Of a stretch of DNA of 32,619 nt, positions 1 through 32,619 are shown piece after piece; position 1 is the first letter of the stretch, and the number at the start of each line of letters is the position of its first letter. The position numbers and the translations under genes were made by a program. The stretch comes from Bacteroidaceae bacterium. Lineage in GTDB: Bacteria; Bacteroidota; Bacteroidia; Bacteroidales; Bacteroidaceae. A model generated the notes under the pieces. That model was not told where the DNA came from, did no database searches, and saw only the letters and a program-made list of their open reading frames with translations. Location of the stretch: NCBI GenBank assembly GCA_017381015.1, contig JAFOCV010000087.1, positions 1 through 32,619 of the forward strand, written 5' to 3'.

Positions 1-109
1 GCTGACGGGCACGGAGTTCCTTTACCACACCGGTCTTTTCAAACTTACGCTTGAACTTCTTCAACGCTTTTTCAATGTTCTCGCCTTCTTTTACAGGTAC
101 TACAATCAT
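1..109 (-). CDS. rpsU: 30S ribosomal protein S21 (partial, 3' end outside window)
   Basis: The minus strand from the ATG at 107-109 reads MIVVPVKEGENIEKALKKFK and continues with a basic segment (RKFEKTGVVKELRARQ) to the window edge. This is the N-terminal half of the small ribosomal protein S21, a component of the 30S subunit near the mRNA exit platform. S21 is usually about 63-70 residues; 36 are visible here, so the C-terminus lies outside. The start is secure because the family begins with this exact type of sequence and an excellent promoter lies 55 bp upstream. Nothing odd is seen in the visible part. Confidence 0.95.
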   Translation of the reverse strand, partial: MIVVPVKEGENIEKALKKFKRKFEKTGVVKELRARQ

Positions 110-163
110 TTTTTTGTTTGTTAAAAATTAATTAATTATACATATCGCACGTTAAATGCGGCG

Positions 164-194
164 CAAAATTACATATACTTTTTGACGTGACAAA
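164..194 (-). promoter_or_regulatory. Bacteroidota sigma-ABfr promoter of rpsU
   Basis: Read on the minus strand, a TTTG at 194-191 is followed by exactly 19 bases and then TAATTTTG at 171-164. This is a full match to the Bacteroidota housekeeping promoter (-33 TTTG, -7 TAnnTTTG, 19-base spacing). It implies an rpsU leader of roughly 45-50 nt. Confidence 0.8.
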
Positions 195-306
195 ATAATT
201 CTCTTTTTTTCTGCCCGATGTCGCTATATTTTTAGCCGCTGATGTCATGTATACGGCAAAGGGGCATCAACGAAAAGCTCACGATTTTGCCGCCAGCGCC
301 ATCGTT

Positions 307-367
307 ATTTTATTTTCCTCCCGAGGAAAATAAAATCGCTTCCCGACAAGCAAAGCGTCGGGAAGCG
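307..367 (-). terminator. Double hairpin downstream of mdh
   Basis: Two perfect stems lie back to back. One is at 337-347 paired with 357-367 (11 bp, GC-rich, 9-nt loop). The other is at 307-320 paired with 323-336 (14 bp, AT-rich at its base). On the minus strand the GC-rich hairpin is transcribed first and is followed directly by an AUUUUAUUUU run that is itself the arm of the second stem. Placed 37 bp after the mdh stop, it should end mdh transcription. Because it sits between two same-strand genes it also insulates rpsU. Confidence 0.75.
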
Positions 368-404
368 TGGTATACTTCTAATACCTATCTAATTTGAAAG
401 GTTA

Positions 405-1397
405 TTACAGGTTGGGGTTTTCCTTTGTCCACTCTTCAACAGCGGGGATGATGCCCAATGCGATGATTTCGTCACGCATCTTGCCCAAATGCTCAACAGA
501 AGAAGCCAAAGCTGCCATTTCCTCTGCAGTACCCTCGGGAGCAACATAGTGCACACCATCAGCATCAATAACTGTAGGCATAGCCATCATTACGTTCTTG
601 TAACCCAACTCCTCGCTATTCACGTAGCAACCAGCAGGTAGAGTGTAAGGCTCACCACCCATAGCAGCCTCAATCATCTTGATAGCGCAGTAAGAGGGGC
701 TCTGGAAAGAGCTACGGCCACGCAACTTGATGATGTTAGAACCACCCTGAACGGTATTGTGCTTAATCTCTGCCCAACGCTCTTCAGAAAGACCCATCTC
801 AGACAAAGGCTTGCCATCAATCTTAACCTGAGAAGCAAATACTGCCATCTGCTCGCCATGACCACCATAAGTCTTAGCGCCAGTAACCTTGTCCTGCTGA
901 ACACCGAACTCCTTAGCCAAAGCCTGCTGCAAACGAGTAGAGTCAAGAGCAGCCAAAGAAGTCAACTGATTGGGCTTCAAACCAGAGTGAATCAAAGCTG
1001 TCAAAGCTGTAACGTCAGCGGGGTTGAAGATAACAACAACGTGCTTAACATCGGGGCAATACTTCTTGATGAAGTCACCAAACTCAGCAGCAATCTGACA
1101 GTTACCCTTCAACAAATCCTCACGGGTCATACCCTCCTTACGAGGAGCACCACCTGAAGAAACGATATACTTAGCACCTGTGAAAGCCTCCTCGGGGTTA
1201 GTTGTCCAAGTGATATTTGCACCGGGGAAACCACAATGAGCCATCTCGTCAGCTACACCATGAACACCGGGTTCAAAAATATCATACAAACAAATGTTAG
1301 GAGTCAAACCGAGCATCAAAGCGCTCTGTACCATGTTTGAGCCGATCATACCACCAGCACCAACAATAAGAAGTTTCTCGTCAGTTAAAAATGCCAT
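405..1397 (-). CDS. mdh: Malate dehydrogenase (NAD-dependent, LDH/MDH superfamily)
   Basis: 330 residues. It interconverts malate and oxaloacetate with NAD(H) in the cytoplasm; in anaerobic Bacteroidales it serves the reductive branch towards fumarate and succinate. The N-terminal Rossmann fold shows GAGGMIG at 13-19. The substrate loop has R86 and R92 in APRKEGMTR; the arginine at the specificity position points to malate rather than lactate, where glutamine is expected. N125 (FNPAD), D152/R155 (LDSTR) and the catalytic histidine H180 (GGHGEQ) are all in place. The length is normal. It appears monocistronic, with its own promoter at 1438-1445 and a double-hairpin terminator. Codon use is strongly biased, suggesting high expression. 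Confidence 0.96.
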   Translation of the reverse strand: MAFLTDEKLLIVGAGGMIGSNMVQSALMLGLTPNICLYDIFEPGVHGVADEMAHCGFPGANITWTTNPEEAFTGAKYIVSSGGAPRKEGMTREDLLKGNCQIAAEFGDFIKKYCPDVKHVVVIFNPADVTALTALIHSGLKPNQLTSLAALDSTRLQQALAKEFGVQQDKVTGAKTYGGHGEQMAVFASQVKIDGKPLSEMGLSEERWAEIKHNTVQGGSNIIKLRGRSSFQSPSYCAIKMIEAAMGGEPYTLPAGCYVNSEELGYKNVMMAMPTVIDADGVHYVAPEGTAEEMAALASSVEHLGKMRDEIIALGIIPAVEEWTKENPNL

Positions 1398-1437
1398 AAT
1401 TTTGTTATTTTTATGTGTTATTTAAAATTATTCTCAG

Positions 1438-1459
1438 CAAAGATACTAATTTTTAGTAT
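1438..1459 (-). promoter_or_regulatory. mdh promoter -7 box with overlapping dyad
   Basis: The minus strand carries TATCTTTG (1445-1438), an exact TAnnTTTG, about 40 bp before the mdh start. Overlapping its upstream edge is a perfect 7-bp dyad, ATACTAA-3 nt-TTAGTAT (1443-1459), in the spacer between the -7 and -33 positions where a regulator could block or assist RNA polymerase. The promoter call is from consensus; the operator role is inference. Confidence 0.6.
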
Positions 1460-1531
1460 AACATCGCATCCCAAAGCTAAGTTTTTTCGCTGCACATTGC
1501 CGTTTTGCAACATCAATCTTGCAAATGGATT

Positions 1532-3142
1532 TTATAATTTGGCCGTTGCCCTTATCAACCATGCCTTCTCATCATCATTTGAAAGAAGGGGAAGCAACTT
1601 CTCACACACCATTGCGTGATACTCGTTCAACCAAGTTCGTTCCTCTTCCGTAAGCATCGCTACATCAATCAGAGAGCTATCATAAGGACAAAGAGTCAGA
1701 GGTTCAAACTTAAGGAACTTGCCATACTCCGTTTGCCTATCTTCTATACACAAGAGGCAGTTTTCTATTCTAACTCCAAACCTACCAGCGACATATATAC
1801 CTGGTTCATCTGTAATAACTTGGCCAACCTTTATGGGAAGCACAGTGTCTCCTCTATGATTCTTTCTTATCTGAACAGGACCTTCATGCACACCAAGCAC
1901 ATGACCTACACCATGACCTGTGCCATGACCGAAGTCATAACCCTCACGCCACATTGACATGCGAGCTGCAGTATCCAATTGCAAACCAGTTGTTCCATCT
2001 GGGAAATGCATATTCTGCAAACACAAATGACCCTTAAGCACCAAGGTGTACACACGTTTTTCCTCTGCCGTCGGTTCACCGATAGCTATTGTACGAGTAA
2101 TATCAGTAGTACCATTCAAATAATGTGCACCGCTATCGAGCAGCAACAAGCCCCTAGTATCAAGTGCCGCATTAGTTTCTTCCGTTGCTTCATAATGCAC
2201 TATAGCTCCATGAGCGCCAAAACCAGCAATTGTTTCAAAACTCAAAGACAAATAACCTGCTTGCTTTGCACGCAAGGCAGTAAGTTCTTCATCTACCCAT
2301 AGTTCTGAAACACACTCACCCTTAGCGAAAGCGTCCTGAAGCCTTACCAGAAATTGTACCATGGCAACACCATCGCATAGATGTGCCTTGCGGAAGCCAT
2401 CCTGCTCTACTAGATTCTTTCTTGACTTCCACTCCGTGATGGGAGTCTTATCGCAGAACCTGGCAATATCCTCATCATAGGGTTCTATGCTAATATTGAG
2501 GGCAGACAAATAATCTTTTATATCTTCTACCTTCTCCTTATTAACATACATGCGATGCTTGCCATCTGCACTGACATACAAGAAGGCAATCACATATGGA
2601 TTGTAATCGATGTCTGAGGCACGAACATTGAGCAACCATGCTACTTCCGACAAATCAGAGACGTATATACCCTCTTGATTATTGGTGCGAAGATAATCCA
2701 CCAAACGATTCAATTTAGATTCAGCACCTTCACCAACAACATCTTCTGGCATCACCCATGCCTTGGTAGCTGGCAAGGAAGGTCTATCCTTCCAAATCTC
2801 ATCAAAAGGAGCATTGTAACTCCATCGTACATTCTCGCAATGAGAAGACAACCAATCAGAGATATCCACATCTTCGCCATCCTTCATCAAGCGAAACTCT
2901 GTGCCGCTCAATTGCTCTTCTGCTTGCAACCAATATCGTGAATCTGTCCACAACAATGCCTCCTTCTGAGTGACCACGGCAGTACCAGCACTACCAGTAA
3001 AACCTGTCAGCCACTTACGGCATTGCCAGTGCTCAGCCAAGTATTCAGAGCCATGAGGGTCATCAGTAGGAACTACCAATGCATCCAAATTCTCGCGAGT
3101 CATCCACTCACGGACCTGTTTCAACTTATCATCTACAGACAT
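1532..3142 (-). CDS. Aminopeptidase P family protein (Xaa-Pro aminopeptidase, M24B)
   Basis: 536 residues. It is expected to remove N-terminal residues that precede proline, acting in the cytoplasm (no signal peptide is visible). Two creatinase-like N-terminal domains fill about residues 1-310. The pita-bread metallopeptidase domain follows, with the full dinuclear metal set: D336 (DSGAHY), D347 (TTDITR), H410 (HGTGH), E446 (DEPG) and E460 (RIEN). The length fits the two-N-domain form typical of Bacteroidota and of eukaryotic cytosolic APP1. The ATG at 3142 overlaps the end of the upstream carbonic-anhydrase-like gene by 14 bp, which supports translational coupling in a gltX operon. No clear intrinsic terminator follows before mdh. 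Confidence 0.93.
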   Translation of the reverse strand: MSVDDKLKQVREWMTRENLDALVVPTDDPHGSEYLAEHWQCRKWLTGFTGSAGTAVVTQKEALLWTDSRYWLQAEEQLSGTEFRLMKDGEDVDISDWLSSHCENVRWSYNAPFDEIWKDRPSLPATKAWVMPEDVVGEGAESKLNRLVDYLRTNNQEGIYVSDLSEVAWLLNVRASDIDYNPYVIAFLYVSADGKHRMYVNKEKVEDIKDYLSALNISIEPYDEDIARFCDKTPITEWKSRKNLVEQDGFRKAHLCDGVAMVQFLVRLQDAFAKGECVSELWVDEELTALRAKQAGYLSLSFETIAGFGAHGAIVHYEATEETNAALDTRGLLLLDSGAHYLNGTTDITRTIAIGEPTAEEKRVYTLVLKGHLCLQNMHFPDGTTGLQLDTAARMSMWREGYDFGHGTGHGVGHVLGVHEGPVQIRKNHRGDTVLPIKVGQVITDEPGIYVAGRFGVRIENCLLCIEDRQTEYGKFLKFEPLTLCPYDSSLIDVAMLTEEERTWLNEYHAMVCEKLLPLLSNDDEKAWLIRATAKL

Positions 3143-3707
3143 ATTCTTCGCTTGTTGTTACCACCTGTGTATTAGCTGGGTCAGCATCAGCTTCTCTATA
3201 CCAATCACTATACTCAATATAATGTCTGGCAAATGTTTTGTTCAAAGCCTGAGCTTGTTCTGGGTCAACCTTCTTTACAAACTTAGCAGGTACTCCTGCC
3301 CATAGTTCGCCATCACCGATGATAGTATTGCTCAACACCAAAGCGCCTGCCGCTACGATAGCACCTTTACCCACAACGGCATGATCCAGCACCGTAGCTC
3401 CCATGCCCACCAAGGCTCCATCCTTGATTTCGCACCCATGCAAGGTAACGGAATGACCTATCGTCACATCATCGCCAAGGACACAAGGAGCCTTTCCGTT
3501 GAGTGTATGCAAACAAGAATTGTCCTGCACATTGGTTCTGTTACCTATTTTAATATAGTGCACATCACCTCTAATCACGGCATTAAACCATATTGTGCAA
3601 TCATCACCCATCTCCACATCGCCAGCTATCACCACTCCCTCAGAGAAGTAGCAATGCTTGCCAAATCTAGGAGCAGGCATTCCTTTGAGTGTCTTTATAA
3701 TTGCCAT
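3129..3707 (-). CDS. Gamma-carbonic anhydrase-like hexapeptide-repeat protein (YrdA/PaaY type)
   Basis: 192 residues forming a left-handed beta-helix, seen as recurring hexapeptide turns (for example VVIAGDVEMGDDCTI and VTIGHSVTLHGCEIKDGALV). The three zinc-ligand histidines of gamma-class carbonic anhydrases are at H67 (SCLH), H85 (IGHS) and H90 (LHGC). Family members form trimers with metal sites between subunits. Some hydrate CO2; others are inactive or act on CoA thioesters, so the substrate is uncertain. The start lies 9 bp after the gltX stop and the end overlaps the aminopeptidase gene by 14 bp, so the three are probably one transcript. Confidence 0.88.
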   Translation of the reverse strand: MAIIKTLKGMPAPRFGKHCYFSEGVVIAGDVEMGDDCTIWFNAVIRGDVHYIKIGNRTNVQDNSCLHTLNGKAPCVLGDDVTIGHSVTLHGCEIKDGALVGMGATVLDHAVVGKGAIVAAGALVLSNTIIGDGELWAGVPAKFVKKVDPEQAQALNKTFARHYIEYSDWYREADADPANTQVVTTSEEYVCR

Positions 3708-3716
3708 ACTATCTTT

Positions 3717-5279
3717 TTACGCTAAGGTTTCTATCGCAAAGTTCATTCTGCGCAAAGTCTCTTCCTTGCCCAAGAATGCAGCTAGCTCATACATATCAGG
3801 ACCTTGTCCCTCGCCTACCAGACACACTCTCCATGCGTTCCAAGGCTTCACGCCGCTCTCCTCTACCCAAGGGTCGCAAATAGCCTTCATACCTTCCACG
3901 CTCCAAGCGTCTACGGTGCTCAGCACAGAAGCAAATTGGCGCATATCCTCGGCGGTAGTTTCCTTCCAATTCTTTTTCACGAACTTATCTTCCTTGTCAA
4001 AAGCAGTTGGAGCCACAAAGAAGAACTTAGTCAGTGGCCAAAGGTCAGAAGCAAAGCTAATGTTACGTTTCTTCTTATTACCCTGAGCATCTACATATTC
4101 TATCACCTTCATCTTCATCATGCGAACCACCTCGGTCATTTGCTCATCGGTAGCCTCAATGCCTTCAGCAGCAAGAACTTTCCTAAATTCGGGAGCCCAC
4201 TCATGGTCCTCTCTGCGAATCATATACTGATGATTAAACCATGCAGCCTTGACAAAGTCAAACTTGGCACCATTCTTAGAGCACTTGCTCAAATCGAACA
4301 GTTTTACCATATCGTCAAGAGAAAGCATCTCTGAGCCATCTTCGCCAGGATTCCATCCCAACAAAGCCAGGAAGTTAAGCACTGCCTCGGGCAAATAACC
4401 CTTCTCACGATAACCGCTGCTCACTTCTCCACTCTTTGGGTCGTGCCACTCCAACGGGAACACTGGGAAGCCCAACTTGTCGCCATCACGCTTAGAAAGC
4501 TTACCATTACCGATGGGTTTGAGCAACAATGACAAATGCGCAAATCTAGGCATAGTATCCTGCCATCCAAAAGCTCTGTATAGCAATACGTGCAATGGAG
4601 CACTGGGCAACCATTCCTCGCCACGAATCACATGTGTTACCTCCATCAGATGGTCATCAACGATGTTAGCCAAATGATATGTTGGCAGGTCATCTGCGCT
4701 CTTGTACAATACCTTGTCATCCAAGATACTTGAATTAATCACCACATCGCCACGAATAATATCGTCCACATGTACATCCTCACCTGGCTCTATCAGGAAA
4801 CGAACCACATAGGGATGACCCGATGCTATCAAGGCATCAACTTCCTCCTTGGGCATTGTGAGAGAGTTGCGCATCATGCCACGTGTCTTGGCATCGTACT
4901 GGAAGTTCTCTATCTCCTGACGCTTGGCATCCAATTCCTCGGGAGTATCAAAAGCTATATATGCCTTCCCTGCATCCAGCAATACCTTGACATACTCTCT
5001 ATAGATGTCTCTGCGCTCGCTCTGACGATAAGGACCATGATTACCACCAAAGCCCACACCTTCGTCAAACTTAATACCCAACCAGTTGAATGACTCTACG
5101 ATATATTCCTCTGCACCTGGCACAAAACGACCAGAGTCGGTGTCTTCAATACGGAAGATAAACTCACCTCCATGCTGACGAGCAAAGAGGTAATTGTACA
5201 GTGCTGTGCGCACACCACCTATATGCAAAGGACCAGTAGGACTGGGGGCAAAACGTACTCTAACTTTTCTTTCTGACAT
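3717..5279 (-). CDS. gltX: Glutamyl-tRNA synthetase
   Basis: 520 residues; charges tRNA(Glu) with glutamate in the cytoplasm. The class I signatures are clear: [18 protein letters not shown] near the N-terminus (HIGH-type motif at 19-22) and the KMSKS equivalent KLSKR at 260-264. The C-terminal anticodon-binding helical region follows. I chose the ATG at 5279 ([16 protein letters not shown]) because the family starts there. An in-frame ATG 35 codons upstream would add a low-complexity N-terminus and would place the -7 promoter box inside the gene. It is the first gene of the gltX / carbonic-anhydrase-like / aminopeptidase P operon and diverges from the HD phosphodiesterase gene across 107 bp. 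Confidence 0.96.
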
Positions 5280-5311
5280 CACATTATTGTATTTATGGTT
5301 ATTATTAGTCG

Positions 5312-5319
5312 CAAAAATA
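5312..5319 (-). promoter_or_regulatory. Candidate -7 box of the gltX operon
   Basis: On the minus strand 5319-5312 reads TATTTTTG, an exact TAnnTTTG, 33 bp before the chosen gltX start. No convincing -33 TTTG is seen at the usual distance. In the divergent direction only an imperfect box, TAAATTCG at 5354-5361, precedes the phosphodiesterase gene. Confidence 0.5.
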
Positions 5320-5386
5320 CAAACATTTTTTCTATTAGAAGACATTTTTTTCGTAAATTCGCAACCGAGTAAAAACAAATTCAATA

Positions 5387-7450
5387 ATGAGCAGATACAA
5401 TCATCGCAACAAATGGACTCAGCGCGACTATATCATTCGCACTTTGTCGGTCATTTTTTTAATAGCTATCTTTGTGCTTTTTATGCCCAAGGAAAGTGTT
5501 CGCACCTACTATTATCATGAAGGTGGTGTATGGGATTATCCCACCCTTATTGCCGAGGACAGTTTTCCTGTACTCAAGAGCAAAGAACAATTGGCCAGGG
5601 AGAAGGATAGTGTAATACACGACTACGAGCCCTATTTCCTCTATGACAAGTCTGTCATGGATAGTGCTGTACAAAATTGGCATCGAACCTTTGCCCAAGA
5701 ACTCACGGGCAATGTTCCTACACAATATGAAAAGGCCATCACCAACAAGTTGATGGAAATCTACGACAAAGGCATTGTTTCCGGCGAAGAGTATAACATC
5801 ATCGCCAACCCTGACATCAGTGCCATTAGTGTCATCACGGGTAATGTGGCTACTAAACGCTCCACCTCGGAAGTATTCTCACCGAAAACAGCTTACGAAT
5901 ACATTATCGACAATGCCGATAGTTCCCTCTTCAAGCGCGAAGACCTCATCAAGTGTCAGCTAAATCGTTTTCTCTCCGCCAACCTTTCCTATGATGCCGT
6001 CAAGAGCGAGCAACAACTCAAGGAATTGGAGAGCCTCATCACTCCTTATATAGGACAAGTCATCGTAGGACAGAAAATCATTGACCGAGGTGAGATTATA
6101 AATGCCGAGACATACCGCATTCTGGAGAGTATGCATTATTACATCGGAGAAAAAGAGAAATCCCCCACAGAAGTTCTTCTCAATGTAATAGGACAAATTG
6201 CATTCACCAGCATCGTTGTAGTGCTATTCCTGTTATATTTTGTACAATTCCGCAACGACTATCTTGGTAGCATTCGTTCCATGCTACTCAGTTGCACTCT
6301 CTTCCTGCTCTTTCCTCTGCTCACGTATGCTCTGGTGGCTTATAGCAACATCAGCCCCTACATCCTTCCTTATTGCATCACTCCCATCTTCATACGTATC
6401 TTCATGGATAGTCGTACGGCTTTCATCACCCACCTGGTGATGATATTGATGAGTTCTGTTGCAGTATCTCAACCTGCCGTATTTATCGTTGTAGAAACAC
6501 TAGCTGGTCTCACCGCTATCATCAGCCTTCGTCAGCTCACCCAGCGCTCAGAGCTCTTCCGCGCCATCATGATTGTTTTGGGAGTTTCTATTCTGACATA
6601 TATCAGTTTACAATTGCTCAACAGACGCGTGCTCTTTATCGAAGACACCGACTATAGCGACCTCATTGGCATTGCCACCGGTAGCCTGTTGCTCATGATT
6701 TCTTATCTGTTGCTCATTCCCATCGAACGCATATTTGGTTTCACCAGCAATGTAACATTAATCGAACTTTCCAATGCCAACAATCCCTTGCTCCGCCGCA
6801 TGTCAGAGGAAGCGCCTGGTACCTTCCAGCATAGCATGCAAGTGGCCAACCTGGCAGCTGCCGTGGCCGAAAAGCTAGGAGCCAAGAGCCAGTTGGTGCG
6901 TACCGGTGCTCTCTATCACGATATTGGAAAGATACGCCATGCGGTATTCTTCACAGAAAATCAACGAGGTATTAATCCTCACGACCGACTAACAGATGTA
7001 CAATCGGCACAAATCATCATCAGCCACGTACGCGAAGGCCTTGCTCTGGCGGAAAAGCACAAATTGCCACAGGTTATAAAAGATTTTATCACTACGCATC
7101 ATGGTCGTAGCATGACTAAATTCTTCTATATCCAGGTGCAAAACAAATGCCCAGATACTCCCGTCGACCCAACTAATTTTACCTACCCAGGTCCTAGTCC
7201 TCAAACCGCCGAGCAGGCTATTCTGATGATGTGCGATGCCGTGGAAGCAGCCAGCAGAAGCCTTAAGGAAATTACCGAAGAGAGCATCTCCGAATTGGTC
7301 AACAAGATTATAGATGGACAATTGGCCGACGGACATTTCAAGCAATCTCCTCTCACCTTCCTAGACATAGAGAATGCCAAGGAAGTTCTCAAGAGCAAGC
7401 TCCAAACCATCTACCACACTCGCATACAATACCCTGAGTTAAAGAAGTAA
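5387..7450 (+). CDS. 7TM-HD family phosphodiesterase, PgpH type (probable c-di-AMP hydrolase)
   Basis: 687 residues, membrane bound. A first transmembrane helix (about 17-35) is followed by an extracytoplasmic 7TMR-HDED-like domain (about 36-260), a cluster of membrane helices (about 265-465) and a cytoplasmic HD domain. The metal-binding HD pair is H511-D512 (ALYHDIGK), with upstream [13 protein letters not shown] and downstream TTHHGRS. This matches PgpH of Firmicutes, which degrades cyclic di-AMP and thereby affects osmolyte transport and wall homeostasis. The same architecture is widespread in Bacteroidota. The activity here is inferred from family. It is transcribed alone, divergent from gltX, and ends in a strong hairpin. 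Confidence 0.9.
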
Positions 7451-7467
7451 TACAGAGTACACTACCA

Positions 7468-7507
7468 TACAGGGGTGTCGCGATTTGCGACACCCCTGTA
7501 CTGTTTT
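7468..7507 (+). terminator. Intrinsic terminator after the HD phosphodiesterase
   Basis: A perfect 14-bp stem (7468-7481 with 7487-7500) with a 5-nt loop is followed by CTGTTTT. It begins 17 bp after the stop at 7450 and lies between convergent genes, so it may also slow transcription from the sigma-factor cassette, although no good U-tract exists in that direction. Confidence 0.85.
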
Positions 7508-7520
7508 CTCGTCATTTTGT

Positions 7521-7931
7521 TTAGGCTTTATTGCTTAAGCGTCTGATATCTCGCCACTGGCCTAACTCGTACCAAATGCTGATGATTGCTATTATGGCAC
7601 CACTTACAGACAAGGAGAGTATTATTATAGATAGCACCCTTAGATTTTCCGGGCTCAACATATAAGGCAAAGCACGTAAACTAAAAGAAAGACCACTCAG
7701 AACTATGGATTCGCTCTGCATCAATGTTATCACAATCGTACATATTATTGTGCATAGTACTACCGCAACGAACATCGTATAGCGTTGTCTTTGCGCTTGG
7801 TGCTCCTGCATCTGCTTAATATACTCCACCGCCTCCAATTTTCTATTCAGCTTGTTCATAAAAGCCTGCTCGCTAGACATCCTAGGATTGAATCCCTTGA
7901 ACAAGTTTTCCAAACTATCGTTACTCTTCAT
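7521..7931 (-). CDS. Small two-helix membrane protein, candidate anti-sigma factor
   Basis: 136 residues. A charged, helical cytoplasmic N-terminus (about 1-50, with a possible coiled coil around 25-50) is followed by two hydrophobic helices at about 52-71 and 97-119, then a short basic tail (WRDIRRLSNKA). No family name is recognised. Its ATG shares one base with the stop of the ECF sigma gene (TAATG), so the two are translationally coupled. A membrane protein with a cytoplasmic N-terminal helical segment directly after an ECF sigma gene is the usual arrangement for an anti-sigma factor. That role is inferred from position; there is no zinc-binding HxxxCxxC motif. Confidence 0.75.
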   Translation of the reverse strand: MKSNDSLENLFKGFNPRMSSEQAFMNKLNRKLEAVEYIKQMQEHQAQRQRYTMFVAVVLCTIICTIVITLMQSESIVLSGLSFSLRALPYMLSPENLRVLSIIILSLSVSGAIIAIISIWYELGQWRDIRRLSNKA

Positions 7932-8410
7932 TACAATTTCATTTTAGTTTTTAAATGTTCACGTCCCCTCGATAGTTGCTTCTTAACGGCATCCTCGCTC
8001 GTATCTATTATCATACTGATTTCTTTTATCGAATAACCCTTGATATAGAAAAGCAATATGCTCGTTCGTTCCTTTTCGTTCAACTGATTGAGAGCATCAT
8101 ATAACTCTTGGTACTGAAAGGCGTTGTCAGAATTAGTAGCCTCGTCCGACAACCCCGTGGCTTGCTCTAAATTCGTATAATTAAATATTTTCTTCCTATA
8201 GTCCAGAAAAGTGCGATAAGCTATCTTATATATCCAAGCCTTAAATCGTCCATTATTACTATATGTTTGACTAGAGAGGTAAGCCTTCACAAGGCTATCT
8301 TGAGCAATATCATCTGCAAGGTCAGCATTTCCGCAGCAGAGGGCAAGCAGAAAGCGCCTTAACTCTGCCTGCTCACCCTTTACCAACTGCACAAACTCTT
8401 CTCTATTCAT
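7931..8410 (-). CDS. ECF-type RNA polymerase sigma factor
   Basis: 159 residues. Region 2 is seen at about 20-75: DDIAQDSLVKAYL at 33-45 for core binding, and GRFKAWIYKIAYRTFLDYRKK at 54-74 for promoter melting and -10 recognition. Region 4 is at about 103-155 with a helix-turn-helix: LNEKERTSILLFYIKGYSIKEISMI, then AVKKQLSRGREHLK. A short linker and the lack of regions 1 and 3 fit the extracytoplasmic-function class. It lies 6 bp after the three-helix membrane protein gene and overlaps the next gene by one base. No SusC/SusD pair follows, so it is not a typical glycan-uptake sigma factor; its regulon is unknown. Confidence 0.93.
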   Translation of the reverse strand: MNREEFVQLVKGEQAELRRFLLALCCGNADLADDIAQDSLVKAYLSSQTYSNNGRFKAWIYKIAYRTFLDYRKKIFNYTNLEQATGLSDEATNSDNAFQYQELYDALNQLNEKERTSILLFYIKGYSIKEISMIIDTSEDAVKKQLSRGREHLKTKMKL

Positions 8411-8416
8411 CTGTTT

Positions 8417-8875
8417 TTACTTCTTCTGCTCTTCTTCAGCTTGCAATTCCTTTGCCAAAATTTTCTTGCTCACAAAGAAAACTATAAGTATAGCCACACC
8501 TACCAACAATAGAATACTAGAAATTAGATAGTATTCTCCAAGAATTTTACTTGGCATCCCACCCAAAAAATCCATGTAGACAGAATATACCAGCCCTGCC
8601 AGACCTATAGCCATGATGATGCTACCCCACATAAGTTTGGTGACAAGCATTTGCTTAAGACTCTTCTTCGGAGGTGCCATCTTTGCCAAGAAATCCTCCA
8701 CGTCTATTTCTGCATTCTTCTCAATAGCTGCCAACAAGATTTCTGTACGTTTATTCGTCTCGTGCTTCCTTGCTCGCAAATAGAGCATTACAATACTAAT
8801 TGGTAGGACAACACAAATACCTATGGGTACCATAACATCAGACAACAGTTGAAACATCCAAGTAATCTCATTCAT
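8417..8875 (-). CDS. Three-helix membrane protein of the sigma-factor cassette (possibly DUF6249-like)
   Basis: 152 residues with hydrophobic helices at about 12-33, 80-101 and 115-136. A positively charged cytoplasmic-looking loop separates helices 1 and 2 (RARKHETNKR, then an acidic stretch around 55-62 and PPKKSLKQ), and the C-terminus is highly charged (KELQAEEEQKK). The pattern of one helix, a charged loop and a helical pair resembles small membrane proteins of the DUF6249 type seen beside ECF sigma genes in Bacteroidota; I am not certain of that assignment. It is first in the cassette and ends 6 bp before the sigma gene. A sensor or accessory role in releasing the sigma factor is inference. 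Confidence 0.75.
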   Translation of the reverse strand: MNEITWMFQLLSDVMVPIGICVVLPISIVMLYLRARKHETNKRTEILLAAIEKNAEIDVEDFLAKMAPPKKSLKQMLVTKLMWGSIIMAIGLAGLVYSVYMDFLGGMPSKILGEYYLISSILLLVGVAILIVFFVSKKILAKELQAEEEQKK

Positions 8876-9265
8876 AATTCTTTTATTTAATTTGGTTTAT
8901 AATTCATTTTTAGGAGTCAACTCATATATATAACGATTCTGAGAACCTAAAAGTGACAACAGAATCACAAAAAAACAACTGACATCTGACATCCCTATAC
9001 TTGTGGCTGGAGGGGAATGTCAAGAAATGGGAAATGCTTTTCTGACCTCAAAAAGTGATTTCCAAGAGTAGGAAAATGCGTTTTTGACCTCAGAAATCGA
9101 TTTCCGAAAGCTCGGAAATGCGTTTTTGCATACAAAAAATGATTTTTGAAAGCCTAAGCAACCAATTCTTCCTTCAAAACACCAACAGAAAATCATTCAT
9201 ACAATGGGAATTATACCAGTTGATGCAATTATCTTGGGGAGAGAGTATTTCAGTTATTTCAGTTT
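8876..9265. other. Gene-free stretch upstream of the sigma cassette
   Basis: About 390 bp without a supported gene. It holds the leader or promoter region of the sigma cassette (no exact TAnnTTTG is visible on the minus strand, which could mean control by the ECF factor itself), the 42-bp tandem repeats at 9029-9154, and the 3' flank of gldH. No clear hairpin with a U-tract follows gldH. Confidence 0.6.
9029..9154. repeat. Three tandem 42-bp degenerate repeats (array A)
   Basis: Units at 9029-9070, 9071-9112 and 9113-9154 are each exactly 42 bp. Each contains (G)GAAATGC, a TTTTTGACCTCA-like stretch and GATTTCC(G)AAAG. Unit 2 shares about three quarters of its bases with each neighbour. There is no spacer between units, so this is a tandem array and not a CRISPR. 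A stop codon recurs in the most open forward frame, arguing against coding. A related 42-bp array lies at the right end of the window in the opposite orientation. Confidence 0.8.
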
Positions 9266-9739
9266 TCAGTTAATAATCTCTACCTTCACTCCCACGCTAC
9301 TGACCTGTGGCAATACCTGTTGAGACATGATATGATAGAGCTGGATAGTACCATTCTGATGTTGATTAAGGAAAATAGAAGGGGTGTCTATCGAATGACT
9401 TCGCATAGTGACACCATCGCCAGAAAGGGAGCGACCATCGGTGGTGGTGGGAAGACAAATAGTATCAAGATGCAAAGAAAGAGGATTGGTGGTCAGCACC
9501 TTACGCACCATCCACACCTCCTGCAAGGGGAAAGTGGGAGGAGTTCGCATCTCTATGGTGATAGAATAGTTGGCATCAACACTGACAGGGGGAATAGAGA
9601 AGGTCAATGTATCTCCTCTATCCCACCCCGATGGTTGAATATTCTTATGCTGATGTTGCAGGACATTGCCCGCACAACTAGGCATCAGCAATACTAGCAT
9701 CATCATTAGGCTTGGAAGCATTAGCCTGCTCCTTGCCAT
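9266..9739 (-). CDS. gldH: Gliding motility / T9SS lipoprotein GldH
   Basis: 157 residues from the ATG at 9739. A lipoprotein signal runs MARSRLMLPSLMMMLVLLMPSC, with the acylated cysteine at 22. The mature part is one beta-rich domain containing the family pattern: a W/D..DTLTFSIPP stretch, YSITIEMRT, LQEVWMV, and a C-terminal VGVKVEIIN. GldH is an inner-leaflet or periplasm-facing lipoprotein required for gliding in flavobacteria. In non-gliding Bacteroidales it accompanies the type IX secretion apparatus, whose cargo is encoded further right. An upstream in-frame ATG (9811) was not used because it would bury the signal peptide. The chosen start overlaps the ricT 3' end by 62 bp; starts at 9721 or 9706 are also possible. 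Confidence 0.85.
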   Translation of the reverse strand: MARSRLMLPSLMMMLVLLMPSCAGNVLQHQHKNIQPSGWDRGDTLTFSIPPVSVDANYSITIEMRTPPTFPLQEVWMVRKVLTTNPLSLHLDTICLPTTTDGRSLSGDGVTMRSHSIDTPSIFLNQHQNGTIQLYHIMSQQVLPQVSSVGVKVEIIN

Positions 9740-10859
9740 TGTTTTGCTTGCGTTCGGCATTATTGCGCTTATTCTTCTTCTTTTTCTTCTTACTTGCCAA
9801 CTGAGCGTCAAATCTGCTCAAATCCTCCTGAGTGGCCAAATCCACGGGTTTTGCCTTCTCCCTGACCTTCTCCTTGGATAGTGCAACAGGATTTTCTCCC
9901 CTCTTGTTTTGATTTATTATTTCCATCGCGCGCTCAGCGGTAATGGTGGTAACATTGGCGGCAAAATGCTTGTCGGATGAATAAGATACCATACCCGTGA
10001 GGATATCAGCCTTGAAGAAGTGCCACTCTCCCTCCTGGGTACAAAGAACAGTTTCACGATTGGGCAACTTGCGGCATGCCTCCACGTATTGGTCCACCTC
10101 GTAATTCATGCAACACTTGAGCTTAGCACACTGACCAGCCAACTTCTGAGGATTGAGTGACAAGTTCTGAAAACGAGCTGCTGCCGTACCCACACTGGTA
10201 AAACTCTTCATCCATGTAGAGCAACACAATTCTCTGCCGCAAGGACCAAATCCACCTATGCGACCAGCCTCTTGACGAGCACCTATCTGCTTCATCTCTA
10301 TCCTCACGTGGAAAACTTCTGCCAAGACCTTAATCAATTGGCGGAAGTCCACTCTTCCATCAGCGATGTAATAGAAGATTGCCTTGTTGCCATCACCCTG
10401 ATACTCTACATCGCCAATCTTCATCTCCAGGCCCAGGTCCTTGGCTATCTGACGTGACTCTATCATGGTTTGATGTTCACGAGCCTTGGCCATTTCATAC
10501 ACTTCCAAATCGGTATCCTTTGCCAAGCGATAAATGCGCTTTATCTCTTCCTCGCTTCTGAGGTTGGCCTTCTTCACCTGAATGGCCGCCAAACTACCGG
10601 TGAGTGTAACCACACCGATGTCATGACCAGGATTGCCCTCTACGGCTACGATGTCGCCTTTGCACAATTCCAGACCATTTGAATTATGATAATATCCCTT
10701 GCGGGTATTTTTAAATTGGACCTCCACGAGGTCGGTGTCCACGGTATTATTGGGGATATCGGCATTGTAATCAGCCACATTCAATTGAGTGTAGTGATTC
10801 GTGTGCCAACCTTTGGCACACAAGCCTCTTCCGCCTGCTGAAATATATTTTTCTTCCAT
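9678..10859 (-). CDS. ricT: PSP1-domain protein RicT/YaaT
   Basis: 393 residues. The PSP1 domain occupies about 45-270. The cysteine clusters GPCGRELCC (C207, C212, C213) and GQCAKLKCC (C244 and following) are those that bind an iron-sulphur centre in Bacillus RicT, part of the RicA/F/T complex that promotes RNase Y-dependent mRNA processing. Bacteroidota have the protein without an obvious RicA/RicF, so the partner here is unknown. The C-terminal tail after about 330 is low complexity and very basic (a run of lysines, then asparagine-rich), possibly an RNA-binding tail. It starts in a one-base TAATG overlap with holB and ends inside gldH. Confidence 0.9.
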   Translation of the reverse strand: MEEKYISAGGRGLCAKGWHTNHYTQLNVADYNADIPNNTVDTDLVEVQFKNTRKGYYHNSNGLELCKGDIVAVEGNPGHDIGVVTLTGSLAAIQVKKANLRSEEEIKRIYRLAKDTDLEVYEMAKAREHQTMIESRQIAKDLGLEMKIGDVEYQGDGNKAIFYYIADGRVDFRQLIKVLAEVFHVRIEMKQIGARQEAGRIGGFGPCGRELCCSTWMKSFTSVGTAAARFQNLSLNPQKLAGQCAKLKCCMNYEVDQYVEACRKLPNRETVLCTQEGEWHFFKADILTGMVSYSSDKHFAANVTTITAERAMEIINQNKRGENPVALSKEKVREKAKPVDLATQEDLSRFDAQLASKKKKKKNKRNNAERKQNNGKEQANASKPNDDASIADA

Positions 10860-11956
10860 TATTGTATTAATAGTACTATCATTTTTAGTGCAAAATCAAA
10901 GAAAACCATCCTCGGATTGACATTCTGCTCTATGTCGCGCTGACATAGCGACAATTCCTCCATGATGGGAATGACATTCTTTTCGTTGACAAAACGTGCA
11001 AAGTTGGTGCTGAAGGCCGCCTCCTCGGTAGTTTCGTATACAAGTTCTTTCTGGCAAAAATTGTACATAAAATTTTCTCGAATCAGACGCTGACAATACT
11101 CCAGGAGTCTCTTCTGACTCTCTCGGCCCATTTCGCTCACTTCTTCACTCCATAAGCGCATTTCCTTGATGCGGCGCATATAACTCAGGCGCATCAGGCG
11201 CACAAAGAGTTCGAAAAACACCTTCTCCTCATTTCCTGCCTCCAACCGCTTCACGGCAGCCGTATAACTACCCTGTGCCACTCGTGCCATGACATTGGCC
11301 TCATCCAGAGGAACTCCGTGTCTGGCAACTAATGCCTGAGCAATATCCTCTTCGGTCAGAGCTGGCACGTGCAACATCTGCGTACGGCTCTGAATAGTGC
11401 CAAGCACCTTATTAGGCTCTTCGCTCACCAGGATAAAGTAGGTTTCCGTGGGTGGTTCCTCGATAAGTTTCAACAACTTGTTGGCGGCTTGCACCATCAT
11501 TCTTTCAGGTAGCCACACCAGTACCACTCGTCTGCCGCCTCGGCTAGCCTTGAGTTGCAGTTTTTGCTGAAGCGAATCACTCTCATACACATAGTGCACA
11601 ATCTGCTGATTCTCTGCCTTGATGATGCGCAACCAATCCTCTATGTCGAAATAGACGTCCGAAGCAAGTAACTCTCTCCATTGAGGAAGGAAATCGTCCG
11701 AGATAGGATTGTCCGTACTCTTGCGCTTATAGACAGGTAGAGAGAAATGCAAATCCGGATGAGCCCATCCCCTAAGCATAGCCTCATCGCTACTATCCTT
11801 GCAAAGCAATATCTTGGCAAAGGCTAGTGCCAGGGGTAATTTACCATTACCCTTAGGGCCATGAAGCATCAAGGCGTGCGGAATACGATTCTCGCTCACC
11901 ATCTCCATCAATCGTTGCTTGACAGAGGCTTGTCCTATGATATTATCGAGGTTCAA
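10859..11956 (-). CDS. holB: DNA polymerase III delta' subunit (clamp-loader ATPase family)
   Basis: 365 residues of the AAA+ clamp-loader fold. It begins MNLDNIIGQASVKQRL, with a Walker A-like loop GPKGNGK at 33-39 and a sensor/arginine-finger region with IQSRTQ. LLKLIEEPP, typical of delta'/tau subunits, is present. The insertion between the P-loop and Walker B region (about 60-130) replaces a zinc module with a long Bacteroidota-type segment. The product loads the sliding clamp at replication forks. Its ATG overlaps the metF stop by four bases (ATGA), so the operon is translationally coupled. Confidence 0.9.
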   Translation of the reverse strand: MNLDNIIGQASVKQRLMEMVSENRIPHALMLHGPKGNGKLPLALAFAKILLCKDSSDEAMLRGWAHPDLHFSLPVYKRKSTDNPISDDFLPQWRELLASDVYFDIEDWLRIIKAENQQIVHYVYESDSLQQKLQLKASRGGRRVVLVWLPERMMVQAANKLLKLIEEPPTETYFILVSEEPNKVLGTIQSRTQMLHVPALTEEDIAQALVARHGVPLDEANVMARVAQGSYTAAVKRLEAGNEEKVFFELFVRLMRLSYMRRIKEMRLWSEEVSEMGRESQKRLLEYCQRLIRENFMYNFCQKELVYETTEEAAFSTNFARFVNEKNVIPIMEELSLCQRDIEQNVNPRMVFFDFALKMIVLLIQ

Positions 11957-12906
11957 TATATTCGTTTTGCTATTTCGTAAATACTTTCCACGGCGCTTAC
12001 CGTATAGAAATGCAGGTTAGGCGCACCCTTGGCCAAAAGTTCCTTGCATTGCTCCACCGCCCATTCTATGCCTAGAGCTTGCAATTCGGCATCCGTCTTG
12101 CATTTGATGGCTTCCTTGTAAAGAGCCTCGGGCAAGTCGCAATGAAATATCTTAGGCACAATGCTCAATTGGTTCAACTTGGAAAGAGGTTTGATGCCAG
12201 GAATAATGGGAACATTGATACCCTCCTGGCGAGCACGCTCTACGAAGGAGAAATACTTCTCGTTGTCATAGAACAATTGCGTCACTGCATATTCTGCACC
12301 CAAAGCCACCTTCTGCTTCAATACCGCCATGTCGCTTTCCATATTGGCTGCTTCTTCATGCTTTTCCGGATAGCACGCCACACCAAATCTGAATCGCTCT
12401 CCCGGACACTTTATCTCCGTACCATCGAAAAAGTGGCCAGCATTGAATTTATTGATTTGCTCTATCAGTTCCGTTGCATGTGCAGGCCCATCTTCCGTTG
12501 GCATGAACATGTGGTCTTCCTTTGCCTTGTCGCCACGCAAAACGAGCAAGTCACTTATGCCCAGGAATTGCAAATCCAGGAGCATATACTCCAGGTCCTC
12601 TCTGCTATGTCCGCTACACACAATATGAGGCACCACGGAGATACCATATCGTTGCTGAATAGCTGCTGCTATGGCAATAGTGCCTGGGCGACGCCTTACA
12701 CGCTGGCGTTGCATCAATCCACCGCCAAGGTCCTTATAGACATATTCGCTACGGTGTGTTGTGATATTGATATATCTGGGAGCATATTCCTTCAACCTAT
12801 CTATGGTATTGAAAAGTTGTGCCGTGCCATTACCTTTTATGGGTGGCAGCACTTCGAAGGAGAAGGGATTGCTCTTATGGTCATTTATCAGGTCTATAAC
12901 CTTCAT
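11953..12906 (-). CDS. metF: 5,10-methylenetetrahydrofolate reductase
   Basis: 317 residues, an FAD-dependent TIM barrel that reduces methylene-THF to methyl-THF for methionine synthesis. Family landmarks are FSFEVLPP (catalytic glutamate E18), a substrate/flavin segment ITTHRSEY, VLRGD, FGVACYPEKHEEA and TQLFYDNEKYF. The length is normal for the single-domain bacterial enzyme. It is first in metF-holB-ricT-gldH, an arrangement recurrent in Bacteroidota that has no obvious metabolic logic. A TTG-N20-TACCTTTA promoter-like pair lies 58 bp upstream. Confidence 0.95.
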   Translation of the reverse strand: MKVIDLINDHKSNPFSFEVLPPIKGNGTAQLFNTIDRLKEYAPRYINITTHRSEYVYKDLGGGLMQRQRVRRRPGTIAIAAAIQQRYGISVVPHIVCSGHSREDLEYMLLDLQFLGISDLLVLRGDKAKEDHMFMPTEDGPAHATELIEQINKFNAGHFFDGTEIKCPGERFRFGVACYPEKHEEAANMESDMAVLKQKVALGAEYAVTQLFYDNEKYFSFVERARQEGINVPIIPGIKPLSKLNQLSIVPKIFHCDLPEALYKEAIKCKTDAELQALGIEWAVEQCKELLAKGAPNLHFYTVSAVESIYEIAKRIY

Positions 12907-12963
12907 CGGTCTTTTAACGTTTGTTCTAGATTTTATTTCCGTATTTTTTACGAAAAACTTGCG

Positions 12964-12994
12964 TAAAGGTACATAAATTCCCTTGTTTAGACAA
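12964..12994 (-). promoter_or_regulatory. Candidate promoter of the metF operon
   Basis: On the minus strand TTG at 12994-12992 and TACCTTTA at 12971-12964 are 20 bases apart. The -7 box differs from TAnnTTTG only in the last base. It lies in the 221-bp region shared with the divergent glmM promoter. Confidence 0.45.
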
Positions 12995-13068
12995 GCGAAA
13001 CCGAGTAAAATGGACTCATTTCACTATTCTTACTCCAAGAAATGAGTTTCGGGAATTACAACGTATTA

Positions 13069-13086
13069 TATTTTTGCGTATATTTG
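13069..13086 (+). promoter_or_regulatory. Tandem -7 boxes of glmM
   Basis: Two exact TAnnTTTG boxes sit 10 bp apart: TATTTTTG (13069-13076) and TATATTTG (13079-13086), 41-51 bp before the glmM start. A TTTC 18 bp before the first box could serve as a weak -33. The leader would be about 35-45 nt. Confidence 0.6.
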
Positions 13087-13127
13087 TAGTGAAAAAGGCT
13101 ATAAACATTAAACAAATAACATAACCT

Positions 13128-14519
13128 ATGACACTTATCAAATCCATTTCCGGAATTCGTGGTACCATCGGTGGTAAGGCTGGTGATACCCTTAATCCTC
13201 TTGACATTGTAAAATTTGTCAGTGCGTATGCAACCGTTATTCGCAAGACTTCACCCGTTGGTTCCAACAAGATTGTTGTTGGTCGTGATGCACGTATCTC
13301 TGGCGAGATGGTAAAGAATGTAGTTTGCGGTACTCTTATGGGTATGGGCTTCGATGTGGTAAACATTGGTCTTGCCAGCACCCCCACTACCGAGGTAGCA
13401 GTTACCATGGAGGGTGCAGATGGTGGTATCATTCTTACCGCAAGTCACAACCCCCGCATGTGGAACGCTTTGAAACTTCTTAACGAGAAGGGCGAATTCT
13501 TCAATAAGGAACAGGGCGAGGAGGTTCTTCGCATTGCCGAGGCTGAAGACTTTGAGTATGCAGACGTTGACCACTTGGGCAAATACACCGAGGACGACTC
13601 TTACGACCAGAAGCACATTGATATGGTACTAGGTCTTGACCTGGTAGACGTAGAAGCTGTTCGCAACGCTCACTTCAAGGTTGCATTCGATGCAGTAAAC
13701 AGTGTTGGTGGCGTTATCCTTCCCAAGCTGCTTGAACAACTGGGTGTAGAGAAGATTACCGGTCTTTTCACAGAGCCTACTGGTGACTTCCAGCACAACC
13801 CCGAGCCCTTGGAGAAGAACCTTGTAGAAATCAAGGAACTTATGCAGAAAGGCGAACACGATATCGCATTCGTTGTTGACCCCGACGTTGACCGTTTGGC
13901 TCTCTTCTGCGAGGACGGCACAATGTATGGCGAGGAATACACTTTGGTAACCGTAGCCGACTATATCCTTCAGCACACTCCCGGTAACACCGTTAGCAAC
14001 CTAAGCTCTACTCGTGCTTTGCGCGATGTGACCAACAAGTACGAAGGTTGCAAGTACAGCGCTGCTGCCGTAGGTGAGGTAAACGTAGTAACCAAGATGC
14101 GCGAAGTGAATGCCGTAATTGGTGGTGAGGGCAATGGTGGTGTTATCTATCCTGCTGCTCATAGCGGACGCGACGCTTTGGTAGGTATCGCTCTTATCCT
14201 GACATACTTGGCTAAGAAGGGCATGAAGACTAGCGAACTTCGCGCTACATATCCTCCTTACCAGATTGCCAAGAACCGTATCGACTTGACCGCTGGTACC
14301 GATGTAGATTCTATCCTGGAGAAGGTTAAGGAACTTTACAAGGACCAGGAGGTTAACGATATCGACGGTGTTAAGATTGACTTCCCCGACAAGTGGGTAC
14401 ACCTTCGCAAGTCTAACACCGAGCCCATCATCCGTGTTTACTCAGAGGCTAGTACCATGGAGGCTGCCGACCAGTTAGGCAAGGACATCATGGACGTTGT
14501 TTATTCAATGGTAAAGTAA
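13128..14519 (+). CDS. glmM: Phosphoglucosamine mutase (alpha-D-phosphohexomutase family)
   Basis: 463 residues; interconverts glucosamine-6-phosphate and glucosamine-1-phosphate on the way to UDP-GlcNAc. All four family loops are present: the phosphoserine loop ILTASHNP with S106, the Mg2+ loop DPDVDR at 251-256, the sugar-specificity loop GGEGNGG, and the phosphate-binding loop RKSNTEP at 427-433. The N-terminus SISGIRGTIGG follows the Bacteroidota form. A phosphoglucomutase/phosphomannomutase activity cannot be excluded from motifs alone, but the neighbours nagA, GH20 and nagB favour glucosamine phosphate. Codon usage is highly biased (repeated CGT/CGC, AAG, GGT), as in a highly expressed gene. 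Confidence 0.88.
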   Translation: MTLIKSISGIRGTIGGKAGDTLNPLDIVKFVSAYATVIRKTSPVGSNKIVVGRDARISGEMVKNVVCGTLMGMGFDVVNIGLASTPTTEVAVTMEGADGGIILTASHNPRMWNALKLLNEKGEFFNKEQGEEVLRIAEAEDFEYADVDHLGKYTEDDSYDQKHIDMVLGLDLVDVEAVRNAHFKVAFDAVNSVGGVILPKLLEQLGVEKITGLFTEPTGDFQHNPEPLEKNLVEIKELMQKGEHDIAFVVDPDVDRLALFCEDGTMYGEEYTLVTVADYILQHTPGNTVSNLSSTRALRDVTNKYEGCKYSAAAVGEVNVVTKMREVNAVIGGEGNGGVIYPAAHSGRDALVGIALILTYLAKKGMKTSELRATYPPYQIAKNRIDLTAGTDVDSILEKVKELYKDQEVNDIDGVKIDFPDKWVHLRKSNTEPIIRVYSEASTMEAADQLGKDIMDVVYSMVK

Positions 14520-14531
14520 AATAGAAACATA

Positions 14532-14599
14532 ACGGGAAAGCTTTCCCGTGGCTTTCAACAATAACAGTTAGCCCGGGAATTAATTCTCGGGCTAATTTT
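14532..14599 (+). terminator. Hairpin pair between glmM and nagA
   Basis: First comes a perfect palindrome, acgggaaagctttcccgt (14532-14549). Then a stem TTAGCCCG..CGGGCTAA (14568-14595, with one G-U pair and an AT loop) is followed by TTTTAA. The second has the look of an intrinsic terminator or attenuator. As no clear promoter lies between it and nagA, partial read-through from glmM is plausible. Confidence 0.65.
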
Positions 14600-14628
14600 A
14601 ATAACAAAAAATCACAAAAAATCTAATT

Positions 14629-15792
14629 ATGTTAACACAGATTATAAATGGCCGTATTCTTACCCCCCAGGGTTGGCTAAAGGATGGTAGCGTAATCATC
14701 CGCGACAATAAGATATTGGAAGTAACCAATTGTGACCTAGCCATTATTGGTGCAAAGGTAATTGACGCCAAGGGCTTGTACGTTGTGCCCGGTGGTATTG
14801 AAATGCACATCCACGGTGGTGGTGGTCGCGACTTCCAGGAGGGCGAAGAAGAAGCTTTCCGCGTAGCATGCGCTGCTCATGCCAAGTTTGGTACTACCAG
14901 TATTTATCCCACACTAAGTTCCAGTACTATTCCCATGATTGAAAAGGCTGTTGCAACTTGTGACAAGTTGATGGCAGAGCCCAATAGCCCCATCCTGGGT
15001 TTGCACCTTGAGGGTCACTATCTCAATCCCGGCAAGGCAGGTGCTCAGGTACCCGAGTGCATCAAGAACCCTGACCCCAACGAGTATATCCCCATCGTAG
15101 AGAACAGCCGTTGCTTGGCACGCTGGGATGCTGCTCCCGAAATGCCTGGTGCTCTTCAGTTTGGTAAGTATTGCGCAGAGAAGGGCATTCTTCCCTCTAT
15201 CGCACACACTGCTGCCGAGTACAAGGACGTTAAGGCTGCATTCGAGGCAGGCTTTACTCACGTAACTCACTTCTACAATGCAATGCCTGGTTTCCACAAC
15301 AAGGGCGAGTACAAGTACGAAGGTACCGTGGAAAGCGTTTACTTGATGGACGACATGACCGTAGAGGTTGTAGCCGATGGTATCCACGTTCCTCCCACTA
15401 TCATGCGCATGTGCTATAAGATTAAGGGTGTAGAGCGCATGGCTCTTATCACTGATGCTTTGGCAGTAGCTGCTGCTGGTGATGACGCACAGGCATTTGA
15501 CCCCCGCGTAATCATCGAGGATGGTGTGTGCAAGTTGGCAGACCGCTCTGCATTGGCTGGTTCTGTTGCCACAATGGACCGTTTGATTCGCACCGCAGTT
15601 CAGCAGGCAGAAATTCCTCTTGAGGATGCTTGCCGCATGGTCAGCGAAACTCCTGCTCACATCATGGGTGTTTACGACCGCAAGGGTTCTCTGTCTCGTG
15701 GCAAGGATGCAGATATCCTTATCCTCGACCACGACTTGAACGTGCGTTGTGTATGGCAGATGGGTAACATCATCGAGAACACTTTGTTCTAA
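14629..15792 (+). CDS. nagA: N-acetylglucosamine-6-phosphate deacetylase
   Basis: 387 residues; removes acetate from GlcNAc-6-P to give glucosamine-6-P in the cytoplasm. The amidohydrolase barrel shows the metal motif MHIHGGGG (H60, H62), HLEGHYLNPGKAGA with metal-ligand E128, H193 (IAHTAAEY), H214 (THFYNAMPGFHN, substrate loop) and catalytic D276 (LITDAL). The length is standard. It lies 109 bp after glmM behind a hairpin pair and is followed by its own terminator, then the GH20 gene. Products feed either glmM (synthesis) or nagB (catabolism). Strong codon bias matches glmM. Confidence 0.95.
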   Translation: MLTQIINGRILTPQGWLKDGSVIIRDNKILEVTNCDLAIIGAKVIDAKGLYVVPGGIEMHIHGGGGRDFQEGEEEAFRVACAAHAKFGTTSIYPTLSSSTIPMIEKAVATCDKLMAEPNSPILGLHLEGHYLNPGKAGAQVPECIKNPDPNEYIPIVENSRCLARWDAAPEMPGALQFGKYCAEKGILPSIAHTAAEYKDVKAAFEAGFTHVTHFYNAMPGFHNKGEYKYEGTVESVYLMDDMTVEVVADGIHVPPTIMRMCYKIKGVERMALITDALAVAAAGDDAQAFDPRVIIEDGVCKLADRSALAGSVATMDRLIRTAVQQAEIPLEDACRMVSETPAHIMGVYDRKGSLSRGKDADILILDHDLNVRCVWQMGNIIENTLF

Positions 15793-15836
15793 GATTCTTT
15801 TCTTTCTTCGCAAAGAAAACATACCATATAGCACTG

Positions 15837-15872
15837 AGCCATCGCCTCCTACAAAAAGGCGGTGGCTTTTTT
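15837..15872 (+). terminator. Intrinsic terminator of nagA
   Basis: AGCCATCGCC (15837-15846) pairs with GGCGGTGGCT (15858-15867) through 10 bp including one G-U, with an 11-nt loop, and is followed by a T-tract from 15867 to 15872. It lies 45 bp beyond the nagA stop. Confidence 0.85.
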
Positions 15873-15932
15873 GTTGTCTCTATTAATTGACACCTTATAT
15901 ATAATATATTAGGTACATTAAAAAGAATTTAC

Positions 15933-15940
15933 TATCTTTG
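15933..15940 (+). promoter_or_regulatory. -7 box of the GH20 gene
   Basis: TATCTTTG is an exact TAnnTTTG located 66 bp before the GH20 start, in a very AT-rich stretch and after the nagA terminator. No good -33 TTTG is seen. It implies a leader of about 55-60 nt. Confidence 0.55.
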
Positions 15941-16005
15941 CACGTGAAAAGTATTCCTAAACGAATTTTAATCCAATAAATATTATTTACTAAAACAAAT
16001 CTCTT

Positions 16006-18036
16006 ATGAAGAAAAGCCTAAAGAAAATTGGCCGTTGGCTAATGTGTGCATGCTTGTTGCTATCAGCCAGCACCATCTATGCACAGGTTAATGAGAAGCC
16101 CTTCGTTATCCCCGAGCTTCAGACTTGGACAGGTGCCGAAGGTACTGTTACTCCTTCCGGAGTGGTATGTGTAAGCGGAAGCAACAAGGAGTTGATGCGC
16201 GTGGCACAAGCCTTTGCCGCTGACTACGAGACTATGTTTGGCAAAGCTCTCACCGTCAAGAAAGGTAGCCCCAAGGCTGGCGATATCCAGTTGGTGCTAA
16301 AGAAGGGTGACAAGGCTCTCGGTAAGGAAGGTTATCGCCTTACTATCGGCAAGCATATCACCATCACTGCTGCTACTACTCAGGGTGCATTCTGGGCTAC
16401 TCGTACTTTGCTTCAGTTGACCGAACAGAACGCTGCCCTACCCAAGGGTGAGACAGTAGACGTACCTGCATATGAATTGCGTGGTTTCATGGTGGACGTT
16501 GGCCGTAAGTTCATGCCTATTGACTACCTTAACGACTTGGTAAAGGTGATGGCATACTACAAGATGAATGCCCTGCAGGTTCACCTCAACGACAATGGTT
16601 TCCGTCAGTTCTTTGGCAATGATTGGGACAAGACTCCCTCTGGTTTCCGTCTGGAGAGTACCTTGCATCCTGGCCTCACCTCTAAGGATGGACATTACAC
16701 CAAGCAGGAGTTTATCGACCTACAGATTCTTGGCGAGAACAACTACGTAGAGGTTATCCCCGAGATTGACGTACCTGCTCATTGCCTTGCTTTCGTTCAT
16801 TACAAGCCTCAGCTTGGTAGCAAGGAGTATGGTATGGACCACTTGGATATGTTCCACCCCGAAACCTATCCCTTCATCGATAGCGTATTCCGTGAATACC
16901 TAGAGGGCGATAATCCCGTATTCCGTAGTAAGCGCGTAAACATCGGTACCGACGAGTATAGCAACCGTGATAAGAAGGTAGTGGAAAAGTTCCGCGAGTT
17001 TACCGACCACTACATTCGCTTTGTAGAGAGCTTTGGCAAGCAGGCTATGCTATGGGGTGCACTCACCCACGCAAATGGTGAAACTCCTGTCAAGAGCGAA
17101 AACGTAATCATGAACATCTGGCACAATCCATATGCTCAGCCCAAGGATATGAAGGAACAGGGTTACAAACTGGTTTCTATCCCCGACGGACTTGTATATA
17201 TCGTACCTGCAGCTGGTTACTATTATGATTACCTCAACTGCAAATATCTATACAACAGTTGGACTCCAGCCAACATCGGTGGCGTACAATTTGAAGAGAA
17301 TGACCCCGACATCCTAGGTGGTATGTTTGCTATATGGAACGACCATCATGGCAATGGCATCTCTACCTACGATGCACATCATCGCACATATCCCGCTCTA
17401 CAGACAATTGCTGTTAAGTGCTGGACCTCTAGCAAGACATCTCTCCCCTATGAGCAGTGGGATGCTAAGCGCTGGGAATTGAGCGAAGCTCCTGGTGTCA
17501 ACTGGCTTGGTCGCATCGGCGAGAAGAAGAGCCTGGTGGCAGAAATCGCTAGCGTAAAGGCTGGTGATACTCTTCCCTACGAGGAAATCGGTTATGACTA
17601 CACCGTTGAATTCAAGGTTGCTGGTGCTCAGGAGGCTAAGGGCACTAAACTATTCAGCTCTAAGCACACTACATTCTACTTGTCAGACCCCAGAGAGGGC
17701 AAGCTGGGCTTCGAGCGCGATGGCTACCTGAATACCTTCAACTATCGTGTACCCAAGGGCGAAACTGTACAAATTGCCATTCAGGGCAACAACAAGATGA
17801 CTCGCCTATACGTCAATGGTCAATTGAAGGAAGAACTAGGTCCTAAGACTCTCTATGTTGTCAACGACCAGCACAAAGCCAATTACATCTCATGCCCCGA
17901 GATGAAGAACGTAGAGATGTACACCACTGATGGTGCTAAAATATTCTATCAGCGCACATTGGTATTCCCCTTGCGCAAGGCAGGTGATTTCAAGAGTACT
18001 GTAAGCGACCTGAAGATTTGGAACTACCTAAAGTAA
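16006..18036 (+). CDS. Secreted glycoside hydrolase family 20 (beta-N-acetylhexosaminidase type)
   Basis: 676 residues. A signal peptide ends near A26 (TIYAQ). Residues about 30-150 form the GH20b alpha/beta domain; the catalytic barrel spans about 155-470 (RGFMVDVGRKFMP, MNALQVHLNDNGF, VIPEIDVPAH). The catalytic pair is D316-E317 in NIGTDEYS, as needed for substrate-assisted retaining hydrolysis of terminal GlcNAc/GalNAc. The motif has threonine before DE, where many relatives have G or A. A C-terminal concanavalin/LamG-like beta-sandwich (about 500-670) could bind glycans. Similar architecture occurs in hexosaminidases and lacto-N-biosidases, so the exact aglycone is open. It would supply amino sugar to NagA/NagB. 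There is no T9SS tail, so a periplasmic location is likely. Confidence 0.9.
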   Translation: MKKSLKKIGRWLMCACLLLSASTIYAQVNEKPFVIPELQTWTGAEGTVTPSGVVCVSGSNKELMRVAQAFAADYETMFGKALTVKKGSPKAGDIQLVLKKGDKALGKEGYRLTIGKHITITAATTQGAFWATRTLLQLTEQNAALPKGETVDVPAYELRGFMVDVGRKFMPIDYLNDLVKVMAYYKMNALQVHLNDNGFRQFFGNDWDKTPSGFRLESTLHPGLTSKDGHYTKQEFIDLQILGENNYVEVIPEIDVPAHCLAFVHYKPQLGSKEYGMDHLDMFHPETYPFIDSVFREYLEGDNPVFRSKRVNIGTDEYSNRDKKVVEKFREFTDHYIRFVESFGKQAMLWGALTHANGETPVKSENVIMNIWHNPYAQPKDMKEQGYKLVSIPDGLVYIVPAAGYYYDYLNCKYLYNSWTPANIGGVQFEENDPDILGGMFAIWNDHHGNGISTYDAHHRTYPALQTIAVKCWTSSKTSLPYEQWDAKRWELSEAPGVNWLGRIGEKKSLVAEIASVKAGDTLPYEEIGYDYTVEFKVAGAQEAKGTKLFSSKHTTFYLSDPREGKLGFERDGYLNTFNYRVPKGETVQIAIQGNNKMTRLYVNGQLKEELGPKTLYVVNDQHKANYISCPEMKNVEMYTTDGAKIFYQRTLVFPLRKAGDFKSTVSDLKIWNYLK

Positions 18037-18060
18037 TAAGACACAGGTCATAATAAAAAT

Positions 18061-18100
18061 CCGTGCTTTCTTTATTCTTAGAAGGCACGGTTTTTATTTT
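18061..18100 (+). terminator. Intrinsic terminator of the GH20 gene
   Basis: CCGTGCTTTC (18061-18070) pairs with GAAGGCACGG (18081-18090) with one G-U pair and a 10-nt loop, followed by TTTTTATTTT. It lies 24 bp after the GH20 stop and marks the end of the amino-sugar block before the repeat locus. Confidence 0.85.
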
Positions 18101-18139
18101 CTGTCGTGACAGAGAATCGTTACGTGAGATAGGAGGGGA

Positions 18140-18230
18140 GTTGGCTAGCGCAATGAGAACATAAACGTATATGTCCACGCTCTGAAAATTAATACTATAC
18201 CATTCCTGCAAACTGTCCCACTGAGACAGG
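18140..18230 (+). repeat. 91-bp perfect direct repeat, left copy
   Basis: Identical over 91 bp to 19122-19212. It begins GTTGGCTAGCGCAATGAGAA and ends CCCACTGAGACAGG. Its last third matches the 3' coding end of the DUF559 gene: 18197-18240 against 18923-18966 is 44 bp with one difference, and in frame it reads IPFLQTVPLRQGDEE then stop. It is therefore a composite of the element's 5' flank and 3' end. Confidence 0.9.
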
Positions 18231-18386
18231 GGGACGAGGAGTGAAACGACGGAGGGGGTGGATAATAAAGGTCAGTAAGAAGAACGAAGTGACTTAAGTG
18301 TGGACAGGAACAGCTAGGAAGGAAAACAGAACATACAAATAGTTTATCCACCCCCTCCCCACTACGTGGGACTCCCCCTGTCTCAG
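18221..18386. repeat. Inverted-repeat (hairpin) element, copy 1
   Basis: The left arm 18221-18265 and right arm 18344-18386 are inverted. CTGAGACAGGGGGA and GGAGGGGGTGGATAA of the left arm are complementary to the right arm, separated by an unpaired internal section of about 13-15 nt. The right arm holds its own mini-hairpin CCCAC-TAC-GTGGG. A 78-nt purine-rich loop lies between the arms. No T-tract follows, so it is not a standard terminator. Confidence 0.85.
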
Positions 18387-18393
18387 GTGGAGA

Positions 18394-18430
18394 GTTGGCT
18401 AGCGCAATGAGAACATAAGCATATATGTCC
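18394..18430 (+). repeat. Partial copy of the 91-bp repeat upstream of the DUF559 gene
   Basis: It matches the first 37 bases of the 91-bp repeat (GTTGGCTAGCGCAATGAGAA through ATATGTCC) with two differences (AAGCATAT for AAACGTAT), then diverges into the 5' flank of the nuclease gene. This defines the common 5' end of the units. Confidence 0.85.
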
Positions 18431-18514
18431 TCGTTATGGTAATGAAACTACACTGCTCCAGCAAAATACTAAACGCAAGACACAATAACCCAACCTTCAT
18501 AACGTTATACGGTT

Positions 18515-18991
18515 ATGGAAGACTCTCAGCACAACAAGAATGAGTATAGCCACAATCTAAAAGAACAGAAGACCATACGTCGAACTCTACGAACACATGG
18601 TACTCCTGCCGAAGCCATGTTGTGGAAAATGCTCAAGGGAAGACAGATGGATGGTGCAAAGTTTCGCAGACAGTTCAGCATAGGACCATACATCCTTGAT
18701 TTCTATTGTCCCGAATGTCGCATCTGTATTGAATTGGACGGAGATGGTCACTATAGTGCGGACGGTTATGAACATGACCAGAAACGCAATTCATACCTAT
18801 ATGAAAAACATGGCATCACCACTCTTAGGTATGAAAATATGGATGTTTTCAAATCCCCGGAAAATATATGCAAGCAGATTTGTGAAGTAATTAGGGCAAA
18901 GAGAGACAAAACGTACACCGCAATACCATTCCAGCAAACTGTCCCACTGAGACAGGGGGACGAGGAACGAAGTGACGGAGGGGGTGGATAA
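18515..18991 (+). CDS. DUF559 endonuclease-like protein
   Basis: 158 residues. The DUF559 core covers about 18-128: LRTHGTPAEAMLWKML, KFRRQFSIGPYILDFYCPEC, ICIELDGDGHY, LRYENMDVF. E33, D62 and E73/D75 form the conserved acidic set of this Vsr/PD-(D/E)XK-like nuclease fold, so DNA cleavage is plausible but unproven for the family. Residues 137-158 (IPFQQTVPLRQGDEERSDGGGG) are encoded by the left arm of the repeat element and look like an appended, non-domain tail. The stop codon TAA lies in that arm. A 6-bp inverted repeat (CATAAC..GTTATG) covers the start codon. Codon use is less biased than in the neighbouring nag genes. I recognise no partner methylase or helicase nearby. Confidence 0.88.
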   Translation: MEDSQHNKNEYSHNLKEQKTIRRTLRTHGTPAEAMLWKMLKGRQMDGAKFRRQFSIGPYILDFYCPECRICIELDGDGHYSADGYEHDQKRNSYLYEKHGITTLRYENMDVFKSPENICKQICEVIRAKRDKTYTAIPFQQTVPLRQGDEERSDGGGG

Positions 18992-19114
18992 TAAAGGTCA
19001 GAAATAGGAGTAAAGTGTCGTAGGGTGTGAATAAGAACAGCCATGAAAGGGAAACGGCACATACAAAATGTTTATCCACCCCCTCCCCACTACATGGGAC
19101 TCCCCCTGTCTCAG
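18947..19114. repeat. Inverted-repeat (hairpin) element, copy 2, overlapping the DUF559 3' end
   Basis: The left arm 18947-18991 codes the last 15 codons, stop included, of the DUF559 gene. The right arm 19072-19114 is its inverted partner. The right arm differs from that of copy 1 at a single base (ACTACATGGG for ACTACGTGGG). The left arm differs at four bases, all in the unpaired internal section. The 80-nt loop is clearly homologous to that of copy 1 but much more diverged. Confidence 0.85.
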
Positions 19115-19121
19115 GTGGAGA

Positions 19122-19212
19122 GTTGGCTAGCGCAATGAGAACATAAACGTATATGTCCACGCTCTGAAAATTAATACTATACCATTCCTGCAAACTGTCC
19201 CACTGAGACAGG
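19122..19212 (+). repeat. 91-bp perfect direct repeat, right copy
   Basis: Identical to 18140-18230. Here it is followed not by the hairpin element but directly by TGGAGAGTATGATGGCGCAG, which resembles the sequence that normally follows the right arm of the hairpin. This copy therefore looks like a unit from which the hairpin is missing. Confidence 0.9.
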
Positions 19213-19285
19213 TGGAGAGTATGATGGCGCAGTATGTAAAATAAAACGTTTTACATGTGCGATGAAATACGGATATAACACTAAA

Positions 19286-19320
19286 ATAAATGAGGCTGTG
19301 CCTGGCACAACCTCATTTAT
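19286..19320. terminator. Terminator of nagB, possibly bidirectional
   Basis: ATAAATGAGGCTGTG (19286-19300) pairs with CACAACCTCATTTAT (19306-19320) over 15 bp with one mismatch and a 5-nt loop. On the minus strand it is followed by TTTTAG; on the plus strand by GTTTGTTT. It lies 41 bp beyond the nagB stop. Confidence 0.8.
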
Positions 19321-19361
19321 GTTTGTTTCCTCCCCTGCTGGGAGGGATAAGGTGAGTCTTA

Positions 19362-20153
19362 TTACAAGTTGTCCTTCTCGATATCCTTGAAGTACAAGTA
19401 TGTACCATGCTTCAACTCAGCTGTAGCAGCCTCATCACAAACGATGATTGCGTGGGGGTGCAACTGAAGAGCAGAAATAGTCCACTCCTGGCTAACACCA
19501 GCTTCGATAGCGTGCTTCAATGCACGAGCCTTGTTGTGACCATTACATACAATCAAAACCTCCTTAGCATCCATTACGGTACCGATACCTACTGTCAAAG
19601 CAGTCTTGGGAACCTTGTTTACATCGTTGTCGAAGAAACGGCTGTTAGCAATGATTGTGTCAGTAGTCAAACTCTTGATACGAGTACGGCTGGTCAATGA
19701 AGAGAAGGGCTCGTTGAAAGCCAAGTGACCGTCGGGACCGATACCGCCCATGAACAAGTCAATACCACCAGCAGCCTCAATAGCAGCCTCGTAAGCAGCA
19801 CACTCTGCCTCCAAATCCTCTGCATTACCGTTCAAGATGTGAACGTTCTCCTTCTTGATGTTGATGTGGCTGAAGAAGTTGTTCCACATAAAGCTGTGAT
19901 AGCTCTCGGGATGCTCCTCGGGCAAACCAACATACTCATCCATGTTGAAGGTTACTACGTTCTCAAAGCTAACCTTACCTGCCTTGTACATCTCAATAAG
20001 GTTCTTGTACAAACCAAGTGGAGAACCACCAGTGGGACAGCCCAACTTGAAAGGCTTCTCAGGTGTGGGATTTGCAGCATTGATGCGTGCAGCTACATAC
20101 TCAGCAGCCCAACGGCTCAACTCAGTGTAGTTAGGTTCAATAATAACTCGCAT
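19362..20153 (-). CDS. nagB: Glucosamine-6-phosphate deaminase
   Basis: 263 residues; converts glucosamine-6-phosphate to fructose-6-phosphate and ammonia. It is collinear with Escherichia coli NagB and keeps the active-site set D72 ([10 protein letters not shown]), D141, H143 ([11 protein letters not shown]) and E148, along with LGCPTGGSP for phosphate binding and SRTRIK. It lies 46 bp downstream of the PD40 lipoprotein gene on the same strand with no hairpin between them, so it may be the last gene of that transcript. It converges on the GH20/DUF559 side. Codon bias is strong, as for nagA and glmM. Confidence 0.96.
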
Positions 20154-20199
20154 AGTTGTAAATGTTTATAGGGTTAGTATTTTGGGTTATTTTACTCTA

Positions 20200-21744
20200 T
20201 TATTTTCGTGTTGCACCTGTCTGTGCATCTGTTACTCTGGGCTGACCTACATACTTTGCGGTCTCGCCTTCTGTATTGTATACCACGTCGTGCAATGTCT
20301 TGGTAGAAACCTTTACTGCATTCTTGCTCAATTCAGGTACGTTATAACTCTTCATAAGAAGAACATTATGCTCGGGGTCGCGCTGTGGCAAGCAGAATGC
20401 TTTGTGTGCCTTGCCATCCTTGCCAAAATATGCAATGAAGGGACGGGTGTAGTTGCCATCCATGCGACGGGTGGAGAATACTATCCAACGGCCATTGCTA
20501 CTCCATGAATGGTAAGAATCTACATCATCGCTATTGGCTGCAGTGAGTGCATAACATGTGTCTGCCTGCAAATCCTTTACCCACAGGTCGCTACTCTTGT
20601 GCCAAATGTGGAACTGACCATAATCGCCTTCGGCATATAAAACATACTTTCCATCAGGACTAACACGGGGGAAGGTGACGCTCTTGCCATTCTGGGCTGC
20701 ATCAACTACTACCTCGGGAGTTCCGAAACTATCCTTCTCCATGTCGTATGGCATGCTCATGAGATTGTAATGTATCTTCTCATAGTTGGTGGTTATCAAC
20801 TGAGCACGCAAACTATCTGGCACACCTATAACCTCTGGCACGTAGGCTGCGCAGAAGTACAAACGGTCTCCCGTGGGTGTCCAACAGGGGAATGTCTCAA
20901 AGTAATCGGTACTCAGGATGTTCTTTATCTCGTTTCTGTCTGCATCGTACAGCAACAAGTCGCTATCGGTATCTACAACCTCAATCTTCTCCTCATGATA
21001 CATGTGGAAGGTCTGACCAGTCTTATTGGTAGAGAAGCAAATCAGGTTCTTTGTGGGATGCCATGAGGGATACACACCAGCAGCAAGGATATTTGGGTCC
21101 TTGATTTGGATTTTTGTTGCCTTGTCACCATTTATCAAGATGGTGCCACCATGGTTTGAACGAACGTGAAAGAGCATGCGGTCAGTACTATAGTTCTGAA
21201 AGTTATGACAATTGATACAATGGTTGTGGCCATCATCATAGCTTCGGTTATTCTCATAGATTGGTTTTTGGGCAAAGTTCTCCAGACAGCGCTGATAGAT
21301 GCCTAGCTGGCGATAAAGTTCGTATCCGGGTTCAATCAAGCGATAGGACAGATATGCATCAATAGGCTCTGCCACGCTAAGACTGTGAGAGGCATGCTTA
21401 TACCACTTCTCGCCTTCCAGGGTATAGACCTCTACATTTACCTTGCCACCTGCATTCTCCTTCAGAAGAGTTCTCCATGCGGTAGTATCCATATCAATAC
21501 GGTCTATGCCGGAGACAACTAATTCCTGTCCCTTCTGTCCTTTCAACACCGCTACCATACCCTGCACATTCTCCACCATAAAATTGAGAGGTGCTATATT
21601 CTCAGGGATAGTAATATCCTTGTAGTCGGGATAAATATTGGCTTGCGTCTGGCGCTCTTCAAATGCGGTTGGCACCTGATAACTCTTCTGTCCACAAGAA
21701 ATCAGCATCAATGCCACTAGAGCTACATATAGAATTTTCTTCAT
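20200..21744 (-). CDS. PD40/TolB-like beta-propeller lipoprotein with a CxxCH haem motif
   Basis: 514 residues. A lipoprotein signal ends at LISC (C17). After an N-terminal domain of about 160 residues comes DGHNHCINCHNF, with C176-x-x-C179-H180, the covalent haem c motif. The remainder resembles repeated PD40 propeller blades (AAGVYPSWHPTKNLICFSTN, FPCWTPTGDRLYF, FPRVSPDGKYVLYAE, SYHSWSSNGRWIVFSTRR). Related Bacteroidota proteins are annotated as TolB-like or cytochrome c-type proteins. The role is unknown; the propeller may scaffold a redox or protein partner on the outer face of a membrane. It lies 56 bp after the multi-helix membrane protein gene and 46 bp before nagB. Confidence 0.82.
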   Translation of the reverse strand: MKKILYVALVALMLISCGQKSYQVPTAFEERQTQANIYPDYKDITIPENIAPLNFMVENVQGMVAVLKGQKGQELVVSGIDRIDMDTTAWRTLLKENAGGKVNVEVYTLEGEKWYKHASHSLSVAEPIDAYLSYRLIEPGYELYRQLGIYQRCLENFAQKPIYENNRSYDDGHNHCINCHNFQNYSTDRMLFHVRSNHGGTILINGDKATKIQIKDPNILAAGVYPSWHPTKNLICFSTNKTGQTFHMYHEEKIEVVDTDSDLLLYDADRNEIKNILSTDYFETFPCWTPTGDRLYFCAAYVPEVIGVPDSLRAQLITTNYEKIHYNLMSMPYDMEKDSFGTPEVVVDAAQNGKSVTFPRVSPDGKYVLYAEGDYGQFHIWHKSSDLWVKDLQADTCYALTAANSDDVDSYHSWSSNGRWIVFSTRRMDGNYTRPFIAYFGKDGKAHKAFCLPQRDPEHNVLLMKSYNVPELSKNAVKVSTKTLHDVVYNTEGETAKYVGQPRVTDAQTGATRK

Positions 21745-21800
21745 TTCTACTACTTGTAATAATTCGTGTTCGTTTGGCGGAAGGTTTCCCCTATCCTATT

Positions 21801-23366
21801 TTAGTTTACACCAGCTGTGCTTGAGTTTTGGTCTTTGGGCGACTTGCGTGTAGCCTTCAAATTACCAAAGAAGTAATAATAGGGATAGTATCCCTTGTAT
21901 CTTGGGAATAGTTCTTTGGCATACTTTGCACGGTCCTTCATATAGGGTTTCATCTCATTGATGCTTGAAGAGAGCGTTTGCAATCTGAAGTTCAACTGAG
22001 GGAACTGCTTCATGACATTGGGGTCTTTGGAAGACATCAAGCACAGAGCATCAGATATATTCTCTGGAGGAAGAGTACCTGCCAAGGGCTGAGTGCGCAT
22101 CATGAATGCAGGCATTGACTTAGAATACATACATACAGCCAACGAATTGAACAAAGCCCTCTGGCTTCTACCTTCAGTGAGCATTGCATTATATCCCAAG
22201 AATGCAGGTTGGGGATAAACATTCTCGAAAGAATCATTAATGGGTTCCAACTGACGAATGCTTGCCATCTCCTTGTCTGACTCTATGAGTGAAGGATTGT
22301 CCAAGTATGCCGAGTATTTCTCCACGAATTCTTTTTCAAAAGGAACGTCGCTCAGGATGCGCAAATATTTCTTTGCCACTTCCCACTCGCCTCTCAACAG
22401 GGCACACTTGGTCAACAAATGCATCGAATGTATATTGGGACCAATCATTGTAACGCGCTCCATGGCGTGGTGTATACATGTCTGCACAAAACCTGCATGA
22501 TAGTCACAATCCTCCTGATACAGATTTATAGCATGAGTGCTAGACAACGCATCACCACGATGTATGTACAGTGTATCATAATCCATGCGGATATCGTACA
22601 ATCGTTCGCAAATCTGATTGGTATTGACCAGTGCAATGGCATAATGTGCTGCTATGGGGCGGTATGACAATTCGGCATTGTCTCTTGCTGTTTCTATCAC
22701 GCCCTGCCAGTCATTGTTTATTACACCCACGTTCATCTTTGCAATCACACGAACGTATGGTCTGTAAACCTCTGTCAGCATTTCAGGAATTGCGAATACC
22801 AGTAACAGAACTATCAGTTGGATACGATTTTGCCATGGCGTTTCATCCTTTGGAACGGTTATGATTGCAGGAGATTTTTTCCTCGAGAAACTGGCTATCA
22901 TCATAGCCCAAATGGAAAGAATCACCGTGGTGCAGAAGGGAATACCCATGATTAGACCAGCCTCATTCTCGAAATAGACATTCACGCCCTCGTATGCTAT
23001 CCACGTAAGAAATGCTCCTGCGGGCAGATACTGTATCCAGCGCCAGCGTGCTGTCAATCGCATAGCATATCCCAGGCACCATGTGCTCCAGGTAATCATA
23101 GCAGCAAAGACCAAACCACCCAACCAGGGATAGCGGAATAACATCATCAGCATTCTGCCTATGTACCACAATCCACCATATTCCTGACTCAAAAGGAATT
23201 CCATCTGCTCTGCATCTGCCACCCAGAAACTACGTTCGCGGGCCATGCGCAAAACATCACCATAATACCATGCTGACCAAACATATAGTACTACGAACAA
23301 TATTGGTAGCACCGGTAGTATCAGCGATTTCTTTTCTTTTAAGGCTACTTTTTCTTTCATATTCAC
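21801..23366 (-). CDS. Multi-helix inner-membrane protein (DUF6057-like)
   Basis: 521 residues. The first 200 or so contain several hydrophobic helices (LILPVLPILFVVLYVWSAWY, YPWLGGLVFAAMITWSTW, YLPAGAFLTWIAYEGV, IPFCTTVILSIWAMMIA, LIVLLLVFAIPEML). The C-terminal 300 residues are soluble and helical, with tetratricopeptide-like spacing (RPIAAHYAIALVNTNQ, CALLRGEWEVAKKYLRIL). The pattern fits the Bacteroidota family DUF6057, but the name is from memory and tentative. It starts a probable operon with the CxxCH propeller lipoprotein, suggesting the two act together at the envelope. The start could also be the second ATG two codons on, because a -7 box nearly touches the first. Confidence 0.78.
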   Translation of the reverse strand: MNMKEKVALKEKKSLILPVLPILFVVLYVWSAWYYGDVLRMARERSFWVADAEQMEFLLSQEYGGLWYIGRMLMMLFRYPWLGGLVFAAMITWSTWCLGYAMRLTARWRWIQYLPAGAFLTWIAYEGVNVYFENEAGLIMGIPFCTTVILSIWAMMIASFSRKKSPAIITVPKDETPWQNRIQLIVLLLVFAIPEMLTEVYRPYVRVIAKMNVGVINNDWQGVIETARDNAELSYRPIAAHYAIALVNTNQICERLYDIRMDYDTLYIHRGDALSSTHAINLYQEDCDYHAGFVQTCIHHAMERVTMIGPNIHSMHLLTKCALLRGEWEVAKKYLRILSDVPFEKEFVEKYSAYLDNPSLIESDKEMASIRQLEPINDSFENVYPQPAFLGYNAMLTEGRSQRALFNSLAVCMYSKSMPAFMMRTQPLAGTLPPENISDALCLMSSKDPNVMKQFPQLNFRLQTLSSSINEMKPYMKDRAKYAKELFPRYKGYYPYYYFFGNLKATRKSPKDQNSSTAGVN

Positions 23367-23368
23367 GG

Positions 23369-23385
23369 CAAAGATAGCAAATATA
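23369..23385 (-). promoter_or_regulatory. Two -7 boxes abutting the DUF6057-like start codon
   Basis: On the minus strand TATATTTG (23385-23378) and TATCTTTG (23376-23369) are both exact TAnnTTTG. The nearer ends only 2 bp from the ATG at 23366-23364, so transcription from it would begin at or inside the start codon. Either the mRNA is leaderless or nearly so, or the upstream box or a downstream start is used. Confidence 0.5.
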
Positions 23386-23499
23386 TTTGATAAAACGGCC
23401 TTTAATTGCGCTTTAGATTGTTATATAAGGTCGGAAGACACATTATTTAATACCTAAAACTGTTTAAACTATGTATCACAACATCAAAAAACGAACAAA

Positions 23500-23526
23500 G
23501 TGGCGCACCTGAACTAGATGCGCCAC
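23500..23526 (-). terminator. Terminator downstream of the M60 peptidase gene
   Basis: An 8-bp perfect stem GTGGCGCA (23500-23507) / TGCGCCAC (23519-23526) has an 11-nt loop. On the minus strand it is followed by TTTGTTCGTTTTTTG. It lies 62 bp after the stop at 23589. Confidence 0.8.
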
Positions 23527-23588
23527 TCCGTTTTATATAGATTTATTCAATTTGAAATCTATTCGATTCCGTTGTGATAAATCCGAAT

Positions 23589-26500
23589 TTATTTTATCAC
23601 CTTCTTACCATTGATAATGTATACGCCCTTGTTGCCGGCATTGTTCAACTTGCGGCCAGACAAGTCATAAATAGATGCGTCAGCATTGCCTTCAGCGTCA
23701 GCCTCCAGGTTCTCCACACCTACTGTGGGGTCTACCTCTGCAGCTCTCTTGTAAAGAGTATTGTAAGCAGTATTCAAAGAATTCCATGCCACAAAGTCAG
23801 CCAATGGAGTACGCCATGCTGCCTGCATCTGCTTTTCCAGGTCGCCAATACGTGTCTTACAGTTAGTAATCACTGTATTGTTGATATTTTCCACTGCATC
23901 AAATGGTGCCTTCTTGGTAATCACTACCTCATACTCGAAAAGTTCAAACTCCTTCACTGTGAACCAGGGATAAGTAGAATTATCCGCAATCCTACCAGTA
24001 GTCTTCACCACATCAAATCTCCAATAACGATAAGCTGTAGATGGCTTTATGACATCACTGGTAGAAGAAACCTTGGGAAGAGAAACAGTTGTAACCTTTG
24101 ACCAGCTCTTCTTGTTAGAACTTGCATACACATTAATCTCTGTAGCATAGTTCTGCAAGCTATTACCAAAGATATAGAACTGCAGGCTCTTGCTCTTCTT
24201 GTCACCACCCAGGTCTACCATCAAATGATGTGCCTCATTGAGAGAACTGTTTCTCTTACTAGCAAAATAAGTAGATGTCACACCGTCAATAGCCTTATCT
24301 ATCTGGTTGCCGGGCTTTGTTTCATCAGCTTGATTAGTTGAAATATAGTTGGCTGCCTCAGCATCTGTACACTGCAAAGGATACTTTGTCTGAAGTTCCT
24401 CGTACACACATACATCGTTAACCAAATCCTCGGTCATTGTAATCAATTGATTCATGTCATCGTCTGTAAGCTCTTCGAAAGTGTCATAGCCATTAATATA
24501 CCACTGTGAACCCTCGTCGGCATCACCCCATACGGTAACATAACCCTGATTGTGCATATTCAGGTTGGTAGCATCATTTGGACGAAGACAGAAAATACCA
24601 TTGCCCATTGCCTTTACATTGAATGTACAAGCCTGGTCACGGTCTGCCTCTACCATCTTACAGTTTTCAATCTTGCCACCATCGTTGTAAAGGATGCCCA
24701 TCATCTTGTTATTAGAGCGGTTCTGGATATAGTAGTTATTAGAACCCTCTACGCCATCATGCACAAATGCCCAGCGTGTAGATGCAGCCGTAGTGCCAGT
24801 CGTAGTCTGCAAACTGTTACCACTTGGTTGCAAATAACGTGTAGAACCATCATTAGCTCTGCGCACGCACTGAATATTGTACAAAGTATATTGGTTCAAC
24901 TGAATCATCTCGTTATCGGTCTGCAAGCGCAACATCTCCGCATTGATATTATCAGCCAAAGTCAAGTAAACACTTACATTACCTGCTGAGATTGCTTCAT
25001 TGGCATCTGCCACATAAGCCTTCAGAGTGGCCAATGACTCGGTAGAATAGAAGCCCACTCTCATAGAAGTTTTATCTTCCAACTTGGTAAACTCGGCAGC
25101 AGCCTTAATAGCAGTCTGCAATATTGCCAACTTCTCTGCATCTGTAGCACTGTCAGCAGCATCAGTCACAACAGTAGAACTACCATCTGCATTAATAGCC
25201 TTGATAACGAATTTCTGAGAAGCCAAGTCAGCGGGAATCTCAAACTCCAGATAGTTGCTCATGTACTTGTTGTTGCCAGCTTCATCATATACGATGAAAC
25301 CAACACCACCCTTACCCTTCAAGGTAATCTTATTGCCACTCTGAATATAAGTATATTCGCTGGTGTTGGCAGAACCATCAATATATGTCAACACATCACC
25401 TACATCACCAAACCACTCATGGAATGTTGCCTGTGTGCGCCAACTACCACCATTGTCTGGACGATACTTCTTGTTACCAGTAGCAGTGTGTGCCCAGATA
25501 TCTGTGCGCTCACGCATCAACTGACGGTCCTCCACGAACATAATCTGAAGGTTCTCGGGATAACCCTTAGCCTTTACCTCTGCAATAGCAGCATCAATCT
25601 CCTTCTGAGTCAATGACACATAATAATTGGTATAGTCACCAAACATCAACTTGTTACATGGCTCAAAGAAACCCCATAGGCGGAAGTATTCTGTCAAGTC
25701 TTCCTTCGCAGCCTCACAAGCCTTCTTATACAAATGCAACCAAGTCTTGGTGGCACGGTGATGGTTGACACCATCAATCCAGTTATCTGCAGCAAAACTC
25801 ATTGGGTCCTCACGAAGACTCTTCACGAAAGTTGGATAGAAGTCCTTCTTCTTACCAGCAACATGATAGTACAAGAACATATTCCAGTACATACGCATGG
25901 TCATACCAATGTCACGATGACCAAATACCAAGTTCTGCTGATAATAATTATAGTTGTCTGCAAAACTGCCACCACGACCCATTCTATAACCTGTCATATA
26001 AGTTACCAACAACGAGGGCAAGTTAACTGACGACTCAGTACAAGATTCCAAGTTGTAGGGACCCTGAATCTGATGACCATGCTCATGACCTGTACACCAA
26101 GTATCAAAGTCAGCACGCTCTGCATTAAATGAGCTCTCCACGCCCCATGTACCAGGATAACTGGTATAGAAAGTAGTTGCATGAGGGTTAGTATCACCTG
26201 CACCCTCTATCGCCATTGTTGGGTTATTGCAATATGTAGGATAGAATGCATCACCACCAGTGATATTAAATGGATGAGCAGACTTAGAGAACTCTGTTCC
26301 ATTCTCAAGCTTACCGTTTGCAACATCGTCAAGGATACCAATCAAACCGAATTCCCAGAAATGCACACGGTCAAACCAGTTAATGCTATTCCAGATAGTC
26401 TTGGGCCAAACAGAAGTAAAGGTCTGCTTTTTGAAATAAAACAGTGATGTCTCACCCTTTACCACAAAGTACATATTATTTTTGGCATTCTGGCTCAAGT

Positions 26501-27671
26501 ACTGGAACTTAGCGTCCTCTTCTGCACTGTTTTCAGCTGGCTTCTGATAGTAACCAATACATTCGCCACCCTCGATGTGGATATCCAATTCGGGGAAATC
26601 GCTTATCTTAGCAATTGGCTTAGTGTGAGCATTCGCTCCCTCAGCAGGAACTGTATTTACTACATAGTTGACAAAGTACGTCAAACTATCATTGGTAGCA
26701 ATCACAGCGTTGTAACCCTTCTTCAATTCTGTTCCTTCCCTGCGAGAACCGATTCTACCGTGGTTGCGAACAGGGCTCAGGTACAAAGTAGCACCTTCGG
26801 GTATATCACTACCTACGAATACATGAATCACATCCTTGTTGGTAGCATAAATACCAGTGGGATTACCCATGAAGCTGGGAGCATAGGTATTCAATTTGTC
26901 GCGCCAATTGTTTGCATCAGAGTAAGGCTTGTATGATGCTATGCGGAACTCCTTGGCATACTGATTCTTATCAGCATAGGCCGAGTTCTCTGTATCGTTC
27001 CACCAATTGTTCTTAATCTTCACTGCGATATCCTGCAAAGAAGTAGGTAGCTCAGCTGCAGCCATAGCAGCACGCAAGTCTGCATCGCTCATGCTGGCAT
27101 ATTCTGCCTTCAATTCTGTACATAGTTCGTTGGTGAAGAATGTACTCAACTTTTCAGTATAAAGTGCACCATTCTCACGCAATCCACTAAGATAGGTAAA
27201 TTCCTCGCGAATTGCCTTTACCTCGTCAGCAGTCAGAGCAACTTCCTTAACAGTCCAGTGATTACCCTCATTGCCCTGGTCATCCCAACGTACCACATTT
27301 TGAGCAGCATCGCAATGCAATCCATGACCATTAGTCTGCAAATAATAATGACCATCACTCATTTTTGTAAACGACACGCTCTGCGGAGCATCACCAGTCT
27401 TGAAAGTAGCAGATGTACCAGACTGGTCCTGAATATATCTACCTGTGTATACATTCTGCAATGCTCCTGTAGAGGTATACATCCATACCTGGGTATAGTC
27501 GTCGTCATCCACTGTATTACAGGTAACGTCCTGACTACTCCAGTTCTCCTTCATTACCTTGTTGTATTTCTGATTCAAGAAACGGTAATACTTGCCCTTA
27601 GCTGGTTGGGCATAAGCACTACCCACACAAAGCAATAATCCTAATAAGGAAAAAAGTAATGTCTTTTTCAT
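23589..27671 (-). CDS. Secreted M60-family (enhancin/mucinase-type) metallopeptidase with T9SS sorting signal
   Basis: 1360 residues. The signal peptide ends near A21 (SAYAQ). Residues about 24-150 resemble a ricin-type beta-trefoil (YYRFLNQKYNKVM, QNVYTGRYIQD, HYYLQTNGHGLHCD, WTVKEV). The peptidase domain has the zinc motif H529-E530-H-G-H533-Q and downstream TESSVNL with E546, the M60 signature. A second trefoil-like region lies near 930-1060. A discoidin/F5-8 type C module follows at about 1120-1270 (IDKAIDGVTSTYFASK, HHLMVDLGG, RYWRFDV). The T9SS type A tail is the last 70 or so residues, ending SIYDLSGRKLNNAGNKGVYI then NGKKVIK. M60 enzymes cleave mucin-type O-glycoproteins, so a surface or released mucinase is expected. 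Confidence 0.9.
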   Translation of the reverse strand: MKKTLLFSLLGLLLCVGSAYAQPAKGKYYRFLNQKYNKVMKENWSSQDVTCNTVDDDDYTQVWMYTSTGALQNVYTGRYIQDQSGTSATFKTGDAPQSVSFTKMSDGHYYLQTNGHGLHCDAAQNVVRWDDQGNEGNHWTVKEVALTADEVKAIREEFTYLSGLRENGALYTEKLSTFFTNELCTELKAEYASMSDADLRAAMAAAELPTSLQDIAVKIKNNWWNDTENSAYADKNQYAKEFRIASYKPYSDANNWRDKLNTYAPSFMGNPTGIYATNKDVIHVFVGSDIPEGATLYLSPVRNHGRIGSRREGTELKKGYNAVIATNDSLTYFVNYVVNTVPAEGANAHTKPIAKISDFPELDIHIEGGECIGYYQKPAENSAEEDAKFQYLSQNAKNNMYFVVKGETSLFYFKKQTFTSVWPKTIWNSINWFDRVHFWEFGLIGILDDVANGKLENGTEFSKSAHPFNITGGDAFYPTYCNNPTMAIEGAGDTNPHATTFYTSYPGTWGVESSFNAERADFDTWCTGHEHGHQIQGPYNLESCTESSVNLPSLLVTYMTGYRMGRGGSFADNYNYYQQNLVFGHRDIGMTMRMYWNMFLYYHVAGKKKDFYPTFVKSLREDPMSFAADNWIDGVNHHRATKTWLHLYKKACEAAKEDLTEYFRLWGFFEPCNKLMFGDYTNYYVSLTQKEIDAAIAEVKAKGYPENLQIMFVEDRQLMRERTDIWAHTATGNKKYRPDNGGSWRTQATFHEWFGDVGDVLTYIDGSANTSEYTYIQSGNKITLKGKGGVGFIVYDEAGNNKYMSNYLEFEIPADLASQKFVIKAINADGSSTVVTDAADSATDAEKLAILQTAIKAAAEFTKLEDKTSMRVGFYSTESLATLKAYVADANEAISAGNVSVYLTLADNINAEMLRLQTDNEMIQLNQYTLYNIQCVRRANDGSTRYLQPSGNSLQTTTGTTAASTRWAFVHDGVEGSNNYYIQNRSNNKMMGILYNDGGKIENCKMVEADRDQACTFNVKAMGNGIFCLRPNDATNLNMHNQGYVTVWGDADEGSQWYINGYDTFEELTDDDMNQLITMTEDLVNDVCVYEELQTKYPLQCTDAEAANYISTNQADETKPGNQIDKAIDGVTSTYFASKRNSSLNEAHHLMVDLGGDKKSKSLQFYIFGNSLQNYATEINVYASSNKKSWSKVTTVSLPKVSSTSDVIKPSTAYRYWRFDVVKTTGRIADNSTYPWFTVKEFELFEYEVVITKKAPFDAVENINNTVITNCKTRIGDLEKQMQAAWRTPLADFVAWNSLNTAYNTLYKRAAEVDPTVGVENLEADAEGNADASIYDLSGRKLNNAGNKGVYIINGKKVIK

Positions 27672-27723
27672 TTGTCTTACTGTTTGGGTTAAAAAATGAT
27701 TAAATTAGATAAGTTTTTCCACG

Positions 27724-27740
27724 CAAAGATACAAAAATAT
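27724..27740 (-). promoter_or_regulatory. -7 boxes of the M60 peptidase gene
   Basis: On the minus strand TATTTTTG (27740-27733) is followed one base later by TATCTTTG (27731-27724); both are exact TAnnTTTG. The downstream one would give a leader of about 45 nt. A TTTG lies 14 or 23 bp further upstream, not at the ideal 19. Confidence 0.55.
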
Positions 27741-27922
27741 AATTGAAATCTCTACAAATTATATTCATAAACCCCATAATTCATTGATTTTGGCTTGCAG
27801 ACATTGCATAATAAACCCAACATACACCACCCAACATACATCAACAACAATAAATCACCCCAAATCCACCCCCTATATATCTATAGTATCTATTGCATCT
27901 ATTATCATCTCCTCCCCATATT

Positions 27923-27955
27923 AAAAAAAGCGCCCCGCATCACTGCGGAGCGCTT
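27923..27955 (-). terminator. Terminator of the 1344-residue cargo gene
   Basis: AAGCGCCCCGCA (27928-27939) pairs with TGCGGAGCGCTT (27944-27955), 12 bp with one mismatch and a 4-nt loop. On the minus strand the stem is followed by a run of seven T (27929-27923). It lies 60 bp after the stop at 28016. Confidence 0.9.
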
Positions 27956-28015
27956 AACGTATGAAGATTTTTTCTATTCTTTCACGTAAATGAAAGATTG
28001 CATGTTATTTGCGTA

Positions 28016-31000
28016 TTACTTCTTGATAACCTTAACACCGTTTACAACGTAGATGCCAGCGGGCAAGTTGTTTACAGTGTTGATGTTACCCTTGCCAACA
28101 AGCTGACCACCTACAGTGTAGATGTCACCACCCTTAGCAACATTGTTAAGAACCTCGTTGATACCATCAGCGATAGAACCATCAATCTTAACCTCGATAC
28201 CCTTAAGAACGTCGTCAGACTCAGCGTCGAAGTCACACTTGATCCATGCTCTGTAAGCAGCAACACCAGCGTTAACAATCATGTGAGCGAAACCGTTATT
28301 TACAGTCTGGATACCCTTACCTGCAGCAACAGTAACATTCTCGAATGTACCTACCAAGTTGCAAAGAGTATCAACCTCCTGAGCAGCGATAACCTCACCG
28401 TGAGTCATCTCGATCTTAGCGTATTCCTCAGCAATGATTTCAGCAGCCATTACGTTGTCCTGGCTGTTAAGCTCTTCACCGCCCTTGTCAGCCTTAAGCT
28501 GCTCCTTAATCTGAGCCAAACGGTCAGCGTAAGAGATGTACTCACTTCCCTCTTCCAATTGGTCAGCAACCAAGATGAAGGGAACACCAGCCTTGATAGT
28601 CTCAGCCTCGATAGCCATCAATACCACAGTGGTATCTTCTTCTGTTACGTTCAACTGAGCACCGTATGCAGTAGCACCTTCGCCAACAGTTACGTCAACG
28701 GGCATTGCATAAGCATTGAACTGACCGGGCCAGAACTTCTGAACATATTTGTTAGCAGGAGCCTCAGTAACTTCCTCAACAGCCTCGATGAACATCATTG
28801 AGTTAGAACCTAGGCTGTTAGCATCCCAAGTAGTCAATGTGTTGGTAGAACGCTGTGCGTGCAAGTAGTTGTAACCATTGTCCTCAGTACCAATTACGTT
28901 GTAAGCGCGTAGAGTGCTAGCACCAGCACCGATAGCAGCAAACTCGTATACAGAAGGAATAGCGCTCAAAGTAACAGGATATGTAGCGCGAACATATAGA
29001 CCAGTAGCCTTGTTCTGAATCATGAAGGTAGAATCAGAAGCAGCAATGAAGCGGAATAGAGAAGCATCACCTGCATCCTCGTCAGCCTCTAGGTATACAA
29101 GGCTCTGACCCTCGAACATTTCCTCAGCAGTCTGTACAGTGTAAAGAGCAACCTCACCTGCAGTACCGTCCTCAGCCTCGTAAGCCTCATAAGTAGTTAC
29201 GCTCTTACCAGCAGCAATAACCTTGCCGAACAATTCCATTGACTGCTCCATCTGAGAAGCCTCGTGGATGATAGAAGCTGCACCGCTCTTGTCCCAACCA
29301 TAGGTGTTATACATTTCCTCGGTAGCGAACTTGATGTTGTACCAAACACCTTCCTCAACGGGGTTAGCGTTAGCGTAAACCTCAGAAACTACCTTGTTGA
29401 TAGCAGCGATGTGAGCCTCTGTCTCAGCAGCGGTGTACTTACCAGCAGCGTTGTAAGCTACAGCAGCAGCTACAGCAGCAGCAGGAGTCTCAGCACCCTC
29501 AGCCCACTGGCCAGGATTGTTACCCTTAACGAACAAGTCCTCAGCAGGAGCACCTGCGATAGTAGAACGAAGTTCAGCGGGATTTACATAAACTGCAGAC
29601 CAAGCGTTGTAAGCAGCAAGAAGAGCATTGTAGTTAGCCAAGAATGCCTCGTCGGTGAACAACTCTACGCTGTCAGCAGCGAAACCAGCCTCGTTCCAAG
29701 CAGCAACTGCAGCCTCAAGAGCGTCAGCCTCAGCCTTACGAACCTCATACTGAGAAGTCTCATAACGCTTAACAGGGTTAGCGTTCAAAAGGTTCAACTC
29801 AGATGCGTGCCAGTAACCACGGTTGCTCTCACCACCATCAGCAGTACGAGTTTCTGCAACATATAGACGGATGTAACGTGAGCCAGCGATAGCGAAGGTA
29901 TCAGAAAGAAGAGTCTCTGTGTTAGAAGAGATAGGCATATCCAACTCAGCAATCTGTACACCGTCCTCAAGACCTAGGCTAGCATCGTTGGTGTCATAAC
30001 CAACAACAACGAACTTAGTGGGGTGGTCGTTCTGTACAGGACGACGAGTCATCTTGATATAGTACTCACCCTCAAGAGCCTCAGTAGCATCAATCTGCAA
30101 GTAGTGCTTCAACATATCTGTTGCGCCATCCTCCCAACGAGAGTGCCAGTATGTGCTAGAAACACCGTCAATCAAGAAGTAAGTTACGTTCTTACCAGAA
30201 GGAATTGACTGTGCGTCGTTTGTAGAATAGGGGCTAGAGAACTGAGTGAAGTCAGTAACAACCTCTTCCTTCAAGTCCTTGGCAACCTTAAGCTGTGCGG
30301 GGAATGCCTCAGCAATGCTGTCACCCTTATTAACCATCTTCTTCACCTGAGCATCGGGACCATTAATCCACTGGTCAGCTGTTACGTCGTCAACAGGAGT
30401 TAGGTACCAACGAGTAGCACCACCGTCAGCCCAACCTACACACCAGTTCTGAGTACCAGCACCGCTGCTGTGACCATTACAGTGAATGTAGTTGTAACCA
30501 TCCTCGGGATGTTGTGAAGCACGAATGTTGAATGAAACCACGGTGTCGTTTACTTCTACGCCATCAGCGCCCATATACTTAACGGGCTCCTTGTCGTTTC
30601 TGAAGTCAAAGCATACAGTAGCTGTATCAATATAATCAAGGTAACCGTTAATAGTACTCTGGCTGATACCCTTAAATACCTTACCATTAAGAGCAGTCTC
30701 CAAACGATACTTGGTGGGCTCGCCCTCTACTGCGCTAATCTTCCATAGGAACTTAGCCTCGGGACGCTGAGGACCGTATGCTACCCACTGACCAACAGTA
30801 CCATCGCTTGTAGAAGAAGTCTCTGCCATTAGTGACTTGATAGCTGCAGGTACCTGACGAGAAGTTACCTCCTTAACGTCACCAGCTGCGATGAAACCAT
30901 CCTCGCCTTCAACAGCACCGCTCTCAGCGTTAGCCTCGTTAGCTTCTTCCTGAGTATAGAAAGTAGTATCATTTACATTCTCGTACCAGTACAAAGAACT

Positions 31001-32050
31001 GTTGATAGTGTAGTAACCGGGCTTGATATCAGTCATAGCACGTGATACCTTGTTCTGTACCATTGTGTTATATGCTGCTACATAATCTTCATTCAAAGAA
31101 TCCAAATCCTCAGCATTGGGGTAAAGATCCTGAACAGCCTCGATACCATCAGTCTCAGCCAAGTCCATAAGGCCGCTAACTGTATTGTGAAGAGCAAGGA
31201 ATGCTGCTACCAAATCGGTCTTGAAGTTACCGGGAGCAGAACCTACGTTCTCACCTTTTTCCAAGCTCTCTACCAACAACTCACCGCTAGCTACAGTCAT
31301 ACCGCTAACTGTGGTAAAGTCATCAAGAAGTGCATTGAAAGCCTCTTCCCAAGCATCCAAATCACCTACGATTTCGATGTTGTAAATCTGCCAAATCTTG
31401 TTACCCTTGATCTCCTCGTTGTCAGCACCCATTTCCTCTGCTGTGGTCTTACCAGTAGCCCAGTAAGAAAGAGTATTACCAGCACCGTTGTTATCCACAC
31501 GGTCAGCCATGTCATACTTGTTCCAAGCGAAACGACCAGCTGTGTTGGGAGTGCCATCGGTAATGTTCTCTACCAAGTAGAAGTTGAACTTACCTGCCTG
31601 ACCAGCGATAGCCTCGTTCTTAGAAACAGAACCAAGGCTCTCTGCAAACCATCTGCCGTTAGCGTACTCGATGTTGTAAACGTCCTCAAGACCCTCAACT
31701 GCGTGGAAGCGAATCATGTACTTAAGGATGTCGTTTGCGCTAACACCTTCCTCAGAAGTTAGCTCATCGATAACAGATGTTGCAGAAACACCTGCCTTGG
31801 TGCTAGCACCGAAATCGTAAACCAAACCACCTGCGCTCTGAATCTGACCATCTACAGCGAAATCAACTGCAGACTGGTTAGCATTACGAGGTGTGTGAAT
31901 GAAGTACCACTGACCAGGTACAACTTCAGTCTGTGCTGTACCGATCTTGACAAGCTTGTTTGCAGGAATCTCAGAACCTACATACTCTTGTGCAAAAACG
32001 CTGATGCAGCACAACATCACCAATGAAAGAAAAGAAGTAATCTTTCTCAT
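28016..32050 (-). CDS. Very large secreted T9SS cargo protein with F5/8-type module, no recognised catalytic domain
   Basis: 1344 residues. The signal peptide ends near A20 (SVFAQ). The N-terminal 220 residues and about 860-1100 contain beta-trefoil-like stretches (PGQWYFIHTPRNAN, WYNIKFATEEMYNTYGWD). A discoidin-like module lies at about 605-755 (FLIDGVSSTYWHSRW, HYLQIDATEAL, RYIRLYVAETR, GYWHASELNLLN). Alanine-rich helical linkers (EADALEAAVAAWNEAGF, NALLAAYNAWSAVYV) resemble FIVAR-like spacers. The tail NEVLNNVAKGGDIYTVGGQL ... PAGIYVVNGVKVIKK is a T9SS type A sorting signal. No hydrolase motif is found, so an adhesin, lectin or structural surface protein is the best guess. Codon usage is extremely restricted, indicating very high expression. 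It may act with the M60 enzyme encoded next. Confidence 0.85.
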   Translation of the reverse strand: MRKITSFLSLVMLCCISVFAQEYVGSEIPANKLVKIGTAQTEVVPGQWYFIHTPRNANQSAVDFAVDGQIQSAGGLVYDFGASTKAGVSATSVIDELTSEEGVSANDILKYMIRFHAVEGLEDVYNIEYANGRWFAESLGSVSKNEAIAGQAGKFNFYLVENITDGTPNTAGRFAWNKYDMADRVDNNGAGNTLSYWATGKTTAEEMGADNEEIKGNKIWQIYNIEIVGDLDAWEEAFNALLDDFTTVSGMTVASGELLVESLEKGENVGSAPGNFKTDLVAAFLALHNTVSGLMDLAETDGIEAVQDLYPNAEDLDSLNEDYVAAYNTMVQNKVSRAMTDIKPGYYTINSSLYWYENVNDTTFYTQEEANEANAESGAVEGEDGFIAAGDVKEVTSRQVPAAIKSLMAETSSTSDGTVGQWVAYGPQRPEAKFLWKISAVEGEPTKYRLETALNGKVFKGISQSTINGYLDYIDTATVCFDFRNDKEPVKYMGADGVEVNDTVVSFNIRASQHPEDGYNYIHCNGHSSGAGTQNWCVGWADGGATRWYLTPVDDVTADQWINGPDAQVKKMVNKGDSIAEAFPAQLKVAKDLKEEVVTDFTQFSSPYSTNDAQSIPSGKNVTYFLIDGVSSTYWHSRWEDGATDMLKHYLQIDATEALEGEYYIKMTRRPVQNDHPTKFVVVGYDTNDASLGLEDGVQIAELDMPISSNTETLLSDTFAIAGSRYIRLYVAETRTADGGESNRGYWHASELNLLNANPVKRYETSQYEVRKAEADALEAAVAAWNEAGFAADSVELFTDEAFLANYNALLAAYNAWSAVYVNPAELRSTIAGAPAEDLFVKGNNPGQWAEGAETPAAAVAAAVAYNAAGKYTAAETEAHIAAINKVVSEVYANANPVEEGVWYNIKFATEEMYNTYGWDKSGAASIIHEASQMEQSMELFGKVIAAGKSVTTYEAYEAEDGTAGEVALYTVQTAEEMFEGQSLVYLEADEDAGDASLFRFIAASDSTFMIQNKATGLYVRATYPVTLSAIPSVYEFAAIGAGASTLRAYNVIGTEDNGYNYLHAQRSTNTLTTWDANSLGSNSMMFIEAVEEVTEAPANKYVQKFWPGQFNAYAMPVDVTVGEGATAYGAQLNVTEEDTTVVLMAIEAETIKAGVPFILVADQLEEGSEYISYADRLAQIKEQLKADKGGEELNSQDNVMAAEIIAEEYAKIEMTHGEVIAAQEVDTLCNLVGTFENVTVAAGKGIQTVNNGFAHMIVNAGVAAYRAWIKCDFDAESDDVLKGIEVKIDGSIADGINEVLNNVAKGGDIYTVGGQLVGKGNINTVNNLPAGIYVVNGVKVIKK

Positions 32051-32393
32051 AATAGTTTTGTTGATTAGTTAATAAATTAAGTTAGTTATATTATTCTATA
32101 ATAGATGTAAACGCACTTGACAGCGCATTTTCTCGGCAAAGGTAAGCATATATTTCGGAATTAAAAGTAACAAAAGGACCAAAAAAGTCCTTATTTATGG
32201 TATTTTGTACACCAAAACCTATTTTATAGGAAGGATTGCATTACAAAAAGATACCCCAAAATGGTGTAAAATATACAATTAATCCACCTCGCCATATAGA
32301 AGTATATCAATACTAAGTCCTGGATAAAATTTTCATTCAGAAAAAACACTATAAACCAAGTATATAGGCATTCTCCATCATAAAAATATGCCA
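32051..32393. other. Upstream region of the 1344-residue cargo gene
   Basis: It contains the -7 box at 32137-32144, a small hairpin AAGGAC..GTCCTT (32174-32192) and an imperfect dyad with arms 32201-32214 and 32262-32273. It is AT-rich with no supported gene. Confidence 0.6.
32137..32144 (-). promoter_or_regulatory. -7 box of the 1344-residue cargo gene
   Basis: On the minus strand TACCTTTG (32144-32137) is an exact TAnnTTTG, giving an unusually long leader of about 80 nt, rich in A and T, before the start codon at 32050. No ideal -33 TTTG is seen. Confidence 0.55.
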
Positions 32394-32619
32394 TGAACTG
32401 AGTGCAAAGACTATTTTCGTTTCGGAAATTACATTCTGAACTGAGTGCAAAGCCATTTTCGTTTCGGAAATTACGTTCTGAACTGAGTGCAAAGCCATTT
32501 TCGGTTTGGAAATTACATTCTGAACTGAGTGCAGAGCCATTTTCGTTTCGGAAATTACACTCCGAACTGAGTGCAGAGCCATTTTCGTTTCGGAAATTAC
32601 ATTCTGAACTGAGTGCAGA
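32394..32619. repeat. 42-bp tandem repeat array B, running off the window
   Basis: Units start at 32394 (43 bp), 32437, 32479, 32521, 32563 (42 bp each) and 32605 (cut by the edge). Each reads TGAACTGAGTGCARAGCCAT followed by TTTCGTTTCGGAAATTAC. Copies are nearly identical, with 1-4 changes each. Since 42 is a multiple of three, the minus strand shows an open frame of a 14-residue repeat (SVQNVISETKMALH). The 43-bp unit shifts the frame, and the changes include non-synonymous ones, so coding is doubtful. Confidence 0.88.

Follow-up and report, generated by a model that had tools for sequence, protein, structure and literature searches.

DUF559 nuclease genes bracketed by inverted tag-plus-hairpin repeats: a probable partner of REP-like elements

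The DUF559 nuclease is probably the dedicated partner of a large class of REP-like elements, which consist of a C/G-rich tag followed by a hairpin and usually occur as an inverted pair. The locus described here is probably best read as a partnership of the REP/RAYT kind, with a Vsr/EDxHD-type nuclease in place of the HUH transposase. G/C-rich hairpin and triplex repeats are present in many bacterial genomes, and their published survey identified no gene able to mobilise them. With a nuclease flanked by its own repeats, the origin of such repeats can be tested directly in laboratory bacteria such as E. coli. The partnership, if true, would assign a function to a large domain that so far has none, and selfish populations of the REP type would have at least two origins, with unrelated enzymes. 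No link between DUF559 and repeats was found in the passages available from open-access PubMed Central.

Layout of the repeat array

The window (the whole stretch of 32,619 nucleotides that was analysed) contains an array of repeat units in the interval between the gene of a GH20 family glycosidase (16006–18036, plus strand; PF00728, 2e-33) and nagB, which encodes glucosamine-6-phosphate deaminase and is convergent with the GH20 gene (19362–20153, minus strand; TIGR00502, 3.3e-125). The central unit carries a DUF559 nuclease gene of 158 aa (18515–18991, plus strand; domain at 18563–18892). Its left arm (18344–18405, plus strand), supported by the inverted repeats I2, I3 and I9 and a single-strand fold, comprises the tag TTATCCACCCCCTCC (18344–18358), a small hairpin (18358–18370) and the main hairpin (18371–18395). 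The right arm (18932–18991, minus strand; I1, I2, I11 and a fold), with a hairpin at 18941–18961 and a tag at 18977–18991, is inverted relative to the left one; both arms are about 60 bp long, and each comprises a C/G-rich tag and a hairpin. The last 24 or so codons of the DUF559 reading frame represent a read-through towards and into the right arm. The single-strand folds of four stretches of the window surpass those of shuffles only modestly (z from −0.8 to −2.2; −1.25 for the left arm).

Unit 1 (18131–18265, plus strand) is a gene-free REPIN-like half-unit with a truncated left arm, a loop and a complete right arm (18208–18265), the last of which recurs at 18932–18991. Unit 3 (19072–19219, plus strand; features D1, D2, I5 and I6) has a complete left arm (19072–19130), a loop and a truncated right arm (19190–19219). 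Both consist of the same arms and a common loop without the gene, the outer end of each being truncated, and they are 97% identical over 104 nt (18131–18234 and 19113–19216). The spacer between unit 1 and the nuclease unit (18266–18343) is partly similar to that between the nuclease unit and unit 3 (18992–19071); the alignments involving the spacers pair 18319–18418 with 19047–19146, and 18197–18296, the 3′ part of unit 1, with 18923–19022 (87% match).

The alignments and the match of the protein to PF04480 (8.6e-27) place the repeats, junctions and gene where the original prediction had put them, including three units that share a 5′ box (starting at 18131, 18385 and 19113), with the nuclease body in the middle one only. 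The outer units had been described as the 5′ flank fused to the 3′ end of the gene; the junction is real, but this “3′ end” is the right repeat arm.

The DUF559 protein

Apart from DUF559, the Pfam search of the window protein revealed neither a Y1 match nor a further DNA-binding domain. The best relative with a solved structure is 3hrl (E 2e-32), and the next one is the mobile-intron protein 3r3p (E 3.3e-4, a profile match), which we take to be the EDxHD nuclease I-Bth0305I; PDB matches at E 0.09 and above were regarded as chance. The catalytic domain appears to be related by profile, through 3r3p, to those of EDxHD homing endonucleases and Vsr, but DUF559 is here a single short domain located between genes.

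The residues D, ExDG, H and D do not vary among 53 diverse rows, which partly reflects selection, as the search patterns included ExDGxxH; the D..ExDGxxH pattern is, however, present in all 139 loci of the genus, where no motif filter was applied. The nuclease is under strong purifying selection, with a median dN/dS of 0.10 over 29 pairs of genus DUF559 genes (highest value 0.44) and an internal stop in five of 139 domains. The window protein has few counterparts on plasmids (matches in 43 of 72,556 records) or in phages (2 of 50,697), and the PADLOC search for defence systems gave weak matches only (E 1.3e-5 or worse).

Repeats and DUF559 genes elsewhere in the source genome

The arrangement in the window is not a product of chance: the arm core is repeated genome-wide (26 occurrences at no more than two mismatches, five of them inside the window), and gene-free left-arm/loop/right-arm units of about 125–136 bp are found on contigs C129 and C130. 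Rfam gave no match. The source genome possesses three DUF559 genes, and those on contigs C83 and C47, like the one in the window, lie between inverted palindromes, which belong to a different sequence family in each case. The suggestion that no transposase is present is right for the locus itself; a single Y1 transposase is encoded elsewhere in the genome, on contig C55, yet some repeat-rich genomes have none.

Several further details were observed. The frame of the DUF559 gene on C47 (L012, G000:C47) stays open across the right arm and enters a leuC-like gene, which results in an open frame of 620 aa, and in genome G079 a DUF559 gene (L262) is seemingly located at the same leuA–leuC place; the names leuA and leuC for these neighbours are presumptive assignments from sequence. 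The gene-free pairs L003, L004 and L005 (G000:C130) lie near a second repeat, of the CAGGTAGTCAGTTATTTTTTGTCAAGGTA type in L003 and L004 and represented by a related stretch in L005. In L002 (G000:C15:181-340), two arms are joined tag to tag, which is not the usual order in a pair and is the order seen between the units of the window.

Inverted repeats around DUF559 genes of the genus

DUF559 was detected in 84 of 121 genomes of the genus, with up to eight matches per genome; many of the 37 congeners without a detected copy are incomplete drafts, so some of these absences may be false. The 133 loci examined (three of the source genome and 130 others) were the best-scoring among the matches listed and not a random draw. 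The DUF559 genes of the genus are flanked by inverted repeats: the inverted-arm score was at least 15 in 122 of the 131 loci with both flanks, as against a maximum of 15.0 for shuffled flanks and 13.0 for 63 shifted positions. The arms share a common architecture, a tag such as GACTCTCCCC, GCCTCACCCC or GACCCACCCC and then a hairpin, and differ in sequence between genes. The types of tag seen at DUF559 loci are GACTC, GCCTC, GACCC, GCCCC and CCACCCCC.

When whole upstream and downstream flanks were compared, with no pre-selection of arms, the median score was 29.0 for the gene's own flanks and 10.5 for flanks of other genes (95th percentile 21.5). A gene's own pair ranked in the best 5% for 102 of 131 loci and was the best of all for 45. 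With mismatched gene pairs as the control, only 10 of the first 33 loci lay beyond the 99th percentile, because genes of the same repeat type cross-match, the arms of different genes being alike. Similarity of the arms was 0.83 for own arms and 0.37 for those of other genes, a comparison biased by the fact that the arms had been picked by that same alignment.

These comparisons bear on another explanation of the locus, namely that small genes insert by chance into ordinary terminator-like palindromes and that only an insertion preference is seen. The unit of the window does lie between convergent genes, where terminators are expected. Such passenger genes seem hardly probable at all, however, as shifted positions in the same loci are rarely bracketed in this way, a gene's own flanks match each other, and the number of repeats is linked to the nuclease.

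Repeat type and nuclease clade are co-inherited, as shown by sequence similarity and tree topology. The similarity of upstream arms tracks that of the proteins (Mantel r 0.23, reached in 0 of 1000 permutations, 122 loci), and the mapping of seven tag types on the DUF559 tree requires 18 changes, compared with a mean of 54 for shuffled types (0 of 200 shuffles as low); this tree of 139 domains, with 84 typable rows, is based on few columns and is therefore coarse.

The conservation of the protein would also suit a housekeeping function, in which a host repair or restriction-type nuclease processes hairpins or mismatches like Vsr, repeat-rich genomes keep DUF559, and repeats accumulate beside it. 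Vsr is a mismatch endonuclease that acts with a cognate methylase and nicks T:G mismatches. Besides the strong purifying selection and the few plasmid and phage matches, it is consistent with this function that Vsr is detected by the YcjD profile (PMC1189080) and that a Caulobacter methylase mutant requires VsrA, a DUF559 protein, for SOS induction (PMC12907096). A housekeeping gene, however, would not have to lie between inverted arms whose type follows its own clade, and the number of DUF559 matches, from several per genome to none detected in many (partly incomplete) genomes, also argues against such a function. It is considered quite improbable.

In L190 (G094:C42:25569-27280), both arms of a DUF559 unit contain an identical palindromic insert, about 85 bp long, and the arms look as if a second repeat had been inserted in one of them and then copied to the other.

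Repeat copy number and the matching nuclease

Repeat copy number is linked to the presence of the matching nuclease. The window-type core is abundant in five of the 121 genomes (98, 58, 45, 26 and 16 matches) and occurs at most once in each of the other 116. Four of the five abundant genomes carry a DUF559 of the window subfamily bracketed by the window-type repeat; identity to the domain of the window protein is 82% in G061, 84% in G064 and 68% in G079, and the upstream arm in G061 has the hairpin and lacks the tag. The fifth, G095, is repeat-rich (16 matches) without a matching DUF559.

Hairpin copies are not equally common in genomes lacking DUF559, an outcome in line with the original prediction: of the 84 genomes with DUF559, 21 contain at least 11 copies of the T4 repeat, as against none of the 37 without it (Fisher p 4e-4). 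The T4 pattern, taken at no more than three mismatches, also includes GACCC-type relatives, and the copy-number tests, here and in the gammaproteobacteria below, ignore kinship among genomes. Lower numbers (1–10 copies) occur in nine of the 37 DUF559-negative genomes. A T4 tag was located beside a fetched DUF559 gene in 13 genomes (on both sides in nine, on one side in four), and 12 of these contain at least 11 T4 copies, compared with 9 of the 71 other genomes with DUF559. Those nine T4-rich genomes have no T4 tag beside the subset of their DUF559 genes that was fetched; in at least one of them, G076, T4 copies lie on both sides of a further, unfetched DUF559.

A RAYT was also considered as the main driver and is poorly supported, apart from two weak links with Y1. 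One of them is the somewhat higher frequency of a strong Y1 match in T4-rich genomes (7/21 vs 15/100, p 0.06); the other concerns triplex repeats and is given below. Seven of the 21 T4-rich genomes have no Y1 match at all, and none was found in G061, G064, G079 and G095.

DUF559 loci beyond the genus and intrastrand-triplex repeats

The association of DUF559 with repeats is far from confined to the Prevotella/Bacteroidales clade. From 561 confirmed loci, 80 named ones were kept, 79 of them with usable flanks; 56 of the 79 scored above the 99th percentile obtained with 672 shifted controls and 23 did not. Judged from their record titles, the named loci include members of Bacteroidetes, Proteobacteria, Acidobacteria, Verrucomicrobia, Planctomycetes, Nitrospira, Chloroflexi, Cyanobacteria, candidate phyla and one archaeon of the Methanophagales (L081). 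Among gammaproteobacterial DUF559 loci, only 15 of 30 were above the control.

Two kinds of published repeats were compared with these loci. The CGTC-tagged REPs (2013) are also palindromic repeats said to be without a dedicated transposase (PMC3733652). They were rejected as partners of DUF559: a scan of 219 DUF559 loci revealed no CGTC-type core closer than 700 bp. The second kind is the TMECO intrastrand-triplex motif of Holder et al. 2015, a type known from more than 260 genomes; its authors state that they never came across transposase or integrase remnants around TMECO sites (PMC4666352). Its consensus is CCCTCNCCCN3-6GGGNGAGGGN3GGGNGAGGG, the spacer being widened to 2–4 in the scan of loci. 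The arms in the window differ from TMECO by eye; in gammaproteobacteria, the arms of DUF559 genes can be exactly this motif. The strict motif was found within 300 bp of 10 of 30 gammaproteobacterial loci, on both sides in six, and at one of 54 shifted positions. For the named loci the figures are 3 of 80 and 1 of 278 shifted positions. The motif is present at all in 17 of 50 named DUF559 genomes, which makes it one repeat type among many.

The motif follows the nuclease in a sample of 276 genomes of a single class, identified as Gammaproteobacteria by the record title of the centre genome. At least five copies are contained in 27 of 60 genomes with a strong DUF559 match (E up to 1e-15) and in 13 of 216 without it (OR 12.8, p 9e-12); for any DUF559 match, the numbers are 29 of 87 and 11 of 189 (OR 8.1). 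Y1 transposases, present in 190 of the 276 genomes, are poor predictors of such abundance (OR 1.7, p 0.27), and the presence of at least one copy is weakly linked with Y1 (OR 2.4, p 0.014). The effect of DUF559 on the occurrence of at least five copies persists both in genomes with Y1 (20/48 vs 11/142) and in those without it (7/12 vs 2/74). Of the 40 motif-rich gammaproteobacteria, 13 have no strong DUF559, and their repeats can be read as remnants or as the result of missed genes or another driver. No DUF559 was detected in the gammaproteobacterial genomes G211, G213, G412, G241, G250, G316 and G438, which contain 13–60 copies of the motif. Another partner gene may exist for motif-rich, DUF559-free gammaproteobacteria.

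Signs of movement, occupied and gene-free sites

The boundaries of the units were examined in 52 pairs of related units (at least 72% identity) from 24 loci, located in different contexts. In 29 of the 52 pairs on the left and in 26 on the right, the point at which homology stops is no more than 10 bp from the outer edge of the tag. In the remaining 23 and 26 pairs, respectively, it does not end at the tag and mostly ends inside the unit.

The arrangement is not fixed and syntenic in relatives, a situation that would have spoken against mobility. Of the nagB loci, which occur in 118 genomes, 30 were retrieved and 16 of these examined; in three of the 16 relatives, G061, G079 and G095, the GH20 gene adjoins nagB. 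The unit is present in this interval in G061 and G079. In G095, the interval contains no DUF559 gene and keeps a scar of about 25 bp (nagB 99% and GH20 89% identical). A true, clean empty site between GH20 and nagB was not found among the 16 relatives.

A target-site duplication was not found at 109 loci, where a match of at least 5 bp occurs in four (control mean 1.6) and one of at least 7 bp in none. The absence of such duplications and the presence of only a DUF559 gene between the arms in the window differ from what is known of the MITE of a transposon. The idea that the outer units are MITE-like deletion derivatives is accordingly the weaker of the two that had been put forward, the gene-free units being REPIN-like pairs. 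The other idea, a REP/RAYT-like partnership, is well supported by bracketing, the copy-number link and co-inheritance.

The ends of homology at outer arm edges have another conceivable origin in intronless homing. A free-standing gene of an EDxHD-type homing nuclease would enter the loop of repeat pairs that owe their spread to another agent: the nuclease would cut a gene-free pair, and repair via the matching arms would copy the gene in, so that the arms would be the homing site and not a product. Arm-mediated copying of this kind would also end homology at the outer arm edges, gene-free pairs do exist in the same genome, the protein has a profile match to the mobile-intron protein 3r3p, and a DUF559 gene reported among inteins is described as EDxHD (PMC9403480). 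Homing alone, however, leaves the abundance of repeats in genomes with the matching DUF559 unexplained, unless the repeats have another linked driver; it does not explain why the triplex motif tracks DUF559 either, Y1 transposases being a poor alternative driver, and a nuclease clade mostly retains its tag type. The copy-number link favours a nuclease that spreads the repeats over one that mainly homes into pairs spread otherwise, and homing is judged unlikely.

Proposed mechanism and comparison with known systems

Under the REP/RAYT-like partnership, the gene-bearing pair would act as the autonomous element, and the gene-free pairs dispersed in the genome would be its non-autonomous population, like REPs with RAYT transposases. 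The nuclease is predicted to recognise the hairpin or the tag of its own repeat, probably in a single-stranded or extruded state, and to nick or cut there. Repair or replication would then copy the pair to a new place with no target-site duplication. After the loss of the nuclease, the repeat population would persist and decay. Both the cutting of repeats by DUF559 and the resulting movement are inferred from sequence comparison.

The proposed system resembles the REPtrons and REPINs of REP/RAYT (TnpA_REP) in several respects. In both cases, the gene is bracketed by inverted tag-plus-hairpin repeats, which are also scattered as gene-free pairs; the partners are repeat-specific, and the scattered repeats are linked to the partner, with exceptions such as G095. 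The distribution over replicons also resembles that of housekeeping genes more than that of transposases, as described for TnpA_REP in the available part of PMC8266576. The differences are that the enzyme here is a DUF559 PD-(D/E)XK/EDxHD-type nuclease and not an HUH Y1 transposase, and that the tags, judged by the types seen, are C/G-rich and not GTAG.

A broader proposal can be formulated, for which the chances appear to be about even. DUF559 would constitute a second REP-mobilising system, unrelated to HUH and occurring in many bacterial phyla and some archaea, in which a nuclease of the restriction fold alone, with no transposase, drives the copying of hairpin or triplex repeats; the widespread intrastrand-triplex repeats, those of E. 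coli among them, would have in it the partner that they have lacked.

The ycjD region and repeat pairs of E. coli

In strain MG1655, TMECO no. 9 is located about 170 bp downstream of ycjD, the DUF559 gene of E. coli. In E. coli K-12, arms are present on the 3′ side of ycjD only, with a degenerate arm at the 3′ end and none at the 5′ end. The gene is present in 3364 of 5426 genomes. It was considered as a clean empty-site case and rejected: the three ycjD-less strains viewed show efflux genes beside fabI, which indicates a replacement and not an empty site. The efflux genes correspond to the eef operon, as described in the accessible part of PMC12817139. Of the fabI–sapF regions inspected (L234, L235, L236, L238, L336), those of one strain (L235, L336) allowed the efflux genes to be followed all the way to sapF. 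The repeats next to ycjD may have been involved in this replacement.

Another repeat pair, between hrpB and mrcB, was aligned in four E. coli strains. It forms a block of about 100 bp in K-12 and one O157:H7 strain, has an internal deletion in another strain and is absent from the fourth. In a different O157:H7 strain, other than the carrier of the hrpB–mrcB pair, ycjD is missing at fabI.
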